Source of the DNA: Acidilobaceae archaeon
GTDB lineage: Archaea > Thermoproteota > Thermoprotei_A > Sulfolobales > Acidilobaceae
DNA length: 64,000 nt
Assembly: GCA_027037535.1 (NCBI GenBank)
Contig: JALVZQ010000005.1
Coordinates: 1 to 64,000, forward strand
Direction of reading: 5' to 3'
Shown: positions 1 to 64,000 of the stretch, piece after piece
How positions within the stretch are numbered: the first letter of the stretch is position 1
Layout: every line of letters starts with the position of its first letter
Program-made: the position numbers and the translations under genes
The notes under the pieces: model-generated
Database searches by the model: none
What the model was told of the DNA's origin: nothing
What the model saw: the letters and a program-made list of their open reading frames with translations, nothing else

Positions 1-174
1 CTAGCACTCATAAACAAAATAATAAACGAAGAACCACCACCACCAAGCCACCACAACCCAAACATCCCACAATGGCTAGACGAAATAATAATGAAATGCC
101 TAAAAAAGAAAAAAGAAAAAAGATGGAGGAGTATAGATGTTATACTGGAGAAGTTTTCTGAGCACTCCTACTAG
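1..174 (+). CDS. C-terminal end of a eukaryotic-type (Hanks) Ser/Thr protein kinase, 5' truncated by window edge
   Basis: Frame 1 is open from the first base to a TAG at 172-174 and encodes 57 residues too short for the ORF track. The stretch IPQWLDEIIMKCLKKKKEKRW followed by RSIDVILEKF matches the end of the kinase C-lobe: the helix H / helix I region with the invariant Arg (here in EKRW) that salt-bridges to the APE motif of the catalytic loop. The catalytic part lies outside the window, so activity cannot be judged. A proline run (PPPPS) precedes the helix. A pyrimidine-rich T tract follows the stop. The family call rests on a short conserved segment but the pattern is distinctive. Confidence 0.6.
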   Translation, partial: LALINKIINEEPPPPSHHNPNIPQWLDEIIMKCLKKKKEKRWRSIDVILEKFSEHSY

Positions 175-177
175 TCC

Positions 178-213
178 GTCTTTTTTCTCTGTGCTTATCC
201 TTTTCAATTATTT
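178..213 (+). terminator. T-rich stretch downstream of the kinase gene
   Basis: Immediately after the TAG at 174 the coding strand reads CTTTTTTCTCTG and continues T-rich to about 213, without a strong hairpin. Archaeal RNA polymerase terminates at such T tracts, so this is the probable end of the kinase transcript. Confidence 0.4.
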
Positions 214-828
214 ATAGATTTATTATTTTCTAGAAAAGGCTAATATTACTTCCATTAACCGTGATCATTAACCGAGCCTAGGTAGATCTATACTTGTTAA
301 CCAAGGAGTTAACAATTCACGTCCATACCTTAAAAAATGAGTAGTTCGATTATGGTTTATGGCGCTGGAGACTTATAGTTTGGATATCATTTTTGATACC
401 TCGATGTCAGAGGTGGCTCTCGTTACGCATAGATCGGTGACTTGAAAGGCTAGCCGTGAGGAAGAAGAACACTATAGTGAGCTAGGAGCGTTGCACTAAT
501 TTACCTCGAGCTATGCTCTCCCCTCGATGGCTGTGTTAGTTGTGGGCGGTTGAATAAGATCTCCGTGCTAATAGTCTTCCAGAACGAGGCTGGGTTTCCG
601 AACGTCTTATATAGTCTCGAGACTTACCCGATTATCCTTCCTGATATCCGGTATAGACAATCACCTGTGGAGAATAATCTCAAACTATGGTTTATGTCGG
701 ACACATTGCTTTATAACACGGGTCTCCGGAGCCTTAGGGATCCCCCAAGCAAAGAAACCTTGGTGGATCCACCTCCAGAAATCTCTATATTATTATGAAG
801 TCTGGGGATTTCTGTAAAAGGATCCCGC
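214..828. other. Gene-poor stretch, no feature supported
   Basis: Apart from an 82-residue TTG-start ORF (550-798) that has no ribosome binding site, no recognisable domain and ordinary random composition, nothing coding is supported here. No tRNA-like cloverleaf or T-loop consensus was seen. A GC-richer patch around 400-500 was inspected for C/D box or hairpin structure without a convincing result. Confidence 0.4.
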
Positions 829-841
829 CTCTTATTATAAG
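829..841 (+). promoter_or_regulatory. TATA box for a leaderless small gene
   Basis: The sequence TTATTATAAGG lies about 25 bp upstream of the ATG at 861. That is the usual archaeal TATA to transcription start distance, so transcription would begin at or next to the start codon, giving a leaderless mRNA. Confidence 0.4.
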
Positions 842-860
842 GTCGAAATAAGATGAAGCC

Positions 861-1013
861 ATGGACTTGCCTTGGATTTTTTACCCGGCATATGTTTTGG
901 TAATCGTGTATGGGAGTCTTGGAGTGGTTTTTATGGTTTTCCGGTCGTATTCTTATAGAACGGTCTTAATGGGCGAGAGAGTTCGTGCTCTAAATTTCTT
1001 CATAATTGTATAA
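861..1013 (+). CDS. Small single-pass membrane protein, 50 aa
   Basis: ATG at 861, TAA at 1011-1013, 50 codons, below the cut-off of the ORF track. The product has one hydrophobic segment, roughly residues 5-27 (WIFYPAYVLVIVYGSLGVVF), followed by a basic tail with RSYSYR and GERVR, which by the positive-inside rule would be cytoplasmic. A TATA-like element about 25 bp upstream of the ATG suggests leaderless transcription. The gene lies 55 bp before a larger membrane protein gene on the same strand. No family is recognised. The combination of promoter placement and a clean transmembrane segment supports it, but a chance ORF cannot be excluded. Confidence 0.4.
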   Translation: MDLPWIFYPAYVLVIVYGSLGVVFMVFRSYSYRTVLMGERVRALNFFIIV

Positions 1014-1041
1014 ACATATATGTATGTAGTATTCAGGATAT

Positions 1042-1058
1042 GGTATAAATAGGAGGAG
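1042..1058 (+). promoter_or_regulatory. TATA box and AGGAGGAG motif before the 430-aa membrane protein
   Basis: GGTATAAATA at about 1042-1050 abuts AGGAGGAG (1051-1058), which ends 10 nt before the GTG at 1069. If the TATA box is used, transcription starts near 1070 and the Shine-Dalgarno-like motif would be outside the mRNA. If an upstream promoter is used it acts as a ribosome binding site. Both favour the GTG at 1069. Confidence 0.4.
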
Positions 1059-1068
1059 ACAAAGTAGG

Positions 1069-2361
1069 GTGGCGTTGGTGGAATCTAGGGATAGTACCTC
1101 TAGCACTAGTCTTATGTGTGCTATGCTAGTATTATTACTATTGTTTGCTATTGTATTTATCCCTATAAGTGGAAGATTCCATCTCTACGTTATAGGGGCT
1201 AGATACGATAACAAACAAATAGAAGTAAGCTATTGCGCAACGAAGAATCCGCTCAACCTTTCTAAGATTATGAAAAAGCTTATGGATGAGAAACCTAGAA
1301 CAATATATGAAACAATATTTGAGAAACCGTTGAACGAGACGTTTCCCAAAATATTTGATTATATTATAAGTGAGGCAAGTAACGAGTCTGGCTCTTGCCC
1401 TAATAGGATCCCTAATAGGAAGACTCTTTATAGCCAGTTACCTGAGGATCTTTGGATTGCCAGTATAAGCTATGGAGACCCAAATGGAATATACTTTGGT
1501 TTGTCCCCACAATCACCTAGTAACAGGACAATTAGCTCGAGTGAGAAACCGGGATTGCTTATAACCTCTACAGATATCACACCACTACTCTCTTTAGATA
1601 TTTTTGTGTTTATAATATTGCTACTTTCCAATGAAACTAGTCCTGGTCGCTTCGAGAAGGAACCCAATCATTATACCTATAAACGCCTGCTAGCGCTTTC
1701 ATATACATCAATACTTTTATTATTGAAATTTATACTATTATTATTGTCATATTTTCAAATTACTACATCATTGCTCATTATAACATTAGCTCTAATAGTG
1801 CCAGTTGCAATGCTAATTTTATATTCTGTCTCCATTGTTATAGGCCGGTACGGTTGCAATCTTCATCAGAGACTTAAGGCGAAAAGTGGGAAAACGCGTT
1901 GGTTCGTGAAGCTGGTTGAGATATTATTCCCGCCAAACTTCTGCATCAATATAGTAGGCGACGACTATAAACCACAACCAGATAGATATACTAAATTAAT
2001 CGATAGAAGTACTAAACTAGTCGCAGGAGGAATATTGATAATTTTCACCATTTCAATAATGTATTACGCATTACCCTCAATTCTCGACAATATCTTCACG
2101 AATCAAGCAGGAACAGCTTCATCCCAAGGTCTTAGCGGGATTGTTGCTCTTACAATAGCAGTAATTTATACTGTGCCCTTTACACTGCTGAACATGACTA
2201 GTTCTGAAGCAATAAGAGCAGCTTACGATGCTCTACTCTTGATTGCACTAATGATCTCCATGTTAGAGATTATTACATTTTTAGCTATATTCAAATTAAT
2301 TTTCATGATAACCGCTCCATTTGTTGCAATCAGCTTTCTGTTATGCTACCAAAGAGTATAA
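1069..2361 (+). CDS. Polytopic membrane protein of unknown function with an extracytoplasmic domain, 430 aa
   Basis: I do not recognise a family. The GTG start is supported by an AGGAGGAG motif and a TATA box just upstream. A first hydrophobic segment lies at about residues 15-35. It is followed by a soluble region of roughly 130 residues containing NxS/NxT sequons, probably outside the cell. The C-terminal two thirds hold several strongly hydrophobic segments (about 165-190, 210-260, 315-340, 360-380, 390-428) rich in Leu and Ile, with a basic loop (HQRLKAKSGKTRW) that is probably cytoplasmic. There is no ATPase, transporter signature or catalytic motif I can name. It may be cotranscribed with the small membrane protein just upstream. 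Confidence 0.7.
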   Translation: MALVESRDSTSSTSLMCAMLVLLLLFAIVFIPISGRFHLYVIGARYDNKQIEVSYCATKNPLNLSKIMKKLMDEKPRTIYETIFEKPLNETFPKIFDYIISEASNESGSCPNRIPNRKTLYSQLPEDLWIASISYGDPNGIYFGLSPQSPSNRTISSSEKPGLLITSTDITPLLSLDIFVFIILLLSNETSPGRFEKEPNHYTYKRLLALSYTSILLLLKFILLLLSYFQITTSLLIITLALIVPVAMLILYSVSIVIGRYGCNLHQRLKAKSGKTRWFVKLVEILFPPNFCINIVGDDYKPQPDRYTKLIDRSTKLVAGGILIIFTISIMYYALPSILDNIFTNQAGTASSQGLSGIVALTIAVIYTVPFTLLNMTSSEAIRAAYDALLLIALMISMLEIITFLAIFKLIFMITAPFVAISFLLCYQRV

Positions 2362-2761
2362 CTATTAGGATATCTACGGCAGTTCTATAATGTAACTTTT
2401 GATAGGAGCCATGCAGGCCTGCTTTACTATCTCCTATCATTGTATAAGAGACAAATAGTCGAGACTCATATGATTGTTAAATGAATAATATGGGGAAGAG
2501 TACTGTTAGTCTTGTCATGATTGTTCTCAATTTCTTCCTCTGAGGCAGGAGCGTCATTTTAACGATATTGTCTTGGTTTGCTGGAGGCGTATTGGGATAA
2601 AGTGTTTTTAGATACATGTTGAACTGTTTCTAATGGGATTACAAGTTCATTGGTAATAGAATGTTCATTGGATTATGGGCTTGTAGGTCCTGGGTTTATG
2701 GTTTTTTAGGGAGCTGGATATTGTTGAGTATTTTTAGGGGTGGGCGTGATTGATATTGGTT
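2362..2761. other. Convergent intergenic region, nothing recognised
   Basis: This gap separates two converging genes. It is AT-rich with several T runs that could terminate either transcript. No ORF with a domain, no RNA structure and no repeat was seen. Confidence 0.4.
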
Positions 2762-3898
2762 TTATTTGTTTTGATTATTTGTTTTATTTAATATATTTAT
2801 TAATTGTAGAAGACTTCCTCCGCTTTCTATGGTGCGGATGAGGTTTTTATATATTAGTCTTTCAATGTATTTTTCGGATTTTTCTATTCTCTTCTTGTAG
2901 TATTGTCTTAGGAATTCTAGTAGTAGTTTTTCTTCGCAGTCCGTGTCATCGCATTCTATTTTCATGTATATATCGTCTTTTACTGGAATTAAGTCGGCTA
3001 TTATTATTGATTCGTTCTTTTTTAGTAATAGAATAATCCTCTTCGTGTCTCGGCAAGAACAGTCAATTCTCTTTAAATTATTATAGCCTATGGAATAAAT
3101 AGAATCGATTATTTCTTCTTCTGATAAGGTTTCTAGGAATGGATCGAGTGATTTTATCGAGACATATTCTTTTTCTATATCTTCTGGGTTTATACCTAGT
3201 TTCTCTACTATATTTTTCTTTGATTTTATAATAATTTTTTCTAGGTTTGCTTTTAATTTCTCTATGTTAAGTACTATGTCTTCTCCGTTCACTGTGAACT
3301 TAGAGGTATCAGGAACCACTATCGACAGGCCAACACCATCCCTACATTCGCAACTACTCGAAGTTCCAGCCATATAGTATTCATCGTCGGCATCACTCTC
3401 CAGTGAATCTAATAAAGCCTTCGCCATTTCTTCTTCATCGATTACTATGTTATCTTTAAACCAGCAATAGGATATCTCCAGATTCAAATCTTCTCCGTCG
3501 AGAGGCGAGAGAGCTACTACGGCAACCAGCTCATTATATAGAGGGAGCTGGCATGTAATGCCGGCGAGTTTATCGAGGAAAATATCTAAAATATCTCCTT
3601 CCAACATTATAGCGATAGATGCCTCTTCACCTTCTATGGTAAAAAACACATTATATCTTCTTGTAACATCCTTAATCCGTTCAATTATATCAAGCTCGTT
3701 TCCTCGGATTTCGTCAAGATACCCACTAACACTAGAATAATAGTTCTTCTCGCCTTCATCATTATATTTACATTCTAGTGTCATTACTACTGGATCTAGA
3801 CCGATCTTATATAGTTCTTGTAGCATATCTAGAATATCTGAATTAAAGTGTTCACGTAGGAACTCTGAAAAATTAATTTTCTCGGCCAATAATATCAC
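2762..3898 (-). CDS. Acidic soluble protein of unknown function, 378 aa
   Basis: No family is recognised. The predicted product is hydrophilic, without a signal peptide or membrane segment, rich in Glu/Asp, Lys and Ile. Three cysteine-containing spots stand out: SSSCECRDG near the middle, CSCRDTKR and CDDTDCEEK toward the C-terminus. They could bind metal or form disulfides, but spacing does not match a known zinc motif. Residues after about 230 look alternately helical and strand-like, ending in a long helix. The gene is monocistronic by spacing, transcribed toward the 1069 gene. The protein could belong to an uncharacterised, lineage-restricted crenarchaeal family. Confidence 0.65.
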   Translation of the reverse strand: MILLAEKINFSEFLREHFNSDILDMLQELYKIGLDPVVMTLECKYNDEGEKNYYSSVSGYLDEIRGNELDIIERIKDVTRRYNVFFTIEGEEASIAIMLEGDILDIFLDKLAGITCQLPLYNELVAVVALSPLDGEDLNLEISYCWFKDNIVIDEEEMAKALLDSLESDADDEYYMAGTSSSCECRDGVGLSIVVPDTSKFTVNGEDIVLNIEKLKANLEKIIIKSKKNIVEKLGINPEDIEKEYVSIKSLDPFLETLSEEEIIDSIYSIGYNNLKRIDCSCRDTKRIILLLKKNESIIIADLIPVKDDIYMKIECDDTDCEEKLLLEFLRQYYKKRIEKSEKYIERLIYKNLIRTIESGGSLLQLINILNKTNNQNK

Positions 3899-4121
3899 TC
3901 TCTATTGATAAATTACACTTGCTTTATTAAAATTTTTGGCTAAAATCATGTATGAATATGAGAGCATGGGGATTTGATTTTACCATATTTGTACGAGCGT
4001 AATTAGTGCTCCATCTTATCTAGTATAATTGTTTTCTTGGTTATGCCTTGTGCCTTTATGAGACTTGTTTTTAGTGTTTTAGTCTTTATAGTTAGGCTTA
4101 TCGTTTTCTAGCTGTTTTATC

Positions 4122-4544
4122 TTAATTGTTTTCTTCTATTATTTTTAATATTTTCTTTGTAAGTGATTCAAACTTATTTAGTTCCCTTAGTAGATTCTCT
4201 AGGTTTTCAGATTTTTCGTTTGCCAGTTCTTGCTCTAAGAGTGTTCTTAGAGGTACTAAGTATTCATTTAATATTCTCCTCGGAAAAAGTAGTAGCTGGT
4301 TCAGAGCGCTTTTAGCCTTATAGAGTTTCTTTTTTCCGAGTTTAACATGATATACTAGTCCGTCATGCTCGAGTAGTCTTAGTGCAGTTGAGGCAGTAGA
4401 TTTTCCTATGCCTGCTGCCGCTGAGAGATCTGTAATAGACATTTCTTGCCCGGTATATAGCAGTATGGCGTATACTCTTGCCGCAGCTGGAGGATAGCCG
4501 AAATGCTCGAGTATTTTCGCAATATAGAACACCGGAGACTCCAC
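4122..4544 (-). CDS. Winged helix-turn-helix transcriptional regulator (MarR/TrmB-like), 140 aa
   Basis: Residues about 12-65 form a winged-helix DNA-binding domain: GYPPAAARVYAILLYTG, then the recognition segment DLSAAAGIGKSTASTALRLLEHDGLV and a basic wing (KLGKKKLYKA). The remaining ~70 residues are predicted helical with a heptad-like pattern and probably dimerise, as in GbsR/MarR-like archaeal regulators. No ligand-binding domain is present, so the signal is unknown. The gene is divergent from two small related proteins at 4705 and 4934 and shares a 160-bp intergenic region with them, so autoregulation and control of that pair are plausible. Family call is confident, target is inference. 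Confidence 0.8.
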   Translation of the reverse strand: MESPVFYIAKILEHFGYPPAAARVYAILLYTGQEMSITDLSAAAGIGKSTASTALRLLEHDGLVYHVKLGKKKLYKAKSALNQLLLFPRRILNEYLVPLRTLLEQELANEKSENLENLLRELNKFESLTKKILKIIEENN

Positions 4545-4639
4545 TGTGTTTACACACCCCCGGGTATATTATTGATTCTACCGGTATTAACGGTTATGAT
4601 ACTATTATTTGTATTGTATGTTCGGTTTAAACTGAAAAA

Positions 4640-4700
4640 ACAAAAAACATAAAAATATCCATATGTCCTAGAAATAAAACAGACAAAGAATGAGGCGATA
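4640..4700 (+). promoter_or_regulatory. Promoter and ribosome binding site of the small-protein pair
   Basis: An A-rich TATA-like element (ATAAAAATAT, about 4648-4657) is followed by a leader carrying GAGGCGAT five bases before the ATG at 4705, a close match to the archaeal GAGGTGAT Shine-Dalgarno sequence. A palindromic GTTTAAAC lies just upstream (about 4626-4633) and is a candidate operator for the divergent winged-helix regulator. Confidence 0.35.
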
Positions 4701-4704
4701 AAAG

Positions 4705-4914
4705 ATGGCGAAAATGACTGCGAACATGACTGTAGAGATAGCAGATGAAGTCCTCGGAAAAATAGCTGAGAGCCTGGGCCTAGGCGAGACGAAGGCTCCC
4801 CAGAAACTAGTTATGGAGATTAAAGATATAGGCGGAAAAATAATTATAAAAGCCGAGCCCACAGGCGAGCCGGTAGCCGAAGGAGGAGCAAAGATAGAAG
4901 CAGAGGAAAAGTAA
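4705..4914 (+). CDS. Small protein of unknown function, 69 aa, paralogous-looking to its neighbour
   Basis: Predicted beta-alpha-beta-beta layout: strand MTANMTVEIA, helix DEVLGKIAESLG, strands KLVMEIKD and GKIIIKAEPT, then an acidic Ala/Gly/Glu tail (EGGAKIEAEEK). The same order of elements and the start MAK occur in the next gene, 19 bp downstream, so the two probably arose by duplication and are cotranscribed. The topology faintly resembles the Pcc1 subunit of KEOPS, but key features are lacking and I do not assign it. A good Shine-Dalgarno sequence supports the start. The adjacent divergent regulator gene suggests regulated expression. Confidence 0.65.
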   Translation: MAKMTANMTVEIADEVLGKIAESLGLGETKAPQKLVMEIKDIGGKIIIKAEPTGEPVAEGGAKIEAEEK

Positions 4915-4933
4915 CAAGGCCAAGTGAGCTGAT

Positions 4934-5116
4934 ATGGCTAAGATCCACGTGGAACTGTCTATCGAGTTGGATCCAGGAGAAATAGTAGAGACGATAAAGA
5001 AGTACGGGAGGGCGACAATCTCCGTCTCACAAGAAGATACGGGAACAATAATAGCAAAAATAGAGGAGACAGGTAAAACAGTTGGGAGAGCCAAAACGAT
5101 CTTTTTCCCCAATTAA
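4934..5116 (+). CDS. Small protein of unknown function, 60 aa, second of a paralogous pair
   Basis: Begins MAKIHVELSIELDPGEIV and shows strand-helix-strand-strand architecture like the upstream gene, but with a basic rather than acidic tail (GKTVGRAKTIFF). One protein of the pair is acidic and the other basic at the C-terminus, which would fit a heteromeric complex; this is inference. The leader GTGAGCTGATATGGC is nearly identical to that of the chromatin-type protein at 43447 (GTGAGCTAATATGGC). No catalytic residues or cysteines are present. Confidence 0.65.
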   Translation: MAKIHVELSIELDPGEIVETIKKYGRATISVSQEDTGTIIAKIEETGKTVGRAKTIFFPN

Positions 5117-5225
5117 TCCTAAACCCTTCTTTTGTAAATCTAATATCCTTAAATCACAGAAGATTTTCTTTCCTTATCCTCTGCTCATTTAAAAACAAGC
5201 ACGGTCTCTCTTTAAATAATGAGGG

Positions 5226-5717
5226 GTGATTACGTCGTCGATCGAGTGTAGTCTGAGAATAAAAGATATAATGTCTACGCCTCCTGTCGCGCTTCCTCCT
5301 GGAGAGGAAGTCATTAGGGCAGTAGAACTAATGGCAGAGTACAATATCGGCAGTGTCATCATTATTGATAATCTGAGACCGATAGGTATATTCACAGAGC
5401 GTGACCTTGTTAGGTGTATAGGCCGGGAGGGTAAAATCGCTCTGGAACAAATGCTCGAGAATTGTTCCTCGAGGAATCTGTTTGTATTGAAAGATAATGA
5501 TTGCATAATTGAAGCATTCTATCTATTCAGCAAGTTCAGGGTTAGACATGCCCCGGTTGTAGACGATAATGGTGTCCTAGTTGGAGTCGTGGCATTAAGA
5601 GACATCACCGACCGGCTAGTAGAAGAGCCAGAGCTCCTTTTAGAAATACTTGAAGCCAGTGTCCCTGAGCTCTCCCGAGACGTTATTTATCTCCTCATTA
5701 AAAGTCTCCAAAAATAG
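5226..5717 (+). CDS. CBS-domain pair protein (Bateman module), 163 aa
   Basis: Two tandem CBS motifs are clear: residues about 12-70 (IKDIMSTPPVALPPGEE to PIGIFTERDLVR) and 75-135 (LFVLKDNDCIIEAFYLF to VLVGVVALRDITDRL). CBS pairs bind adenine nucleotides or S-adenosylmethionine and act as ligand sensors. A further ~25-residue helical tail follows. GTG start is preceded by GAGG. The stop is 31 bp before the GTG proposed for the formate dehydrogenase-like gene, so the two are probably cotranscribed and this protein may sense energy state for that enzyme. A second CBS protein in the window (40215) also lies next to a W/Mo oxidoreductase gene. Confidence 0.85.
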   Translation: MITSSIECSLRIKDIMSTPPVALPPGEEVIRAVELMAEYNIGSVIIIDNLRPIGIFTERDLVRCIGREGKIALEQMLENCSSRNLFVLKDNDCIIEAFYLFSKFRVRHAPVVDDNGVLVGVVALRDITDRLVEEPELLLEILEASVPELSRDVIYLLIKSLQK

Positions 5718-5748
5718 TACTGTCAGGGCTGTCTTAGGGTGTATTGGT

Positions 5749-7707
5749 GTGGAAAAGACTGGTCTCTGCATGTATTGTGGCCTAGGATGCCGACTGACAT
5801 ATGTTTTTGAACGTGGACAATTAAGGAAAACAAGACCTCTAAAACAAGACCCAGTCAGCCTTGGCGCTCCATGTATTAAGGGACTAACACTCCACGAAGT
5901 AGTCGGAAAAGGAAGAATAAAGAGGCCTCTTATACGTAAGAGTCCTTGGAGGCCTCCAAGAGAAGCGTCGTGGACAGAGGCATTAGACCTGGTGGCCGAG
6001 TGGCTTAAGGACGCCGATCCATATGAGGTTGCGATAGTCGCTAGCGGCAAAACATCGAATGAGGACGTGTATTCCCTGGTTAAACTCGCTAGGGGAGTAC
6101 TAGGGACGCCGAACATCGATAACTGTTGCGGGAGACTATGCCATGCCCCCACAATACTGGTTCTCAAACATATATACGGAATACCTGCCAGTCCAGGCTA
6201 CCTCGACGACATAAATAAACTGGATCTTCTTATACTGGCAGGAACAAATCCTGCCAGTAATTATCCGGTCATGTTTAATAGGATAATGTGGGCGAGAAAG
6301 CGCCATGGCCTGAAGATTATTACGATAGATCCTGTGAAGAGCGAAACGGCGAGATATAGCGACTATCCTCTTGCCGTGAGGCCAGGCAGCGAGCTAGTAG
6401 TGTTCAATTATTTTGCAAAGGTAATTATAGAGAACAGAGCATATCCGGACCACATAGAACAGATCCCGGGGTTTAGAGAGTACACGGAGGCAATCAGGCA
6501 CTTCGACCTAGAAGTAGCTTCTCAAATAAGCGGAGTAGACAGGTCACTCTTGGCTAAGGCTGCTGAAGCAATAATTTCAGCCAAATCAGTAGGAGTCGCT
6601 AATGGGATGGGACTGACCCAGCACTCCAACAGCGTGGAATCCCTCTATGCCTTCTATAACCTAGCACTCCTACTTGATGCAAAGGTAGTAACCGGAAGAG
6701 GCGAAATAAACGTTCAGGGCGCAGGCGATATGGGAGCATTACCAGACTCCCTCCCCACAGGAGCCATGGAGACATACATGGATCTCTCCAAACTCTGGGA
6801 TCTACCGGTAGAACCTATAAAGGGTCTAACAATAACCGAAGCATTCTTCCACGAGCCAATGAGCATATACATGCTATCGGCGATGAATCCCGCACATAGC
6901 ATGCCGGCCATCGACATAGTAGCTAAAAGACTCGAGAACGCATTCACAATCCAAATGGAGTCATACTATAACGAGACGAGCGAGTATTCGACTGTTATCC
7001 TCCCAACACCCCTACTTATAGAAAGAGACGGAACAATAACTACTGGCGAGAGAAGAGTTAGAAGCATAGGCAGGCCCCTGGAACCGGCTGCGAGCCTGAG
7101 AAGAGAATGGATTATAGCAAAGAAGATAGCTGAGAGACTAGGCTATGGAGACAAGTTCTCCTATGAAACGACTTGGAGCATAACACGTGAGTATACAACA
7201 GTAGTCCCTGCTTACCGCGATGTAAGCCCCATAGCTCTCGAGAAGGGAGAGGATCAGTGGGCGGATAAGACCATAAAACGAAGAAGGTTCCGGCCCCCTG
7301 TATTCCGAGGACTGGACGCGGAAAGAACACGAGGATACCCATGGATACTCACAAGCTTTCGAAGCAGCCATCATTTCCTAAGCAACGAGGCCACCTCAAA
7401 AAGCCAGACCCTCTCCAAGTTCCCCGAAAAACCATTCCTATACATGAATCCCAATGACATAAAGTGCCTAGGGCTGAGAGAAGGAGACAAGATTAGGCTG
7501 TGCACGAGACACGCATGCAAAGAGCTCCCAGTAGCTGCATCAACCAAAGTACCAAGAGGAATGCTAGGCGTCTATTGGCACTTCAAAGAAGTAGAATACA
7601 ACAAGCTAGTGCCAATACAGTTCGAGACCCGTACTATGACTCCCCAATACAAGAACGTCCCTGCAAGACTCGAGATTAATGGAAAAGTATTGTATCCCTG
7701 CAGATAG
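5749..7707 (+). CDS. fdhA: Formate dehydrogenase-like molybdopterin oxidoreductase, catalytic subunit (cysteine type), about 652 aa
   Basis: I choose the GTG at 5749 because the ORF-track start overlaps the CBS gene and the protein family begins close to the first cluster. Residues 7-42 hold a [4Fe-4S] motif (CMYCGLGC and later PCIKG). NIDNCCGRLCHAPT corresponds to the formate dehydrogenase active site; the second Cys of CC (about residue 127) occupies the position of selenocysteine in E. coli FdhF. Bis-MGD binding segments (GTNPASNYPVM, GMGLTQHSNSVESLY, VILPTPLLIERDGTI) and the C-terminal molydopterin dinucleotide-binding domain (LTSFRSSHHFLSNEAT) follow. It is expected to oxidise formate with Mo or W. 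No electron-transfer partner, hydrogenase or membrane anchor is adjacent, so the acceptor is unknown. Confidence 0.85.
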   Translation: MEKTGLCMYCGLGCRLTYVFERGQLRKTRPLKQDPVSLGAPCIKGLTLHEVVGKGRIKRPLIRKSPWRPPREASWTEALDLVAEWLKDADPYEVAIVASGKTSNEDVYSLVKLARGVLGTPNIDNCCGRLCHAPTILVLKHIYGIPASPGYLDDINKLDLLILAGTNPASNYPVMFNRIMWARKRHGLKIITIDPVKSETARYSDYPLAVRPGSELVVFNYFAKVIIENRAYPDHIEQIPGFREYTEAIRHFDLEVASQISGVDRSLLAKAAEAIISAKSVGVANGMGLTQHSNSVESLYAFYNLALLLDAKVVTGRGEINVQGAGDMGALPDSLPTGAMETYMDLSKLWDLPVEPIKGLTITEAFFHEPMSIYMLSAMNPAHSMPAIDIVAKRLENAFTIQMESYYNETSEYSTVILPTPLLIERDGTITTGERRVRSIGRPLEPAASLRREWIIAKKIAERLGYGDKFSYETTWSITREYTTVVPAYRDVSPIALEKGEDQWADKTIKRRRFRPPVFRGLDAERTRGYPWILTSFRSSHHFLSNEATSKSQTLSKFPEKPFLYMNPNDIKCLGLREGDKIRLCTRHACKELPVAASTKVPRGMLGVYWHFKEVEYNKLVPIQFETRTMTPQYKNVPARLEINGKVLYPCR

Positions 7708-8263
7708 AATCATGCCGAGCTCCCCCGCCTAACCAGTAAATGCTAACGGTATAGACAGTATAGCGTGATACCAGGTTCTACAGATATATTTATCCGGGAG
7801 GAAAAGCCATTAACACTTCTTGAAAATATTAATTGTTTTCAGGCTTTGTCTTCCTAACGATTCCCTTACTATAATTTTGGTTTTCTATGGAGTGTTAGCT
7901 AGATCCATATGTGAAACTGGCTGGCTTTCTCGGATGGAATCGTCAACTGTGTACTTACTTCCCGTCACGTCTCCGATGACTAAAACTGTGTATTTTATTA
8001 TTTTTGCTAATAATAATTCTTCACTTATTTTAATGCATGATTCTGTTTGTGGCGATTTCATCCTTCATTTTCCCGAAGATAATTTATTTTACACTAAATA
8101 GGGATCAAGGCAATATAGGATGAAAGCTCTAGCCCTAAACGTATATCCCTTTCCTTTACTGGACTGGGTCCCCTTATCATGGATCTACTTTTATATCCTG
8201 TGCTCAGCTTAGGAGGAGTGTAGTACTCGCTGGTCTTGGCCTTGTAATCCATATAGCGGAGTA
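7708..8263. other. Long gap after fdhA, no gene supported
   Basis: A 93-residue TTG-start ORF (7820-8101) lacks a ribosome binding site and a recognisable fold. A TATA-like CTTTTATATCC near 8190 and a GGAGGAG motif near 8212 precede several short open segments in different frames (LLLYPVLSLGG, then VVLAGLGLVIHIAE), which might be remains of a membrane protein gene continuing into the next ORF. Confidence 0.3.
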
Positions 8264-8473
8264 GTGTCTGTTATTTTCCTGGTAGTAAGGAAATTATCTG
8301 TAGGAAAGCTAGCGTCTTACTTGTTGCTCTTCTTTTTGAACGTGTTTTTCTCGATGAAAATCCTCTCTCCTATGGATAGCTTGGACTACTTTGTTCTATT
8401 GGTTGTTATTTATCTTTGGATTTTCCTTAATGTGTTTACCACTAGTCCTTTTTTCCTCGAGAACCACTTCTGA
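8264..8473 (+). CDS. Possible small two-segment membrane protein or gene remnant, 69 aa
   Basis: GTG start preceded by GCGGAG. The product has two hydrophobic stretches (about residues 18-30 and 40-60: LLLFFLNVFF and YFVLLVVIYLWIFLNVF). Open segments with hydrophobic coding potential just upstream in other frames suggest that it may be the end of a decayed longer gene. No family recognised and low confidence. Confidence 0.25.
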   Translation: MSVIFLVVRKLSVGKLASYLLLFFLNVFFSMKILSPMDSLDYFVLLVVIYLWIFLNVFTTSPFFLENHF

Positions 8474-8686
8474 GAATGTATAATTAGTTTTACTCGTCTG
8501 ATTTTCACACATGATATAATGGAGAATGTTAGTCTAAGATGTAGCTGTCGCTGATCCCTTCCCGGGAGGTCTTTGTGTATATCTTGTATAGTGAGTTGAA
8601 TAATCTGAGTCGATGGTGTTATCGTGTTTTCTTTTTATATATATTACGATTTTTATCATCATAATGAATATTAAGTAAAATAATAT

Positions 8687-11600
8687 TCATTCTTGATTTC
8701 TATCATATATTTTGTTCTTCGCCAAGTATATGGTCATTATTCCTATGAGGATTATTATTAGTATAATCCATGGTAGCCAAGTAGTTGTTTTTGTGCCTGG
8801 CTGTTGTGGCATGGTTGTTTGGCTACTGGAGAGAGGAGGCTGGATGGGAGGCTGAGTTGTTTGACTGCTTGATGTTTCTCCGTTGCCCGTGGTTTCCTGG
8901 CTTGTGGGAGGTGGAGTCTCGGTTTGAGTAGGCGGGTTTGATGTGTTCGTTTGGTTGTTTCCTGGAGTTGGCTCTGGCTGTGATGTAGTTATGGGTTGTT
9001 GCAGCTCTATGGTTCGAGGTATAGTGATTATTTTGTATTGTTTTGCGTAGTATACGTCTCCGTTTGGTTCTAGGCTTAATAGTAGAAGGGTATGGTTCCC
9101 GGGTTCTTCTAGCGTATAGCAGAAGACATACTGGGTTCCCGGTTCGTGGTATTTGTCTACTTGCGGTGTTAGTAGGATAGGGTCATCGTCGAGAAGTGCT
9201 ATTGTATAGTTAGTATATGGCGTGTACTCAATGCATTCTTGTTCTCCTAAGACGGCTAGGAATGTTAGTGTTGAGTCGATATCTCCTGGAGTAGGTGTAA
9301 GGGTGAGGTTTAGGATTTGTACGCTGTAGGAGTCCCTGTGGGATTGCGGCGTGGTTAGGGCCACGTAGTACTCGTAGCCTGGGGGAGGAGTGATGGTTGT
9401 ATTACACTCAATGCTCTCTAGAGCCTGACTCGGGCCGAACCATGCTTTAACGTTGCCTTGCGGGCATAAGACTTGATAGCTTCCATTGTCAAGTGTCTTT
9501 ATCATGTAGGGACCAGATACTTGAGCTGTATGGAGAGAGGCCTTGAGGCTAAGTGAGGGGAAGAGTCGTGCAGCTATTAGAACGTCTCCGGCCCAGACTC
9601 CAGCTATAACACCGCTCCGTCCTCCTAGATTATCGACTGAGCCATAATATATTCTGGCCCCATCCTCGCTTACTATTGCTGGCACACTATAGCTCCTAGT
9701 ATACGAGGGATCGAATAAATACGGGACTACGAGACCGCCATCGGGAGTTTGAGAGACCGCCAGTACAACTGTGGCGACGATGGGTGGGAGAGTGTCTGGT
9801 AGATCTCTGACTAGCACGGGGCCAGGCACTCGATAGACCTTGTTCGACGCCGGTATTGCTAGCGTGTTATTATCTATCCAGCCTGCGGCCAGCCCATTAT
9901 AATCTATGAAGTCCAGTGTCTCCAGGCCACGATCTGTTACGAGAGCATAGAGAGTACCATTCCCTATGAGCATCCCGTTAAGGAGGAAGCGTGCCCATAG
10001 CGTCACAAGAGCATATTCCCCGGTTGGACTGAGGCGGAGATCATACATGCTGACCCATGTTTGAAGATCTTCCGGATGCCTTATGGGGAGAATCTCCATT
10101 AGATTTTCTGCTAAGAGAGAGGAGAGATTCTCCTCCCCCGACCAGGCCGAGGCTGAATCCTTCCAGTAAAGAGCCAGATTTCCGCCAATTTTTGCCAATG
10201 CGAGAACTGTATGATTAACGCCCACCACCCTCTGAAGATATGCCTCGGGTGGAATAGTCAGGTTTATTGATAAAGATGTATTATCCCCGGGATAATACAG
10301 TGTAGCTCTATAATAGTTGTCTACCCACGTGACTACCACGGCTCCCGGACCCCACGCCGGTCCCAAGCCTTTGAGGGTTCCCTCCTGAGGCGGTGGAAGC
10401 GTGATATTCTCTGTGCCGTCTCTTGTAATCAGCATGTATTGTATTTGTCCTCCCTCATAGCTAACTACAATTACCCCATTGTTGTTTACCCATTCCACTG
10501 GTTTAACTAGTTCCGAGCCCACACCCACTATTCTTGACCCCTTGGAGGGGTCTAGGGAGATTATGAGGAGATCCTGGTATACATTGGGCCGGGCAGCCAG
10601 TACTGCCCAGTCTTGTAACGAGTATAGAGCCACATAATCCCACGTTGTTCCCCCTGTGCTTAGCCCTGACAGAAGAGCTTTCTCTCCGTTGAACAGTATC
10701 TCGGCTTCCACGCCTCTTATGATCGATACAGATCCATTTACCCAACCGTATCCTGCCGAATAAATATTATTGATACTCATATTCCGGCTCCACTCGACCG
10801 TGTACTCTGTGCCGCAGAGAGACGCTTCTTCAACAGTAGATGATGCAGTGCTAGGTTGTAGGGCGAGATGGGCGCAGGCAATGCCGTTTCCTAGGGCTAC
10901 CTGTGTATACTGGCTCAATGGTAAGTCCAGGTAGTCTTCCCCGGCTCCAGGTGTTATAACAGTTATCCTCCATACTGTTTCTCCCGAGTATGCCTGTGTT
11001 AGGATATAGTAGTGTTTGTTGTCCTCGGCGATAGAGTAGAGATACCCGTCTGGCTCTAACTGTGTCAGTGCTCCATTATAGTAGTAGAGTATATTTCCTC
11101 CCACATTCATGAGGAGTGTCCCTAGAACGCTTTTGACCCCCATAGTGGACCCTGTAAGCCATGGTGCTTGAACCGGGCTTTCCACCTGGCTTATTGTAAC
11201 GGTCCCATTGGGCCATATAATGTAGAGGGAGTCCGCTGTGAGTGCCGCTGTGACACCGCTCTGAGGATCGCTTCCCCAATAAGCTATTTGGCCGCTAGTA
11301 TTGTATTCAACCATCGACCCTGTAGTCAGGTCTAGCACTTCGAATAGCGATATATTCCCTATTCTCCTCCCATACGGATCATATATTATCTCTTCATCTA
11401 CCAAAACAGCAGTACTGGGTCCCGATAGGAATACCCTAGTCGGCTTTATACCCAGCGTGTCGTCGTCAAAGATGACGGCACGCTCCACATTACACGAAGA
11501 AGAATTCAAGACCGTTACCATGAAGCCATCTGGTACAGAGGGCGTTTGGCTAAATGGGTTCCACAAGCTCATTACAACTCCTATCTCTTCACGATAAAAA

Positions 11601-12340
11601 GAATAGGAGACTAAGCTTGCCTCGTAACCCCTGAAGGTATAATCTAAGAGGTCGTCGAGAACGTCGAACGCGCATTTCAACTCCAGAGTGCTGGGATCCC
11701 TAAGGGCCAATACGCCACCATACCTATAGGCCTCGACTATGGAGCCTGGGGCTACAAGAGCCTTATCTGGTATCATAGAGCGAGCAGTTTCCAGCGGACT
11801 CGGTACAACAGGATAATAATACTCCTTCGTCCATTGATGGACGACTAAGGCGGAACCACTAGGCACAATAAATGACATATTAAGCCCAGTATTCGCAAGA
11901 TCCGGTGTTGGGCCCAAGTCGAAGCTTGCAACAAGCAGGTCTTTATGGAAGAGATATACAATAATATGCCAATCCCTCCAAAGATCAAACTGTATCCTGA
12001 TGCCTCCGAAAGCATAAATTGTCTTATCCTCTCCACCATATGAAACACTGGTATTCTCCAAAACCAGAGGACCCGCTAGCCATTCATCATCAGCGTCTTT
12101 AAGTCCGATCTCAAGACTCCCGTTTTTAACCCATACGTAGAAAACTGATCTGACAAGAGCCACCTCCGGAGAATCAGCTTTCAGCGGATACCTAGCTTCG
12201 CCAGGATACCTAGATCCCCCTAGAGGTACAGGTCCTTCTGGGGAGATAATAACAGCCCCGTCTTGCGTCTGGCCTAGGAAAGCGGTGAGAGGGGCTGCTA
12301 AGAGTATGAGAACCACGAGCGAAATAACAGCCTTCTTCAC
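8687..12340 (-). CDS. Very large cell-surface protein with signal peptide and C-terminal membrane anchor, 1217 aa
   Basis: Starts with a classical signal peptide (MKKAVISLVVLILLAAPLTAF) and ends with a Thr/Ser/Pro/Gln-rich stalk of about 70 residues (PTQTETPPPTSQETTGNGE and on) followed by one membrane segment (WLPWIILIIILIGIMTIYL) and a short basic tail. The ~1100-residue ectodomain is rich in repeating short beta strands with W-N-G/G-D turns, suggesting beta-propeller-like blades, and carries many NxS/NxT sequons. The architecture is that of a stalked exoprotein such as an S-layer-associated or receptor protein; no catalytic domain is recognised. The GTG start overlaps the stop of the upstream secreted-protein gene (GTGA), so the two are translationally coupled. 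Confidence 0.8.
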   Translation of the reverse strand: MKKAVISLVVLILLAAPLTAFLGQTQDGAVIISPEGPVPLGGSRYPGEARYPLKADSPEVALVRSVFYVWVKNGSLEIGLKDADDEWLAGPLVLENTSVSYGGEDKTIYAFGGIRIQFDLWRDWHIIVYLFHKDLLVASFDLGPTPDLANTGLNMSFIVPSGSALVVHQWTKEYYYPVVPSPLETARSMIPDKALVAPGSIVEAYRYGGVLALRDPSTLELKCAFDVLDDLLDYTFRGYEASLVSYSFYREEIGVVMSLWNPFSQTPSVPDGFMVTVLNSSSCNVERAVIFDDDTLGIKPTRVFLSGPSTAVLVDEEIIYDPYGRRIGNISLFEVLDLTTGSMVEYNTSGQIAYWGSDPQSGVTAALTADSLYIIWPNGTVTISQVESPVQAPWLTGSTMGVKSVLGTLLMNVGGNILYYYNGALTQLEPDGYLYSIAEDNKHYYILTQAYSGETVWRITVITPGAGEDYLDLPLSQYTQVALGNGIACAHLALQPSTASSTVEEASLCGTEYTVEWSRNMSINNIYSAGYGWVNGSVSIIRGVEAEILFNGEKALLSGLSTGGTTWDYVALYSLQDWAVLAARPNVYQDLLIISLDPSKGSRIVGVGSELVKPVEWVNNNGVIVVSYEGGQIQYMLITRDGTENITLPPPQEGTLKGLGPAWGPGAVVVTWVDNYYRATLYYPGDNTSLSINLTIPPEAYLQRVVGVNHTVLALAKIGGNLALYWKDSASAWSGEENLSSLLAENLMEILPIRHPEDLQTWVSMYDLRLSPTGEYALVTLWARFLLNGMLIGNGTLYALVTDRGLETLDFIDYNGLAAGWIDNNTLAIPASNKVYRVPGPVLVRDLPDTLPPIVATVVLAVSQTPDGGLVVPYLFDPSYTRSYSVPAIVSEDGARIYYGSVDNLGGRSGVIAGVWAGDVLIAARLFPSLSLKASLHTAQVSGPYMIKTLDNGSYQVLCPQGNVKAWFGPSQALESIECNTTITPPPGYEYYVALTTPQSHRDSYSVQILNLTLTPTPGDIDSTLTFLAVLGEQECIEYTPYTNYTIALLDDDPILLTPQVDKYHEPGTQYVFCYTLEEPGNHTLLLLSLEPNGDVYYAKQYKIITIPRTIELQQPITTSQPEPTPGNNQTNTSNPPTQTETPPPTSQETTGNGETSSSQTTQPPIQPPLSSSQTTMPQQPGTKTTTWLPWIILIIILIGIMTIYLAKNKIYDRNQE

Positions 12341-14550
12341 CCTGCACCACCCCCTAAGGTTATTTTAAGAATCTCATCTCCCCCACTCTCCGTGACAGCC
12401 ACAACGTATAATGTGTCGGGACTAGTCGCGAAGTCTCCTAAATATCTAATATTATCGGGGAGAACCACATGGTAAACGCGAATAAACGCTCTACCGTTAT
12501 AAGTAACGTTAACAAGCTCGACAGCATACACGTCTTTCCACCCAACATAGATAAGAGCAGGATTATCGTTGATCACGGCCGGCCTCGGCGTGAAAGATGA
12601 TGGGATCGGTACAAGGACAATTGAGTCGTTTTCAGGATCAAGTAGCATGAAGCCTTGGCCATCTGGACCAGCCCACATAAGCACTCTTGTATTGGTAGGA
12701 AAAGTATAGAGGCTGCCGAGAGATCTAGGAATATGCATGGCCCACTCCACGGTACCGTTTAAGGGATCAACTAGCGAGATAACATTAGCATTATCCAGCG
12801 TCCTATTAAGTACGATTACGCCGCCATCCCAGTAAAGAGTTGTCTGATACGGTACATGATAGAACCGTACAATGCTGCCCTCTACGATAGCAGCAATAAT
12901 CTGTCCGGAAGGCGTACCAAAAGGCATGTACAGGGGTATAAATAGCCCACCTCCTCTCACCGCCCCCTCCTGAACCTCAACGTTATCAGGCAACCAATCT
13001 GGAACGAGGCCTCCATAATCAACTACGCCTCCTCCACTCAGATTAAGGCTCATAAGTTCTCTACCGCTAACAAAGAAGAATTTCCCGTCCAGTATCCCAA
13101 TGGGCTTTCCAAGGTTGAGGCTCCATACAGCCACTAGATCCCCGTCATCATTATACACTAGGACCTCGTTCTCGTCTCGCGAATACACGAGAAGGTAGCC
13201 GTCTCCTGCCGTAATATATGACGGATAAAAACTTAGACTCGAGAAATGTTCAACGCTAGCATTCACAACTACATTCTCTACACGTAGGCCCAGATGATAC
13301 TGCATCAGTGGTCTGAGGAGAAGCAAGCTAAAATAGTCATAGGGCACCCCTACATATTCGTTCTCCTCATAGTAGACCGGCATAGGTCCTCCGGAACCGG
13401 CCCCCTGGACAAGGCTCAGGTTAAGATCAAGCCTCACATGCTTAATCAGAATAGTCCAATTATTGTATATTAAGAATCCATCGCCGTCGAAGATATCTCC
13501 AGAATAGCCGACTCGAAGCCCCCAATAGTAGTCGAGAGGCATCGCCTTAAACCATAGGCCCTGCGGAAGCACAACGTTACTAGACCCGTAAAGCACCGAG
13601 TTTACCTCTCCCTCCAGTTGCCGGAATAAATCCAAAGAATAGAATATCTCCAAGGAGTGGAAACCCGTAGTATTAACCAGATACAGATTAGAACTAGACC
13701 CTATAAGAAGCGACCCTCCTCCTACCTCTACCCTATATACCTTGAATCCCGTACCATCCACGTTCACACTTTCCAGCACTCCATTGCTAGACACTAGATA
13801 AGCCCTGTATAATGTTGTTAGAAGCGCTACATCCTCCCCGACATAATAGGCATGCAGCACGTCTAAGCTAGTGTCTAGACTTACCGTATAATTATAGAGC
13901 TCGACTCCTCCGCCAATATCATATATGTGTACATCATAACCTCCATAACTAGACAAGTTCTTAAAAACCACCATAATCCTACCGCCGCCTATAGAAACAA
14001 TCGGGCAAAACACTGCATAGAACCCGCCATAGCCATCCGGAGTTAACATGAGTCCCCCAACATAGCGATAGCCAAGCTCCTGTCTAAGAGAGATATTTGT
14101 TTCCCCATCGCTATCCACACTACCAGCCACAATACTCAAATCACCGTAGACTTTGAGATACCTAATAGAGCCCCAACCAGTAGTAGGAGGAGAACCATCA
14201 ATCCACCAATCATCCAATATAACAGCGCCGAAGAATCCTTCTCCAATAGTAGCAGAAGGAGGACACAGCACCCGAAAGCTTGCCGCTTCTCCCATGTCGC
14301 CATAGTATACGTGGGCAAGCCAGCCAGGGACTCCCTCTACAGATTCAACATCTATATATAGCCTGCCAGCAGCTAACGGCTCTGCCCCGGTTCTATCTAT
14401 AACCCCAATGGTTCTTAAAAGATCATTATTCTCCCCAGTAATCGTAGTAGGAGCTGCATAGATAACAGAGGCTAAGAGTACAGCAGGAACGAGTAAAATG
14501 CTTAGCAGCCTAGTACTTGCTCGCCCCAAACACGCGCACCCCGGAGACAT
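12337..14550 (-). CDS. Large secreted protein, propeller-like, first gene of surface operon, 737 aa
   Basis: An N-terminal hydrophobic segment at about residues 13-32 (LLSILLVPAVLLASVIYAAP) is a signal peptide with a likely cleavage after YAA. The rest is extracytoplasmic, rich in Gly, Tyr, Val and aromatic beta strands such as GGSLLIGSSSNLYLVNTTG and VLVYNDDGDLVAVWSL, reminiscent of repeated propeller blades. No C-terminal anchor is present, so it may be held by its partner. It ends GGGAG, encoded by GGTGGTGCAGGG, which doubles as a ribosome binding element for the overlapping GTG start of the anchored 1217-residue protein. Coupling argues that the two products form one surface complex. Function unknown. 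Confidence 0.75.
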   Translation of the reverse strand: MSPGCACLGRASTRLLSILLVPAVLLASVIYAAPTTITGENNDLLRTIGVIDRTGAEPLAAGRLYIDVESVEGVPGWLAHVYYGDMGEAASFRVLCPPSATIGEGFFGAVILDDWWIDGSPPTTGWGSIRYLKVYGDLSIVAGSVDSDGETNISLRQELGYRYVGGLMLTPDGYGGFYAVFCPIVSIGGGRIMVVFKNLSSYGGYDVHIYDIGGGVELYNYTVSLDTSLDVLHAYYVGEDVALLTTLYRAYLVSSNGVLESVNVDGTGFKVYRVEVGGGSLLIGSSSNLYLVNTTGFHSLEIFYSLDLFRQLEGEVNSVLYGSSNVVLPQGLWFKAMPLDYYWGLRVGYSGDIFDGDGFLIYNNWTILIKHVRLDLNLSLVQGAGSGGPMPVYYEENEYVGVPYDYFSLLLLRPLMQYHLGLRVENVVVNASVEHFSSLSFYPSYITAGDGYLLVYSRDENEVLVYNDDGDLVAVWSLNLGKPIGILDGKFFFVSGRELMSLNLSGGGVVDYGGLVPDWLPDNVEVQEGAVRGGGLFIPLYMPFGTPSGQIIAAIVEGSIVRFYHVPYQTTLYWDGGVIVLNRTLDNANVISLVDPLNGTVEWAMHIPRSLGSLYTFPTNTRVLMWAGPDGQGFMLLDPENDSIVLVPIPSSFTPRPAVINDNPALIYVGWKDVYAVELVNVTYNGRAFIRVYHVVLPDNIRYLGDFATSPDTLYVVAVTESGGDEILKITLGGGAG

Positions 14551-15018
14551 TGAGTATACCTATAGCCACACTAGCAGTGATATAACCAGGAAGAATCACC
14601 CAGGCAACTATAAATAATAACTCCTGAGTATGAGGCCGGTGATCAAACCTTGAAAGACAAAGCAACATGCATGAATCTAGAATCACTATTAAAGTACCAG
14701 TAACACTATATTATCTGCATAATTATAATACCCAGCATGAACCCATCGAACCGATTACATCGGAAGCCTCAACACGACAATAATAAGGGCCGTAAGAGAG
14801 CACGACGCATACCTTATCAAGCGTGTTAGTTCTCAAGCCAACGACTGATAGCATGGCAAGCCACGTTAATAAACGAATCTTAAATTTAAGCAATCTAACC
14901 TGAGACTGCTAGTAGATTGTAGTGTTAAGAAGCCCTCCTTGACATCTAACAGGATTATGATAAGAAATAATGATTGAGCATGTGGACCGGGCAATCGAGT
15001 CAGGAAATAATCCTGTGT
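14551..15018. other. Intergenic region upstream of the surface operon
   Basis: Holds the promoter of the minus-strand surface operon, presumably close to 14570-14600, and the 3' region of the DJ-1/PfpI gene. One minor hairpin (CCGAT TAC ATCGG near 14751) was seen but is too weak to call. No ORF or RNA gene is supported. Confidence 0.35.
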
Positions 15019-15597
15019 TTACCCGGTAATTCTGCTTCTTACTAGCTTCTTGAACTCCCGCATCCACTCACTATTGTCGGGCCAGGCCCTGCTTGTGACT
15101 AGGTTTCCGTCGACAACTACCGCCTCGTCTACCCATTTTGCACCAGCATTCACAACGTCTGGCTTAACTGCTATATAGCTAGTCATCTTCCTTCCCTTCA
15201 GCTGATCCGGTACTGCGGCTAACAGTACTAGAGGAGCATGGCATATAGCGGCAACCGGCTTATTTTCCTCAAAGAAGTGTCTAACTATCTCCAGGACCTT
15301 ATCGTAAAGGCGTATATATTCTGGCAGTCTCCCTCCAGGTATTACTAGGCCGTCGTACTCTTCGGGGTTAACTTCCTCGAGCAGCAAGTCCGGCTCCCAT
15401 AGGTAACCGGGCTTCTCTGTATAGGTCTGCCATCCGGGTTCAAAGTCGTGGACAACTGTGTGTATTTTCTCTTTTTTAGGAGCGGCGACATGCACTATCC
15501 ATCCTTCCTCTCGGAGACTGAAATAAGGATACAGGATCTCCAATGCCTCTGCAGCGTCACCGCCGAGGATAAGAATCTTAGGAGTCTTCTCTGACAC
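15019..15597 (-). CDS. DJ-1/PfpI family protein (class I glutamine amidotransferase-like fold), 192 aa
   Basis: The nucleophile elbow with catalytic cysteine is visible as AAICHAPLVL, preceded by the conserved Gly-rich turn DGLVIPGGRLPEYIR that provides the acidic partner region and by an N-terminal Rossmann-type strand (KILILGGDAAEALEI). This is the arrangement of archaeal PfpI/DJ-1 proteins, which act as deglycases, glyoxalase-like enzymes or peptidases, usually as hexamers or trimers of dimers. I prefer the GTG at 15597 over the listed 15618 because GAGGTGG lies at correct spacing before it and the family begins near there. Monocistronic. Substrate cannot be told from sequence. Confidence 0.85.
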   Translation of the reverse strand: MSEKTPKILILGGDAAEALEILYPYFSLREEGWIVHVAAPKKEKIHTVVHDFEPGWQTYTEKPGYLWEPDLLLEEVNPEEYDGLVIPGGRLPEYIRLYDKVLEIVRHFFEENKPVAAICHAPLVLLAAVPDQLKGRKMTSYIAVKPDVVNAGAKWVDEAVVVDGNLVTSRAWPDNSEWMREFKKLVRSRITG

Positions 15598-15682
15598 GTC
15601 CACCACCTCGCATAACATACTTAATCTAGTTTACAAATCGCGTAATTCAATATACTATATAGTAATAAAACAAATATTAATC

Positions 15683-15865
15683 TTAACCACTGGTATGGGG
15701 CAAGCGACAATGTAGGAACCCTTCACCTCCCATACTATAATCAAGTATATCTATGCCGATCCCTCCGGCGATGTAATACATATTCGTCAAGAACTCACTA
15801 ATGTTAATAGTACTAACAATAAGATCTAAGTTTCCTATCAAGTAATCCTCCACAATGTTAAACAA
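15683..15865 (-). pseudogene. Possible fragment of a PIN-domain (VapC-like) toxin, 60 aa
   Basis: TTG-start ORF. The segment DLIVSTINISEFLTNMYYIAGG resembles the central part of PIN-domain proteins (strand, then Ser/Thr-x-Asn-hydrophobic-Ser/Ala-Glu-Phe, the Glu being a metal ligand). Typical PIN proteins have 120-150 residues and begin with an Asp-Thr/Ser motif; that part is missing here, and so is the C-terminal Asp-rich part. No antitoxin gene is seen. It lies just upstream, on the opposite strand, of the ATPase/partner module. Assignment is weak. Confidence 0.25.
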
Positions 15866-15936
15866 TGTTAAAAATACTATTTATTACAAGAGAAGTATCC
15901 TAATAATGACTGGAGAGCAAAGGATATCTATGATCT

Positions 15937-17202
15937 ATGGGTGTAACATGCTTGAGCCTCAAACTGAGAATACATAATTTTAAGAGCTTCGATGATCTAT
16001 CAGTCGAACTAGGAGATCTCACGGTTCTTGTAGGACAAGCGGCAAGCGGTAAAAGCAACTTGCTGGAGGCACTAGAAACCCTAGGATACGCCATAAAAGT
16101 ACTGGTAGAGGCTAGCCTCGGCGAGTATCCAATAAATTATCCGCCTGCTCCATTTAACTACTATGTTAGGTCCGTGAGATGCCTAGATCTTATCAACAGA
16201 CATAGGAGAATCCAAGAGTCGAGTAGCATGGTCCATCTCGAGGACTTAGAAAAACGTATCTCTTTCAATGTAAACATTGAATGTCTCCAAGACCCAAGCA
16301 CCGTTCATATTAACTTGGGAATCGGCGATATCAACGGTAAATTAGTAGCTCAACTCGTCGAAAAAATATTAGACACAAGCAGTTATGGCTCTAGTGATAT
16401 ATCCGTAATATTACAATTCTTGGGTTCAGTTATCAGTTCTATGCAGATATCCTCCCATATAAAAGAAAAAGAAGACCTTAAAACCTTGCCGAGACACGTT
16501 ATCGCACCTCGTCTCTATGGATTCGACAGAATGAATGTCGTGACAAACATTATGTATAGAAACACTAGGCGTAGATATCCATATTCTTATCTAGAGGAAA
16601 GAGCTACAAACCTTGGATGGATTCTCTATAATAACGACGACGTCCTAGACGAGATTAACCATGTACTTGAAGAACTAGGCTTCAGCATCCAGATCGAACC
16701 CTTAAGCGATGGCCAGTTAGCCTTCAGAGACGGGGGCAAGGATATAGGTCCTGTCAGTATAAGCGATACTGTCCTGCGTCTTCTTTATATGCTGACAATT
16801 TTTCTGACGTCTAAGAAGACGACTTATAAAGCACAGGGGGTTACGCTATATCCTCTTGTGATGCTGGAGGAACCGGAGGCACACGTCTATCCCTTTGCTT
16901 TTTCCGACTTAATACAAACACTATACGAGACCCTAATGAATGACTCCTCTCTAATCATAACTACCCATAGCGGAAACCTTGCCCAGAGATTGTGGGAAAA
17001 ATATAGCGGTAAAAAAGATGTAAAAATATACTATGTGATAAGGAATAAATCTAGATCAACAATACTATACGAGGTAGACATGGTAGAGTTATTAAATGAA
17101 GGATTAGACCTTGACATGCTCGTCAGCCAGCCTATGGAAAAGATAGAAGAACTCATCAATCACAATGTACTCTTCCTCCAATCCAGTAATGGTGATCCCT
17201 AA
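15937..17202 (+). CDS. AAA/SMC-like ATPase of the AAA_15/AAA_21 (OLD-like) group, 421 aa, first gene of a two-gene module
   Basis: The N-terminus LKLRIHNFKSFDDLSVELGD is the hallmark of this ABC/SMC-like class. Walker A is VGQAASGKSN (about residues 32-41). An insert of about 200 mostly helical residues follows. Walker B is LVMLEEPEAHVYP (about 307-319), with the catalytic Glu doubled, and the switch His is in LIITTHSGNLAQ. Such ATPases drive effector nucleases in OLD, Gabija, PARIS and retron-type systems. The next gene starts 1 bp after the stop and encodes a small partner. A possible alternative TTG start at 15952 would remove five residues. Family is clear; a defence role is inference from architecture. 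Confidence 0.85.
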   Translation: MGVTCLSLKLRIHNFKSFDDLSVELGDLTVLVGQAASGKSNLLEALETLGYAIKVLVEASLGEYPINYPPAPFNYYVRSVRCLDLINRHRRIQESSSMVHLEDLEKRISFNVNIECLQDPSTVHINLGIGDINGKLVAQLVEKILDTSSYGSSDISVILQFLGSVISSMQISSHIKEKEDLKTLPRHVIAPRLYGFDRMNVVTNIMYRNTRRRYPYSYLEERATNLGWILYNNDDVLDEINHVLEELGFSIQIEPLSDGQLAFRDGGKDIGPVSISDTVLRLLYMLTIFLTSKKTTYKAQGVTLYPLVMLEEPEAHVYPFAFSDLIQTLYETLMNDSSLIITTHSGNLAQRLWEKYSGKKDVKIYYVIRNKSRSTILYEVDMVELLNEGLDLDMLVSQPMEKIEELINHNVLFLQSSNGDP

Positions 17203-17203
17203 T

Positions 17204-17749
17204 ATGCCGAATTCTAATAAGCATAGAAAATTATCCTTTGCCGAGTGCTATGTTAACCAAACAATACTATATTGGCTAGTTCCAGGAAGAATACCTAACC
17301 ACTGCGAAGGAACCACGAAGTGCCTTAAAGAAATCGAGAAAAACGCGCACTCACGGACCCGGGATTATCTACTAGGATTAATAGATTATGAATATAATGA
17401 TGGAATAAGAAAATATCTAGACAGAGTACTAAATAAACATAAATGCAGTATAGAATGCGAAAACGAAATAATTAAAATATATCAATGCGAAAATACGATC
17501 CAACTACTAGTATTCAGTAAGCCTCCAGAGGATCTCCTAGCGGACAAAGACCCCTACTATAGAGAGTTTTTTAGGAACGCTAAGAATCTAAGACAGTTCA
17601 AACGAAACGCCCGCAAATACCTGGACGCGTCTTACCGTGATCTCTGCAGTAATAAAAACAATATAAGAGAACACGTGCTAGGAGGGTTATGTTTACTTTA
17701 TAGTTTAACTAGAGAACTGGTGAAGAATTGCGTATTCTCCTCTAAATAG
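17204..17749 (+). CDS. Small partner of the ATPase, possibly Toprim/DUF4276-like, 181 aa
   Basis: I choose the ATG at 17204, one base after the ATPase stop, over the listed 17165. The N-terminal SFAECYVNQTILYWLV, the acidic LIDYEYND (about residues 59-66) and a later strand IIKIYQCENTIQLLVF with a conserved-looking Glu are arranged as in Toprim-type effectors (Glu, then DxE/D, then a helix with Glu/Asn) that accompany AAA_15 ATPases. The C-terminal third is basic and helical (RNAKNLRQFKRNARKYL), suited to nucleic acid binding. Six cysteines are scattered. I do not recognise a named family with certainty. The tight coupling to the ATPase implies that the two act together. Confidence 0.7.
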   Translation: MPNSNKHRKLSFAECYVNQTILYWLVPGRIPNHCEGTTKCLKEIEKNAHSRTRDYLLGLIDYEYNDGIRKYLDRVLNKHKCSIECENEIIKIYQCENTIQLLVFSKPPEDLLADKDPYYREFFRNAKNLRQFKRNARKYLDASYRDLCSNKNNIREHVLGGLCLLYSLTRELVKNCVFSSK

Positions 17750-18198
17750 AATTAGAAAGTATCATTGTTACGACTTTTAATATATTTTAACTTGAATAAA
17801 CAATATGGTCTACACTATCAAAGCACGTTGTAATACGAGCAGCCTTGACCTACACCTCAAGTAAAAGGATTACTACCCTACAAGGGGGAATCCAATAATG
17901 CTTGCCCTCTATATGGTATCTCTTTGTCGAGATATCCCTCCTTCTGATAACCAAGAAGTATGCAGTAGTTACAACTAGCCGAGTACTATGATTAATGCAA
18001 GACGCAAAGATATGAATCCAACTGCTTCCAATATGTGAGCTATAAATCGGCCCTTGTTATAGGATAACCTATCGTAGCATATAGGATTTAAGAGCTTACT
18101 AAATTATATGAAGAGAAATCCTAGTCTATATCTCTTACATGAACAAGGGGATTCTCCCCATGAACCAATGGACTTATACAGCCATAGGAACACTCCTG
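17750..18198. other. Intergenic region, nothing recognised
   Basis: AT-rich gap between convergent transcripts: the ATPase module from the left and the kinase gene from the right. No RNA gene, repeat or plausible ORF was seen. T-rich TTTTAATATATTTTAAC near 17775 could terminate the module transcript. Confidence 0.35.
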
Positions 18199-19083
18199 CT
18201 ATAATGAGTGTGCTCCGAGATTCGCTATCTTCCTAGAAGCTATTAGCGACCCGTATTCAGCGGCCTCCCTTATCTGGGCTCCGCGCGCTAGTTTTAGGAG
18301 GGTGCCTGCTGCATAGGCGTCGCCTGCTCCAGTCGTGTCAACGACTTTCTCTGGCTTATATGGTGGAATCCTGTAGTATTTTCCTTCTCTTGCCATGTAT
18401 AGTAGGGATCCCTTAGGCCCTAGCTTTACTATTATATACTTGGGGCCAGTACTAGCGATTATCCTGGCAGCCTCTTCTGGAGGCTTCCCGGTTAAGAGTT
18501 TCGCCTCGTTCATGTTGAGGAGCACGATATCTGTTTTTTCTAGTAGAGGTTTAACCCTCTCTATTCCTAGACTTGCTAGTCTCCTGCCCGGATCCCAGGA
18601 GACAATAGTGTCATTCTCCTTAGCTATCGTGGCTGCACGTATACTGGTATCAATCCTGAGACTAGCAATATGGAGTATTCTGGCCTCACTGATTACCTCT
18701 GTGTCGAGCTCTCCTGGCTCAAGGTGCTCCGCTGCACCCTTGAGACTATATAACGCTAGGTTTCCCCTCGAGTCTATTGTCACAATACTGAAACCCGTCT
18801 TTTTATCTGGGCTTATTCGCAGCCCTCTTATGTCAACCTTCTCCTTCCAGAGCTCCTCATAAATTATTCGGCCGAAGTTATCAAAGCCTATCTTAGCTAT
18901 TATACCGGTTTTTCCGCCTAGGCGGGCTACGTCGATTGAAACGTTTACCGCGGAGCCTCCTGAGCCCCTTGTCTCTTTGATTATTTCAGCTTCCTCGTCT
19001 GGGCCTGGGAACCTGTCCACGAGCATCCTTATATCGATTAGGGCGTGGCCCACTGCGACTACGTCTAGTTTCTTCCGCGTCAT
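18199..19083 (-). CDS. PfkB-family (ribokinase-like) sugar kinase, 294 aa
   Basis: PfkB signature 1 region is [27 protein letters not shown] (about residues 40-66), and signature 2 is [17 protein letters not shown] (about 250-266), including the catalytic Asp of GAGD. The N-terminal VGHALIDI strand and a lid region are present; length is typical. These kinases phosphorylate sugars, sugar phosphates or nucleosides with ATP or ADP. The ATG overlaps the stop of the aldolase gene upstream (ATGA), so the kinase and aldolase are translationally coupled and probably act in one route in which a ketose phosphate is made by one and cleaved by the other. Exact substrate is unknown. Confidence 0.85.
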
Positions 19084-19928
19084 TCTACTATGCCCTCTTC
19101 GTATGCATCTTCTGGAGAGGCTTTTCCTATGAGTACTAGTTTACAGGCCTTAGCCATTGCCTTAATATTTCTGGCCTGGAAAATATTTCGGCCGACTACT
19201 GCTCCAAGAGCTCCTGCCTCGCGGACATCTTTGAGATCTCTCAGGAACTCTATGGGAGTGCTCCTTCTGGGCCCACCACTCATCAATACCGGGATACCTG
19301 AAGCAGCCTCTATTACTTTCTTGTAGGATTCTTTGTCTCCAGTATAATATGTCTTGATAAGGTCCGCACCAACCATTACCGCGGATCTTACTCCATAGAG
19401 TACTACGTCAACCGAGTGTCGGTCCTTAATGGTTGGACCCCTTGGATAAGCTAGTTGTAGGGCCGGAAGACCATACTCCTCCGCGGCATCCCTTATCAAT
19501 GTCCAGTTCCACACCATAACATCCTCCCAAGGACTCCCCCAGTATACCGTTGCGGCCACAGCGTCTGCTCCAAGACGGACAGCGTCATCAACAGATCCAA
19601 TTATACTTTGAAGTAACTGATCTTCCTTGGGCCGTAGACTCGTTTTCCCTGTGATCTTTACAATGAGGCTTGTTCTACCGGCCCATATGTCGGAGAAGAG
19701 GCGAGCGTCTCCAGGTGTAAGCATTACGGCATCTACACCTGCGTCAACTACGGCCTCCAGTATTACGCGTGGATCGAGCCTGTCTTTAGGGAAGTCTATG
19801 GGTCCGTGCTCTAGCCAATGATCAAACGCGAATATCAGGGTTCCTCTAGGATCTATTATTCTAGATAGCCTTACCTTTTTACCCACAGATGAGAAGGCAG
19901 GCTGTACGTTTGCCACTGCTCCATCCAC
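19080..19928 (-). CDS. Class I aldolase of the DhnA/FbaB (LsrF-like) family, 282 aa
   Basis: The conserved N-terminal [15 protein letters not shown], the Schiff-base lysine segment [15 protein letters not shown], and the phosphate-binding end [10 protein letters not shown] and [13 protein letters not shown] are those of archaeal class I fructose-bisphosphate aldolase / DhnA proteins, a TIM barrel that forms an imine with a ketose phosphate. The ligand-binding part is close to both the LsrF and archaeal FBA subgroups, so the substrate could be fructose 1,6-bisphosphate, a deoxysugar phosphate, or 6-deoxy-5-ketofructose phosphate in aromatic amino acid synthesis. It is the first gene of a two-gene operon with a PfkB kinase, which favours sugar catabolism. 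Confidence 0.85.
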
Positions 19929-20130
19929 CCAGATAAATAAGTGTACAGGGACCTATTTACATGAAACTTATCCCTGCATAATCACAGTCTAATTATGTTC
20001 GTCTAGTAGAAGTACCCCTACACTCACATTATGTACGTCTCTTATAATTAAACCATTCATTAGCATATCATTAATTGATACTCTGAAAAAGTCATGCGGT
20101 ATAATCACTAAAACTTTTGACCACCAGTAC

Positions 20131-20140
20131 TATATAATTA
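20131..20140 (+). promoter_or_regulatory. TATA box of the permease-nucleotidyltransferase gene
   Basis: TATATAATTA lies so that transcription would start near 20160, about ten bases before a GTG-GTG pair at 20170/20173. This placement implies that translation should begin there and not at the ATG at 20246, which matters for the apparent frame break described for that gene. Confidence 0.45.
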
Positions 20141-20245
20141 TACTAGTTCTAAAGCATAGACTCGAATTGGTGGTGACCAGCATCGAGCAGCAACCATAGT
20201 AAGAGGCTAGGATTCTGGGAAGTATTCTCGATAGGAGTCGGGGGC

Positions 20246-21796
20246 ATGATTGGAGGAGGAATATTCGCCGTACTAGGCCTAAGCCTTCAATTATCTGACG
20301 GAGCCGCTCCAATAGCGTTTGCACTTGCAGGACTAATAGCACTATTATCATCTTATAGCTATGCCAAGCTAAGCAGTAGGTATCCGAGTGAAGGAGGAAC
20401 AATAGAATTCCTTGTCCAAGCATATGGCGATGGCCTGTTAAGCGGAGGCCTAAACATAATGCTTCTCGCCAGCTACATAGTAATGATAGCCCTATACGCG
20501 CATGCATTCGCCAGCTATGGCGCCAGCCTAGTACAAAGCTATTATCATCTGGCATACATTGCCCTAGCAATATTTGTAGTGTCATCTTTAACCATCGTGA
20601 ACATGCTTGGAGCCAAGACAAGTGGAAGAGTAGAACTAGCACTCGTATCATTCAAACTAGGAGTATTGTTATTCGTATCCATGGTAGCACTAGGCCTTGT
20701 CGACTGGCAGAGGCTCAGCCCATCCCATTACCCACCAGTCACAAGCATAATCGCGGGAGGAATGATCATATTCCTAGCCTACGAAGGATTCGAACTAGTA
20801 GCAAACGCTGCAATGGACGTAGAAAACACAAGTGTACTAAGGCGAGCACTATACTCAAGCGTAGTCGTGGTCATCCTAGTATATATCCTGATAGCAATAG
20901 TAGCTGCAGGAGGCCTAAGCCCCCAAGAAGTACAGCAGGCCAGAGACTATGCACTAGCCATCCTAGTAAAACCAGTCCTCGGAATGGCGGGCTTCGCACT
21001 GGTAGTAGCAGCAGCACTTGCAAGCACAGGCTCAGCAATAAACGCTACACTATACGGAACAGCCAGAATGTCATACATGGTTGCCAAATACGGTCAAGCA
21101 CCACGGGTTCTAGGAAAAAAAGTATGGAGAAATGCCTACGAAGGACTCATAATTATAAGCATCCTGAGCCTAGCCCTAGCACTCGGTGCTAGCCTAGAAG
21201 CCATAAGTGCCGCGGGAAGCGGAGGATTCATGATCATATTCTCAATGGTTAACCTCGCCGCTTACCGGCTAAGGAGACAGACCGGTGCAAACCCTACAAT
21301 CACCCTTACTGGAACCATCCTCGCAGTCGCAGCACTGACCATCCTGATATTACGCATGCTCCAGACGGCGCCCGACCAGCTAATCGTCTTCGCAGTCCTC
21401 CTGATAGGAAGTTTTGCCCTCGAGTACGCGTATAGACGCATAACTGGCAGGAGACTACCACGATACATAGATCCACGCCTAGAAGAACGTGAAAAACTAC
21501 TACACGAATATGACCGGCTACTCCCGAGAATAGCCAAAATCATAAAGTCACTGGCTAAAGACGCCGAAGTCTACCTTATAGGAAGTCATGCACGTGGAGA
21601 ATACTGGAAAGCCAACGATATAGACATACTCGTGGCCACCGATAAAGAACTCCCCAGGCACAGGAGAGAAGTACTCCAAAAACTAATAGAAACAGAGCTC
21701 AAACTCCCACGCCACCACCCTATACATCTACATTATACAACCAAGGATGCAAAACAAGAATATCTCAAGAAAGGACACAAGAAAATAACGAGCTAG
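20246..21796 (+). CDS. Amino acid/polyamine (APC) permease fused to a C-terminal nucleotidyltransferase domain; N-terminus disrupted or mis-started, 516+ aa
   Basis: Residues 1-390 carry about eleven to twelve hydrophobic segments of the APC fold. The substrate-binding unwound helix 1 motif reads SIGVGGMIGGGIFAVLG, but its first half lies upstream of the ATG at 20246 in the same frame, which is open from 20177 with no ATG, GTG or TTG. GTG codons at 20170/20173 give MTSIEQQP in another frame, so a one-base frame change near 20180-20200, real or a sequencing error, would join a normal N-terminus. Residues about 410-516 form a minimal nucleotidyltransferase: EVYLIGSHARGEY followed by NDIDILVATDKELP, the GS...DxD signature of the Pol beta superfamily. 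Permease plus nucleotidyltransferase in one chain suggests nucleotidyl-based regulation of transport. Confidence 0.8.
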   Translation: MIGGGIFAVLGLSLQLSDGAAPIAFALAGLIALLSSYSYAKLSSRYPSEGGTIEFLVQAYGDGLLSGGLNIMLLASYIVMIALYAHAFASYGASLVQSYYHLAYIALAIFVVSSLTIVNMLGAKTSGRVELALVSFKLGVLLFVSMVALGLVDWQRLSPSHYPPVTSIIAGGMIIFLAYEGFELVANAAMDVENTSVLRRALYSSVVVVILVYILIAIVAAGGLSPQEVQQARDYALAILVKPVLGMAGFALVVAAALASTGSAINATLYGTARMSYMVAKYGQAPRVLGKKVWRNAYEGLIIISILSLALALGASLEAISAAGSGGFMIIFSMVNLAAYRLRRQTGANPTITLTGTILAVAALTILILRMLQTAPDQLIVFAVLLIGSFALEYAYRRITGRRLPRYIDPRLEEREKLLHEYDRLLPRIAKIIKSLAKDAEVYLIGSHARGEYWKANDIDILVATDKELPRHRREVLQKLIETELKLPRHHPIHLHYTTKDAKQEYLKKGHKKITS

Positions 21797-21844
21797 AAAT
21801 ACATAGTCTCGAGACCAAACACGACGATACATTCCATAGAACTA

Positions 21845-22471
21845 TTATTTTCCAAGAACTATCCTTGCAAGCATTATTAGGAGAGTGCCCGGCAACGACC
21901 AGCCAATACCTAAACCCCTCCCTATTAGCTCTCCCATATAAAGATCAGCCCACAAAGAAGTCGACAAAGGAATACCCGTATACCCGTACACATACACCGT
22001 TGCCAGTAGGCCTAGAATATGCGAAGCGAAAACAATCGCAAATACGAGAACCGCCCAGGATAAGCCATAGAAGCCCCGGCCAAACACTATCTGGAGCCCC
22101 CTCAACAACACAATGTATCCCGCAACCAAGAAGAAATTACCTGTAAACCATGCCAATCCCGTCGACAATGAAGCCAAAAACACAGTTGTCAGACTCGACA
22201 AGACAAAAAACATTATCGAGACGTACAAATAGCCTCTATCGACAATAAACCTATATGTCCCAGTGGACATATCAAGCCTCTTCGAGACTCCAAAAGAGAC
22301 ATAGAGCAATGACATCAGCATCAGAACCCATAACCCTGTTTGAGACAATAAGGCAATAAGGTATCCCATAGCAGTGCCTACGCTATGAACCGCTGCTAGA
22401 GGGAGAGTAAATAATTGTGAAACAATGAGAACTCCCATGAGATAATACTTGTGTTCCTCTACTACTCTCAA
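21845..22471 (-). CDS. Six-segment membrane protein of unknown function coupled to a surface protein, 208 aa
   Basis: About six hydrophobic segments (near residues 10-40, 45-62, 82-105, 108-130, 137-160, 185-205) separated by short loops; no transporter or enzyme signature is recognised. TTG start overlaps the stop of the upstream 849-residue secreted protein (TTGA). The upstream GGTGGTGCAGG would serve as ribosome binding element. Translational coupling suggests that this protein anchors, exports or signals for the secreted product. Confidence 0.65.
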   Translation of the reverse strand: MRVVEEHKYYLMGVLIVSQLFTLPLAAVHSVGTAMGYLIALLSQTGLWVLMLMSLLYVSFGVSKRLDMSTGTYRFIVDRGYLYVSIMFFVLSSLTTVFLASLSTGLAWFTGNFFLVAGYIVLLRGLQIVFGRGFYGLSWAVLVFAIVFASHILGLLATVYVYGYTGIPLSTSLWADLYMGELIGRGLGIGWSLPGTLLIMLARIVLGK

Positions 22472-25017
22472 CCTGCACCACCATACAGGGAGCCGAGAGG
22501 ACAGAAGTCTAATCCAACACTATCATAATCATACGAGACGTATCCTTCTTCGGTTGTAAGATAAAGAGAGAATCCCTCAACCCTTACATAAAGCGACTCG
22601 TCAAAGACATAATTATCAATGTAAACATCTATGCTATCAGCCAGCTCTGAAGGATTCCAGCCTGCTTCTTCACCAGAGACCCTGACATATGCCGAGGCAG
22701 ATCCTCCAGGAACACCACTACCCGTACACCATTTCTCCACGGTAACCTCTGTTAAATCCTTATAATCCAGCACTAGATTAACAATACTTAATCCGCTAGA
22801 GACCAGGCCTGCGATACGACTTTTAGTGTTAAGCCACGAGGATATACTGTTTATCCAATTGAACAATTCATTTAAATCAGCATTAGAAAACGGACTTGTG
22901 CTCTCAATTATTGCCCTGGTTCTAACCATTGGGTCAATGCAAGAGCCTTGACCAGACCATGAGACGATCACAGTAAATGATTCTAGGTCACCAGCATCAT
23001 AGTTATTTCTATCATTGAACGAACCAGTAGGGCTCAGCCCAAAATTAATCAACATATATGTATGTGATCCCAGCGTCCATCGTATATCCAGCCACCTGTT
23101 CAGATTGTTTATCACTCCATGCTTGTTTACCTCATGGACTTCCCTGACTATAGGTTTCGATAGATAATTATCGCTTAACTTATTATAAGCTACAATCGGT
23201 GTTATGAAATACTGGGTCGTAGTATAAGGCAACTTAATATACGGGAGATTCGAGAACTCTATTATCCTAGAGCTCCCATATATCTCGAAGAGATAAAATG
23301 GGTAATTGCTCGTCGAAGAAGTTATTGTTATAGTTAATAGGCCATACGGCTTGACAAAAAAGTCTATTAGTTCACCTCTACCAACAGTAATATTGCAGTT
23401 CAACGTGACGTATTCATAGGTTGAACCAGGGTTCCCTGGCAGTGTATTTTGGCAGTATCCAATTCCTGCCAGGTCTACGGAGAACAATCCTCCATAGTAT
23501 CCTGGTGGTATTTTTACCACGTAGGTGAATGGGAGTGTTATATCCTCGTAGTATGATGGTATTGATTCTACTATAGCAATGTCTGTTGGTGTCCCAGTAT
23601 ATAATGTGATATTTCCCTCACTATTGCCGGGAGATATGATAAGCCTAACAGGGTACTGTCTAGCCGTATTGCTGCATGGTTCATAGGCGCAATCGTAGAA
23701 CTGGTACTTTAGCGAACCTATAATTTCATCATTTATATAGTTATCGAAGTTATCAAGTTTAACTTTTAACATTATTTTAAGCGATACTGTCCATTCCTTA
23801 TTGTCGTTACTTGCTAAAGCTATTTTTAATGGTATCTCTCCTGGCGATAGGAGTGGTAGCTCGTAGGGACTGTTCTGTGGAGGTGTAAAGATAATGATAC
23901 CATATTCTCCGTAGCCAAATACTGACCACAGGGTTTTTGTTTTTGTCTGTTCGTATTCGGTTCCCGGATAGAGTGTTATATCGAGGCCAGCCACTCCATA
24001 TGCGTCCGGGTCGTTTATTTTCCCGTAAACCATGATGATTATCCTCGTTATTGATATATCTTGGTTACGTATCTCGGTGTAATTAGGAGAGTTAATTTTT
24101 AGAGTATAGGTTCTTTCTTCTCCAGGTGATAGCTGGAATAACACGTCTTGCGGGATGCTCCATCCATCTGAGACAACTACTTCTTTGGGCGTCGCCACCA
24201 TGAGGATATATTTTGAGCTAGGTTCTCCTCCGCCTCCTCCGTCTGGAAGTATGTTTCTAGGCGGCCCATAATTAGAGGATACGCCAGTGTCTATTATTCC
24301 GGGCTTGGGTTTGAATAATTCTTTTAGTGCATTCGGTGAGACTACTATATCGTTATTTTTCATGCTGGCTTCTAGTACCCAGGGCACACCTTGACCATTA
24401 AGTTCTCCCGCTATACCATCGGACTCCGCGTATAGCTTCGCCGTAGTTCCACACATCTCTCTTATCTGGGGAGAATCAATCGCTACTAGTATTGGATATG
24501 ATTTTCGTGTCTCGCTTGTTTTAACCCATATCCAATACCATTCCTTGGCCCCACGCGCTTGAGGCGGTACATTCTCTAAAGGACTAGTGTATGTTGGCTC
24601 ACTGCCCGGCATTTGTACGAATAGGATTGTTCTCTCCGTTATCTCTTCGGGAACATGTCTCACTACATAAGTCCTGTACTGTTCCTCATATACTATCTCG
24701 TCTCCATCCGAGAAGGTGAAAGGCAAGTTATCCCAATGACCACCGATATAAGCTAGGATGCATACGTTAGACGGGTTCTTACCGGCCAAAAAAGGCAGGT
24801 CTGACACGTTTATTCTTATTGTTCTCCCACTAACATACAACTGGTAATCTGTTGCATCAGGATATCGTTGCTTGAGGACTTCGATTAACTGTGACTCTGT
24901 CGATACTTCTATCTGACCGCTCTTAGTTACAGGTGTATATTCCATATAGTAGAATAGTCCTAAAACTATGATAATTAGAAAGATTATTATTCTAGCATTA
25001 TACATGCCTATACCCAT
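22468..25017 (-). CDS. Large secreted or membrane-anchored surface protein, 849 aa
   Basis: N-terminal hydrophobic segment (about residues 8-25, ARIIIFLIIIVLGLFYYM) may be a signal peptide or an uncleaved anchor. The remaining ~820 residues are extracytoplasmic in character: beta-rich, many Tyr, Pro and NxS/NxT sites, with Ig/fibronectin-like passages such as LSPGEERTYTLKINSPNYTE and PGEIPLKIALASNDNKEWTVSLKI that resemble archaeal S-layer or NEW1-type domains. A few cysteines (CAYEPCSN, NTLPG near YCQ) may form disulfides. It ends LYGGAG, the same GGAG tail as the 737-residue protein at 12337. It is followed by a coupled membrane protein. Function unknown. Confidence 0.7.
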   Translation of the reverse strand: MGIGMYNARIIIFLIIIVLGLFYYMEYTPVTKSGQIEVSTESQLIEVLKQRYPDATDYQLYVSGRTIRINVSDLPFLAGKNPSNVCILAYIGGHWDNLPFTFSDGDEIVYEEQYRTYVVRHVPEEITERTILFVQMPGSEPTYTSPLENVPPQARGAKEWYWIWVKTSETRKSYPILVAIDSPQIREMCGTTAKLYAESDGIAGELNGQGVPWVLEASMKNNDIVVSPNALKELFKPKPGIIDTGVSSNYGPPRNILPDGGGGGEPSSKYILMVATPKEVVVSDGWSIPQDVLFQLSPGEERTYTLKINSPNYTEIRNQDISITRIIIMVYGKINDPDAYGVAGLDITLYPGTEYEQTKTKTLWSVFGYGEYGIIIFTPPQNSPYELPLLSPGEIPLKIALASNDNKEWTVSLKIMLKVKLDNFDNYINDEIIGSLKYQFYDCAYEPCSNTARQYPVRLIISPGNSEGNITLYTGTPTDIAIVESIPSYYEDITLPFTYVVKIPPGYYGGLFSVDLAGIGYCQNTLPGNPGSTYEYVTLNCNITVGRGELIDFFVKPYGLLTITITSSTSNYPFYLFEIYGSSRIIEFSNLPYIKLPYTTTQYFITPIVAYNKLSDNYLSKPIVREVHEVNKHGVINNLNRWLDIRWTLGSHTYMLINFGLSPTGSFNDRNNYDAGDLESFTVIVSWSGQGSCIDPMVRTRAIIESTSPFSNADLNELFNWINSISSWLNTKSRIAGLVSSGLSIVNLVLDYKDLTEVTVEKWCTGSGVPGGSASAYVRVSGEEAGWNPSELADSIDVYIDNYVFDESLYVRVEGFSLYLTTEEGYVSYDYDSVGLDFCPLGSLYGGAG

Positions 25018-25118
25018 AATTAAGATTTAAAGCATAACTTAGTTTTATCTTTTTTATAATCATTACCTAGTTAATGATAGAAAAACTTATAAATTGAAAA
25101 TATCTCGGCCTTCTCAAA

Positions 25119-25514
25119 CTATGGCGGCAAGGCATTTATGAACGCTATAAGCCATATAGCGAGCAGTATTATTAGGCCTATGATAACGCCTTTAACACTG
25201 CATGCCTTCTCTACATAGCCTAATGGTTTAATTCTACTTGTTAGACCTAGAACCTCTGCTATTCCTACTCCTATGAGGAATTCGAACGTGTCTCCTCCCA
25301 GATCCCAGGACCAATCTGCTAGAGTATGTTCTGGGAATACTATGGTCTTAGCAGCAGTGGTTATTATTTGATAGAAGAGGTAAGCCCAGAATATTCTTTT
25401 GTGGCATCCGAGCACTGTGAAAGCTATTGCTGCTAGCATATGTATAATGCTTGCTAGGTTATCTAAGACTATGAATTCTACTAATGTACGACTATACCAT
25501 TCTGGCCAAATCAT
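25119..25514 (-). CDS. Small polytopic membrane protein, 131 aa
   Basis: About four hydrophobic segments (residues 12-35, 42-60, 78-92, 107-127). Charged His, Lys and Asp residues within or near the segments (VLGCHKRIFW, HTLADWSWDLGGD) might be functional. No family recognised. It lies about 100 bp upstream of the 849-residue surface protein gene on the same strand and may be part of the same transcription unit, though a promoter fits in the gap. Confidence 0.6.
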   Translation of the reverse strand: MIWPEWYSRTLVEFIVLDNLASIIHMLAAIAFTVLGCHKRIFWAYLFYQIITTAAKTIVFPEHTLADWSWDLGGDTFEFLIGVGIAEVLGLTSRIKPLGYVEKACSVKGVIIGLIILLAIWLIAFINALPP

Positions 25515-25760
25515 CTTTTTCTTCCTCGTTTCTTACTGGAGGTTTTGTGTTTGTAAGAGAACAGTAAGTATTTCTATATATAAATCATTTCTTAAGTGTC
25601 TGAGATTTAGTGTCTTGAATACAGAGTTGTTATTATTAGTTGTTATCGTGTAAATATACAGGTATAATTACTAGCTGGATACACTATTATCTCGAGCTAC
25701 TATATATTAATTATTTATTCTAGCGCTATACACTAGTATTAGCTTGATAAGAAAGCCTAC
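25515..25760. other. Divergent intergenic region with T-rich tracts
   Basis: Carries the upstream regions of the minus-strand 131-residue membrane protein and of the plus-strand Thr-rich protein. TATA-like TATATATTAATTATTTATT lies near 25702-25720. An 84-residue plus-strand ORF (25399-25653) crosses the start of the minus-strand gene and has no support. Confidence 0.3.
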
Positions 25761-25800
25761 CGTAGGAGAATTGACAGGTTCCACTGTTCATTCTCCTACG
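25761..25800. repeat. Perfect 11-bp inverted repeat upstream of the Thr-rich surface protein
   Basis: CGTAGGAGAAT at 25761-25771 is exactly complementary to ATTCTCCTACG at 25790-25800, with an 18-nt loop. It lies 38 bp before the GTG start at 25839. It could be a leader hairpin, a terminator/insulator or a repressor site. Confidence 0.6.
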
Positions 25801-25838
25801 ACCCCATAAATGCAAATAATCATCTGATAAGGTGAGAA

Positions 25839-26798
25839 GTGTTGGATCCGAAGATACTAGTCATAGTAGCTATACTCGCAGTAGGCGGAATAGCTGCAGC
25901 TATATTTATCGGGGGAGGGGGAGGAACACCCACTACCAATGAGAGCACCAGTACGACTACAACATCAACCCCACCTACAAACACTGGTACCAATACAGGA
26001 ACATCTTCCCAGGTAAGTATAGAGGGCACATGGCAAGGAACCTACACTAGCTCATACGGGCAAGGAACCTGGAAATGGGTAATAAAAGAAATAAGCCCAG
26101 GCCAATATGAAGGCTGCCTAATGACCAATGGCCCCTACCGTACCTCGGATTGGCTTCCTGTAACGGTTACCGTTCAAGGCAACCAGATAACTCTTGGAGC
26201 CGTTGGCACAGCACAAATTACATTCACAGGTACTATTAACGGTAATTCTGCTAGTGGAACTTGGCAATTCTCTGGAGGAGGACAAGACCACGGAAATTGG
26301 CAAGGATCAAAGATAAGCTCTGAGAGCACTCTACCCTGTATGGGTTCAGGAGATACAGGAACAACCACACCGCCAGAAACCACTAGTACAGAGACTACAA
26401 CAACCTTTACAGGAGACCTCGGATGCGTCCCTAGTCCCAGCGATACCCTCCACGACGCTTATACTGACATAAACCTTGCACTGGCAGAAGTATATGGCTC
26501 CGATAACATTTCCTGCGGTTACGTGGAGACCTCTATGGCCCAATACTATGTATATACGGTCGTGATCGATCAATTCAACCCAAACAATTTACCAGAGGAT
26601 CTTCAGAATCTTGCCCAGACACTCGAGTCATATGGATGGACAAACGTGACCACATATACACAGGCAGGCTCACTAGGAGGCATCACAGCCGATTACTCTT
26701 ACAATAGCTACACCATTAATGCTACAATAATGTTTTATCCCTCACAGCCTGCTGCAACCGCTGGAATAATGCTCTCCGTCACAACAACGACTCCCTAG
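25839..26798 (+). CDS. Membrane-anchored surface protein with Thr-rich linkers, 319 aa
   Basis: GTG start with GGTGA upstream. Residues 4-24 form a hydrophobic anchor (KILVIVAILAVGGIAAAIFI) followed by a Gly run, then a Thr/Ser/Asn-rich linker (about 30-58), a beta-rich domain (about 60-160: IEGTWQGTYTSSYGQGTW, YEGCLM, NSASGTWQFSGGG) resembling small lipocalin-like or DUF-type barrels with repeated GTW motifs, a second Thr-rich linker (about 172-190), and a C-terminal alpha/beta domain of about 110 residues containing VPSPSDTLHDAYTDINLAL. Thr-rich linkers are probably glycosylated. Two globular domains on a flexible tether imply ligand binding outside the cell. No named family recognised. Confidence 0.65.
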   Translation: MLDPKILVIVAILAVGGIAAAIFIGGGGGTPTTNESTSTTTTSTPPTNTGTNTGTSSQVSIEGTWQGTYTSSYGQGTWKWVIKEISPGQYEGCLMTNGPYRTSDWLPVTVTVQGNQITLGAVGTAQITFTGTINGNSASGTWQFSGGGQDHGNWQGSKISSESTLPCMGSGDTGTTTPPETTSTETTTTFTGDLGCVPSPSDTLHDAYTDINLALAEVYGSDNISCGYVETSMAQYYVYTVVIDQFNPNNLPEDLQNLAQTLESYGWTNVTTYTQAGSLGGITADYSYNSYTINATIMFYPSQPAATAGIMLSVTTTTP

Positions 26799-26837
26799 TG
26801 TAGAAGGCATAACGCAATATCCGGATCCATCCTAGGT

Positions 26838-27407
26838 TTACTCCACTTGCTTTTTCCCAGCCCTAATCCATTTTCCTACAATGTAAAAGTTTCTTCCTGC
26901 ACCATGAAGTAGTATGTTTGTTTTCCTAAAGTCCCAGCCCCACCTCGTATAAAAGACGAGGTCAACATATACTCCGAGAATCTCGAATACATACAATTTC
27001 ACCTCTCCTACGTCTATACTATCATATACCCTTGCTTCTAGGCTTGCCAAAGCATCTCTCCATCTAGGAACCGATACCCTATAAGATTCCTCGAGCTGAA
27101 TATTATGTTCTCGTATCTTGTCGACATCTCTTCCACTAACAGTACCAAGTCTATAAACCAGATCCAACATGTCACTAGAGGGAACATTTATTGTAGACTC
27201 TGGATGGTACTCAAGGCACTCATACGTATATGAGTCCCTATCTACTGCTATTGCTACCGTGGGAGGCTCCTCGGATACAGGCGTATTCCATGAGGCAGGC
27301 ATCATATTAAGTCTGCCATTAGGACACCTAGTCAAGAGAACAATTGTTGGTCTCGGGTGGAGCACATAATAATACCTGTATCCTTGAGGAAGAGGGCGAA
27401 GAACCAT
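26838..27407 (-). CDS. Flavin reductase-like (FMN-binding split barrel) protein, 189 aa
   Basis: The start RYYYVLHPRPTIVLLTRCPNGRLNMMPASWNTPVSEEPPTVAIAVDR follows the FMN-binding pattern of the flavin reductase domain family (sequence P-x-P-hydrophobic-x3-T, then N-x-M-P-x-S/A-W, then PP/P-x-hydrophobic). Later TINVPSSDMLDLVYRLGTVSGRDVDK is the typical helix region. Archaeal members bind FMN tightly and serve as NAD(P)H:flavin reductases or ferric reductases, or are of unknown role. Monocistronic or last in a unit with the PH/SHOCT gene upstream by only 10 bp. Family fairly sure, reaction not. Confidence 0.75.
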   Translation of the reverse strand: MVLRPLPQGYRYYYVLHPRPTIVLLTRCPNGRLNMMPASWNTPVSEEPPTVAIAVDRDSYTYECLEYHPESTINVPSSDMLDLVYRLGTVSGRDVDKIREHNIQLEESYRVSVPRWRDALASLEARVYDSIDVGEVKLYVFEILGVYVDLVFYTRWGWDFRKTNILLHGAGRNFYIVGKWIRAGKKQVE

Positions 27408-27417
27408 TACGGTTCCC

Positions 27418-28023
27418 CTACCTGCTCTCGTCGCCTAATCCCATATCTTTGAGTAGTTTTTCACGTAGCTTATTGTATTCTTCTTGCGATATCACTCCCT
27501 CATCCAGTAGCTTCTTTAATTTTAGTAGTTCTTCATACGGATCACGCTTCTCTCCGCTTGTTATCATTGTTTGCCTTGGAGCTCCTGTTACGCCTCTAAC
27601 AACTGATTCTTTAGGCTTTACAAGGATCATTTCTTCTTTAGTGAGACTCTTTTTCTTTGTGAGTGTCGGTGGCTCAATAGCTATATTTGATATAGCTTGT
27701 TTTATCGCCTCCATTACCTTTACTCCTTGATCCTTCTTCATCCATCCTATCTTTACTATCTCACCTGTCTCAAGCTCGATCTGGAAATCTGTAGAAGCAA
27801 TACCTTTAACAAAGTAAACCTTCTCTACCTTCTCGTAGGGAATACTCATCATATCATATCTACCGAGGATTTTCTCGTCGAAATAGACTATTCTCCGATC
27901 AGTCACGACAAGCCATTTAGGCTTCTCTAGACTAGGCATCTTCTTCGTGTAGAAGAGGACGTTCTCGCCGGGTTCGAGGTTTTCTCTTAGTTTCTTAGGA
28001 AGTTTTTCTATATCCTTAGGCAA
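27418..28023 (-). CDS. Bacterial/archaeal PH domain protein with C-terminal SHOCT motif, 201 aa
   Basis: Residues about 15-100 have the bPH pattern: ENLEPGENVLFYTKK, then WLVVTDRRIVYFDEKILGRYD, MSIPYEKVEKVYF and FQIELETGEIVKIG. Residues about 160-195 are a SHOCT oligomerisation module (DPYEELLKLKKLLDEGVISQEEYNKLREKLL). No membrane segment. Proteins of this build are thought to be adaptor or envelope-stress proteins; no enzymatic role is implied. The linker is Lys-rich. It precedes the flavin reductase-like gene by 10 bp on the same strand and may be cotranscribed. Confidence 0.85.
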   Translation of the reverse strand: MPKDIEKLPKKLRENLEPGENVLFYTKKMPSLEKPKWLVVTDRRIVYFDEKILGRYDMMSIPYEKVEKVYFVKGIASTDFQIELETGEIVKIGWMKKDQGVKVMEAIKQAISNIAIEPPTLTKKKSLTKEEMILVKPKESVVRGVTGAPRQTMITSGEKRDPYEELLKLKKLLDEGVISQEEYNKLREKLLKDMGLGDESR

Positions 28024-28154
28024 TATAATGCACCTCTAGACTAATATTAGGGTGGCTCTCTAGAACTTATAGTTTATCGATATGTCTCTCCAGTATATAA
28101 TAGACTGGATAAACCTAGCTAGATGCCTAATTTACATAGTAAGGGAATGTAAGG

Positions 28155-28745
28155 ATGAAATGCAATCATTGGATTATAATACTATCCTTACTGGCGGGAT
28201 TCACGACCATAGCTGGGACTGGCTGGGTTTTATTCACTGTACTAATCGGTAATCCGCCATATATACCGTATTTAGCTCCTATAACTGTGTGCATGATTCT
28301 TGCTGGACTAGTAACGATACGAGACTCCATACTTCTCCAGGGAGGAAGCAATAGCTTCTTCTGCGGAGGAAAATACGCTCTAGTAAACTTTCTCCGTCGA
28401 CGACCTAGTCCTCCAAAAACATTGTATTTTGAAGGCCCATATGGTGTTGTTAGGCACCCTTTTTATTCGGCTAGCATTACTATATATCTGGGTATTGGAG
28501 TAGTCTTGCCCTGGACGCTATTAAGTATTTTGATCCTACTACTATGGATATATGTTGCAACAATGGTTGAAGAATACCATCTAAGAAGGATCCCTGCATA
28601 TCAAAAATATGCGTTGCATACGCCCAGACTCTCTGTAATTAGTGTATTATTGTATGGCTGTAAAAAGATAATTTTTCCGAGGAACATAGGAAGGCTCTGT
28701 TGTCGTAGAGAGGATTTTATACGGTTAACTTCTATTAGCAAATAA
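28155..28745 (+). CDS. Isoprenylcysteine carboxyl methyltransferase (ICMT/PEMT)-like membrane protein, 196 aa
   Basis: Two N-terminal membrane segments (about residues 5-30 and 37-55) are followed by the family core: GPYGVVRHPFYSASITIYLG (about 95-114) with the conserved Arg-His-Pro cofactor-binding motif, a further hydrophobic hairpin (VLPWTLLSILILLLWIYVA), and the EEYHLRRIPAYQKYA segment that closes the SAM site. Members methylate lipids or small substrates in the membrane; prenylated proteins are not expected in archaea, so the substrate is open. GGATG spacing supports the ATG at 28155. Divergent from the PH/SHOCT gene. Confidence 0.8.
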   Translation: MKCNHWIIILSLLAGFTTIAGTGWVLFTVLIGNPPYIPYLAPITVCMILAGLVTIRDSILLQGGSNSFFCGGKYALVNFLRRRPSPPKTLYFEGPYGVVRHPFYSASITIYLGIGVVLPWTLLSILILLLWIYVATMVEEYHLRRIPAYQKYALHTPRLSVISVLLYGCKKIIFPRNIGRLCCRREDFIRLTSISK

Positions 28746-28832
28746 CATTAAATAAAAAAGGGGTTAGAAGCGTAGACTTAATGCTTTGCAAATATCTCTA
28801 CTATTCCTTTTCTATTCCTTGTTACTATGAAC

Positions 28833-30329
28833 CTATGGCTTCGTTACGCTGTTATTCTCGCAGAAGTATTCCTTGTTATCTAATATAGTTTTCTCTATGA
28901 TGTTTCTTAGCTCTCGTGGATCGACTGCTACCTTACCTAGTGTCCTTATTACTACGCCGACAAGATAGTTCAATGCTTTTTTCTTACCTTGGAGATAGTC
29001 ACATACCGCTCTTCTATTCTCCTTTAGTATTTTTATTAGTAGGTCTTCGGAGATCGAAGCCTTCTTAGGGATTACTTGGTCGAGGGTGGAATTGGGATTA
29101 TCGAGTATCCGGGGTATTACAATTCCCTTTACTGTATCGTAGGGGAGCTCTTTGTCGATTACCATGTTGACTAGCCGCGCAATAGTCTCTGGCTTCGGCA
29201 ACAGGTTCTCTGATGGATGCTCTATTCCTTTTTCCTTGAGTTCTCCTTTCAGGTCTACTCCGACTAGTTTCGCTGCTAGTATCTTGTCTTTTGCTAAGCT
29301 CACTGTTCTCAGATAGAGTTTCGCTAGGGCAGGCACAAGCGTTATACTCCAGGCTATTTCCCGCTTAACACCATATCCTGTTATTTTCCTATATACGTCT
29401 GCTGGCGTTAGACGTAGTAGCTCCGCTGCCTGTCTCTTGATGCGGGGAGTTATAGGCACCGGTGGTAGATCGGGATCCGGGAAGTATAGGTATTCTTCTT
29501 CCTCCTCCTTGTGCCGTAGCGGCACAGTTATGCCTTTCACACCGTCCCAGTGTCTTGTCTCTCGTGTAACTACTCCTCCTGTCTCGATTATCTTTGATTG
29601 GCGAAGTATCTCGTACCTTATAGCTTTCTCGACGTCGAGTGTGCTCCCTATATTCTTGACTTCTACTCTCTCTCCTCCCCCTACACTAATGTTTGAGTCG
29701 ACCCTGAACGCTCCCTCGAGCCTCGGGTTCATTACTCCCATGTACTCTAGTGTGAGGAGCAAGTATTCGACAAGTGCCCTCGCCTCTCTAGGGCTTCGGA
29801 GATCAGGCTCCGTCACTATCTCGAGGAGCGGGACCCCGCTCCTATTATAGTCTACGTGTACGAAGGGGCTCCTAGTTATTCCTCCTTTATCATAGGTGCT
29901 ACGGCCTGGGTCTTCTTCCAGATTTATCCTTCTTATCCTGACGCTTTTCCACTCCCATGTATTTGGGTCTAGATACCTGAATACCCCGTCTTTACATACG
30001 GGTGCTCCATGCGCACCTTCAAACTCCGTGATCTGATAGTTCTTTGGGAGATCCGGGTAATAGTAGTGTTTCCTAGTGAATATTATCATTGGGTTTGGCT
30101 TGCATCCTAAGGCATAGCTTGCTGCTACCGCGTATATTAGGGGTACTAGCTGGACTACTGGGAGTGCTCCGGGCATACCGAGGCAGACAGGGCATATGTT
30201 TGTATTTGGTGGATACTGGCGGTACTCTGCCTTGCACTGGCAGAATAGCTTGGTCGGACTGTTTGTTAGCTGGACGTGGATCTCGAGCCCTATCATCGGG
30301 TCTAGATCCTTTCGTCCTCTATCAGGCAT
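28833..30329 (-). CDS. gatB: Aspartyl/glutamyl-tRNA(Asn/Gln) amidotransferase subunit B
   Basis: MIGLEIHVQLTNSPTKLFCQC is the family start; the zinc-type cysteines CQC and CPVC follow, then the cradle domain (YYPDLPKNYQITEFE, RINLEEDPGR, DYNRSGVPLLEIVTEPD) and the C-terminal YqeY-like helical domain. GatB contains the kinase site that phosphorylates mischarged Asp-tRNA(Asn) or Glu-tRNA(Gln). The ATG at 30329 is preferred over the listed 30383: GGGAGGGG lies just before it and the family does not extend further. Thirteen bases separate it from the gatA stop. In archaea GatDE makes Gln-tRNA, so this complex most likely makes Asn-tRNA(Asn). Confidence 0.95.
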   Translation of the reverse strand: MPDRGRKDLDPMIGLEIHVQLTNSPTKLFCQCKAEYRQYPPNTNICPVCLGMPGALPVVQLVPLIYAVAASYALGCKPNPMIIFTRKHYYYPDLPKNYQITEFEGAHGAPVCKDGVFRYLDPNTWEWKSVRIRRINLEEDPGRSTYDKGGITRSPFVHVDYNRSGVPLLEIVTEPDLRSPREARALVEYLLLTLEYMGVMNPRLEGAFRVDSNISVGGGERVEVKNIGSTLDVEKAIRYEILRQSKIIETGGVVTRETRHWDGVKGITVPLRHKEEEEEYLYFPDPDLPPVPITPRIKRQAAELLRLTPADVYRKITGYGVKREIAWSITLVPALAKLYLRTVSLAKDKILAAKLVGVDLKGELKEKGIEHPSENLLPKPETIARLVNMVIDKELPYDTVKGIVIPRILDNPNSTLDQVIPKKASISEDLLIKILKENRRAVCDYLQGKKKALNYLVGVVIRTLGKVAVDPRELRNIIEKTILDNKEYFCENNSVTKP

Positions 30330-30342
30330 CGCTCCCCTCCCC

Positions 30343-31785
30343 CTAGCTGTTCTGGATAAGCTTCTCTGCAAGCAGAGCGACACGGAACAATAGTTCTTCC
30401 CCGAAGGGATGCGCCATCCACTGTACTGGAATAGGCAGGCCCTGCTCCGTGTATGCTAGTGGATGCACGAGCGCGGGAATTCCTGCGAGGTTTGCTGTTA
30501 CAGTCATCCTATCGAGTGCATACATTTTCAATGGATCGTCTAGGGTCTCCGATAGACGTGGTGGGAAGACGGGGCTTGCAGGGCTACTGATCACGCAGTG
30601 CCTGGTGGCCGAGAGCATTGCTTCCTTTACTAGTCTCCTTATTTTTGATGCGGCAACATAGTATGCGTCGCGGTATCCCTCGCTCAAGACATATACTCCC
30701 ATAAGGATTCTTCTCTTGACTTCTCGACCGAAACAACTAGTTCTAGCACCTATAACATTGTCCTCCCAGGACTTCGCGTCTTGATTCCTGCATGGATAGA
30801 GGCTGCCATCGTATCTTGCAAGATTGCTGGCTGCCTCGGCGAATGCAATCGTATAGTAGGCTGGGAGAACGTGTCTGAGGACGGGTATCTTTATCTCTTC
30901 TACTGTTGCCCCTTGTGATTCTAGCTTCCCGTAGAGTCTGTCGAGAGTTTTCAGAATAACTGGGTCAGTGTGTTCAAATAGCTCTTGTGGGAGGCATATC
31001 CTGAGTGTGCTTGGGTCTAGGCCTTCTCTTATTCTCTCACTTAGCCCTGTATAGTCATAGTCTACGCTGGTTGCGTCGAAGGGGTCTTTCCCCGCCATGT
31101 ACTCGAATAATAATGCTGTATCAATCAGGTCCCTCGCCATTGGGCTAATTTGTTCGAGGCTGTTTGCATACGGTATGAGACCATATCTAGAGACTGTACC
31201 ATATGTAGGTTTTAGGCCGATCGTCCCAGTATATGCTGCTGGGAGTCTTACGCTTCCTCCTGTATCGCTTCCTAAAGCTAGATCTGCCCCGCCATAGGCT
31301 AGTACTGCTCCGCTCCCTCCACTACTCCCTCCGGGAACCCTATTTGGATCCAGTGGATTGCGTGTTGGACCATATGCACTGTATTCTGTTGTGCTCCCCA
31401 TAGCATATTCGTCGAGATTTGTTTTCCCTATGATTATCGCTCCTGCATTCTTGAGTTTTTTAACTACTGTCGCCTCGTATCCTGGCATGAACCCCTTTAG
31501 CATTAAGCTACCGGCTGTCGTGGGCAGTTCTATGGTCATTATATTATCTTTTACTGCTAGGAATGCTCCTTCGAGGGGCCTCGCGGTTCCCTGCATGTAG
31601 GCTTTGTCTGCTTGCTTCGAGGCTTTCCTTAGTTCTTCCTTGTCTCTTAGAGATATGTAGGCGTTGATTACAGGCTCCCACTTCTCTATGTTTTCGAATA
31701 TTTCTTCTAGATGCTCGCTTGGTTTTAGGCTTCCCTCAAGATATCTCTGCCTGGTTTTCCAATAGGGTAGTTGTCCCGGCACCAT
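30343..31785 (-). CDS. gatA: Aspartyl/glutamyl-tRNA amidotransferase subunit A (amidase)
   Basis: Amidase-signature family with its full Ser-cisSer-Lys triad visible: LAVKDNI (Lys, about residue 74), and the Gly/Ser-rich GGSSGGSGAVLAYGG followed by LGSDTGGSVRLPAAYTG with the catalytic Ser. It hydrolyses glutamine to supply ammonia to GatB through a channel. Length (480 aa) is normal. Middle gene of a gatC-gatA-gatB operon, four bases after gatC. Confidence 0.95.
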   Translation of the reverse strand: MVPGQLPYWKTRQRYLEGSLKPSEHLEEIFENIEKWEPVINAYISLRDKEELRKASKQADKAYMQGTARPLEGAFLAVKDNIMTIELPTTAGSLMLKGFMPGYEATVVKKLKNAGAIIIGKTNLDEYAMGSTTEYSAYGPTRNPLDPNRVPGGSSGGSGAVLAYGGADLALGSDTGGSVRLPAAYTGTIGLKPTYGTVSRYGLIPYANSLEQISPMARDLIDTALLFEYMAGKDPFDATSVDYDYTGLSERIREGLDPSTLRICLPQELFEHTDPVILKTLDRLYGKLESQGATVEEIKIPVLRHVLPAYYTIAFAEAASNLARYDGSLYPCRNQDAKSWEDNVIGARTSCFGREVKRRILMGVYVLSEGYRDAYYVAASKIRRLVKEAMLSATRHCVISSPASPVFPPRLSETLDDPLKMYALDRMTVTANLAGIPALVHPLAYTEQGLPIPVQWMAHPFGEELLFRVALLAEKLIQNS

Positions 31786-31789
31786 TGCT

Positions 31790-32089
31790 TTATCCCCTTG
31801 GTCTCCATGGAAGGACTACTTTTCCTTCTTCGTCTAGCTTGATCCACTCCAGATTTGCTAGAACTAGTCTTCTTTCCTCGCCTGTCTCTGGGGGGCTATA
31901 TTCCTCTATGTCCCATACATAGTAGAGGGGTTCCGTGCCAGGATATCGTTCAACGACGTGTCTGAGGTCTTCCATCATTAGACGTACGTCCCGGATATAT
32001 TTGCAGGCCTCTTCCTTATCAATACGGAGTTTCGCCAGTCCAAGAAGCCTTTCCAGCTCCACACAATCATTAACAGTGGCTCCTTCCAT
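31790..32089 (-). CDS. gatC: Aspartyl/glutamyl-tRNA amidotransferase subunit C
   Basis: Short helical protein with the GatC pattern: LERLLGLAKLRIDKEEACKYIRDVRLMMEDLRHV (helical hairpin that embraces GatA), then LYYVWDIEEYSPPETGEERR and the C-terminal GKVVLPWRPRG extension that runs between GatA and GatB. First gene of the operon. Its upstream region (32090-32176) is shared with a divergent small membrane protein gene. Confidence 0.9.
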   Translation of the reverse strand: MEGATVNDCVELERLLGLAKLRIDKEEACKYIRDVRLMMEDLRHVVERYPGTEPLYYVWDIEEYSPPETGEERRLVLANLEWIKLDEEGKVVLPWRPRG

Positions 32090-32176
32090 ACGTCTACGCC
32101 TGTTGATTTATCTGTCAATGTTTCTAGATATAAATTGAATCGATTAATTAGCCGCTGAGACTAGAGGCATTCATAG

Positions 32177-32392
32177 GTGGGGGTGAGAGATATCGTGGAT
32201 GGTCAGAGACTCAAGATAATCGCGGGACTTATACTATTCACTGTTCTATACCTGGGGGCTATGATTAGGTACCAGTCGCTAATAGTGGAACATAGCGAGG
32301 CCACGTCTGGGTGGAGAATACTGGAGATCCTCAGCACGCTGACCTATATTGCGGGCATGGCGCTGGGACTCTATCTACTTAGAAGAAGCTAG
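32177..32392 (+). CDS. Small two-segment membrane protein, 71 aa
   Basis: GTG start with GGTGGGGG just upstream. Two hydrophobic segments (about residues 12-28, KIIAGLILFTVLYLGAMI, and 49-66, ILSTLTYIAGMALGLYLL) joined by a charged loop, with a basic RRS end. Overlaps the 3' end of the convergent ecfT gene by four bases. Divergent from gatC. No family recognised. Confidence 0.55.
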   Translation: MGVRDIVDGQRLKIIAGLILFTVLYLGAMIRYQSLIVEHSEATSGWRILEILSTLTYIAGMALGLYLLRRS

Positions 32393-33087
32393 TATAGGAT
32401 AAAGACTAGTATCCACATGAGACTCAGAGCAAGTAATAATAAGTCTAGGAACCCTATCTTCTCGTCGTAGAGCCTAGTCCTCGCCATTCCTGGCCGGGCA
32501 CCCTTCATATAGTAAGCTACTTTCATCTCCTCAGATTTCCTTATATTAGATAAGGTCACCGCCACAAGGACCTCACTTGTACTGCGATCCATGAGCCTCT
32601 GAGCCGATAATGCTACGAGAGCATCCTCGACAGCTTGAGGCGCTAGCCTATAAAATAACGAAAGTATATCGTGTAGCAAGGGGCTGGCTCTTGCAAATAT
32701 GCCTGGGAGCTTCAACGGGCCTAGCGCCGTGTATATTATTAGAGTGGATGAGGCTATTCCATATACTCTTAATATGACGCTTCCAAGATAAATAGCCCAG
32801 TCACTGGATAGGGGCTTGAAGGGAGACAGAATTCCCGCTACTAAGCCAATAATTGCTACTGGCAACGACACTGTGCCAGCTATTCTCACTGATTCCCTTC
32901 CGTGCAGTACGTGAAGTACTAGTACATATGGATACGTTATGAGTATTGCCGGATAATGGAGTATAGAGAGGCCTATCCAAGAGACCAGTAGTCCTACGAG
33001 TAATAGTTGTGGGTTTAGTTCTGACAGCGGGGTTTTCTTATTCGTGTAGAGTATTGATAGCAGCCTGGTCAGCATATACCATAGCAT
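32389..33087 (-). CDS. ecfT: ECF transporter transmembrane T component (CbiQ/EcfT family), 232 aa
   Basis: Several hydrophobic segments with the T-component layout; the coupling helices are represented by ALVALSAQRLMDRSTSE and MKVAYYMKGARPGMARTR near the C-terminus, matching the Ala-Arg-Gly type motifs that contact the ATPases, although the sequence is divergent. It transmits ATP hydrolysis to the S component to move a vitamin or trace metal ligand. Start overlaps the ATPase gene end by 19 bases; an alternative ATG at 33075 shortens this. Last gene of the S-A-T operon. Confidence 0.8.
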   Translation of the reverse strand: MLWYMLTRLLSILYTNKKTPLSELNPQLLLVGLLVSWIGLSILHYPAILITYPYVLVLHVLHGRESVRIAGTVSLPVAIIGLVAGILSPFKPLSSDWAIYLGSVILRVYGIASSTLIIYTALGPLKLPGIFARASPLLHDILSLFYRLAPQAVEDALVALSAQRLMDRSTSEVLVAVTLSNIRKSEEMKVAYYMKGARPGMARTRLYDEKIGFLDLLLLALSLMWILVFILY

Positions 33088-34367
33088 TCCCGTATTCTCC
33101 CCTCCACGACTAGATATGATCTTGTGGCTATCTCCGAGAGCTCCTCGTCATGGGACGCTGCAACAATAGTATATCCCGCTCTGGCTAGTTTATGGATTGC
33201 TTCGATTACGAGCCACTTGTTCTCGGGGTCGAGGCCTGCTGTTGGTTCGTCAAGTAATAGTATGTCTCCGCCGGAGGATAGTACTATCGCTAGTGCTGCT
33301 AGCCTGAGCTCTCCTCCGCTGAGACTATATATTGGTTTATCATATATCTCGTTGATTTTCTCGGTGAACGAGATCCTCCCAGGATCATCTATGATGTCCG
33401 ATAATCTCCCTCGTGGAAATACGAGGAAGGGATCAGCTGGCAGTAGCCTCGGCCTGCCTTTGATGATTATTCTCCCCTTCATGGGCTTGAGGAATCCTGC
33501 GATTGTGTAGAGTATGGTTGTTTTTCCTCCGCCGTTTGGGCCCTGTAACAGTACTAGTTCACTTTTCCTTGCCTGGAGCGAGATATCATGTATCACTAAT
33601 TGGCGACTACCGGGGTAGCCTGCTGAGACTTTTTCTAACTTAAGGACTAGTTCGCCTCCTTGTCTCGGAGGGTTGAGGTGGTGTTTATTGATTCTGTATA
33701 TACCTTTGTTAACCCCCCGGATAACAATGTAGGATTCGTCGGCAAGCTCCGCTAACTTCACGTCATGAGTCGCCACGAGTACTCCAACTCCCTCCCCTCG
33801 GAGCCGATCCAGGATACTATACAATACCGTTCTAGCACTCCTATCTAGAAAACTAGACGGCTCATCTAATAACAAGTACCTAGACCTGAGGACACCTGCT
33901 GCTGCGAGAGCAGTCCTCTGCAATAAGCCACTACTCAACATGTATACATGAGTCCACTTGTAATCCAATAAACCATACACGTGGAGTTGTTCCCATACCC
34001 TCTCCATAATCGTTTTTCTATCCACACCGCGGAGAACTAGTGGAGACGAGGCCTCTAAGAAGACTGTTGCACCCGTAACCTGGATCTTCGGATCCTGTAA
34101 TAGTAGGAACACTTTTTCTCGGGGATCACACTCGCGGGGATCGCAACCATCTATCTCGATGCGTCCCTTAACTCTTCCAGGATAAAATGAAGGGATGAGT
34201 CCGGTAATGGCTCTAAGTATAGTTGTCTTGCCACCACCGTTTGGACCTGTTAGTGTCTTTAGCTCTCCAGGCTGGAGATCTAGGTTCACTCCTTCTACCG
34301 CTGGTTTTTGAGAACCCTCGTATACTACTTCTAGGTCTTCTACATGAATCATCTCTGAGCACGCCAT
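33069..34367 (-). CDS. ecfA: ECF transporter energy-coupling ATPase, two fused ABC domains, 432 aa
   Basis: Two complete ABC modules in one chain. Domain 1: Walker A GPNGGGKTTIL (about residue 38), degenerate signature LSSGLLQRTAL, Walker B RYLLLDEPSSFLD, switch VATHD. Domain 2: Walker A GPNGGGKTTIL (about 268), canonical signature LSGGELRLAAL, Walker B DILLLDEPTAGLD, switch AASHD. The fusion replaces separate EcfA1/EcfA2. The first domain having LSSG in place of LSGG suggests asymmetric ATP sites. Coupled to the S gene upstream (19-bp overlap) and T gene downstream. Confidence 0.9.
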   Translation of the reverse strand: MACSEMIHVEDLEVVYEGSQKPAVEGVNLDLQPGELKTLTGPNGGGKTTILRAITGLIPSFYPGRVKGRIEIDGCDPRECDPREKVFLLLQDPKIQVTGATVFLEASSPLVLRGVDRKTIMERVWEQLHVYGLLDYKWTHVYMLSSGLLQRTALAAAGVLRSRYLLLDEPSSFLDRSARTVLYSILDRLRGEGVGVLVATHDVKLAELADESYIVIRGVNKGIYRINKHHLNPPRQGGELVLKLEKVSAGYPGSRQLVIHDISLQARKSELVLLQGPNGGGKTTILYTIAGFLKPMKGRIIIKGRPRLLPADPFLVFPRGRLSDIIDDPGRISFTEKINEIYDKPIYSLSGGELRLAALAIVLSSGGDILLLDEPTAGLDPENKWLVIEAIHKLARAGYTIVAASHDEELSEIATRSYLVVEGRIRECYGIC

Positions 34368-35113
34368 ACTGATGATACCACTATTGAAGCTATTGCAGCA
34401 CCAACTATTACTTGCCCCAGGTTCACGGGTATCTCTGCCGCGGCCGCTAATGGGTTTGTCATCTCTCCTAGGCCTAGGCTATATATTACTGTTGCCTCGT
34501 ATATGAAGTATCCGGCTACCATTTCTAGCCCTGCGAGTAGCATGGATACAGTTGCTACACCCAGTAGCTCGTCTCTCCTGGTTCCGATATATAGGATTAC
34601 TACTGCGATTAGGGCTCCTACCAGTAGCCAGGCGCCAAGAGGTATCGTGAACGTTACAGTCTTCCCCCATATGCTGAGCTCCGTGGATCCACCGTATAGT
34701 CCAGCATAGAGGAAGGCGCCTGCGAGTGCTATTCCTCCTCCCACTAATATGGCGGAGATATAGATCATGCTTCTACGCTTCCCGCCCGGTAACCTTGAGA
34801 GCCTTAGAAATATCCATCCCGCCAAGTATCCCTCTATAGCTTTGATAACTAGTGTACCTGGGGCATAATGCGAATACCCAAGTATTATATCGGCGAGAGC
34901 ACTACCTATGCCCCCGGCTATCAGCCCCACATATGGGCCTCCTAGTATCGCCGCAGTGTACACCATGGATTCCCCGAGGTTGAAATAGCCCTCGGTTATA
35001 GGAGTATAGACGCTTATCATAGTAGCCGCTAGAACCAGGGCGGCGAATACTGCTGATCTAACAACAATAGCGGACCACACTACGTCTTTCTTATAACTAG
35101 TGTTACGGGACAC
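34349..35113 (-). CDS. ECF transporter substrate-binding S component, about 254 aa
   Basis: The core TPITEGYFNLGESMVYTAAILGGPYVGLIAGGIGSALADIILGYSHYAPGT (quoted in part) is the S-component signature seen in a broad family that includes HMP/thiamine-type and unassigned vitamin transporters, with about six hydrophobic segments and a larger C-terminal region than usual. The listed TTG (35155) falls inside a 20-bp palindrome; the GTG at 35113 or 35080 is more likely the start. Substrate cannot be named from sequence. First gene of the S-A-T operon. Confidence 0.75.
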   Translation of the reverse strand: MSRNTSYKKDVVWSAIVVRSAVFAALVLAATMISVYTPITEGYFNLGESMVYTAAILGGPYVGLIAGGIGSALADIILGYSHYAPGTLVIKAIEGYLAGWIFLRLSRLPGGKRRSMIYISAILVGGGIALAGAFLYAGLYGGSTELSIWGKTVTFTIPLGAWLLVGALIAVVILYIGTRRDELLGVATVSMLLAGLEMVAGYFIYEATVIYSLGLGEMTNPLAAAAEIPVNLGQVIVGAAIASIVVSSVWRAQR

Positions 35114-35145
35114 ATTGGTACACCCATTCGTTTGATTCCAATGAG

Positions 35146-35165
35146 ATAGAAACAATTGTTTCTAT
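35146..35165. promoter_or_regulatory. 20-bp perfect palindrome, probable operator of the ECF operon
   Basis: ATAGAAACAATTGTTTCTAT reads identically on both strands. It lies just downstream of the expected transcription start of the minus-strand ECF operon (TATA at 35191-35200) and upstream of the likely GTG start. A half-copy AGAAACAAT is found on the other side of the TATA box (35208-35216). This placement is typical of a repressor site blocking initiation. Confidence 0.6.
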
Positions 35166-35190
35166 TTTAAAACCATGAACGCTCAAATAA

Positions 35191-35200
35191 TATTTATAAC
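35191..35200 (-). promoter_or_regulatory. TATA box of the ECF operon
   Basis: On the minus strand GTTATAAATA; about 26 bp downstream places the start of transcription near 35168, next to the palindrome. Confidence 0.5.
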
Positions 35201-35239
35201 AATCAGCAGAAACAATCCCCTAATGTAAAGCGGACTCCA

Positions 35240-35713
35240 TCATTTGTTAAACAAATATGATATGAGAGAACTAGTCTTCACTATTATGTCTGCTTTCTCG
35301 AATCCCATGCAACTATATATTTTCTTATCCTTTACTTCAAGAGTTATTGAACTGTTGTATTCTCTAAGTCCTATTATCGAGAGTTTATCGCTATATGTGA
35401 TATGTCCCGTGTAGACCATGTAGTCTCCTTCATAATAGAAGACTCCTTCTATTTCTTCGGAGTTATATGGGTGTCCTGCTCCGAAGCTTTTTGTCTTGGC
35501 CATGTATTCTATTAGTCTGCCGTTTTCGACTTTGTAGTATTCTATTATGGGTGTGTTCTCTACACTATGGGTCCAATTATATATTATTTTCGAGTAGTCT
35601 GGTGCTATCGTCTCGTAGGTTGAGTTATCACATGTGATGGAAACAGTTTGGATTGGAAGTAGGAGTAATGATAGAAGGTATATTGCGGTGATTATGAGAA
35701 AAAACTTGTTCAA
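35240..35713 (-). CDS. DUF1850 family exported protein associated with TAXI/TRAP transport, 157 aa
   Basis: N-terminal signal peptide (about residues 3-24, FFLIITAIYLLSLLLLPIQTV). The conserved core WTHSVENTPIIEYYKVENGRL and TKSFGAGHPYN matches DUF1850, a family found next to TAXI-type TRAP transporters in bacteria and archaea. Function is unknown; probably assists receptor or permease outside the membrane. The gene follows the TAXI receptor gene by about 50 bp on the same strand. The TRAP permease gene expected in such clusters is absent here. Confidence 0.75.
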   Translation of the reverse strand: MNKFFLIITAIYLLSLLLLPIQTVSITCDNSTYETIAPDYSKIIYNWTHSVENTPIIEYYKVENGRLIEYMAKTKSFGAGHPYNSEEIEGVFYYEGDYMVYTGHITYSDKLSIIGLREYNSSITLEVKDKKIYSCMGFEKADIIVKTSSLISYLFNK

Positions 35714-35763
35714 TTCTATTACACTCCCGTCGGGGAGCCTCCATAATAGAGGTAGGAGTTTGG

Positions 35764-36807
35764 TTAGCCCGTTGGCTGGAACTCTGCTGGTACCTGGAGT
35801 CCCTGCTCCTGGTAGTACTGGTAGGCTCCCTCGTGGAGCGGTATGCTTAGTCCTTCTAGTGCATGGTCTAGGCTGATGTACTGGACGCTCTGCTTCTGGA
35901 CCTTGTTCTTGAGCTCGTCGGCGTGCTCGAAGAGTATCTTAGTCATTGTATAGACTACGTCTTTTGGTACATCCTTGTGGACTAGTAGCATGCTCATTAC
36001 TGCTACTGTCTGCACGTCATTGTCTAGGCCTGTGTAGGTTCCGGCTGGTATTGTTACCTGGGTGTAGAATGGATAGTTCTGCTTTAGTGTCTGGTAGACC
36101 TCGTCTGGGACTGGTATTATGTAGATTGGCTTCTCTGCTGCTAGGTTCTCGACCGCGCTTGTGGGTATTCCTGCTGTATAGAAGGCTGCGTCGACTGCGC
36201 CTAGCTTGAGGTCTTCTACTACCTCCTTGAAGCTTCTATATACTGGCTGTATCTGGTCCCATAGGCCTGCTGCTTCTAGTATCTGTCTGGCGTTCCAGTA
36301 GGTTCCGCTTCCTTCCTGGCCTACTGCTACTTTCTTGCCTGCTAGGTCTTGTAGGCTCTGGATTCCGCTGTCTGCGAGTGTTACTATCTGTATGGTCTCT
36401 GGGTAGAGTACTGCTACTGCTCTAATACAGTCCTGTGGGTTGCCTGCGAACTTCTGGATCTTGTCGCTTCCATGGTAGGCGTAGTATGCTATGTCGTTCT
36501 GTGCTAGTCCTGCTTCTGCTGTTCCTCTACAGATTTCTTCGATGTTGCTTACACTAGCTTTGCCTGTTACAGCTGTTGCCTGGATTAGGCCATTGCTATA
36601 CTCGTTGAGTAGCTGTGCATAGGCTGTTCCTACCGGATAATAGGTTCCTCCCGTGCTACCGGTGAGGATCGTAATCTTATAGGCCTCCTTCTGTGTCTCT
36701 TCGCCACCGCCTCCCATGAAAACGAAGGCTGCTGCAACTATGACTACTATTACAGCTATTGCGAGGCCTATCATTGCCTGCTGAGACAATCCTTTCCTCA
36801 TACTCAT
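35764..36807 (-). CDS. TAXI family TRAP transporter solute-binding receptor, 347 aa
   Basis: Membrane-anchored N-terminus (about residues 11-32, MIGLAIAVIVVIVAAAFVFM, then GGGG linker). The mature part begins ITILTGSTGGTYYPVGTAYAQLLNE, the hallmark of TAXI receptors, followed by the two-lobe periplasmic-binding fold with VTGKASVSNIEEI, LAGKKVAVGQEGSGTYWNA and DAAFYTAGIPTSAV. TAXI proteins bind carboxylates such as glutamate or 2-oxoglutarate and deliver them to a fused DctQM permease. Only the receptor and a DUF1850 protein are encoded here. Strong codon preference for common codons suggests high expression. Confidence 0.9.
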   Translation of the reverse strand: MSMRKGLSQQAMIGLAIAVIVVIVAAAFVFMGGGGEETQKEAYKITILTGSTGGTYYPVGTAYAQLLNEYSNGLIQATAVTGKASVSNIEEICRGTAEAGLAQNDIAYYAYHGSDKIQKFAGNPQDCIRAVAVLYPETIQIVTLADSGIQSLQDLAGKKVAVGQEGSGTYWNARQILEAAGLWDQIQPVYRSFKEVVEDLKLGAVDAAFYTAGIPTSAVENLAAEKPIYIIPVPDEVYQTLKQNYPFYTQVTIPAGTYTGLDNDVQTVAVMSMLLVHKDVPKDVVYTMTKILFEHADELKNKVQKQSVQYISLDHALEGLSIPLHEGAYQYYQEQGLQVPAEFQPTG

Positions 36808-36985
36808 TCCACCTTTGAAAGTTCCTAGGCTTGATCCTATTTCTACATAGAATAAATATGAGAATAGTATATAAAGCCACCCTATCCTTCAAGGTAATAC
36901 CAAATACATAAACTAGGATAAATACACTGTAAACCGAACTGCTAAGCAATCCTACCATAAGACCACACGAAACATGAACTAATGT

Positions 36986-37420
36986 CTAGAGGAGATCCAT
37001 ACAATTCTCTACTACGAAACGAACTATCTCCGGACACTCTGGATACTTCTCCCTCAGAGCAATCATCCCCCCGCGATAAGCTATATCAAGAATATAATGG
37101 AGCTTAACAAGATCCGATGACTCCGAGCCATAGAACCAGTCTATAATCCTATAAAGTAACTGTCTCCCCCGGGAACTTCTCCAATCATGGCTCATTACCC
37201 CCTTTACCCTCATTCCAGACACTAACGCATGAGCCGTTTGACACTCCCAGCTACTATTATCAGAACAGTACTCTCTTACAAAGTATCGTAGTAATCCCTT
37301 GGTTCTCTCAGGATGATCGATTAGCGTCTCTATTTGTGAGACCGAGTCTATTAGATGCGTCTTTCCAGTCATCTTTAGATACTTGTACGCACAGTATACA
37401 TGAACATCCCGGTCCGGCAC
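36986..37420 (-). CDS. Protein of unknown function, 144 aa
   Basis: GTG start with GGAGGAT at suitable spacing upstream. Soluble, mostly helical, His- and Cys-containing (DRDVHVYCAYKYLK at the start, CSDNSSWECQ, MSHDWRSSRGRQLLYR, PECPEIVRFVVENC). The N-terminal Asp-x-His-x-Tyr and the internal SHDW could bind a metal, as in HD-type or zinc-dependent phospholipase-like helical proteins, but this is speculation. No known family assigned. Upstream and downstream genes are on the same strand with gaps of 60-180 bp. Confidence 0.55.
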   Translation of the reverse strand: MPDRDVHVYCAYKYLKMTGKTHLIDSVSQIETLIDHPERTKGLLRYFVREYCSDNSSWECQTAHALVSGMRVKGVMSHDWRSSRGRQLLYRIIDWFYGSESSDLVKLHYILDIAYRGGMIALREKYPECPEIVRFVVENCMDLL

Positions 37421-37483
37421 AGTGCATCCTCCTGTTACAGGCCAGCACTTATCATCGAAACCTGTTACGAGAGATATAGTTTT

Positions 37484-37963
37484 TCACTTAACATCCAGGA
37501 CAATACTATATGATTCTCCATCTGTGAAAGCAACAGTAATCATCACGGGCTTTGATATGTTTTCTATGTCAAGATAACCGGACAAGCACTTGAGATTAAT
37601 CGTTATGGCGAAGGATTTCTGACTTATGTTCTTTAGGTTAACGTACTTTGTTACATCGATAATTTTCGCTCCTGATATAAGATAAATTTTTTCGACATCG
37701 AACAGGAACATGTATTCTTGGCCTGAGATATCCTGTATTGATATATATACTGTGTTCTCTGGAGAATAACCTTTCACTACGAGGAATAATACCTTGCGAT
37801 CCTTGTCTAGGACTGCTTCTTGCAGCTCTGGCTTTGAAGAGACTTTTTCTATCTTTTGACCATGTGTTTCTTGGGGGTATGTATAGCTAACTCCGCTGTA
37901 TAATGTTGCTATTGTTAGTAGCGTTAGCAGTGTTAATGTTATTGTTGTTTTTTCCATTTTCAT
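37484..37963 (-). CDS. Small exported protein of unknown function, 159 aa
   Basis: Signal peptide at residues 1-25 (MEKTTITLTLLTLLTIATLYSG). The mature protein has a beta-rich pattern (KVLFLVVKGYSPENTVYISIQDI, YLDIENISKPVMITVAF) like an immunoglobulin-type or PGF-type domain; one Cys. No family recognised. Its promoter overlaps a 12-bp-armed palindrome formed by two opposed TATA elements (37972-37998), so expression may be tightly regulated. Confidence 0.6.
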   Translation of the reverse strand: MKMEKTTITLTLLTLLTIATLYSGVSYTYPQETHGQKIEKVSSKPELQEAVLDKDRKVLFLVVKGYSPENTVYISIQDISGQEYMFLFDVEKIYLISGAKIIDVTKYVNLKNISQKSFAITINLKCLSGYLDIENISKPVMITVAFTDGESYSIVLDVK

Positions 37964-37971
37964 CTCCTTTA

Positions 37972-37998
37972 TTTATAAAGTTTACTAAACTTTATAAA
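37972..37998. repeat. Palindrome made of two opposed TATA-like elements
   Basis: TTTATAAAGTTT (37972-37983) and AAACTTTATAAA (37987-37998) are exact reverse complements around ACT. Each arm contains TTTATAAA. On the minus strand the distal arm is well placed as the TATA box of the small exported protein at 37963. The symmetry could serve a repressor or allow bidirectional initiation. Confidence 0.6.
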
Positions 37999-38154
37999 CC
38001 TTAGCACACTAAAATTCACTTCTATAAACTAGAATCAGGAAAAGCCACAATCAAAAACAATAATCGTACCTACAAATACTAGAAGAACTCGTTGAATAGA
38101 TACATATGTATACGGTCATTAGTAGTCGGGGTAGTAATGGCTAAGACTAAATAT

Positions 38155-40080
38155 CTAGGAAAATACTATTCTTTTTACTTCATCATAGAACCTGGACCAC
38201 CAGCCATGCAAGAATTCACGGTCACCTACCCGTCCCTCAAGATCCTTTACTCCTAGCTCACAGGCTATTGTAGCAACTATATCCATTGTTTTCCTGCTCT
38301 CCCATGGAACCGGCTCTGCCCCGGCCCTGATATTGTACTGGGCTATGAGCCTGTAGTCTTCCATCATTATCTTCTCTATGTCGACGTCTACTCCGAGTAG
38401 TTCCCTGTAGAGGCTGCCGAGTGCTTTGGACATCCATTTTCTATGGAATCTGCATGCTCCAGCATTATCGATCGCCATTTCACTTATTGCCCGTTTAACG
38501 CTTATCCTAGCGTATTCTTCTGGCTCACTGTATGCAGGGCTATAGTTCGTCCAGTATCTGCCGAGAACGTATAATGGGGCTATCATTCCTGGGCTCCAAT
38601 AGTAGTTCGGGGTCATATAGCCGTTCTCTCCGTATCCCGCGTATACTAGTAGATCTTTAAACGAGGTACCTCTTGAGGAGACGATGCTGTCATAGAGCTC
38701 GTCCAGGATTTTCGCCGCGTACCGTGCTCCATGCATTGCTATTAGGGAGAGTATCTCGTTTGACCGCTCTACGTATTCGTTGAGGATTTTCCTGGCCAGT
38801 AGTGCGTTGTTCCTACTTGATAATGGTGTGAGTGAGAGGGGATCCATGATGGGCTTTGAGGAGAGGCCTAGTTCCTTGTATTCAAGGATGTCTTTGTCTA
38901 TGGCGTCGAATAGCCATGCCACGATGTGTCCTGCTTCTATCGCGTCGATCCCAAGGTCGTCTACAAGTTCTACGAGTTTAGCCGTGTCCTGGAGAGTGAT
39001 GACTCCTATCATGGGACCCATGGCATGAGCTGGTTCATAGTCTAGCTTGACATTGTTCCAGATCTTTTTACAGGCTACGCTGCATGGCTCTCCACAAGTT
39101 CTCCAGGGCTTTATCTTTGACTCGAAGACTTGTTCTTGGAAGGGCTTCCAGAAGTATTCCATTATTAGCTGGTGTACGTGGAGTCTCACTGTCCTCGACA
39201 TATATATTGAGTTGTAGGCTAGGACTGGTAGGAGCTCTCTATAGTGGTAATAGTTTACGCCGAAGGTACCGCCTGTCCCTAGCTTGGGGTCGAATCTATA
39301 CTTCGTGGTGGCCTCGCTTACTGCTTGGTGGAGTGGTTTGCCTAGTTTTTCCTCGATAATCTTCTTAGCAATTGCAGCTAACTTCTTATCCTGTGCACGT
39401 GGTTTGCCCCCAACGATGATCGCTGCTACTCCGTGGCCCTGGGCCATTACTGTGCCTGCGCCTCCTCTACTAGCACCATCCACTATGGGCGAGGGGTTTC
39501 CATGACCGTCGTCTACCCAGCTGAATACTCCTGCGGCTAGCGTTGTCCATGCGGCTGGGCCGACTAGGAGGATCCTGTACCACGACTTTGGTTTTCCTCC
39601 CAGTATATTCTCGGCGATGTACTTGTGAAGCGCTCTTGTGCCTCTGTATCCTTTGTATCCCTTGTATATTTTATCTAGCTCGTGTTTTTCAAGACAATAC
39701 CATTCCTCCTCTAGTCCCTCTCCAACATCCTCTAATACAATAATGCATGGGCTACTTGATCTACCCTCTAGGACTACCAAGTCTAGTCCTGTCGCTGCAA
39801 ATGCATATGCTGCTCCACCCATACTGCTTGCATGGAGGCCTCCTGTTATGGGGCTCCTGAATACGAATGTTAGCCGGTGGCTTCCGAAGAGTCCGAGCCC
39901 TGTGAAGGGGCCTTTACCGAAGATTAGGATGTTCGACTCGTGAAGGCTTGGATACCTCCAGGTTTCTTTTTCATAGTGTAGGCGTATTCCTGCTTCCAGT
40001 GGACCTGTCGCGTTGAGTGTTAGTTGGCTTGTCTTCTGCGTGGAGGAGTTTACTATTAGTGTGTTGAGTTGGAGTGTCAA
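38155..40080 (-). CDS. gor: Glyceraldehyde-3-phosphate:ferredoxin oxidoreductase-like tungsten enzyme (AOR family), 641 aa
   Basis: The protein follows the Pyrococcus GAPOR pattern rather than ordinary AOR: GSHRLTFVFRSPITGGLHASSMGGAAYAF near the N-terminus, ATTKYRFDPKLGTGGTFGVNYY in the middle, RTCGEPCSVACKKIW for cluster/pterin binding and NAGACRFHRKWM in the C-terminal third. Length agrees with about 650. GAPOR oxidises glyceraldehyde 3-phosphate to 3-phosphoglycerate with ferredoxin, giving unidirectional glycolytic flux in hyperthermophiles; the enzyme holds a tungstobispterin and a [4Fe-4S] cluster and is cytoplasmic. TTG start. Divergent from a CBS-pair gene 135 bp away. Confidence 0.85.
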   Translation of the reverse strand: MTLQLNTLIVNSSTQKTSQLTLNATGPLEAGIRLHYEKETWRYPSLHESNILIFGKGPFTGLGLFGSHRLTFVFRSPITGGLHASSMGGAAYAFAATGLDLVVLEGRSSSPCIIVLEDVGEGLEEEWYCLEKHELDKIYKGYKGYRGTRALHKYIAENILGGKPKSWYRILLVGPAAWTTLAAGVFSWVDDGHGNPSPIVDGASRGGAGTVMAQGHGVAAIIVGGKPRAQDKKLAAIAKKIIEEKLGKPLHQAVSEATTKYRFDPKLGTGGTFGVNYYHYRELLPVLAYNSIYMSRTVRLHVHQLIMEYFWKPFQEQVFESKIKPWRTCGEPCSVACKKIWNNVKLDYEPAHAMGPMIGVITLQDTAKLVELVDDLGIDAIEAGHIVAWLFDAIDKDILEYKELGLSSKPIMDPLSLTPLSSRNNALLARKILNEYVERSNEILSLIAMHGARYAAKILDELYDSIVSSRGTSFKDLLVYAGYGENGYMTPNYYWSPGMIAPLYVLGRYWTNYSPAYSEPEEYARISVKRAISEMAIDNAGACRFHRKWMSKALGSLYRELLGVDVDIEKIMMEDYRLIAQYNIRAGAEPVPWESRKTMDIVATIACELGVKDLEGRVGDREFLHGWWSRFYDEVKRIVFS

Positions 40081-40214
40081 TCTGCGTCTTCACCCATTAT
40101 GTGTATAGTATAATCCTATGCTTATACAGATTATATTGTTTATTCTATATTTATTGATTGGCTAACGAATAATTCCTCCTGTATACACACATTATTAATA
40201 ATTGGTGGAGTGTA

Positions 40215-40607
40215 TTGGTGCTGGTTGCACATATTGTGAAGAAGAATCCTGTAACGGTCGAGCCCTCTACTAGTCTTAGAAGCGTGGCTAGTGTGATGAT
40301 GAGTAAGAACGTTGGAAGCGTGTTGGTGGTAGGAGACACAGGTAGGCTAATTGGAATATTCACGGAGAGGGATCTTGTTAGGGCCGTTTCGGATAGCGTA
40401 GACCTTGATTCCGCGCGTGTTGAAGAGTATATGAGTAGGGAGCCCATAGTTGCCCGTCCAGAGGACTCCATTGTATCGGCTGCTCATAAAATGGTTCATC
40501 ACGGGATAAGGCACTTGCCCGTTGTCGACGATGGTGGAAGACTGATAGGAGTAGTAAGTATGAGGGACGTACTACGCCACTTGTTAGCAGAGAACGAGTT
40601 TCCTTAA
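40215..40607 (+). CDS. CBS-domain pair protein, 130 aa
   Basis: Entire protein is one Bateman module: CBS1 (VAHIVKKNPVTVEPSTSL to RLIGIFTERDLVRAV) and CBS2 (VEEYMSREPIVARPEDSI to RLIGVVSMRDVLRHLL). GGTGGAG precedes the TTG/GTG start (40215 or 40218). Probably a nucleotide-binding sensor. Divergent from the GAPOR-like gene, with promoters facing outward from a shared 134-bp gap. Its 3' end overlaps the FGGY kinase gene by four bases. The motif IGIFTERDLVR is shared with the CBS protein upstream of the formate dehydrogenase gene. Confidence 0.85.
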   Translation: MVLVAHIVKKNPVTVEPSTSLRSVASVMMSKNVGSVLVVGDTGRLIGIFTERDLVRAVSDSVDLDSARVEEYMSREPIVARPEDSIVSAAHKMVHHGIRHLPVVDDGGRLIGVVSMRDVLRHLLAENEFP

Positions 40608-41908
40608 AGCTGACAGTTCTCGTATGCTAGTTTCGCGATTCCCAACGTCACAGGGTTTCCTGGGGCCTTCTCGACCCTCATATTCTTCTTGTAGTCGGCT
40701 AATAATTGTGTTATTCGTCTCGTTATCTCCCGGGAGCGTGTTAACCCCCCGGTTAACACGACTCGTTCGGGAACTCCAACAACATCAACCAGCAACCTAA
40801 AATGATAAGCTACAGCCTCGACAACCGACTCAACAATACCACCTGCCAGAGACCAAGGAGAGACATCTCCCTTATCAAACTTCACAGTCAAGGGACCAGG
40901 AGGAAGCCTGGGATACCGAACCCCCCAGGCATATAATAGGACCTTAGCAGGACTACTATCCTTTCCCTCGTCAAGCAATGAATAGTCTCCGCCGAGCAAG
41001 CCTTCTACGAGGCGTCGGACAGCTTCCCCTAGACCCGGAATATATGCTTCTAGCCCATAGATCCTCTTCTTCCTAGACCAATAGACTATAAGTGGAACAA
41101 GCCCTCGTCCCGATCCTAGATACAGTTTTGGACCCGTTGGAGCATCGATAAATGCTCCAGTTCCCAGGCTTATCTTGATACACGAGTCCCCGCATTCTAA
41201 TCCATATATCGCTGCTTGTTGATCGCCCATCACCGCGGTCAGGTAATCGTCCACGGGCTCATCATGGGCTATTATTTTAGGTGGGTTGAACCGTGGTAGT
41301 CCCAGGGCCTGGGCGATGAACCATAAGTGCTTCATGTCCCTTGGATGATAGAGCCCGGTTAATCCTGCGATAGAGGGGTCTGTAACGTATAGCCCGGTTA
41401 GCCTATGTACGAGGTAAGAGTCTATATTCCACGCGTATAGCTCTCCGCTCTCGAGACCCAAGCGTAGTTCTCGCTTCTCATCTAGGAGCGCGGCCAGTCT
41501 AACGAGGAAGCTCTCAGGCTGTATTGCTGACCCTATCCTTGGCATCTTTGACAGGAGTCTGGCCAGGGGCCTCATCTTCTCATAATAATATGTGTGGCTC
41601 TCGGTGTCCATCCACGTTATAATATCAGTAACAGGCCTACCATTCTTCGCCTCCCATATAATGAGGCTTCCCCTATACGTGGCCAGTCCAAGGCAAGAGG
41701 CCCCCTTCTCTCTAGCCTTATGATAGAGGGATTTGACGATCTTGTAGAGTCTAGTGGGATCATGTCTAGTTGTATTCGTTTTCGACCATGGAGAAGGCTT
41801 TTCTTCTGTATACACGGGCCTCCAGCCCCGGCTATCATAGACTGCGAGCTTTATCCTTGTCGTCCCAACATCTAGGCCAGCCACCAGCCCGTCTCCCACA
41901 GCTATCAT
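40604..41908 (-). CDS. FGGY-family carbohydrate kinase (glycerol/xylulose kinase-like), 434 aa
   Basis: ASKHA ATPase fold: phosphate 1 loop GLDVGTTRIKLAVYD (about residues 10-24), connecting segment ITWMDTESHTYYYE, the FGGY-type GDQQAAIYGLECGD and phosphate 2 SLGTGAFIDAPTG, and the adenosine motif VVLTGGLTRSREI near the C-terminus. Shorter than bacterial glycerol kinase (~500 aa). Substrate is uncertain: glycerol kinase or a pentulokinase are the best options. Its neighbours (GAPOR-like enzyme, CBS protein) are compatible with feeding triose phosphate. Confidence 0.8.
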   Translation of the reverse strand: MIAVGDGLVAGLDVGTTRIKLAVYDSRGWRPVYTEEKPSPWSKTNTTRHDPTRLYKIVKSLYHKAREKGASCLGLATYRGSLIIWEAKNGRPVTDIITWMDTESHTYYYEKMRPLARLLSKMPRIGSAIQPESFLVRLAALLDEKRELRLGLESGELYAWNIDSYLVHRLTGLYVTDPSIAGLTGLYHPRDMKHLWFIAQALGLPRFNPPKIIAHDEPVDDYLTAVMGDQQAAIYGLECGDSCIKISLGTGAFIDAPTGPKLYLGSGRGLVPLIVYWSRKKRIYGLEAYIPGLGEAVRRLVEGLLGGDYSLLDEGKDSSPAKVLLYAWGVRYPRLPPGPLTVKFDKGDVSPWSLAGGIVESVVEAVAYHFRLLVDVVGVPERVVLTGGLTRSREITRRITQLLADYKKNMRVEKAPGNPVTLGIAKLAYENCQL

Positions 41909-41924
41909 GCCTCGCTACATGACG

Positions 41925-43109
41925 CTATGCCTCCTCCGGGATAGGTGTGCCAGCGATAATCGCTGACACAATAGTTGCTATAAGCGCGCTCATAATTACT
42001 GCGCCTGCTAGATCATGGCTTAGCACACCTGCTGCCTCTCCCGCGAAGGCGATCACCGTCGACACTGTTAAACGGGCCCCGAAGACAGCCGTGATCCTTC
42101 CAGGAGACCTGTCCATGAATAGTTTAAGAGAGTAATGGGTCGCAATTATCTTTACCGGGAAGCTTACCAGTAGTACCAACGCAGTCATCTCTAGGTAGAT
42201 CAGTGGATTGGCTGGGCTCGCGTGTAGTCCGGCGTTAACGAAGAATATTGGAGCCAGAACTCCGAATGTCAAAGCCATAACCTTGCTCTCTAGTACAGGT
42301 CTCCTAACCACTGTATCTCTCGTAGCTACTCCCAGGAGGAAAGCGAAGAGAATTGCATGAACCCCGAAGTACTCTGATACCAGGCTAGCCGCTACTAGGA
42401 AGGCAAGTATCAGCTTGAGCTCTACCTCGTGCTCTCCTCCGCTCGCCCATTCAAGAAAGAACGCTAGCAGGAAAGGAGATACGAGTATCCCTATAAAGTA
42501 CAACGCCATACCGAGTGTATGGGCTGAAGCAGCCAATACGAACGCGATGATACTAGTTACGTCAGCTACCATTGCAACAGCAAGGATCAGTTGCCCCAGC
42601 CTCCTCCTTATAACACCGTGTTTCCGTATAATCGCGTACACCACGGCAACACTCGTAGTCGATACACCTATACCTGCAAGCAATGATTCCTCGGTGGAGA
42701 ACCCGAAATGCGTCAATGCCACTAGCGTCGCGGCAAGAGGCGCGAAGAAACTAGCTAGACCACTGAAGAGACTTGGTACAAGATCCCTTTTCAGAACGGC
42801 GGGCTCAATCTCTAGGCCTGCAACATACATTATGAATATACTTCCCATGAGTCCCAGGACATCGAGGGTCTCGCTCCGGGGAACGCCTAGTGCTCCTGCA
42901 AGCACTCCTAGAGATAACTCGACTATGGCAGGACTTATCCCTAGTGGTTCTGCTATAAGTGCCCCCGCTGCGACGAAGCCACTTACTACTGCGAAACTAT
43001 ATAGTCCTGGATCAAAGGATAATCTATCGCCAAATACTAGTATTGCTCCTAGCGTCACCGCTACTATGCCTAGTCCTGCTATCAGCATTTGTTTGCGGCG
43101 TCTCTTCAA
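41925..43109 (-). CDS. Kef-type/CPA2 monovalent cation:proton antiporter, 394 aa
   Basis: About twelve hydrophobic segments of the NapA/KefB fold: GLMGSIFIMYVAGLEIEP, then LLAGIGVSTTSVAVVYAI, and VADVTSIIAFVLAASA, where the conserved Asp of helix 6 lies (here VAD, with a single acidic residue in place of the DD/ND pair as in some CPA2 members), followed by FGVHAILFAFLLGVATRD and FGVLAPIFFVNAGL. No C-terminal RCK/TrkA domain is attached. It exchanges Na+ or K+ for protons. Starts 17 bp upstream-side of the FGGY kinase on the same strand. Confidence 0.85.
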   Translation of the reverse strand: MKRRRKQMLIAGLGIVAVTLGAILVFGDRLSFDPGLYSFAVVSGFVAAGALIAEPLGISPAIVELSLGVLAGALGVPRSETLDVLGLMGSIFIMYVAGLEIEPAVLKRDLVPSLFSGLASFFAPLAATLVALTHFGFSTEESLLAGIGVSTTSVAVVYAIIRKHGVIRRRLGQLILAVAMVADVTSIIAFVLAASAHTLGMALYFIGILVSPFLLAFFLEWASGGEHEVELKLILAFLVAASLVSEYFGVHAILFAFLLGVATRDTVVRRPVLESKVMALTFGVLAPIFFVNAGLHASPANPLIYLEMTALVLLVSFPVKIIATHYSLKLFMDRSPGRITAVFGARLTVSTVIAFAGEAAGVLSHDLAGAVIMSALIATIVSAIIAGTPIPEEA

Positions 43110-43346
43110 AATAGCGGGGCACCAATAATCATTCCAGGCCTACGAACTATAAAGCTGTCCAGGTATATTCTTTAATTCTAGAAAGAAAAACTATGCACGC
43201 TGACTAGAGGTTATAAGAATGTAGCTAGCGTGATCCATACAAGTACTCCCATCCCTATTCTCCGATAATCTTACTTCCCCGCACGTAGTCCAGATCTAAG
43301 CAACGTGTAGACCCAAAGATACATTATTAGGAACCGTTCAGCATAT
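43110..43346. other. Divergent intergenic region
   Basis: Upstream region of the antiporter (minus) and of the chromatin-type protein (plus). GC is a little higher around 43240-43310, but no convincing hairpin or C/D box pattern was found. Confidence 0.3.
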
Positions 43347-43379
43347 TTATCGCTTAGCGTTATTTCTGCTTAGCGATAA
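43347..43379. promoter_or_regulatory. Inverted/direct repeat GCTTAGCG upstream of a chromatin-type protein gene
   Basis: TTATCGCT (43347-43354) and AGCGATAA (43372-43379) are exact inverted copies. Inside, GCTTAGCG occurs twice as a direct repeat. The unit lies about 25-50 bp upstream of the TATA box at 43402-43410, a position used by activators or repressors in archaea. Confidence 0.45.
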
Positions 43380-43401
43380 CTATATTATATTGTGCTATAC
43401 G

Positions 43402-43410
43402 CTATATATT
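43402..43410 (+). promoter_or_regulatory. TATA box and leader of the 54-aa protein
   Basis: CTATATATT at 43402-43410 puts transcription near 43432. The short leader contains GGAGAGGTGA, a near-perfect Shine-Dalgarno sequence, before the ATG at 43447. Confidence 0.5.
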
Positions 43411-43446
43411 ATATGAGTAATAAGAGAATAGGAGAGGTGAGCTAAT

Positions 43447-43611
43447 ATGGCAGAGAAGATAAGGTTCTTCGACCTAAAGGCGAAGAAGTTCTTCGAGACA
43501 GACAAGTACGAAATAATCATCAAGGAAACCAAGAGAGGAAAAATCAAGATGGCAAAAGCTGTAAGCCCACTCACGGGCAAAACATACTATAAAATACTAG
43601 GAAAAGCCTAA
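43447..43611 (+). CDS. Small basic protein, 54 aa, resembling crenarchaeal chromatin protein CC1
   Basis: Not in the ORF track because of its length. The product starts MAEKIRFFDLKAKKFFETDKY, continues with a strongly basic IKETKRGKIKMAKA and ends TGKTYYKILGKA. From memory, small conserved crenarchaeal proteins of this pattern (KIRFFDLKA...FETDKYE...SPxTG...RxLGKA), described as the DNA-binding protein CC1, are a close match; I could not check by search. High Lys content, strong Shine-Dalgarno and TATA box, and about 13 Lys in 54 residues fit an abundant nucleic-acid-binding protein. No cysteine or catalytic residue. Confidence 0.7.
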   Translation: MAEKIRFFDLKAKKFFETDKYEIIIKETKRGKIKMAKAVSPLTGKTYYKILGKA

Positions 43612-43763
43612 CCATCTATTAAGAATCAATTTAACAAAACAAATTCCTAGTTTTTCCCCTAAATATATTCTTTAACTTTTTCCTACATGGTTAGTAAATA
43701 CACGTATATATTCATTCTAATTTTATAGTCTACTAAAGACCTAGCTATCCCGGGGGGATCAAG

Positions 43764-45863
43764 ATCAAGGCGAGAAAACATACAGTAGTAATAACCATCG
43801 CTCTAGTAATATTCGTATCCGTGTCCTCACTACCTACTGAGACAGCATATTATCAAATCTTCACCTCTCAAAGTGGAGCACTTCTGTCAAATACTAGGGA
43901 CGGGAACACATACTATCCCGTATTTAATCACATGGCAATAATGGGAGAAAACATAGTCTTAATAGGATTTGAGCCTCAAAATAGAGCAACAAATTTCGGA
44001 ACTATAGCCAGATTTAACTACACAACTGGTTCTATCGATAAATATGTTACGTTCAAATATAACAATTTTGACTTCGGAAGCGATAGTCTTCGTTCTATAG
44101 GATTTGGATTCCTTAGATTTGCGGCAGTTCCTTACGTACCTCCAATGAAAATCGAGCCCAATGGAATCATACCTCTGGATAATGGCGGATTCCTTCTATC
44201 CACTACAATATATGATACCTTTATACCGCCTGGCGGTGTTGCCCTAGTAAACCTAAACAACTTGACTATCCAAGAAACTGTATTTTTTAATAACACGTTC
44301 TCTACAGTGACAGGAATACATCGAGCTCCAGATGGAAATATACTTATTACTGGGGCAGCGAAAGGTACGGCCATGATCTCATTACTTAATCCAAATAACA
44401 TGACAGTATTCTCGTCAATACTAATAGATATTGAAGTTAATCCGTCTCCGAACACTGGTTCTAGTTATAAAACCCTTTCTATGGTCGACGACGCATATTA
44501 TGACATAACAGGACAACTATATATAGCCGGACGCTACTTTACATACAATACAAGCACTGCAAAAGTAGTCGACAAAGGTATATTTATACTAGAGCTCGAT
44601 CCCTCAAATACTAATGAAGTTATAACATCCTCTAGCATATTAAGTATTCCTCTGACGGATTCTTATCCAGATACATGCACTTCTATTATCGATATAGAAC
44701 CGGGTCCTGAACCCGGACAAGTAGCATTTGCAGTAGAGGCAAACACTACAACCATAGCATATTCAATTCCAGTTCCCCCATACTATATCTATGAGAACCT
44801 GTCGTCCACTCTTCTAGGAATTCTGAATATTCAAGACAACACACTCCTCGCCGCAAAATCTATAAATCCCGATGATAACGTGAGTTATATTCCAATACAG
44901 TTCGAAAGGATGGCGGATGGCTCATACTTGCTACTAACATGGGGACTGGATTATTATTATTGGTACCCCTATACAGTATTCAACGTCATTGATCCTAGCT
45001 TTAACTCTATCAAGACGTCATTGCTATTGCACAATGTATTCATAAGCCAAGTTATTATAAATAATACGGCCAATATAGCACTGTCTACAATGGGCCTTTT
45101 CCCTGGTCCGAGTGCATGGCCCTTCCTCGTAGGATATAATTATGAAAATCTAACAGGACAATTGATAATGGGCGACTATCCAAAAATAGATGAGATCATA
45201 CCTAGACAAGCAAATATTTCGGTTACCGTGAATCCGGATCTAGATATAGTCAAGTTAGCGACCAATATGACTTATGTAATAGATAATCTTCCAAACGCCT
45301 CTATTTCATTAGTAGATCTAAGAGCAGATTTCCAGATCTATAATAATGATCCAAACGGTGTTACTCTATCATCTCAAATTGATAACTTCACAGTCGAGAA
45401 AATATGTAAATTAGCTACTGATACTCCTATGCCTGTTATTGGACCTAGCAGTACTCTATACGGATACCTAGTATGCCCTTATAACACATTCATATTCACA
45501 AACGTTACTATAAGCAATGTTACGGTTGGCGACTATGAAGTAATATTCGATGTATCAAACAAGACTCTAATTACACTACTTCCACCACCTGATTTAACAA
45601 TAAAAAGCATAAAATTTAACAATATTACTTTGTGTGACGGAGATTGTAATAAATTCTACAACAAGACCTCGGGACTTTATGAATTTGACCCGAATGGCAC
45701 TATTATCATAACGTTCAGTACTGGGCCCGCCATTAGCGGAGTTCTTATAAATAGCCATAATTACAATGATAGATCCCTGATAAATAGTATATCACCGATG
45801 TTCCTACTACTTGGAGTTACATTAATCGCAACTTTAATAATATTAACTCGACTAAAAAGATAA
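43764..45863 (+). CDS. Large exported, C-terminally membrane-anchored surface protein; start codon unusual, about 699 aa
   Basis: The ORF track begins at a GTG (43821), but the same frame upstream encodes KIKARKHTVVITIALVIFVSVSS, an obvious basic plus hydrophobic signal peptide. That frame has no ATG, GTG or TTG back to a stop at 43734. GGGGGGATC at 43752-43760 resembles a Shine-Dalgarno sequence and would suit initiation near the ATC at 43764. The mature protein is beta-rich with many NxT/NxS sites and repeated phrases of the type ITGAAKGTAMISLLNP and LYIAGRYF that suggest propeller blades (about residues 30-430), followed by Ig-like segments. A final membrane segment (MFLLLGVTLIATLIILTRLKR) anchors it. 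Function unknown. Confidence 0.65.
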   Translation: MKARKHTVVITIALVIFVSVSSLPTETAYYQIFTSQSGALLSNTRDGNTYYPVFNHMAIMGENIVLIGFEPQNRATNFGTIARFNYTTGSIDKYVTFKYNNFDFGSDSLRSIGFGFLRFAAVPYVPPMKIEPNGIIPLDNGGFLLSTTIYDTFIPPGGVALVNLNNLTIQETVFFNNTFSTVTGIHRAPDGNILITGAAKGTAMISLLNPNNMTVFSSILIDIEVNPSPNTGSSYKTLSMVDDAYYDITGQLYIAGRYFTYNTSTAKVVDKGIFILELDPSNTNEVITSSSILSIPLTDSYPDTCTSIIDIEPGPEPGQVAFAVEANTTTIAYSIPVPPYYIYENLSSTLLGILNIQDNTLLAAKSINPDDNVSYIPIQFERMADGSYLLLTWGLDYYYWYPYTVFNVIDPSFNSIKTSLLLHNVFISQVIINNTANIALSTMGLFPGPSAWPFLVGYNYENLTGQLIMGDYPKIDEIIPRQANISVTVNPDLDIVKLATNMTYVIDNLPNASISLVDLRADFQIYNNDPNGVTLSSQIDNFTVEKICKLATDTPMPVIGPSSTLYGYLVCPYNTFIFTNVTISNVTVGDYEVIFDVSNKTLITLLPPPDLTIKSIKFNNITLCDGDCNKFYNKTSGLYEFDPNGTIIITFSTGPAISGVLINSHNYNDRSLINSISPMFLLLGVTLIATLIILTRLKR

Positions 45864-45902
45864 TATCGTATTTTTGAAAACATTCCCACTACATTTTTAA
45901 AC

Positions 45903-46805
45903 CTAGAAATACATCGACTTCTCAAGCTTCTCGTAGAGATAAATCGCAATTGCATGATCAAATAAAGCCGTTCCTACACTCTTATATACCTTTACATCTC
46001 CAGGAGTACATCTATCCTCATTTCGAAGCACCATTCTAAGATCCACCACTTTCTTGAAACCCTTAGCGTCGTCAGTCTCTGCTAGTGCCCCTACAAGCGT
46101 GTCTACTAGTAGGCAAGAAGCCCTCCTCTTGACAGCTTCATCCAGCTCTCTTACAGGTCTCGGGGCTCCTATGCTCGCCACAACCGTATTCTTCCTAAGT
46201 AAGTCTCCTTTTACAACAGGTTCTATACTCGTTGTTGCCGTGACAAGTAAATCAGAATCCTTAAGCACTCTATCCAGAGAGGACTCACTAGCCATAGGGA
46301 ATTCTTCTAAAAACGAAGATACTTTTTCCCTATCCATATCATAGACTAATATTCTTTTTGGATGATAGAGTTTCATTATCGCTCTTGCGTGATATCTTGC
46401 CTGGAAACCTGCACCTATTAAACCCAAAGTATTGATTTCTGATACACTGAGGGCTTCTAGGGCTACAAGTGTACCTGCGGCCGTGCGCCAACCTGTCGCT
46501 GCTCCTGCTTCGGCTAATAGTAATGGATCTCCTGTAATAGCGTCGAAAAGTGCTAGAACCGCCCTAACTAGTGGAAGACCTCTTTTGGGATTCTCTGGGT
46601 AAACGCCGACTAGTTTTGTGCTGAAATATCCTAGTCCTCCTGCAACCATCGCGGCATACCAGGATCCGTGTCTCTCTATACTAGATCTCAGAGGAGCCTC
46701 TGTGTCTTGGATCAATACTTGTTTTATTGTATGCATTAGCTCTAGAGGATCTACTAGCTGGTCGATCTGGTTATCTAGTAACGTGTAGTAGAATATGTCT
46801 TTCAA
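45903..46805 (-). CDS. Ornithine cyclodeaminase/mu-crystallin family enzyme, 300 aa
   Basis: Family hallmarks: ALFDAITGDPLLLAEAGAATGWRTAAGTLVAL with the catalytic Arg-Thr-Ala segment, and the Rossmann NAD motif NTLGLIGAGFQARYHARA (about residues 127-144), then LLVTATTSIEPVV and ASIGAPRPVRELDE, where the conserved Asp/Glu acts. Members are ornithine cyclodeaminases, alanine dehydrogenases (archaeal AF1665 type), or Delta1-pyrroline/piperideine-2-carboxylate reductases. The substrate cannot be decided; archaeal alanine dehydrogenase is a fair possibility. Ends with a long minus-strand upstream gap; monocistronic. Confidence 0.85.
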   Translation of the reverse strand: MKDIFYYTLLDNQIDQLVDPLELMHTIKQVLIQDTEAPLRSSIERHGSWYAAMVAGGLGYFSTKLVGVYPENPKRGLPLVRAVLALFDAITGDPLLLAEAGAATGWRTAAGTLVALEALSVSEINTLGLIGAGFQARYHARAIMKLYHPKRILVYDMDREKVSSFLEEFPMASESSLDRVLKDSDLLVTATTSIEPVVKGDLLRKNTVVASIGAPRPVRELDEAVKRRASCLLVDTLVGALAETDDAKGFKKVVDLRMVLRNEDRCTPGDVKVYKSVGTALFDHAIAIYLYEKLEKSMYF

Positions 46806-47085
46806 ATTATCCCCTGTATAATATTACATATACAAAATAATATAAAATTCTAATTATTGATTAAATCTGAACATTATTGTTTCTACTTGAATATTATAGA
46901 ACTAAAGAAAACAATGAGAGTAACATATTGGAATCACTAGACTTAATTACAGTACGCGAGTAAAAGACATCAATCGTATTATAGTATTTGGTGATTCTCT
47001 TCATGATGGGGAATAACCGTCGGGAGTGATAAGACTGGATATTTGACACTTAACAAAGTCTAGTAGACCTAGGAGGTAGCCGGTG

Positions 47086-47844
47086 ATGGAGGCCCTTATA
47101 ACGCTCCTTCTCATTATATTATTCAGTATTATAGTCAACAAGGTTGCTACAGCAGCTCTAGTAAGAACTGGTCTCTCGAAAGAGGTTGCAAGCTTTCAGG
47201 CTCAAAGCGCGTTTTCGGGAACTGGATTTACTACTAGTGAGAGTGAATATGTTGTTTCGCATCCCGTAAGGAGAAGAATTATAAGATTGCTAATTCTATT
47301 TGGGAGTGCTGGCCTTACTAGCGCTATTGCTACTCTTGTTCTTACATTTATTGGTCAGCCGCGTGGCGAGGCTATATATAGGCTGGGAATTCTAGCCGTG
47401 GGCCTAGTCTTGCTATATGTCTTTGCCTCTAGCAAGACCATAGATAGGATAATGGGCCGTATCATAGACTATATGCTGGACAAGTTTACCTCTATCCGCG
47501 TAGTCGATTATGAGGCATTGCTAGGAATAGGACACGGCTATATGGTTTCATCTTTTAAAGTATCTGATGAGAGCTGGCTGGCAGGTAAGACACTGCGAGA
47601 AACGAGGCTCAGGGACGAGGGTGTAGTAGTTTTAGGAATTTATAGAAGGAGGAATGGTAAGCTAGTATATATAGGGGCCCCTGGGCCTGAAACCAGAATC
47701 CTACCTGGGGACGAGCTTATCGTTTATGGACCAGAAGAGGTGATTGCAAGTCTAGCCAAGAGAATTGCCGGACCATTAGGTGATCTCGAACACGCTGAAA
47801 TGGTGTGGCGGCAACATGTAAGAAGACAACAGGAGGAGACTTAG
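47086..47844 (+). CDS. Membrane protein with C-terminal TrkA_C (RCK-C) ligand-binding domain, about 252 aa
   Basis: Three hydrophobic segments (about residues 4-22, 68-90, 97-115) surround an amphipathic loop with FQAQSAFSGTGFTTSESEYVV, a sequence reminiscent of the TrkH/KtrB pore-loop phrase SAFSGTGFTT. Residues about 155-245 form a TrkA_C domain: SSFKVSDESWLAGKTLRETRLRDEGVVVLGIYR to PGDELIVYGPEEV. The arrangement suggests a ligand-gated membrane regulator of ion flux. AGGAGGT is 8 bases before the ATG at 47086, which I prefer to the listed GTG at 47083. Followed 3 bp later by a radical SAM gene. Confidence 0.75.
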   Translation: MEALITLLLIILFSIIVNKVATAALVRTGLSKEVASFQAQSAFSGTGFTTSESEYVVSHPVRRRIIRLLILFGSAGLTSAIATLVLTFIGQPRGEAIYRLGILAVGLVLLYVFASSKTIDRIMGRIIDYMLDKFTSIRVVDYEALLGIGHGYMVSSFKVSDESWLAGKTLRETRLRDEGVVVLGIYRRRNGKLVYIGAPGPETRILPGDELIVYGPEEVIASLAKRIAGPLGDLEHAEMVWRQHVRRQQEET

Positions 47845-47847
47845 GAA

Positions 47848-48975
47848 ATGACTGAGAGCCTCCCACAGAGACTAGAGCATGCTAGAAAACTAAAAGAGAG
47901 AGCAATTGTAAAATTAGAATCACTGCTCGATCCCAGAGAAATTAAGGTGGCCAGACGAGACCATCATGCCAGGAGAAAACCTAGGCATTGCGGAATAACA
48001 ATCCACACAGGTATAGGCTGTAGCTATGGCTGTGTATACTGCTATATATGGGATATGGGCTTTCCAGGAAAGCCTAAACCATATCCGCTCAACTCGCTCC
48101 AGATGGCTTATGCTCTAGCTCTCAACCCCTACGTCGTTCCTAGGTATACCTTTGCCGCATATGGAAGTGTTACAGAACCATTTCTCGAAGAAACAAGAGA
48201 CAAAGCCATAGACTACATGAGAACAATATATAGATATCTATTACTTCCCAGCCAAGTCTCTACAAAGTCACTGATAACCGGGGATTTAGTCAGAAAACTC
48301 ACTAATACCGATCCAAACCTTAGCATATTAATCAGCATAACTGGCATAAGCAGCAAGGCTAGGAGACTAGAGCCTGGGGCACCTGATCCTATAATGAGAA
48401 TAAGATCCGCCAGTTATCTTAAGGGAACAAACATTACCCCTACATTATTCATAAGGCCCATTATACCCGGCATTACCGACAAGGAATACGAGAATATACT
48501 CGATCTAGCCTCCAATGCTGGCATAAGGACGCTCGTCCTTGGAACACTAAGAGTCACCTCTGGAATCGTTAAGAGACTTAAATTAGTCGGTGTAGAGATT
48601 CCTCCTAAATTACTACCTAGAAGACTGGATAATAAGAAGCAACAATACATCTCAGGCTCTCATATAAAGAAAATGCTAGAACATATTGCCTCGAATAAGG
48701 GATTCCTGGTCTTGCCCTCAGCATGTTCAGCAAACGTATACTCTCATCGATCGGCATGTTATAAGTGTAGACTTGGTCCCTGTGGGCGCCCCAGTTATCC
48801 GTCTATTGTGGAAGTCAAGGAAGCTCTATCAATTCTAGAACTCGACAATTATAGGGTCGTGGACGTATCACCGAGTGCAATCAGGCTCCAGAGAACCGGG
48901 AAATCCACAAAGAGAGACGAAGTAAAATTATTCTGGCTGCGTGAGGTCTCACGATTAGATCTTATCCTCGCCTAG
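47848..48975 (+). CDS. Radical SAM protein (SPL/Rv2578c-like group), 375 aa
   Basis: The [4Fe-4S]/SAM motif CSYGCVYC is at about residues 51-58 (GIGCSYGCVYCYIWDMGFPGK), followed by partial TIM barrel elements PLNSLQMAYALALNP, FAAYGSVTEPFLEETRDKAI, LPSQVSTKSLITGDLV and LFIRPIIPGITDKEYENIL. This pattern (Tyr-Cys-Tyr after the cluster, then T-K-S) belongs to the spore-photolyase-like/Rv2578c radical SAM group, whose substrates are mostly unknown. A C-terminal Cys set (SACSANV, SACYKCRLGPCGRP) may hold a second cluster or zinc. ATG overlaps nothing; 3 bp after the TrkA_C protein, so probably an operon. Overlaps the next convergent gene by four bases. Confidence 0.85.
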   Translation: MTESLPQRLEHARKLKERAIVKLESLLDPREIKVARRDHHARRKPRHCGITIHTGIGCSYGCVYCYIWDMGFPGKPKPYPLNSLQMAYALALNPYVVPRYTFAAYGSVTEPFLEETRDKAIDYMRTIYRYLLLPSQVSTKSLITGDLVRKLTNTDPNLSILISITGISSKARRLEPGAPDPIMRIRSASYLKGTNITPTLFIRPIIPGITDKEYENILDLASNAGIRTLVLGTLRVTSGIVKRLKLVGVEIPPKLLPRRLDNKKQQYISGSHIKKMLEHIASNKGFLVLPSACSANVYSHRSACYKCRLGPCGRPSYPSIVEVKEALSILELDNYRVVDVSPSAIRLQRTGKSTKRDEVKLFWLREVSRLDLILA

Positions 48976-50123
48976 CAGTCTTCAGATGGCTTAGTAAATG
49001 TCTCCTTTATTTTTAGAGAGTATTCTTTGGGTTCTATGTAGTCGAATATGCTGCCTTGTGACTGGTCTAGTTTTAGAGTGTCGATGATCCAGGAGTATTT
49101 TCCTCCGGCTACTCCGCTAGCTATGTATGCTGCTCCTAGAGCTGCTGCCTTTATTTTTGTATCCGTAGACTCTAGGAATATGATGTCTCTTATCTTTGTT
49201 CTGAAGGAATCATTGTTTTTTATAGACGTGTAGATTGCTTGTCGCATTCTGGGATGTCTATAGAGCCGGCCGCTGAGATATAATATTGTTTTTGTGCTTG
49301 ATACTGCTATAAGTGAGGCTATAGTCTTTGTTATTGATTCGGTTATCATATTGAGTGCTTGTACTGCTCGAATCTCGTTTCTCTCCAAGTCTTTTTCTAT
49401 CTGATCATAGGAGGTATAGCCTGAGAATGTGGAGACGCCTCCTTGGAATAAGAGGATCTTACTGAAGCCTGGGACTGTATATGAGAGGGCATAACATGTT
49501 TCTGAGTCTACGAATCCTCCCCCCATGAGGCCCCACCATGCCATTGTTCCTCCTATGCCATCAACAATCTCTCCATTCTCCACAAGTATCGCTGCGTTAT
49601 ATGCTTGCCCTGATTCTAGTACCAGTATGTTTATGTCTCTTGGCATGAGATTGTATCTTTGGCGAGCGTCTACTATTGCTGCTGCCACTGTGTAAACCTT
49701 GTCTGCTGTGCCGAGGTCTATCCTATTGATCTTCCTGTGTCTAGGAACTGTCGGGAGATGTATGACTCCAGGCGAGAACCATGCTGGTAGATGAGAGTCT
49801 CTGAATAGCATCATTAGTCTACGGAGACCAACTATTTTTAGGCGTCGAAGACAGTCTTCGCGGTGTATGAATGTTGCCTCTAGTATTTCTTCAATTGATG
49901 CTTTCTGTACTGGCTTTAGGGGGATTCCATAACCACTTGGCGCAGTGATTGACTCTATACTGTATTCTCGGCGTAGATCCCTTAGCCTCTTGATGGGGAT
50001 TGATGGATCCCTCGTTATCATATCTCTATCGATAGCTTCTCCATACACGATACGATTCTTCTCATCGTCTATTACTATGAGGTCCATGGTTCTTGTGCCT
50101 GGATCGATTCCTGCCACCATCAT
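48972..50123 (-). CDS. DUF1464 family, butyrate kinase-like ASKHA protein, about 383 aa
   Basis: MVAGIDPGTRTMDLIVID is the phosphate-1 loop of the ASKHA fold at the N-terminus, and the rest (LESGQAYNAAILVENGEIVDGIGGTMAWWGLMGGG, ILYLSGRLYRHPRMRQAI, KAAALGAAYIASG) matches the archaeal DUF1464 family, described as predicted butyrate kinases. The start at 50123 (ATGATGGTG) is preferred over the listed 50159: GGGGGTGG precedes it and the family begins at this motif. The upstream beta-RFAP synthase gene ends at 50150, so the two probably form an operon. Substrate unproven. Confidence 0.75.
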   Translation of the reverse strand: MMVAGIDPGTRTMDLIVIDDEKNRIVYGEAIDRDMITRDPSIPIKRLRDLRREYSIESITAPSGYGIPLKPVQKASIEEILEATFIHREDCLRRLKIVGLRRLMMLFRDSHLPAWFSPGVIHLPTVPRHRKINRIDLGTADKVYTVAAAIVDARQRYNLMPRDINILVLESGQAYNAAILVENGEIVDGIGGTMAWWGLMGGGFVDSETCYALSYTVPGFSKILLFQGGVSTFSGYTSYDQIEKDLERNEIRAVQALNMITESITKTIASLIAVSSTKTILYLSGRLYRHPRMRQAIYTSIKNNDSFRTKIRDIIFLESTDTKIKAAALGAAYIASGVAGGKYSWIIDTLKLDQSQGSIFDYIEPKEYSLKIKETFTKPSEDC

Positions 50124-50149
50124 ACCGGGTATCCACCCCCTAAGAGAGG

Positions 50150-51112
50150 CTAGCTCCATACGCGTATTCTGGCTCCTCTGTTATCCACTGGGGTAACCCA
50201 GAGATATCCTCCACCCATATTGTCTAGTAGCTTCCTAGTTTCTTCAAGTACTCTCGCTAGGTCTACCTTATGAGTGTCGAACATAGCGTAGGTTGCAGGA
50301 CCCCAGCTGCTCTGACCTGCGAGTAGGGCTCCTTTGCCGAGCTGGAACCGTATTATTCTCTCGACATCGTCACAGCAATATACTCCTTCCTGGTGCCTAG
50401 ACCAGTACTCGCCGAGGAGTCTATTGAACAAAGTTATGTGTTTCCCTGCAGTTTCCCAATCGCCCTCTGCTACGTAAGGTAGGATGCCCACGAGTATGAT
50501 TCTGCTTGCCTTATCCGCGAACTCTGGCTCCATTCGTGGAATGGATCCTAGGATCTCGTCTTCCCGCTGTTTTAGTTTTCTTATCCTGTCGATATGTCTT
50601 GAAGGAACAGCTACTATGAATTTGTATCTTTCCGGTACATGGGCTCTGTATACGAGTGGAGGTATATCTCTTTTCTTTATCCTGTAGCCTCCATCGTATA
50701 TTAGGCCTCCATGCATATAGGAGTAGACTCCTAGTGCGGAGACGCTTCCTCTCCCAGTTAGTCTGGCGAGGTCTAGTATATTTGATTTAGCCCCACCGCA
50801 GATAATGTCGAATGCCTGGGCGATAGCTAAGTAAAGGACTGTAGATGATCCTAGACCTATGTGGGCCGGTATCTCTCTGTGGACTCTTACACCAATACTA
50901 CATCCATAGACGTCTGAGAGCTTTTCATAGAGCTCTACAGCGTCCCTCCTCCTACAATCACACCCGTCTTCTCCGGCCAGACCCTCTAGTACCAGTCTAG
51001 GCTCTTTCAGCGCGAATCCTAGTGTACCGTATAGCCTTCCATAGGAACCGTCTAGATCCGGGTTTCCGACATGTACGTGGGAGGGTGCTTCTATCAATAC
51101 TCCTGTCGCCAT
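50150..51112 (-). CDS. Beta-ribofuranosylaminobenzene 5'-phosphate synthase family (GHMP fold), 320 aa
   Basis: The start IEAPSHVHVGNPDLDGSYGRLYGTLGFALKEP has the beta-RFAP synthase pattern (SxxHxG...D..G..GR.yG..G.aL). The GHMP ATP-loop-like motif is VHREIPAHIGLGSSTVLYLAIA, and LTGRGSVSALGVYSYMHGGLIYDGGY and GALLAGQSSWGPATYAM complete the family signature. The enzyme joins p-hydroxybenzoate or p-aminobenzoate with PRPP, the first step of tetrahydromethanopterin-type C1 carrier synthesis, which many crenarchaea carry out. Followed by a DUF1464 gene in the same operon. Function inferred from family. Confidence 0.85.
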   Translation of the reverse strand: MATGVLIEAPSHVHVGNPDLDGSYGRLYGTLGFALKEPRLVLEGLAGEDGCDCRRRDAVELYEKLSDVYGCSIGVRVHREIPAHIGLGSSTVLYLAIAQAFDIICGGAKSNILDLARLTGRGSVSALGVYSYMHGGLIYDGGYRIKKRDIPPLVYRAHVPERYKFIVAVPSRHIDRIRKLKQREDEILGSIPRMEPEFADKASRIILVGILPYVAEGDWETAGKHITLFNRLLGEYWSRHQEGVYCCDDVERIIRFQLGKGALLAGQSSWGPATYAMFDTHKVDLARVLEETRKLLDNMGGGYLWVTPVDNRGARIRVWS

Positions 51113-51189
51113 TCCTACTGTGCACCGTTAGGTTATGCTCTTGATGATTATTTTTTAATTATGATCTGCTATTACATTGATATGTAAAC

Positions 51190-51345
51190 GCGTAGTGCGC
51201 CTGGATCCGGAGGGCTCCTGGCAGGATACTATGCGATGCCTGGAGCCCTCGGTCTAAGGGCATATGCATTAGGCTACTATAGTGCTCGATAACTATACTC
51301 GGGTAGAAGTCATAGATCCCCTAGGGGTATCTCGGGGGATCGCTT
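51190..51345. ncRNA. Candidate structured non-coding RNA (possible H/ACA-type)
   Basis: A GC-rich island in an AT-rich gap. Hairpin 1: GAGGGCTCC (51210-51218) pairs perfectly with GGAGCCCTC (51242-51250), extended by GGCA/TGCC (51220-51223 with 51237-51240) across one T-T mismatch, with a 13-nt loop GGATACTATGCGA that carries two GA steps as in kink-loops of archaeal H/ACA RNAs. Lower stem GCCT/AGGC is possible. Hairpin 2: GATCCCC (51315-51321) with GGGGATC (51335-51341). In AT-biased hyperthermophiles such islands are usually RNA genes. Strand is undecided. Confidence 0.45.
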
Positions 51346-51360
51346 CGTCCTTGTGCCCAA

Positions 51361-51369
51361 GAGTATAAT
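51361..51369 (+). promoter_or_regulatory. TATA box upstream of the 358-aa gene
   Basis: GAGTATAATATG: a TATA element about 26 bp before a predicted transcription start near 51390, seven bases ahead of the ATG at 51397. Confidence 0.4.
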
Positions 51370-51396
51370 ATGCGGTAGGGGAAGGGTGTAGTAGAG

Positions 51397-52473
51397 ATGG
51401 CGGTCCAGGTGAGGAGTCCGAGAAGATACACGACGCCATGTCCTTATTTCAGACGTGGAGAACTAGAAGAGCTCAGGAGACACAAGGCGTGTGGGCGGCC
51501 TTTCAGGTACTTCCCAGGAGGTTTGAATACTGTATTGGATTTGTCCGAGGACGGGTTCCTATCAAGACTATTTCACGTCTACAGTGATGGATTAATCTTA
51601 TCATCCTTGTCGTTGAAAGGCCTTGTGGACGGTCTCTACAGCATCGAATATGGTCCTAGATACTACCACAGAAACCTCAACTATTATACCGAGGTATCAC
51701 GTGTCGAAAAATGCACTTATCCCGGCTACGAGTTCTTGGATAAGACCAGTATCTTTTATCTCTCTATGCAGAAGCTAATGGTTCGTCAGAGTAGGGAGGG
51801 CCCAGAGCTGTGCAATACTAACAACACTATCTCACCGCTTGGAGAAAACAAGACACTAAGCATAGGACTTGTCCACGCCCAGGTCATAAGCGAGGAACAA
51901 GGAAAAGTCCCTGCCCCCGAATTCGTTGACAAGGCTTTACAACCCGAGTTAACACTAGTTACTGCTACCATGGGTGTTGTAGGGTTCCAAGAGGATAGCC
52001 TTACCCTTGATAAAATTATGGTGAATGCAATTCACCCTGATCCAGGCTATGCCTTAGAACGACCCATGCCCCATATCGCGTTCATAGAGTGGAACAGGCA
52101 GACACGGGAAAGGACTCTTACACTGATCCCGCTATATACATATACTGTGGAGTATAGCTATGGGCTAATACTCTCAAGTCTCCTCCTTCTAAGCAAGCAC
52201 AGAGAAGAGACCCCGATAAACATATACACTATCGGATCTGTCAGGAAGCTCTATAAGAAAATGGCAAAGATCCTCGATAAGCTCGGACTAGAGAAGCCGG
52301 AGGGAGGAGCACCTGGACTCCTAGAATTGTTCAATAACGCGGTAAGCATCGAGGATGACAAGGCAAGTCTCGGTTCCCCATGCGGTGTAGAGTGTCTAGG
52401 CGGGAATCCTACGTTCCCAGGACTCAAGATATTCCTCGATCCCTTGGAGAAGGGAACAGGGTTCGTCCTCTAG
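51397..52473 (+). CDS. Protein of unknown function, 358 aa
   Basis: Not recognised. Soluble, no signal peptide. N-terminal Cys and basic residues (TTPCPYFRRGELEELRRHKACGRPFRYF) suggest a small metal or nucleic-acid-binding element. The middle part has a Tyr-rich region (YGPRYYHRNLNYYTEV) and beta strands, and the C-terminus holds CGVECLGG. Good coding statistics, TATA and RBS near the ATG make it a real gene. Plus-strand neighbours at 52611 and 52840 are also unrecognised, so the three may form a lineage-specific cluster. Confidence 0.65.
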   Translation: MAVQVRSPRRYTTPCPYFRRGELEELRRHKACGRPFRYFPGGLNTVLDLSEDGFLSRLFHVYSDGLILSSLSLKGLVDGLYSIEYGPRYYHRNLNYYTEVSRVEKCTYPGYEFLDKTSIFYLSMQKLMVRQSREGPELCNTNNTISPLGENKTLSIGLVHAQVISEEQGKVPAPEFVDKALQPELTLVTATMGVVGFQEDSLTLDKIMVNAIHPDPGYALERPMPHIAFIEWNRQTRERTLTLIPLYTYTVEYSYGLILSSLLLLSKHREETPINIYTIGSVRKLYKKMAKILDKLGLEKPEGGAPGLLELFNNAVSIEDDKASLGSPCGVECLGGNPTFPGLKIFLDPLEKGTGFVL

Positions 52474-52610
52474 TCCTTGAGCTAACTACTATAAGCGTGT
52501 TTTCTCCCCCTATTCCTGCCCTATATGGGTCAAAGGGTATTACTTTGTTATGACTATGCCTTCTCCTCCCCGTCTCTCCGTATTCTATATGATATCTATG
52601 GGGGCTAGCG

Positions 52611-52916
52611 TTGCAGCCGATTATGAGGATCGTGCTTGGGGAACGACTTGCTAGGGATCAGAACTGGGCTTCGATCATAAAAGTACTGTATAGTTTTGGC
52701 GTATTGGATCGAGTTGGAATGTCTAGAGAGGATGAATGCGCGTTGGAGGTGTATCTCGGAGTAATACCTTATTATGGTGAAAACGCCCTTATTATCATAG
52801 AGCAATGGCTCGACTATGTTAGAACCCTGGGTGCACGTAATGTCCCCCCTCCACGGCTCTGCAATAGACGGCAAGAAACTAGTAGTATTAACAGGTCCAT
52901 CAGGAGTAGAACTTGA
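52611..52916 (+). CDS. Small protein of unknown function overlapping the next gene, 101 aa
   Basis: The first ~70 residues (from the internal ATG at 52623, MRIVLGERLARDQNWASIIKVL) look like a genuine helical protein with SREDECALEVYLGVIPYYGENAL. The last 25 codons overlap the next gene in another frame and are of low complexity (basic, Arg/Ser). Either both overlap, or a frameshift separates one longer gene. No family recognised. Confidence 0.4.
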   Translation: MQPIMRIVLGERLARDQNWASIIKVLYSFGVLDRVGMSREDECALEVYLGVIPYYGENALIIIEQWLDYVRTLGARNVPPPRLCNRRQETSSINRSIRSRT

Positions 52917-54072
52917 ACACCTAGCCGAATACATGGCCTCATCCTCCAAATCAAAGGTCCGAGTCCTCAAATATGAAAACTACTTGGAGGAAGTAAGCGG
53001 TGGAATAGGAGGAATAATCGGGGTTTTAGTTAATGCGCTCCAACCGAGACACGATCAATTTTCGAAGTTCTTTGAGGCCGCTGAGCACCTCGTTGAAGAC
53101 GCGAAAAACACTAATGCCGACGTCATAGCTCTCGTCGCCCATAGCTACTACTATAGAAGCCATCACCTCATACCTAATCCAGGCCTAGAAAGAATACTTC
53201 GCCTATGGCGTCCTCGAGCCCTCGTAGTCGCTATAGACGACTATTACCATGGCCTGGACAGGATAGCCCGGAGAGTAGAGGAGAAGAAAACTCCGCCTCT
53301 CAGCGACATACTTGACCCCAATGATTATCTAACATGGAGAGCACTAACAATCTTTCACTCCCTAGTCCTAGGCAGACTATTCAACTCTCAAGTTATCGTA
53401 CTAGCCCTGAAACATAGGAGGCTAAACGTCCGGAGACTATCAAGGCTCCTATTTGATGACGCCCCCATGAAGACCTTCTACCTAAGCCACCACATCACGA
53501 TCCCGAGAAAGGAGGCATCCGCAGAGGGAATTCCTCTAAGAGAGCATTGGCTTGTCAGAGAAATAGAGGACTTGAAGACAGAGCTACTACAGTCATGCAA
53601 GAACCTTATACTATACGAGCCTACGGCCATAGACGAGTTAATTCCGGGAGATGACTTTCCAATATCGAGAATCGTGGATCAAGATAACAGGTGGCCGCAC
53701 TATGATACCCCGGACTACGCATCGTTCAATTACCCGCTCGATATAGAGGAGGATATCCTCGGCAAGCTCACAAGCCTCAAACTAAATAAAGAATACGCCG
53801 AGTATCTAGCTAATAGGATAAAGGCACAGATTCCTCCAAGAGATCTGAAGATGATAGAGCAGAGCCAAGGCGTCATAGCCTATAAACCAGTATATGAGGG
53901 CAAGACAAGTGAAGGGATGAGTGCTGAGATCCCCTTCGCAGTAGCAAACGACAAGACAGTCATAATATATGGTGCGAAGGAAAAAGGAATCAATGAACTA
54001 GGACTTTTCAAACAGAGTCTCTCAATCGTCTACGAAGACGTTGATCACCTGAAGACAGCGCTAGGATGCTAG
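52840..54072 (+). CDS. Predicted P-loop-like protein of unknown function, about 410 aa
   Basis: The N-terminus KKLVVLTGPSGVELEHLAEYMA resembles the P-loop of nucleoside monophosphate kinases, but the Walker A lysine is missing (GPSGVELE instead of GxxGxGKT/S), so ATP hydrolysis is doubtful. A downstream strand LRLWRPRALVVAIDDYYHGLDRIARRVEE would be Walker B-like, and FYLSHHITIPRKEAS is a distinctive motif. No membrane segment. I prefer the ATG at 52840 (MSPLHGSAIDGKK) over 52816. Preceded by an overlapping 101-residue ORF; ends four bases into the convergent archaeosine gene. Confidence 0.6.
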   Translation: MSPLHGSAIDGKKLVVLTGPSGVELEHLAEYMASSSKSKVRVLKYENYLEEVSGGIGGIIGVLVNALQPRHDQFSKFFEAAEHLVEDAKNTNADVIALVAHSYYYRSHHLIPNPGLERILRLWRPRALVVAIDDYYHGLDRIARRVEEKKTPPLSDILDPNDYLTWRALTIFHSLVLGRLFNSQVIVLALKHRRLNVRRLSRLLFDDAPMKTFYLSHHITIPRKEASAEGIPLREHWLVREIEDLKTELLQSCKNLILYEPTAIDELIPGDDFPISRIVDQDNRWPHYDTPDYASFNYPLDIEEDILGKLTSLKLNKEYAEYLANRIKAQIPPRDLKMIEQSQGVIAYKPVYEGKTSEGMSAEIPFAVANDKTVIIYGAKEKGINELGLFKQSLSIVYEDVDHLKTALGC

Positions 54073-54776
54073 CTTTTTCTCCTAGTAATCTTCTCGATAC
54101 CACTCCTCAGCATCTTCAGCGAACTAGACGTAATGAGTACAAGATCCGGGTCCTCATCGTATCCTAATCCAAGCCCCACCTCCTCTATCTCTCTAGGAGG
54201 CACATCATGCGGGGCTAGATTTTCTATCTTGAACCCTAGACGCTTGGCCGCGTCCTGCAGGGCGGCCCAGCTGTCACTATCCCATCTTATATAGGCTGTG
54301 AACGTATCATAGTAGTCCGAGAATCTTCGTAGATAGTCGGTTATTCTCTCGGCGAGAACCATCCTATAGCATCTCCGTATCTCCTGGTTCTCCTTTAGCG
54401 GGTTCCAGTCGTAGGCAGTATACGGCCAATACTCGTCTAGTTCTCTGGGGACTACTCCGGCGTTTGTCACGATTATCTCGTGGACTACTCCTTCTCGTAT
54501 ATAGTCGGCGATCTCTTTACGGATGAGATAATGGATATAGCTCTGGCTATAGGGCTTTCCATATGCACAGGGAAGGAATAGCCCTATCTTGTATCGTTTC
54601 TGAGGCCTGTACTCGCGGAGTAGTCTCTTGTGGGCCTCGCTGAAAGGCCATTCAGCGAGATAATCCCATCCTACTCCCCTAAGGTATAATCTCCTCCCCC
54701 GGGGATCCACCCAGTCATACTCTGAGCCGTCCCAGATTATCCTGGGGCAGACCCTTCTTTCCCCGCTATTATCCAT
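54069..54776 (-). CDS. arcS: Archaeosine synthase (ArcS) core-domain protein, short crenarchaeal form, 235 aa
   Basis: The segment YKIGLFLPCAYGKPYSQSYIHYLI, then VVHEIIVTNAGVVPRELDEYWPYTAYDWNP, is the conserved ArcS core (DUF5591) that adds lysine to preQ0 at position 15 of tRNA. The N-terminal TGT-like and C-terminal PUA domains of euryarchaeal ArcS are absent, as in the short form that works with the radical SAM partner RaSEA. It directly follows that partner, with a 40-bp overlap if the listed ATG is right; a GTG at 54710 would remove the overlap. Function by homology. Confidence 0.7.
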   Translation of the reverse strand: MDNSGERRVCPRIIWDGSEYDWVDPRGRRLYLRGVGWDYLAEWPFSEAHKRLLREYRPQKRYKIGLFLPCAYGKPYSQSYIHYLIRKEIADYIREGVVHEIIVTNAGVVPRELDEYWPYTAYDWNPLKENQEIRRCYRMVLAERITDYLRRFSDYYDTFTAYIRWDSDSWAALQDAAKRLGFKIENLAPHDVPPREIEEVGLGLGYDEDPDLVLITSSSLKMLRSGIEKITRRKS

Positions 54777-55498
54777 TGCTCTCCTCCCCAGTCAACGAGG
54801 TCAGCATATTTCTCTAGTAGTCTTGCGAGCTTTCTGCTCACCGGTACCGGTTCTGGGTGTCCTGGATTATACTTCTTATACCTTACCGCTATTACCCCAT
54901 CGAACAACTCGCGGAACTTGTAGAGGCTTTCTTCTACCTTGTCTTCTGGTATTAGCTCAATACCGAATAATAGATACGTCCAGATCTCGACATCGTATCC
55001 TTTTGATCTTAGTGTTTCTCTGAGCCTGGAGACCCTATAGAGCTCTGAGTTAGGCATTCCTTTCCTCAGCTTCTCTTCTCTTATCTCTTCATCGTAGACC
55101 TCGAACCCTACACGTATAATTAGCTTCTCAGGACCATAGTAGTCGTACAGTGCTGTCACAGAATCGTACGTCACGTACTCGCTTCTCTCCTCTATCTCGA
55201 ATATCTTGTTCTTTGCCAGAGGCTTAAGTTGCTCTATCACCAAGTATGGGAGTTCATGGAAGCTTCCACCATTGAATACTGCAATCCTCCTGTATCCTTC
55301 CCTCATAGCGATAGCGATAGCCTTTTCTATTATCTTCTTATTGTCTCCTAGTATTCGGCTGGTATGTAACGTCTGCTCCAGTGCGAATGGGCAGAACGTG
55401 CATTTACCATAGGCACAGGGCAGTCCTCTTAGTATCAGCACTAGTCTCCTCCCTAGCCTGTCATGTTCTCTAAATACTCCTATCATTATTGCCCCCAT
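54737..55498 (-). CDS. Radical SAM protein, RaSEA-like archaeosine biosynthesis partner of ArcS, 253 aa
   Basis: An Elp3/HemN-type radical SAM protein with a cluster motif GLPCAYGKCTFCPF (CX4CX2C, about residues 27-38), strand IAVFNGGSFHELP and SAM-binding segment FEIEERSEYVTYDSV. RaSEA converts the ArcS product q0kN to archaeosine. The gene overlaps the ArcS-type gene by 40 bases in an operon, the arrangement reported in Thermococcus. The heptamer LPCAYGK is shared by both proteins, possibly by chance. Assignment depends on neighbourhood and motif. Confidence 0.7.
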   Translation of the reverse strand: MGAIMIGVFREHDRLGRRLVLILRGLPCAYGKCTFCPFALEQTLHTSRILGDNKKIIEKAIAIAMREGYRRIAVFNGGSFHELPYLVIEQLKPLAKNKIFEIEERSEYVTYDSVTALYDYYGPEKLIIRVGFEVYDEEIREEKLRKGMPNSELYRVSRLRETLRSKGYDVEIWTYLLFGIELIPEDKVEESLYKFRELFDGVIAVRYKKYNPGHPEPVPVSRKLARLLEKYADLVDWGGEQWIIAGKEGSAPG

Positions 55499-55553
55499 AC
55501 TTCTCGAAAAGCAATAAGGGATAATTATTAGATCGTATTATTTTAATTCTAGT

Positions 55554-56150
55554 TTATGAAACACGTTCACCACACCTACTAATTATACCTGTTCTCCAAT
55601 TCACACATTTAATTACCCTATCTAGTTCGAATTCCTCCTTTACTTTTCGACGATTGCTCTCTATTTCATTCTTTATCATTGCCTCGAGTTGTGGAAGAAG
55701 ACCAAGGTATCCTGTCAGATTCTTAAATAAAGTTAAACATCCAATCTTCACGTTAGCATGTATTCCGAGCGTATCTAGTATTTTTAGAATTATACTAATG
55801 CAGACCAAGTGTTTCCTAGCTAGGTTCCTTGCATATCTTGTAAGTATGTTTTTATAATTTGAGTTTACATCGTTATTGATAGGAATTTTTCCTTTTAACT
55901 CGATACTATAAATTGTTACTATTTCATCGCTAAGAAACCCTACTATACAATCGCATCTGGAATACTTTTTGAGATTAATCGAGAGACCGCTAATTGATCC
56001 TCCAAATTTATTTAGTAAATCCTCAACGTTAAGAAATAGAATGGCGTCTTCCGGAAGGAATATATAACATCCTGATTCTTCACATGCAGGATAACAATAT
56101 CCATTATTTTTGTCGCACTTACAAGTTAAAGAAGGGCTAGTGTATTTCAT
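55554..56150 (-). CDS. Putative PD-(D/E)xK-type nuclease with N-terminal cysteine cluster, 198 aa; effector partner of the adjacent ATPase
   Basis: Not a family I know. Five cysteines in the first 30 residues (CKCDKNNGYCYPACEESGC) look like a zinc-binding knuckle. Residues 66-86 (RCDCIVGFLSDEIVTIYSIELKGK) hold Asp67 and Glu84-Leu-Lys86, the D-x(n)-ExK pattern of PD-(D/E)xK nucleases with the usual beta-beta-beta context. A helical C-terminal half with basic NRRKVKEEFE and CVNWRTGIISRCGE follows. It starts 6 bp after the ATPase gene on the same strand, so the two are cotranscribed. The nuclease call is inference from one motif. Confidence 0.6.
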   Translation of the reverse strand: MKYTSPSLTCKCDKNNGYCYPACEESGCYIFLPEDAILFLNVEDLLNKFGGSISGLSINLKKYSRCDCIVGFLSDEIVTIYSIELKGKIPINNDVNSNYKNILTRYARNLARKHLVCISIILKILDTLGIHANVKIGCLTLFKNLTGYLGLLPQLEAMIKNEIESNRRKVKEEFELDRVIKCVNWRTGIISRCGERVS

Positions 56151-56156
56151 GCCGCA

Positions 56157-57719
56157 CTACCCGTAGTTTTCTAAGTCCTCAGTATCACTACTTGCCCAGT
56201 TCGCTATCCTCAGCCATGCCTCGCTTAGGTGCTCCATCCAGTTCAGGGGATCTTCTGCTACTTTGATTCCTCCATTTTCAACAATATATATAGCAGGCTT
56301 TTCTTTTTCTACTCCTTCAGCTATAAGCTCTAACACGTCTCTGCCTGGAGGCTTGTAGCCTAGCTCTTTATACAGGTTCCTTGCAAATAATATGGCCTCC
56401 TCTCGGTTTTTAGCACTCATTATTTTTGATACTACTGTAACCACAATCGGGCTATGTGTAGTAGCTATCACTTTGATCCCTAGTCCCGATAATGCTAATA
56501 ATATTAATGCAATAATCGCCTGTCCTGACGGATGCAATAAATGCTCGACCTCGTCTATTAGCAGATACCCTGATTTTCGTCTTATTAGTGGAGCTGAAGC
56601 AAGTATTAGTCCTGTTACTGATACGGCGCTGCCGTGTGCCAACCGGAATGGTATAGCCTTTCCTCCTATGTCTAGGTATAGTCTATCTTTGCCTTTAGTA
56701 AGCTTGTATATAAGCAGGGGCTCGGCTAGCTTGAATAACGCTCCTAGTTCTTTAGGCGCTTCGGGAGTGCCCAGTATTCTTAGTCCCTCATATATAGACT
56801 GTATTAAGTTAATAGCAGGTAGGAATGCGCTTAGTCCCATTCCACTTATGCTTAAGCCGCGTGCTAGATCTCCTATTACTGGTTCTGTAACTGTATAAGT
56901 GATTAGCCCTCTTCCCATCCAAATGTAAACAGGCCTGTACATACTATAGTATTCATAGATCATTCTCCCTTCATTAGATATCTTCATAACAATATCGTAG
57001 ATCTCCTTTATCTGGTTACTTTTTATGATTCCCTCCTTATGTTTAGATAACAATAACAAGGCAAGTATCCACGAGAAATACCCTGTTAACGCATCGTTTT
57101 CTTCTGTTTCAAAAATATCCACTATTTTCATTATACCATTATAATCGCTAGGAGCCAGCCCACTTACGTCTACCAACACATTTTCCTTTCCAAAACAAAA
57201 TCTCTCTCCTTTATCTTCTTTAATTCCAGCATTAATGAGTATGGTTCTTATACTCTCACTTATTACATCAGATAGCTTTCTCTTAACTTTAGGTAAGTTG
57301 AGGCTGAATTCCGAATCTGATGGGATTATCCAGCCTAATAGGCATCTATCTATCTTTTCCTTTCCCCGATTTATATCTATACATATTGAGAATTCTCCTA
57401 TATAGAGCATATTATTCTCTAGCCTGAGGTCTCTTAATATAACTTCGATAATGCGTTCCTTGACTAGAGCCTCTGCAACTTGTAAAGTCGAACTACTATA
57501 AGAAGTACTTCTAAACAGACATGCAGTAACCGAATTAGGATCGGCAGGCAGGAGATCGCTAAATAAAGCATTCAGTGTAAGGGTTTTTCCTTGTGCAGGA
57601 GGACCTGTGAGAAGTGTGAGGTTACTTATTTCTAAATTTGTATCTTTTAACGGTCCTAGTCTTTGAATCAATAGCTTCGGTTTATTCCATGTTATTGTCT
57701 CGTACTTACCATTAGTCAA
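56157..57719 (-). CDS. AAA/SMC-like ATPase (AAA_15/21 group), 520 aa, coupled to the nuclease-like gene
   Basis: The N-terminal pattern LLIQRLGPLKDTNLEISNLTLLTGPPAQGKTLTLNALF contains Walker A (GPPAQGKT, about residues 39-46). A long insert (about 80-340) holds many Ile/Lys/Leu helices; its end is near residue 380. Walker B is YLLIDEVEHLLHP (about 386-398), and ATTHSPIVVTVVSK provides the switch His. The Walker B sequence DEVEH differs from the usual DEPE. The C-terminus has GYKPPGRDVLELIAEGVEKEKPAIYIV, where the last strand resembles the end of OLD-family ATPase domains. TTG start. First gene of a two-gene operon with the nuclease-like protein. Confidence 0.85.
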   Translation of the reverse strand: MTNGKYETITWNKPKLLIQRLGPLKDTNLEISNLTLLTGPPAQGKTLTLNALFSDLLPADPNSVTACLFRSTSYSSSTLQVAEALVKERIIEVILRDLRLENNMLYIGEFSICIDINRGKEKIDRCLLGWIIPSDSEFSLNLPKVKRKLSDVISESIRTILINAGIKEDKGERFCFGKENVLVDVSGLAPSDYNGIMKIVDIFETEENDALTGYFSWILALLLLSKHKEGIIKSNQIKEIYDIVMKISNEGRMIYEYYSMYRPVYIWMGRGLITYTVTEPVIGDLARGLSISGMGLSAFLPAINLIQSIYEGLRILGTPEAPKELGALFKLAEPLLIYKLTKGKDRLYLDIGGKAIPFRLAHGSAVSVTGLILASAPLIRRKSGYLLIDEVEHLLHPSGQAIIALILLALSGLGIKVIATTHSPIVVTVVSKIMSAKNREEAILFARNLYKELGYKPPGRDVLELIAEGVEKEKPAIYIVENGGIKVAEDPLNWMEHLSEAWLRIANWASSDTEDLENYG

Positions 57720-57841
57720 ACTCCTACACCGGGTTAAATCTATAATATTTTATTTCCCTTATCACTGTAATTTCTATAAGTTGACAGCAGGGTTTTAAAT
57801 TATAGAGATTACTATCTAAATGATTGGTAGTACTCTAAACA

Positions 57842-58570
57842 TTATTTTAAATAACCTGTATTCTCATTTATTTCTATGTTTTCATATATTGGCTCTATTC
57901 CCGCAAAGTTCCTGATCAAGTAGACTCCTAGGTATACGAGTGGCGTGTCGAGTAGTGCTATCATGATCTTGATCGAGTATTGTCCTATTATAATGGAGGT
58001 GATCATCTCCAACGGGAGTCCTCCTGCTCCGAAAAGGCTGGGGAGGACGCTGAACGCTAATGTTATGAATATCACTGTGTCTATTAGCTGGCTGACCATT
58101 GTGCTGGCATTGTTTCTCAGCCAGAGCCATTTGCCCCTTGTTTTTGTCTTCCACAGGTGGAAGGCCCAGATGTCGTGGTGCTGGCTTATTAGGTATGCTA
58201 TTAGGCTGGCTATTATAATATAGTATCCGCTGAATATCACGCTCTGGTATGCTTCCTCGCTGACCGGAGATATTGGCGCTATAGGGAGCTTGACAGCCAC
58301 AAGGATATAGGCTAGTACTAGTAGTTGCGTCGCGAATCCTAGCTTTACAGCGAGCCCCGCTGCTTTTCTTCCGTAGACCTCGCTTATTATATCTGTAAAC
58401 GTGAATGTTAGAGCGTAAGCTGCTACGGCGGCTGGAGCTATTAGCATGGTGTCGCCGATTGTTATCTTGAAGAGTTTTGCTGCCAGGAAGTTGGATGCTG
58501 TTAGGCTCGCAACGAATAGTGAGACTAGGGCTATTAGTCCTGCTGTTCTTTTATCGATGTCGCTTTCCAT
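57842..58570 (-). CDS. Queuosine precursor transporter (YhhQ/QPTR, VUT family), 242 aa
   Basis: About six to seven hydrophobic segments with family motifs ASNFLAAKLFKI, FTFTDIISEVYGRKAAG and VSQLIDTVIFITLAFS. YhhQ proteins import 7-deazapurines (preQ0, preQ1, queuine). Lying near ArcS and RaSEA genes supports import of preQ0 for archaeosine. GAGGTGAG eight bases before the ATG confirms the start. Separated from the archaeosine pair by the ATPase/nuclease-like module on the same strand. Confidence 0.85.
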   Translation of the reverse strand: MESDIDKRTAGLIALVSLFVASLTASNFLAAKLFKITIGDTMLIAPAAVAAYALTFTFTDIISEVYGRKAAGLAVKLGFATQLLVLAYILVAVKLPIAPISPVSEEAYQSVIFSGYYIIIASLIAYLISQHHDIWAFHLWKTKTRGKWLWLRNNASTMVSQLIDTVIFITLAFSVLPSLFGAGGLPLEMITSIIIGQYSIKIMIALLDTPLVYLGVYLIRNFAGIEPIYENIEINENTGYLK

Positions 58571-58762
58571 TATACGTCCTCACCTCTCGATCGGTAAACA
58601 GACATTCCTCGTCGAATATTGGCTTATCTTTTCTCCCTTATAGCCCCTGGTTTTCCCTATGAGTTTACTGGGCTCCTATATTGGTTAATCGTCCTTATAT
58701 GAAATTATATATTTCTAGGCTTTGAGATTTGGTTAAATCATAGGTATTTATGGGGAGCAGGT

Positions 58763-59071
58763 ATGAGTGGAGTCGTTTCACTTGACATGGCGAGATTTAT
58801 CGATAAAGCAATACAAGAATACAATAAGTATAGGGCCCCGGAGAGTATTGCTTCACTTGTAAAAATAGAGGGCGACCTAGTTTATGTGAAGTTTGACGGG
58901 AGCTTTTGTAGGACCTGCGGGATCAATGACTGGGTCGAGGACTTCAAGTTTGTCCTAGAGGATTTGGGTGCTGACGCGGAACTCGTGAAGGTCATAGAGC
59001 CTGATCCCTTTTTCTCGGAGGAGGACTGGAGGATAGGCGTTTTCCGTGTAAGGAGCCTTCCCAAGAACTAG
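58763..59071 (+). CDS. Small CxxC protein, NifU C-terminal-like, 102 aa
   Basis: The middle segment SLVKIEGDLVYVKFDGSFCRTCGINDWVEDFKFVLEDLG (about residues 30-68, quoted in part) resembles the NifU-like Fe-S scaffold domain, in which a CxxC follows a strand and precedes a helix. Here a Gly-Ser-Phe precedes CRTC. The remaining segments are Asp/Glu-rich. It could carry an Fe-S cluster or zinc. Divergent from the YhhQ-like gene. Exact family uncertain. Confidence 0.6.
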   Translation: MSGVVSLDMARFIDKAIQEYNKYRAPESIASLVKIEGDLVYVKFDGSFCRTCGINDWVEDFKFVLEDLGADAELVKVIEPDPFFSEEDWRIGVFRVRSLPKN

Positions 59072-59110
59072 GCCTAGTAGTGGAATAACTATTTATGTTG
59101 GAGGCGCCTA

Positions 59111-59728
59111 CTACCTCGCTTTATCTCTACTATCTAGCCGTAGGACTCCCTTCCTGATTAGGAGCTCTAGGCTCTTCCTTAAAGCTCTCCTGATTCTAGC
59201 TCTACGTGTTGGATCCCCGTATAGTCTATAGGCAGTGCCTCTGATACTATTTGTTACTGTTAGATCTCGTAGTATCCTTCTCTCCTCCTCGCCTAGTTCT
59301 TTGTCAAGGTATCTTAGAGCTATTCGTGCAATGTCTCCAGGACTGAGGCCCAGATAAGGGTCTTCGCTGTCCAAGTGATCTAGTCTCTGGACTAGGTCTA
59401 GGTATATTATTGTGACTGGTTCTTCTGGGTGTATTCTGCCATATGCTTTTCTGAGGGCTTCTAATAGTTCTCTTCTATTATTGAAGCCGTCTAGCCGGGC
59501 ATCATTATCGTCTAGTTCCTTTACTTTTTTAACTTTGAGATCTACGACTCTAACCTTTGCGATTGGTCTCCCACCACTATGGACTATTAGTTCGTTGTAC
59601 TTGGGGCGTACTATTCCTATCCTTATCGTTGTCTTTTTCTTTCCTTCTAGCAGTTTCTCTCCATATTCCTTCTTCAGCATTATGTGTCTTCCAATAAACT
59701 GGGTTTTCTTCTTCTTATTAGCCTCCAC
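59111..59728 (-). CDS. ASCH-domain protein (PUA-like, RNA-binding), about 205 aa
   Basis: The ASCH pattern is clear: KKEYGEKLLEGKKKTTIRIG (about residues 20-39), followed by GGRPIAKVRVVDLKVKKVKELDDNDARLDGFNNRRELLEALRKAYG and VTIIYLDLV (quoted in part), a beta barrel related to PUA domains and thought to bind RNA or act as a coactivator. A basic helical C-terminal region (RRARIRRALRKSLELL) follows. The ORF-track start 59872 runs through a structured RNA-like region; GTG at 59728, with TAGGTGGA upstream, is the likely start. Confidence 0.8.
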   Translation of the reverse strand: MEANKKKKTQFIGRHIMLKKEYGEKLLEGKKKTTIRIGIVRPKYNELIVHSGGRPIAKVRVVDLKVKKVKELDDNDARLDGFNNRRELLEALRKAYGRIHPEEPVTIIYLDLVQRLDHLDSEDPYLGLSPGDIARIALRYLDKELGEEERRILRDLTVTNSIRGTAYRLYGDPTRRARIRRALRKSLELLIRKGVLRLDSRDKAR

Positions 59729-59754
59729 TGCTACTCCACCTATATTGGCCGATG

Positions 59755-59871
59755 ATAGACCGCTGTCCCACGATACAGTGTGTGGGGCAGCGTTTGATAG
59801 CCTCTCCGCTCCTGTGTGGAGGGGCGATGTCATGGGGCCAAAGCGTTGAGGCCCCTCTCTTCCTTCTAACA
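59755..59871 (+). ncRNA. Candidate structured non-coding RNA upstream of the ASCH gene
   Basis: Hairpin 1: CGCTGTCCCAC (59761-59771) pairs with GTGGGGCAGCG (59782-59792), with a 10-nt loop. The sole non-Watson-Crick pair is U-G on the plus strand and would be C-A on the minus strand, which favours the plus strand. Hairpin 2: GGGGCC (59834-59839) with GGCCCC (59850-59855). A CTCC/GGAG stem sits between, and ACA occurs at 59869-59871, as in an H/ACA tail. A TATA-like CTATATTGG lies near 59739. GC content exceeds that of its surroundings. The ASCH ORF extension through it lacks typical coding character. Confidence 0.45.
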
Positions 59872-59936
59872 ATAGCTAGTCTTCGCTACTATTGTAAGGC
59901 TAGGAGAGAGAAATGTAGGTGACAGACCTGATATAA

Positions 59937-61196
59937 TTATGCCTGAGAACCGTTTGCTTCAGAACTGTTATCACTGCATTTTGCCTGGATTAATCTGTCT
60001 ATATATCTTAGACCGTGGTCGGGGAACAATGTTATAACGGTGTGTTTTCTTTCGATCTCGCCCTGTTCTACTAATTGTTTTATGCCGGCATATGCTGCTC
60101 CACTACTTGGGCCGGGTAGTAGCCCGGTATTTCTTGCTATTTCTCGTACGGCGCATAGGGCGTCTTGTCTCTTCACGTCTATTACATTGTATTCTAGGCC
60201 TGCTTCCCTTATCATTTCAAGCCATTTTGCCCCTGTCTCCAGTCTTCTGATCCCTTCTATTACTTCGTCTTTGGCTGGCTGGACGATGTATATGTCGGGT
60301 CTCCCCTTATAGTAGTGGTACAGGCCGAAGGATACTGCTGCCGAGGTCCCGCTTGTACCGGATACTAGTACGATCTTGTCTGGTTTTGCTTTGGCTTTTT
60401 CGAGTTGTTCTATTATTTCGATGGTGGTTGTTCTGAGGTGGGTGAGGAAGTTGTAGTCGTTTTCGAACTGGTCTACGTGTGTGAATCCTGTCCATTTGGC
60501 CCAGAGCTTGACGTCATCTATGAGGTCTACTGTTAGTCCTTTCTCGCTTATCTTGTATTCTACTCCTAGTAGATCAAGTGTTGCACGGGTGACTTCAGGC
60601 GTGTATCCTGGGAAGTATATTCTGGCGTCTAGTCCTAGTGCTCTTACCAGGCTTGCTATTGCTATTCCCGTGTTCCCGCTTGATACCTCTGTTACTCCTT
60701 TTACCTCGTCCATTATTTCGAGTAGGGCTAGGAGTATTCCTGCTGCTATCCTGTCTTTGACGCTTAGACTGAATGGATTGAACCATTCTAGTTTTGCCCA
60801 TATTGTTGGCATGTCTTTGATTTTTAGCCGTACAAGGGGTGTTGGCTTGGATGCCTCTACTAGTTCCGCGGGGTTCTTAGCTACTCCCATCTTGTAGGGA
60901 GGTTTTATTATCTTGAGCACGTCTAGGTTCATTAATACGACGTCTTCTAGGAATCTTTCTGGGACGCCTAGTATTCTTAGTACTTCTATGGCTAGTAGCT
61001 TGTCCTCCGCTGCTTTGATCATTGGTACTGGTTTCCTTTTTTGGTATAGGATTCCTATTAGGCGTAGTATTTCTGTGTTAAGGACGTATCTATAGTCTTT
61101 CTTCTTTCGTTTGCGATAGACCTTTGTCCATATTGGGAGTTTTGCTTTTCCTTTCTTGCTTTTCTTTCGTTTCCTCGGCATTTTCTCGGCCCCCAT
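59937..61196 (-). CDS. O-phosphoserine sulfhydrylase / cysteine synthase (OPSS-type), 419 aa
   Basis: PLP fold-type II enzyme. The PLP lysine is Lys147 in NPFSLSVKDRIAAG, and VSSGNTGIAIASL binds the substrate phosphate/carboxylate. GTSGTSAAVSFGLY is the PLP phosphate loop. A ~110-residue N-terminal extension rich in Lys and Arg is typical of the Aeropyrum pernix OPSS type and absent from bacterial CysK. The enzyme makes cysteine from O-phosphoserine and sulfide. It is downstream of a SerK-type free-serine kinase gene on the same strand (44-bp gap), which supplies O-phosphoserine. The strongly basic N-terminus may bind RNA or other polyanion. Confidence 0.85.
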   Translation of the reverse strand: MGAEKMPRKRKKSKKGKAKLPIWTKVYRKRKKKDYRYVLNTEILRLIGILYQKRKPVPMIKAAEDKLLAIEVLRILGVPERFLEDVVLMNLDVLKIIKPPYKMGVAKNPAELVEASKPTPLVRLKIKDMPTIWAKLEWFNPFSLSVKDRIAAGILLALLEIMDEVKGVTEVSSGNTGIAIASLVRALGLDARIYFPGYTPEVTRATLDLLGVEYKISEKGLTVDLIDDVKLWAKWTGFTHVDQFENDYNFLTHLRTTTIEIIEQLEKAKAKPDKIVLVSGTSGTSAAVSFGLYHYYKGRPDIYIVQPAKDEVIEGIRRLETGAKWLEMIREAGLEYNVIDVKRQDALCAVREIARNTGLLPGPSSGAAYAGIKQLVEQGEIERKHTVITLFPDHGLRYIDRLIQAKCSDNSSEANGSQA

Positions 61197-61240
61197 TAAT
61201 TCACTTGATTTTATTAAAATAAAATAATATTAATCCAACA

Positions 61241-61777
61241 CTACATACGTATTTTACGGCCACACACAGAAATAATCTTTTTCTTCCCCCGCAGAACATC
61301 GATATGGAGCCAGCACTCGGGCAAGGGAACTTTTACAATGTGACGTGTAGTCTTAGGAGGAAACCTGCATCCTCGAAGACCAGCTTCTACGACGATACGT
61401 TTGGGTATTTGCTTGTTATCCTTCCAAGATCTAACTTCTACAATTGAGTCGTCATCATAGTCGATCAAATAAGCCGGAACATATTTAGCACCTAGCATAT
61501 TAAGAGCAGTATACCTATGATGTCCGTCGAGTATAACATACGTGACTCTATCTACTATTATGGGCTTCTTAACGTACTGATCCCTCTTAATCGATTCAAG
61601 TACTCTGCGAAGGTTATCTTCGACTATCTCTTCATGGGGTCTTAGCATATCGATCGGTACAAGGGCAAGATCTATTGTTTTATCCGAGAGCTGGAAGGAG
61701 AGTAGAATTATTCTTTTTAACTGTTGCCACAGTCCGGCATCATCATCACCTCTGCATCTATTTATCTTGGAGATCAC
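61241..61777 (-). CDS. serK: Free serine kinase (SerK family, ParB/Srx fold), 178 aa
   Basis: IDLALVPIDMLRPHEEIVEDNLRRVLESI contains the catalytic Glu region (PHEE), and YVILDGHHRYTALNMLGAKYVPAYLIDYD has the DGHHR motif; FPPKTTRHIVKVPLPE ends the domain. This pattern matches the archaeal SerK family (Thermococcus kodakarensis type), which phosphorylates free L-serine with ADP or ATP to O-phosphoserine. Directly upstream of the OPSS gene, so the operon encodes serine to cysteine. GTG start; the closeness of the TATA box suggests that a start a few codons downstream is also possible. Confidence 0.85.
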   Translation of the reverse strand: MISKINRCRGDDDAGLWQQLKRIILLSFQLSDKTIDLALVPIDMLRPHEEIVEDNLRRVLESIKRDQYVKKPIIVDRVTYVILDGHHRYTALNMLGAKYVPAYLIDYDDDSIVEVRSWKDNKQIPKRIVVEAGLRGCRFPPKTTRHIVKVPLPECWLHIDVLRGKKKIISVCGRKIRM

Positions 61778-61787
61778 GGAATCTTTA

Positions 61788-61795
61788 TAAATGTA
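61788..61795. promoter_or_regulatory. Symmetric TATA box between serK and the candidate RNA
   Basis: TTTATAAA is palindromic. On the plus strand it lies about 30 bp before the candidate RNA region (start near 61821); on the minus strand it is close to the serK start at 61777, implying a start of translation a little inside the listed ORF. Either or both could be used. Confidence 0.35.
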
Positions 61796-61828
61796 TATAC
61801 AGACTATGAAGGACTATACTTAACTATC

Positions 61829-61920
61829 CGAGGGAAGGCTCGGGCGAAACACGGCTCTTCATAGCCCCATATACCCTTACCTCCTAAGGAGGCTCAGATC
61901 ACGGCCGTGCCACCTTCATC
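61829..61920. ncRNA. Candidate structured RNA between serK and the AOR gene
   Basis: GC-rich region of nested complementarities: CCGAG (61829-61833) with CTCGG (61840-61844); CACGGC (near 61851) with GCCGTG (near 61904); CCTCC with GGAGG (near 61881-61893, TAA loop). A flanking CTATGAAGG (near 61804) can pair with CCTTCATCGCCATAG (near 61911). The coordinate of the right part may be off by one. A TATA box on the left is suitably placed. It is not identifiable as RNase P or SRP RNA. Strand undecided. Confidence 0.4.
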
Positions 61921-62064
61921 GCCATAGCGTCGATCCAACCATATGATAATCACTGTAGGATACATAATATAACTCATAATCCATCGCCCAAATCAGGAAT
62001 AGGGACTCGGCACAAAGACTATACTGCCAATATTATTTTCCTTCACCCACAAATAATTAGCCAT

Positions 62065-63933
62065 ATGGTGGATGGCAAGGTGCTCGGTTTAAAATGTAAA
62101 ATCCTACACGTTGATCTTTCCAGCGAGAAAACCTGGACGGAGATCCTAGGAGAAGATATCTGTGACAAGTTTCTAGGAGGAAAAAGCCTAGGATATTACC
62201 TCGTATATAATAGTATTTTGCCTGGAACGGACCCCTTTGACCCAGAGAACGTAATCGTTTTCTCATCAGGACTCCTCAACGCGGTAGCACCAGGCGCCAG
62301 CAAGGTATCAGTAGTATCCAAGAGCCCACTCACAGGACTCATACACGACAGCCATGCCGGCGACTTCTTCGGTCCACTGCTTCGAAAAACAGGATACAAT
62401 GCACTAGTGATAAAAGGCAAGGCGGAGAAACCAGTCTACCTATGGATAAACAATGACAAAGTAGAGATACGGAGAGCAGACCATCTCTGGGGCCTAAAAA
62501 CATCAGAGACAACAGACAAAATAAGATCAGAGACCAGCCTCTCCGCAAGCGTCGCGGCAATAGGACCAGCTGGAGAACGCTTCGTAAGGTTCGCACACAT
62601 AGCCTTCGACGTATACCGGGCTGCAGGCCGAGGAGGACTAGGAGCCGTAATGGGGAGCAAAAACCTCAAAGCAGTAGCCGTCTACGGGTCAAACCCAGTG
62701 CTAGTCAAAGACCCAGACAGGTTAAAACTCCTAAGAGACTACTGGTTCAAGCACTTCTCCGAGAGCCACCGCTACAATGAGATACGCAACTATGGTACAA
62801 CCAACGCTCTCCTATTCGCGGCACAAGCAAGCATGAGCCCCTCATATAACTTCAAGAAGCCATGGATACCGGTAGAACAAGCTGCACGCCTGAGCGGTGA
62901 CGCCGTGAAAGAAAAGGAGATCGAGGCACCATGGTTCATACACGGGAAGAGTTGCCCGATCAAATGTGCGAGATATGTCAGAGCAAAATATAAGGGAATC
63001 GAATTCGAGGTCAAACCAGAATACGAGAATCTAGGAATGCTGGGAGCTGCAACAGGCACATTCGAGCTAGACGCAGTACTATACTTCAACCTAGTAGCAG
63101 ACGAGCTAGGAGTCGACACCATCAGCGCCGGGAACACTATAGGCTGGTTCCTCGAGCTCGTAGAAGAGGGCCTCGTGAACCCAGAAGACTACGGAGTGGA
63201 AGCAAAGGGATTCGGCGACGCTGAAGCAATACTAAGACTACTAGAAGACATAGCCTATAGAAGAGGCCTCGGAGCAATACTAGCAGAAGGAGTGAAGAGA
63301 GCAAGCAGAATCCTAGGCATAGGAAAAGAAAAAGCAGTACACGTGAAAGGACTAGAAGCACCTGCCTGGGACCCAAGAGGCCGGAGAACGTACGGACTAA
63401 GCTACGCTACTGCCGACGTGGGAGCAAGCCACCTCCGAGGATGGCCAAGACCACACCAGCCGCCAACTGAGGGACCCGCTAAAGAACTCGTACCAAGCCT
63501 CATAAAAAGCAGAGACAGAGACGCACTATTAGACACACTCGGAATATGCCGGTTCGTCTCCTATCCAATGGACGCAATACAAGACTTCATAGAAGCACTA
63601 ACCGGGACAAGACCAGACGAAGAATACCTACTAAACGCTCCACGGAGAGCAGAACTACTAGCCAGAATATACGCGGTCAAAGCAGGAATGATACCAGGCA
63701 GAGACGACACAATACCACCACGATGGATGGAGCCTATACCAGAAGGCCCACTAAAAGGAGTAAAAGCATTCCTCGACTGGAACGACTTCAAAGAAGCACT
63801 AAAAGAATACTACAAGTTGAGAAACTGGGATCCCGAAACAGGACTACCAACACCAAAAGCAGCAGAAGAACTAGACCTACCAGAACTCATATCCGATATA
63901 GAAATATTACAATCAATGCTATTAACTAAATAA
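62065..63933 (+). CDS. aor: Tungsten-containing aldehyde:ferredoxin oxidoreductase family enzyme, 622 aa
   Basis: The N-terminal pattern KILHVDLSSEKTWTEIL, FLGGKSLGYYLV and SGLLNAVAPGASKVSVVSKSPLTGLIHDSHAGDFFG is that of AOR-family domain 1 (pterin-binding). RAAGRGGLGAVMGSKNLKAVAV, the canonical AOR motif, follows. The cluster cysteines are CPIKCARYV (about residue 300) and DTLGICRFVSYPMDAI (about 490). Binds W-bis-pyranopterin and one [4Fe-4S] cluster. Oxidises aldehydes from amino acid fermentation to acids with ferredoxin. Which of the AOR, FOR or WOR subgroups it belongs to is undecided. Monocistronic; T-rich terminator follows. Confidence 0.9.
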   Translation: MVDGKVLGLKCKILHVDLSSEKTWTEILGEDICDKFLGGKSLGYYLVYNSILPGTDPFDPENVIVFSSGLLNAVAPGASKVSVVSKSPLTGLIHDSHAGDFFGPLLRKTGYNALVIKGKAEKPVYLWINNDKVEIRRADHLWGLKTSETTDKIRSETSLSASVAAIGPAGERFVRFAHIAFDVYRAAGRGGLGAVMGSKNLKAVAVYGSNPVLVKDPDRLKLLRDYWFKHFSESHRYNEIRNYGTTNALLFAAQASMSPSYNFKKPWIPVEQAARLSGDAVKEKEIEAPWFIHGKSCPIKCARYVRAKYKGIEFEVKPEYENLGMLGAATGTFELDAVLYFNLVADELGVDTISAGNTIGWFLELVEEGLVNPEDYGVEAKGFGDAEAILRLLEDIAYRRGLGAILAEGVKRASRILGIGKEKAVHVKGLEAPAWDPRGRRTYGLSYATADVGASHLRGWPRPHQPPTEGPAKELVPSLIKSRDRDALLDTLGICRFVSYPMDAIQDFIEALTGTRPDEEYLLNAPRRAELLARIYAVKAGMIPGRDDTIPPRWMEPIPEGPLKGVKAFLDWNDFKEALKEYYKLRNWDPETGLPTPKAAEELDLPELISDIEILQSMLLTK

Positions 63934-63939
63934 TCTAAA

Positions 63940-63966
63940 ATTCTATTTTATTCCGTTTTTTATTTA
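63940..63966 (+). terminator. T-rich terminator downstream of the AOR gene
   Basis: TTCTATTTTATTCCGTTTTTTATTTATT follows the TAA at 63933 (quoted in part: TTCCGTTTTTTATTT). Archaeal intrinsic termination needs only such a T tract. Confidence 0.5.
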
Positions 63967-64000
63967 TTAATGATAAAATGCACTTATTTGACATTAGTCT

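Follow-up and report, generated by a model that had tools for sequence, protein, structure and literature searches.

An ApcT-type amino acid permease fused to a minimal nucleotidyltransferase domain in an order of archaea

A permease and a nucleotidyltransferase in one open frame

The window analyzed here, a stretch of 64,000 nucleotides from an Acidilobaceae genome (contig JALVZQ010000005.1, positions 1 to 64,000), carries on its plus strand a reading frame that stays open from 20177 to a TAG at 21794-21796. The initial annotation had placed a gene at 20246-21796 within this frame and read it as a permease and a nucleotidyltransferase (NTase) joined in a single protein. Direct reading of the sequence gives 516 open codons in that interval, running from the permease into the NTase domain with zero stops between them; the intervening stop named by the annotation as a finding that would undo its reading is absent. 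Pfam assigns both domains to the one uninterrupted product, each above its cut-off: AA_permease_2 at residues 11-392 (E=1.3e-33) and NTP_transf_2 (PF01909) at residues 450-527 (E=2.4e-11; 44.3 bits against a gathering cut-off of 21). An AlphaFold2 model of the whole fusion has a pLDDT of 89.3 and a pTM of 0.89.

The permease half, recognized by phmmer, Foldseek and Pfam AA_permease_2, spans residues 1-418 (20201..21454, plus strand). When searched against the PDB with phmmer, these residues align end to end with ApcT (MJ0609, 3gi9; E=6.6e-64), by far the best PDB family in the sequence search, with the next family well behind. A Foldseek search with the predicted fusion model also returned 3gi9 as the top match (E=2.7e-24, target TM score 0.90). 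Residue K152 of the window protein (20654-20656) aligns with ApcT K158, the Lys at the Na2-equivalent site, and is invariant in 46 fusions. By homology, the ApcT-type permease half is a predicted proton-coupled amino acid transporter. From the same homology and the 12-TM APC topology, its C-terminus, and hence the NTase domain, should lie in the cytoplasm.

Between the last TM helix and the NTase core, the AlphaFold2 model places a linker of two predicted helices (residues 419-452; 21455..21556, plus strand). The minimal NTase core, delimited from Pfam NTP_transf_2 and a model of the isolated domain, occupies residues 453-531 (21557..21793, plus strand). That model has a pLDDT of 92, and its nearest solved folds are HI0073, AF0614 and the MntA antitoxin. 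Alignment of the 46 fusions marks a GSHARGE motif (21581..21601) and the DID catalytic pair, D473 and D475 (21617..21625); alignment of the fusions and their relatives marks HPIHLH, that is, H506-P507-x-H509-x-H511 (21716..21733), all on the plus strand. Also among the solved relatives of the domain is PDB 9z7q, a Cmr1-MntA fusion and so a further example of an MNT domain joined to an unrelated system. We rejected the reading of the domain as a piece of CCA-adding enzyme: TIGR03671 gave 36.9 bits against 281, the two have only the first 70 positions in common, and the same genome has its own CCA-type nucleotidyltransferase at C5:243027. The 489-aa PF01909 frame at C5:243027 was also considered as a second fusion in this genome and rejected, as it is not a permease.

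The annotated interval is open without a stop as described, but the protein cannot simply start at 20246, since the preceding part of this frame (20201-20245) encodes KRLGFWEVFSIGVGG, the conserved first half of TM1. No ATG, GTG, TTG, CTG, ATT or ATC occurs in frame after the upstream stop (TGA, 20174-20176) and before the ATG at 20246. A short frame initiated by GTGGTG and encoding VVTSIEQQP followed by a stop (20170..20199, plus strand) overlaps the permease frame, and entry from it would require a +1 shift. Farther upstream, inspection by eye picked out an A/T-rich, TATA-like stretch, ctatataatt (20131..20142, plus strand), which is a possible archaeal promoter element. The near relative G003 has exactly the same odd start: the stretch that starts at GTGGTG is identical in the two, and the ~20 bases before it vary. 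Comparison of the fusion genes of the window and G003 gives 31 synonymous against 5 nonsynonymous codon changes; therefore, the gene seems not to be dead. Translation in the window may begin either by a programmed +1 shift or by an unusual mode of initiation. A similar lesion occurs in G021: its sister G074 has a GTG in frame, but in G021 a single base appears to be deleted and no in-frame start is left (L080, L104).

Distribution of the fusion and conservation of its metal site

The initial annotation had proposed a search for the same architecture in archaeal genomes. We built a profile (A1) from 25 fusions and ran it over 214 genomes of the order, where it recovered full-length fused proteins of ~530 aa in 47. 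By GTDB-style classification these fall into six families (f1, f2, f6, f7, f9 and f10), with contig-end fragments in f8, and the named GTDB representative records with the fusion include Acidilobaceae, Aeropyrum, Thermodiscus and Desulfurococcales MAGs. Sequence divergence across the fusions is roughly 50%. Because 47 of the 214 genomes share the architecture and D473 and D475 are kept in all 46 aligned fusions, the fusion is neither a chance joining nor an assembly join, and we regard it as confirmed. Two observations lean toward an artefact or a decaying gene, namely the lack of a usual in-frame start ahead of TM1 and the existence of broken copies with several stops and frame changes in G024 (C9:4191-5582) and G084 (C74:3250-4428). 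Against these stand the 47 genomes and the excess of synonymous changes between two genes that both have the odd start; for the fusion itself, an artefact is refuted, and the probability that we leave to it is negligible.

In a 398-genome sample of the whole phylum, the sole match outside the order at E<=1e-60 was a protein in G529 that consists of the permease alone. This unfused permease (L114, C12:66000-76000) has universal-stress-protein genes on both sides, and their products could possibly serve this carrier as a different soluble partner that binds nucleotides. Fused proteins also occur in MAGs labelled Archaeoglobaceae or Euryarchaeota (L046, JALWDS010000002.1; L048, JAADFH010000022.1); these are either transfers or mis-binned contigs.

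Across the 46 aligned fusions, G461, D473, D475, P507 and H511 are invariant and R465 is kept in 44. Position 462 is Ser in 35, including the window copy, and Gly in 11. The annotation had suggested checking homologues for mutation of the catalytic aspartates, and no such degeneration is seen. It had also described the GS-x(n)-DxD signature of the window copy as complete. GS-x(n)-DxD is indeed intact, but at the position of the third metal-ligand carboxylate the window copy has His. This position, residue 509, sits on the strand that follows the one bearing DxD in the AlphaFold2 model; it is His in 28 of the 46 fusions (the window among them) and Asp in the remaining 18, and on the permease tree it has switched between the two at least 7 times. 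The equivalent position in 17 stand-alone relatives is Glu (13) or Gln (4). Some members of the nucleotidyltransferase superfamily tolerate loss of the third carboxylate. In MntA the third metal ligand is Asp71 (PMC7641770), and the window copy lacks a carboxylate there. His at this position may weaken or change catalysis. So small a domain may also have an active site that is complete only when a partner is bound, as is the case for MntA with HepT.

Substitution patterns were compared in close pairs. For the NTase domain dN/dS is mostly 0.02-0.19 (range, 0.006-0.35), and for the permease, where it could be computed, 0.01-0.19. Both halves are under purifying selection, and the NTase domain is selected as a protein, with its metal-binding Asp pair fixed.

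Origin of the fused domain and its genomic context

In a tree of the domain, 41 fused NTase domains form a single clade (support 100/99) whose sister is an MNT that lies downstream of a HEPN-like gene; the fused permeases also form a single clade in a quick tree (SH-aLRT 85). Stand-alone relatives in the order carry an HPx[E/Q]xH motif, and at almost every locus inspected the gene immediately upstream of them is one of ~135 aa. All six of these upstream genes that we tested are PF05168 HEPN genes, with E values of 2e-25 to 1e-32. The connection to HEPN toxins, which the annotation had drawn for nucleotidyltransferases of this kind in general, thus holds for the MNTs most closely related to the fused domain. 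Therefore, an ApcT-type permease probably captured an MNT once, from a HEPN-MNT toxin-antitoxin pair. Descent with some transfer or loss would be the simplest history after the capture.

In hyperthermophiles, MNT domains rank among the most common proteins, and they are usually interpreted as antitoxins. We looked for PF05168 in 18 fusion genomes and found no match above cut-off in six of them (G003, G019, G007, G011, G079 and G081); a search for PF01934 likewise gave nothing above cut-off in these six, of which five are at least 95% complete. Since the fusion is kept in six genomes without HEPN above cut-off, a general antitoxin role is unlikely. No HEPN gene adjoins the fusion in any locus examined. 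The genome of the window does contain an array of four HEPN-MNT pairs, outside the window at C5:177000-184000; all four of its PF05168 genes adjoin MNTs of their own, ~155 kb from the fusion.

An all-against-all comparison of the neighborhoods of 45 fusion loci revealed no recurring partner gene beyond close relatives. In the window, genes for a PfkB-family kinase and a DhnA-like aldolase (18199-19928, minus strand) are divergent from the fusion. The pair also lies next to the fusion in Aeropyrum-like genomes and in G021/G074, three genera only, and is divergent where checked. The lack of a recurring partner, together with the six fusion genomes without HEPN above cut-off, suggests that the target of the domain lies in cis.

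Proposed working, alternatives and known systems

These results suggest that the permease is controlled by attachment of a nucleotide or by binding of one. The initial annotation had offered regulation by nucleotidylation or substrate sensing, and either would be compatible with all of the findings. The reading that we favor, tentatively, is that a domesticated MNT gates amino acid uptake by nucleotidylating the cytoplasmic face of the transporter. In this mechanism, the cytoplasmic C-terminal domain would bind Mg-NTP, most likely ATP, and transfer the nucleotide to a Tyr, Ser or Thr hydroxyl on the cytoplasmic face of the transporter to which it is fused or, alternatively, of a neighboring transporter in an oligomer. 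The usual MNT target, a HEPN protein, would thus have been replaced by a transporter in cis. Nucleotidylation would change the rate of transport, and uptake would be tuned to the energy or amino acid state of the cell. The narrower form of this proposal, a self-nucleotidylating transporter in which a former antitoxin enzyme switches uptake by marking its own carrier with AMP or another NMP, we consider possible but hold with somewhat less confidence. No candidate modified residue stood out in the permease, where nearly all invariant residues are common to the unfused G529 protein. Precedent exists for the chemistry and for the change of role: MntA AMPylates a Tyr of HepT with Mg-ATP through the same GSX10DXD site (PMC7641770), and an earlier proposal has MNTs being domesticated to regulate metabolic enzymes (PMC3710099).

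The main rival, which we judge somewhat unlikely, is a sensor that transfers nothing: the MNT fold would bind metal and NTP or another nucleotide and gate the transporter allosterically. Other APC-superfamily carriers are gated by soluble nucleotide-binding domains, and KimA with c-di-AMP, a carrier with a nucleotide-bound soluble domain, appeared in the fold search. A sensor would also fit the His at the third metal-ligand position in most fusions, the replacement of S462 by Gly in a quarter of them and the universal-stress-protein genes that flank the unfused close relative in G529. However, the DxD pair is invariant in 46 fusions at ~50% divergence, which is stricter than nucleotide binding alone would require, and position 509 varies only between His and Asp, both of which are metal ligands. 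A less probable alternative keeps the transfer but moves the target, so that a different protein at the membrane is modified in trans, such as an enzyme or regulator in amino acid metabolism, with the transporter as the sensor part. The geometry of the fusion would permit this and nucleotidyltransferases of the GlnD/GlnE type do act in trans (PMC3710099), but no neighboring gene is conserved across genera, and the divergent aldolase/PfkB pair is confined to some Acidilobaceae-like genera.

Two further alternatives we consider highly improbable. If the protein were a membrane-tethered antitoxin against an unlinked HEPN toxin, the close relationship of its domain to HEPN-paired MNTs would be readily understood; this idea is disfavored by the pairing of each of the four PF05168 genes in the window's genome with its own MNT and by the six fusion genomes, five of them nearly complete, that lack PF05168 and PF01934 matches above cut-off. 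Nor do we give much weight to vectorial modification, in which an imported hydroxyl amino acid or peptide would be nucleotidylated on entry. Adenylylation of small molecules is known in the superfamily, and ANT(9) and ANT(3'')(9) are weak relatives of the domain, but the domain has no substrate-binding helical domain of the ANT kind and the fusion neighborhoods contain no downstream enzyme.

Both domain families are known; what appears to be new is that they are combined, that this combination is fixed across an order and that the third metal-ligand position switches between His and Asp. A literature search to which most subscription papers were inaccessible found no published permease-nucleotidyltransferase fusion, and the literature searched does not describe amino acid uptake controlled covalently through a nucleotidylated carrier; domain databases may already list the permease-MNT architecture. 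Here, an MNT has been removed from its antitoxin setting and joined to a well-understood carrier of solved fold, and in many genera its metal site has stayed intact; the question of what a domesticated MNT does becomes assayable through the activity of the transporter. If nucleotide transfer proves true, amino acid uptake would be under covalent control in cells where such control has been little studied, and, if the carrier modifies itself, a whole lineage of hyperthermophilic archaea would possess a form of transporter regulation absent from the literature searched.

Each half of the fusion can be set beside known systems. ApcT of Methanocaldococcus jannaschii (PDB 3gi9, 3gia, 3gi8) resembles the whole permease half, with ~34% identity in the structural alignment, and its proton site, K158, has the invariant K152 as its counterpart in the fusion. 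Unlike the fusion, ApcT has no NTase domain; its C-terminal end is the point at which the fusion linker begins. The best structural matches to the isolated domain, HI0073 and AF0614 (PDB 1no5, 1ylq), are single-domain proteins. The stand-alone HPxEIH MNTs of the order, the sister group, share the helix-plus-core layout and the GS, DxD and HP...H motifs of the fused domain, but they are free, HEPN-paired proteins of ~113 aa with Glu or Gln rather than His or Asp at the third metal-ligand position. MntA of HepT-MntA (HEPN/MNT, type VII; PDB 5yep, 7aer, 7bxo) is alike in fold and in its GSX10DXD site. The fused domain scores 21.3 bits against the NCBIfam MntA equivalog, below the cut-off of 60, and differs from MntA in having no HEPN partner, in being joined to a carrier and in its third ligand. 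With the regulatory nucleotidyltransferases of the GlnE/GlnD type, which are soluble, multidomain and trans-acting, the fusion has a likeness in working only and no membership: what they would share is the proposed logic by which an MNT-type domain regulates nitrogen or amino acid metabolism through nucleotidylation (PMC3710099).

Follow-up and report, generated by a model that had tools for sequence, protein, structure and literature searches.

A predicted archaeal module of an OLD-type ABC ATPase and a small cysteine-rich PD-(D/E)xK nuclease

The two-gene plan in which an OLD-type ABC ATPase is encoded with a small PD-(D/E)xK nuclease is already known in bacteria, from the PD-(D/E)xK system PD-T4-4 of E. 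coli (PMC10952713) and from WonAB of the Vibrio cholerae WASA-1 prophage. In WonAB the ATPase gene comes first and the gene for the small PD-(D/E)xK protein second, and residues K34, R182, E300 and H333 of WonA are each required for defence (PMC12137116). WonB is toxic when overproduced, and the ATPase is needed for that toxicity and does not neutralise it. Genomic DNA stays intact while translation stops, and rRNA or tRNA has been proposed as the target. Operons of an OLD-ABC ATPase and a novel REase were first listed in an ABC-ATPase survey (ref. 33 of PMC12137116). Septu PtuAB and the PtuA-PtuB pair of retron Ec78 likewise consist of an OLD-like ABC ATPase and a small nuclease, and the Septu pair cuts tRNA-Tyr. 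Gabija GajA, OLD and PARIS AriA contain a related ABC ATPase whose TOPRIM nuclease is either fused or separate. In Thermoproteota the prevalence of known defence systems is reported to be lower, with the exception of restriction-modification, CRISPR-Cas and argonautes (PMC12988326).

An operon that is probably of the PD-T4-4 and WonAB type, with the same gene order as both, is found in an Acidilobaceae archaeon, in the 64,000-nucleotide stretch of DNA that was analysed here (the window; Table 1). Its first gene encodes 520 residues from a TTG start, which makes the N-terminus ~13 residues longer than in homologues, and the second, starting with ATG, encodes a protein of 198 residues. Both reading frames and the 6 bp gap between them are as expected from the original prediction of a two-gene operon. 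That prediction did not recognise the combination, which does share its plan with PD-T4-4, WonAB and the OLD-ABC ATPase and novel REase operons (PMC12137116).

Table 1. Positions in the window of the operon, the insert that carries it and its main sequence features.
Feature	Position	Strand	Basis
Lineage-specific insert carrying the operon, 2389 bp	55486..57874		both flanks 88% identical to L063 (blastn); low GC
Small Cys-rich protein of the pair (198 aa), a predicted PD-(D/E)xK nuclease	55554..56150	-	alignments A3 and A10; AlphaFold2 model
C23-x4-C28 pair, predicted hairpin, probable metal ligands	56067..56084	-	both present in all nine close homologues; C28 in ≥90% of A10
E43, start of first helix, motif h-[ND]-h-E	56022..56024	-	mostly E, few D in A10; invariant E in A11
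C66-D67-C68, candidate catalytic Asp between two Cys	55947..55955	-	D67 invariant, C66 at least 90% in A10
E84-L85-K86 (ExK)	55893..55901	-	E invariant in A10-A12; K in 18/32 partner genes
C182, last strand, conserved Cys	55605..55607	-	kept by most members in each subgroup (A10-A12)
OLD-type ABC ATPase (predicted)	56157..57719	-	AAA_15 5.8e-8, AAA_21 1.9e-7 (Pfam); PD-T4-4_A 1.4e-14 (PADLOC); 6p74 1.3e-13 (family profile)
Walker A GPPAQGKT, residues 39-46, K45	57582..57605	-	K45 invariant, 11 homologues
R270 of G-R motif	56910..56912	-	invariant in 11-sequence alignment
Walker B LLIDEVEH, residues 386-393, E390	56541..56564	-	E390 invariant in 11-sequence alignment
H-loop (switch) His 422	56454..56456	-	invariant in 11-sequence alignment

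The larger protein carries the Walker A, Walker B and switch His motifs originally read in it, and the key residue of each, together with R270, is invariant among homologues. It had been called an AAA-type ATPase; its profile matches instead place it among the OLD-clade ABC ATPases. AAA_15 and AAA_21 are ABC-type families despite their names, and PD-T4-4_A, its top match in the PADLOC defence library, is matched mainly over the part from Walker B to the H-loop. Each of the 11 ATPases of the family has PADLOC matches to both PD-T4-4_A and PDC-M47A, and the best PDB match of the family profile is a solved OLD-family nuclease, 6p74. Pfam finds no TOPRIM domain in the window ATPase, and as only ~100 residues follow the H-loop there is no room for one, which separates the pair from Gabija, OLD and PARIS. 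The K, R, E and H required in WonA are all present, a correspondence drawn from spacing and not from alignment: R182, E300 and H333 of WonA lie 118 and 33 residues apart, against 120 and 32 for R270, E390 and H422. R270 is therefore the probable counterpart of R182, given its spacing to Walker B. Compared with WonA, the window ATPase has a longer inserted stretch separating its Walker A and G-R motifs, and it comes from thermophilic archaea.

When Thermoproteota genomes were searched, first with the small protein and then with a small profile, eight further clear members were found, and an OLD-type ATPase lies directly upstream in all nine proteins of this subgroup. Two weak small-protein matches with no ATPase beside them (L013, L014) were rejected as chance. 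A scan of GTDB contigs with one peptide pattern gave four loci, all already found in the genome search. Starting from the ATPase, 36 Thermoproteota loci were examined among the search matches, some weak ATPase matches being left out, and in 32 of them the next gene downstream on the same strand is a small D-Xn-E gene. The predicted adjacency is thus upheld across these archaeal genomes. The partner genes encode about 120-240 residues and are spaced from a 43 bp overlap (more in one case) to a ~60 bp gap; in the most divergent, L108 and L116, the D-Xn-E pair was read by eye. The four loci without an intact partner comprise a remnant at L106 and no partner at L109 or at L055 and L100, both of which have broken ATPases.

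The partner genes were aligned as three subgroups (A10, A11 and A12, the window protein belonging to A10), which profile comparison joins into one family: hhalign gives 96.5% and 8.5e-10 for A10-A11 and 90.7% and 1.3e-6 for A10-A12, with A11-A12 weak. In searches the window protein itself matched no Pfam, NCBIfam or PADLOC model (in PADLOC not even at E 1), gave chance-level matches only against PHROGs and Pfam, and had no match of note among PDB sequences. The tie to described nucleases comes through an intermediate member, L113, which matches PD-T4-4_B at 3.5e-4 over the D...ExK stretch and PDC-M47B at 0.0055 in PADLOC; its match to L010, a member of the window's group, has 1e-6. By these sequence matches L113 links the family to PD-T4-4_B, which in PADLOC matches neither the window protein nor any of 13 relatives in A10. 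Unlike PD-T4-4_B, the window protein is archaeal and has a conserved set of Cys residues, and it is likened to WonB on gene plan and PD-(D/E)xK type. PtuB differs as an HNH nuclease, where the window partner has D-Xn-ExK. Genome G219 has the pair twice, in differing copies that are each of the ExS type (L104 4331-4810, L062 4563-5117). Larger partners of 214-241 residues accompany more distant ATPases at L060 (2020-2661), L107 (2687-3388) and L116 (2125-2847), carry EFK, ECK or ENE instead of ELK, and possibly represent different PD-(D/E)xK families with the same type of ATPase.

In the small protein the original prediction read a D-x(n)-ExK nuclease motif, and the arrangement D67-x16-E84-x-K86 is indeed there, within CDC (66-68) and SIELK (82-86). 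A loose form of it, D-x(10,22)-[hydrophobic]E-x-K, also occurs in 18% of shuffles of the protein and in 8 of the 52 window genes of 100 residues or more, so the motif alone is no evidence. The evidence for the D...E pair is conservation across homologues. Both residues are invariant in A10, where mean column identity is 25%, and in A11 and A12, so the D and E of the motif are kept through a divergent family. C-x4-C, CDC and E-x-K are the same in all nine subgroup proteins, as is a P-x-L close to their start. E43 is a candidate fourth active-site residue from its conservation.

The small protein might alternatively be a structural or regulatory metal-binding subunit that keeps the fold and acidic residues and has lost catalysis, as the ExK lysine is replaced in 14 of the 32 partners (~40%) by S, T, G, D and others, and fold matches are weak. 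This seems rather unlikely, since all nine members of the window's subgroup retain D, E and K at 21-65% identity to L010. A helix Lys followed by a Cys (L-x-x-K-h-x-x-C) occurs in most members of A10 and A11, and the basic residue of PD-(D/E)xK enzymes can sit elsewhere. The AlphaFold2 model, built from five sequences, is of medium confidence (pLDDT 69, pTM 0.71). D67 lies where one strand (68-74) begins, and E84 and K86 where the next (77-86) ends; the elements run b-b-b-a-a-b-b-a-b-a-b. This order appears restriction-endonuclease-like, as in PD-(D/E)xK enzymes. The predicted structure agrees with the nuclease reading in its order of elements and falls short in its pLDDT and in its Foldseek matches, of which the best reach E 0.049 (PDB) and 0.0045 (BFVD), none 0.001, with TM-scores of 0.2-0.3. 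PD-(D/E)xK proteins are nevertheless frequent near the top of the lists: Shedu nuclease ranks first in PDB, and HincII, McrBC, exonuclease VIII-like and bunyavirus endonucleases also appear. Herpesvirus UL24 is a member of this fold. A model of a 174-residue homologue was poor (pLDDT 48) and was left out of the analysis.

The operon sits in a lineage-specific insert between radical-SAM/archaeosine genes and a Vut_1 transporter gene. A genome of the same genus (G003) has syntenic flanks, 88% identical, with 191 bp in place of the 2389 bp, and the transporter also adjoins the radical-SAM gene in G002, G004, G007 and G010. The empty site agrees with the suggestion that an insertion had split the archaeosine genes from their transporter, and no integrase or target-site duplication was seen at the insert. 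A link of the pair to archaeosine metabolism was rejected because other copies adjoin unrelated genes. GC content of the insert is 0.372 against a window mean of 0.442, a comparison drawn from the window alone, which has other AT-rich genes: those at 1069-3898, 35243-35713, 37487-37963 and 43821-45860 have 0.34-0.375 against ~0.44 and are possibly foreign. Also in the window, at 52816-54072, is a 418-residue protein of no clear family: a P-loop-like GPSGVE lies near its start, and a region close to the C-terminus weakly matches nucleoside 2-deoxyribosyltransferase in Pfam (0.0016).

Distribution of the pair is patchy. It is present in 6 of 229 genomes of the class, and a search of the four other genomes from the same genus did not find it. 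The ATPase family profile matches 34 of 398 sampled Thermoproteota genomes (~9%), the weaker matches including broader OLD relatives. Homologues of the small protein were not found in IMG/VR, nor those of the ATPase in IMG/VR, plasmids or phages. Between G251 and G258, of one genus, dN/dS (Nei-Gojobori) is ~0.26 for the small gene and 0.39 for part of the ATPase; in a second pair, with dS saturated or near-saturated, both are 0.15. On the ratios from these two pairs, the small gene is under purifying selection. Several copies are broken: L007 has an internal stop, L048 has lost Walker A, L055 and L103 have split ATPases, L100 and L102 degenerate ones, and L004 a possible frameshift. The window operon's own neighbours are housekeeping genes, and those of other loci include PIN, HEPN-nucleotidyltransferase, RAMP and methylase genes, although modules of the PIN and HEPN kinds occur commonly in genomes like these. 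In the same-order genome of L056, one or more type III CRISPR-like RAMP-superfamily genes lie ~1.2 kb downstream of the pair (6706-8872). Patchy presence, insertion and decay are circumstantial evidence for an antiviral or anti-plasmid role.

Overall, the operon is likely an archaeal version of the OLD-type ABC ATPase and small PD-(D/E)xK nuclease module, in which nucleic-acid cutting would be gated by the ATPase. By analogy with WonAB and Septu, the nuclease would be expected to act under the control of the ATPase and to arrest growth when infection occurs. The ATPase would dimerise in an ATP-dependent manner and hold the small protein through its C-terminal region. On sensing infection or another intruder, it would release or activate the small protein, which would cut nucleic acid using E43, D67, E84 and K86. 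In line with the proposal for WonB, the most likely target would be RNA of the cell, for instance tRNA or rRNA, with DNA as a further possibility; cleavage would stop growth or virus multiplication. The module would probably serve abortive defence. A toxin-antitoxin-like or addiction module, with the small protein as toxin and the ATPase as its control, would also have a small effector in a two-gene operon, sporadic presence and several broken copies, and other loci do have toxin-antitoxin neighbours. The toxicity of overproduced WonB fits as well. This reading is nonetheless doubtful, as the ATPase gene is first and larger, and the WonAB ATPase is required for toxicity; the designation 'AbiEii toxin, Type IV TA' given to AAA_21 is no more than the name of a family.

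With 11 Cys residues the small protein is unusual: the other window genes, the only background used, average 2.2 per 198 residues. The original prediction placed a five-Cys cluster in a zinc-like N-terminus. Homologue alignments show the conserved Cys to be C23, C28, C66, C68 and C182 instead, so that the Cys site is no separate N-terminal domain and includes both residues flanking the putative catalytic Asp. The most widely kept are C28, C66 and C182; C23 and C68 are added in the window's group, and C68 is replaced by A, F or Y in some more distant members. On the simplest reading, C23/C28, C66/C68 and C182 are probably ligands of a structural zinc, which would brace the strand of the active site. 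Since the protein is PD-(D/E)xK-like, comes from a thermophile and has at least four conserved Cys, these might instead hold a 4Fe-4S cluster, as in the Cas4/AddB nucleases. Such a cluster is unlikely here: Cas4 and AddB have one Cys before the core and three after, whereas this protein has one pair before it, one bracketing the Asp and a single Cys near the C-terminus, and no Pfam match to Cas4. A more speculative and quite improbable proposal is that these Cys form a metal or redox gate, in which the active site is switched as Zn or Fe-S binds or is lost and the module senses a metal or redox change in infection; in a related proposal, the branches with E-x-S/T in place of the lysine would be a distinct catalytic variant and not dead enzymes. 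A housekeeping DNA-repair pair of a RecF/Rad50-like ATPase and a nuclease is highly improbable given the scarcity of the pair in the class and genus, its insertion into a syntenic site and its decayed copies, even though OLD and Rad50-like ATPases share a common ABC core and several repair nucleases are PD-(D/E)xK enzymes.

In the model libraries searched (Pfam, NCBIfam and PADLOC) there is no entry for this archaeal family of partners, for its setting of Cys about the putative catalytic Asp or for its loss of the ExK lysine. Some of these archaeal genes may already be among the OLD-ABC and REase operons of the ABC-ATPase survey. At nearly every locus examined the small partner lies outside Pfam, and PADLOC ties one member only to a known nuclease. 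If the proposed ATPase-gated nuclease module is correct, it would extend immunity of the WonAB and PD-T4-4 type to archaea and give defence finders a new protein family. It would also supply heat-stable proteins for structures of how an OLD-ABC ATPase controls a separate nuclease.

Follow-up and report, generated by a model that had tools for sequence, protein, structure and literature searches.

In Sulfolobus acidocaldarius, Um34 has been detected on tRNA-Gln(UUG) by mass spectrometry, and a C/D sRNA has been assigned to U34 and G18 of this tRNA, citing snoRNAdb and Ziesche 2004 (PMC7668247). Judging from the sequence match, this guide would be sR14 (Rfam RF01145), a family that S. acidocaldarius carries and for which it was our named positive control. 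Archaeal guides are said to need a C'/D' motif (PMC8413462). In Pyrobaculum, single-target tRNA guides are reported in which one guide matches a tRNA and the other is targetless (Lui et al., 2018, as reviewed in PMC7994747).

In this study, we analysed a 64,000-nucleotide stretch of DNA (the window) from an Acidilobaceae archaeon (assembly GCA_027037535.1, contig JALVZQ010000005.1). We found that its plus strand very probably carries the gene for an elongated sRNA of the sR14 family of box C/D sRNAs (RF01145), a guide for tRNA methylation in thermophilic archaea. We make this assignment by homology, structure and the match between guide and target; expression, protein binding and methylation are what we infer. 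The RNA shares with the sR14 of Sulfolobus the D guide GGGGCCAAAGC, its position before box D, the kink-turn geometry and the occurrence of one copy per genome. Unlike the 54-nt sR14, it is at least about 107 nt long, carries two hairpins in place of the D' guide and the D'/C' motif, and has UUGA as box D. The same Um34 is predicted for this RNA as for the S. acidocaldarius guide (PMC7668247), whereas its target spans a tRNA splice junction and, as it has no second guide, it would have no G18 target. The second guide of the Pyrobaculum single-target guides is described as targetless; here, a stable hairpin stands in its place.

Layout of the locus

The features of the locus are as follows (window coordinates).

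59111..59728, minus strand: ASCH-domain protein (Pfam PF04266), corrected start GTG 59728 (ORF listed from TTG 59872); homologues align mostly from query residue ~49-59
59715..59721, plus strand: possible TATA element TTATTAG, a weak consensus match ~32 bases upstream of the RNA
59747..59853, plus strand: very probable sR14-type box C/D sRNA, minimal extent including both strands of the terminal stem; core kept in the closest relative, guide and box D recurrent in the class, relatives matching RF01145
59747..59757, plus strand: 5' terminal stem GGCC (59747-59750), 3-nt bulge GAU and box C core GA-U-A (59754-59757), from the kink-turn scan
59761..59792, plus strand: hairpin 1, 12 bp, replacing the D' guide; seen in folds, and in the same place with another sequence in G004 and G002
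59795..59832, plus strand: hairpin 2, 5 bp, a 2-nt GA bulge (59826-59827) and 10 bp, replacing the D'/C' motif; seen in folds, with compensatory changes within the genus
59834..59844, plus strand: guide GGGGCCAAAGC, forming 11/11 Watson-Crick pairs with spliced tRNA-Gln(UUG) and placing U34 where methylation would occur
59846..59853, plus strand: box D variant UUGA (59846-59849) and 3' terminal stem GGCC (59850-59853), from homologue comparison and the kink-turn scan

The span 59747-59853 is a minimum delimited by the terminal stems, and the true ends of the RNA may differ. A single base separates the guide from box D. The word TTATTAG also occurs ~30-36 bases upstream of several extended homologues, being shared by some loci only. 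ARAGORN found no tRNA in the window.

A sequence-only reading of this DNA had proposed that a structured plus-strand RNA was being counted as an N-terminal extension of the ASCH protein. This proposal is borne out by the folding, by the conservation and by the non-coding character of the extension. Its plus-strand hairpin with a G-U pair corresponds to hairpin 1, which has one internal and one terminal G-U pair and is indeed overlapped by the ASCH ORF as listed from TTG 59872. Hairpin 2, which is the stronger one (15 bp), and the 5' kink-turn strand were absent from that reading, the latter lying mostly before the start of the region it had delimited.

Downstream, an inverted repeat, CTAACAATAG / CTATTGTAAG, occupies 59866-59898, flanked by the sRNA and the PALP gene end, and its version in the closest relative (G003) has 9 bp and a different loop. 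This element may be a terminator or a processing signal.

Conservation and relation to Rfam sR14

A raw-DNA search of the relatives returned one near-identical copy, in G003, and many short matches to a single 23-base piece. The relatives' loci have a common layout, in which one stem strand leads into a middle part that varies, followed by GGGGCCAAAGC-NNN-GAG and then by the opposite stem strand. Of the 214 genomes of the order, 63 contain this 17-base pattern, nearly always as a single copy, and none contains the reversed control; for the class, the count is 66 of 229, again nearly always with one copy each. Seven bacterial contigs from the exact genome-contig scan were taken as chance and left out. 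A brief look at genomes lacking the exact pattern indicated that the first guide base varies. In the window, positions 59834-59850 match the pattern exactly, with the sR14 D guide next to box D, and this is the only copy in its genome. G176 matches the guide pattern at a second site as well, with GGGGCCAAAGCCTAGAG (G176:C30:5224-5240).

Between the window and G003, the RNA core shows 0 substitutions and one 1-base gap in 111 columns. By comparison, identity is 87.5% in the ASCH coding sequence and 72.5% over the 80 bases that follow on the far side.

The link to sR14 comes from the homologous 50-55 bases of Sulfolobaceae and one other family, which match the Rfam model at 39-57 bits (cut-off 38), the matches covering exactly the GGGGCCAAAGC guide. 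RF01145 scores above the cut-off in only 18 of the 214 genomes of the order. It gave no relevant match in the window at the gathering threshold or at relaxed E-values, and none in the window's genome at E<=0.01. Membership of the family is therefore established through a chain of relatives. The model has 54 positions and no room for inserts, so a miss in the window fits the long inserts of this RNA.

Predicted tRNA target

The complement of the guide, GCUUUGGCCCC, corresponds to the anticodon arm of the tRNA that ARAGORN calls tRNA-Gln(UUG) in G004, G041, G050 and G193, where this target is intact. The guide base opposite U34, the wobble base, is the fifth upstream of box D, as in sR14. In the window's genome, tRNA-Gln(UUG) is locus L152 (G000:C5:174176-174277, minus strand), which ARAGORN mis-names tRNA-Ser(UGA) and which has an intron at the canonical position, after position 37. 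This intron splits the target: the spliced tRNA pairs with the guide at 11/11 positions, compared with 7 Watson-Crick pairs and one G-U in the unspliced form. Hence, methylation of U34 is predicted to follow tRNA splicing. The next best tRNA, tRNA-Gln (CUG), matches at 10/11 with its mismatch at the methylation base. Among 43 tRNAs, ~0.0007 perfect 11-base matches would be expected.

No full sense-strand match to the guide was found in the 16S and 23S rRNAs of relatives, the best matches being antisense. A search for 16S and 23S in the window's assembly found none; this assembly has an estimated completeness of 99.9%, and several other assemblies likewise yielded neither rRNA. The D' guide of G193 had no strong match to tRNA-Gln and thus did not reproduce the reported G18 target.

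Kink-turn and hairpin inserts

The plus strand folds better than the minus strand over 59755-59871 (-57.5 versus -44.5 kcal/mol; z -4.6 versus -2.95). For each locus, we scanned for an upstream strand that pairs with the bases after box D and is followed by a 3-base bulge and then GA. The window kink-turn found in this way is GGCC-GAU-GA-U-A with U-U-GA-GGCC. Box C6 and box D1 form a Watson-Crick pair in 35 of 46 candidate loci (19 GC, 9 TA, 4 AT and 3 CG), the pair in the window being A-U. Shuffling gave a mean of 14.9, and 0 of 5000 shuffles reached 35; this control ignores sequence relatedness, but the lineages differ between the four pair types. The terminal kink-turn and its closing stem are thus present in geometry and with covariation, while the literal consensus is relaxed (AUGAUA and UUGA versus RUGAUGA and CUGA). 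A box D of UUGA instead of CUGA counts against the sR14 guide reading, as do the missing RF01145 match in the window, the absence of a canonical C'/D' motif in this genus and the outcome of the unconstrained fold.

The terminal stem of the window has four pairs only, and the unconstrained fold favours pairing of the guide with the 3' strand. Hence, the kink-turn form probably depends on protein. Since a kink-turn is present, the RNA is probably of the L7Ae type. For hairpins 1 and 2, free and constrained folds agree.

The earlier reading had also described a GGGGCC/GGCCCC hairpin and a trailing ACA. The former, in which GGGGCC is the start of the guide, can form in the isolated window sequence, but it is not conserved: in 24 of 34 homologues, the 3' strand fits the 5' terminal strand better than it fits the guide, and the reverse holds in 4. 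Hairpins followed by ACA in the window would suit an H/ACA-type pseudouridylation guide ending at 59869-59871. However, the ACA is not conserved, with 6 of the 34 loci having one at any position within the following ~20 nt, the one at 59869 is part of the separate inverted repeat, the window has no Rfam H/ACA match, and the relatives are C/D RNAs by Rfam. We consider an H/ACA guide vanishingly improbable, and the RNA is best read as an sR14-type C/D guide.

Box C and the guide lie ~26-42 bases apart in compact forms (Sulfolobaceae and several others) and ~46-105 in extended ones. In the window, as in several lineages, a hairpin stands in place of the D' guide. In lineages such as those of G166 and G029, which carry such a hairpin, the D' CUGA and a C' UGAUG-like box are still visible. 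D' CUGA and C' UGAUGA can be seen in other lineages but not in the window's genus, where a second hairpin takes the place of D'/C' too. A canonical C'/D' motif and a second guide of 10-12 nt were sought in the window, and the region consists of two hairpins instead. We therefore file this RNA as a variant and not as a textbook archaeal box C/D sRNA.

The outer pairs of hairpin 2 differ within the genus while its shape is kept: they are UGAUA/UGUCA in the window's genome, UGCUA/UGGCA in G004 and GGCU/GGCC in G002, so that the compensatory evidence comprises three clearly distinct sequences. All three have a small asymmetric bulge on the 3' side, of 2 bases or, in G004, of 3. G004 has two sR14 genes (L004 and L017) on different contigs, with different versions of hairpin 2 and an identical guide.

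The lack of a recognisable C'/D' motif, the departure of box D from CUGA and the missing RF01145 match would all be expected of a decayed sR14 pseudogene that had lost its guiding of methylation and kept its hairpins by chance. Such decay is hard to reconcile with an RNA core free of substitutions beside an ASCH coding sequence that has diverged by 12.5%. Moreover, the guide is still fully complementary to the spliced tRNA of its own genome, C6-D1 is preserved as A-U, hairpin 2 has undergone compensatory changes within the genus, and the gene is single in the genome. Altogether, we regard a pseudogene as very unlikely and favour a functional sR14-type guide.

The neighbouring ASCH gene

The start of the ASCH gene is best placed at GTG 59728, because the alignment of most homologues begins only near residue 50 and the extension region of several of them contains stops (in-frame in G002, G011, G021, G012 and G030). 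The sequence GGTGGAG lies just upstream of this GTG. Both the window and G003 have an open frame throughout the extension, as they would if it were translated as the ASCH N-terminus. These stops, the start of most homologues near residue 50 and the lack of synonymous changes relative to G003 in the overlap, as constraint on an RNA predicts, leave translation with practically no credibility. The overlap is better explained by the sR14-type RNA. No ASCH gene was found in viral contigs.

In many genomes, spread over four families, ASCH lies next to the RNA in divergent orientation, and this arrangement would be compatible with a cis-antisense or leader RNA regulating ASCH, or with a riboswitch formed on the minus strand. 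The suggestion that the RNA is antisense to the ASCH transcript found no support. The RNA begins ~19 bases upstream of where ASCH starts and thus lies outside the corrected gene, and the tRNA-Gln guide is kept in Sulfolobaceae and in G004, where ASCH is not adjacent. In addition, the minus strand folds worse and would lose the match between guide and tRNA, and the conserved bases of the RNA are those that match tRNA-Gln. These data make regulation of ASCH highly improbable and again favour a tRNA guide. The divergent sR14-ASCH pair, kept across four families, may reflect a functional link or just a stable neighbourhood.

Discussion

Our results point to a mechanism in which the ends of the RNA would pair and boxes C and D would form a kink-turn, to which L7Ae, Nop5 and fibrillarin would bind. 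Once GGGGCCAAAGC had paired with the spliced tRNA-Gln(UUG) at its anticodon arm, the wobble base U34 would be 2'-O-methylated by fibrillarin.

As far as the open literature searched shows, the elongated single-guide form is new; older work on the sRNAs of Aeropyrum or Ignicoccus could hold similar cases. A more speculative proposal, which we hold only tentatively, is that this RNA is a working archaeal C/D guide with one kink-turn, whose D'/C' half has been swapped for two hairpins to give an asymmetric single-guide particle, and that, across the order, compensatory changes have let the pair between box C and box D drift freely.

The identification of this RNA adds a missed gene for tRNA-Gln wobble methylation across a large archaeal class, in which the current Rfam model detects well mainly Sulfolobaceae. 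A guide that has lost its second guide and, in one genus, a recognisable C'/D' motif would provide a direct natural test of the need for C'/D'. Finally, the box C/box D pair covaries through four pair types within the C/D kink-turn, which is usually regarded as a fixed motif.
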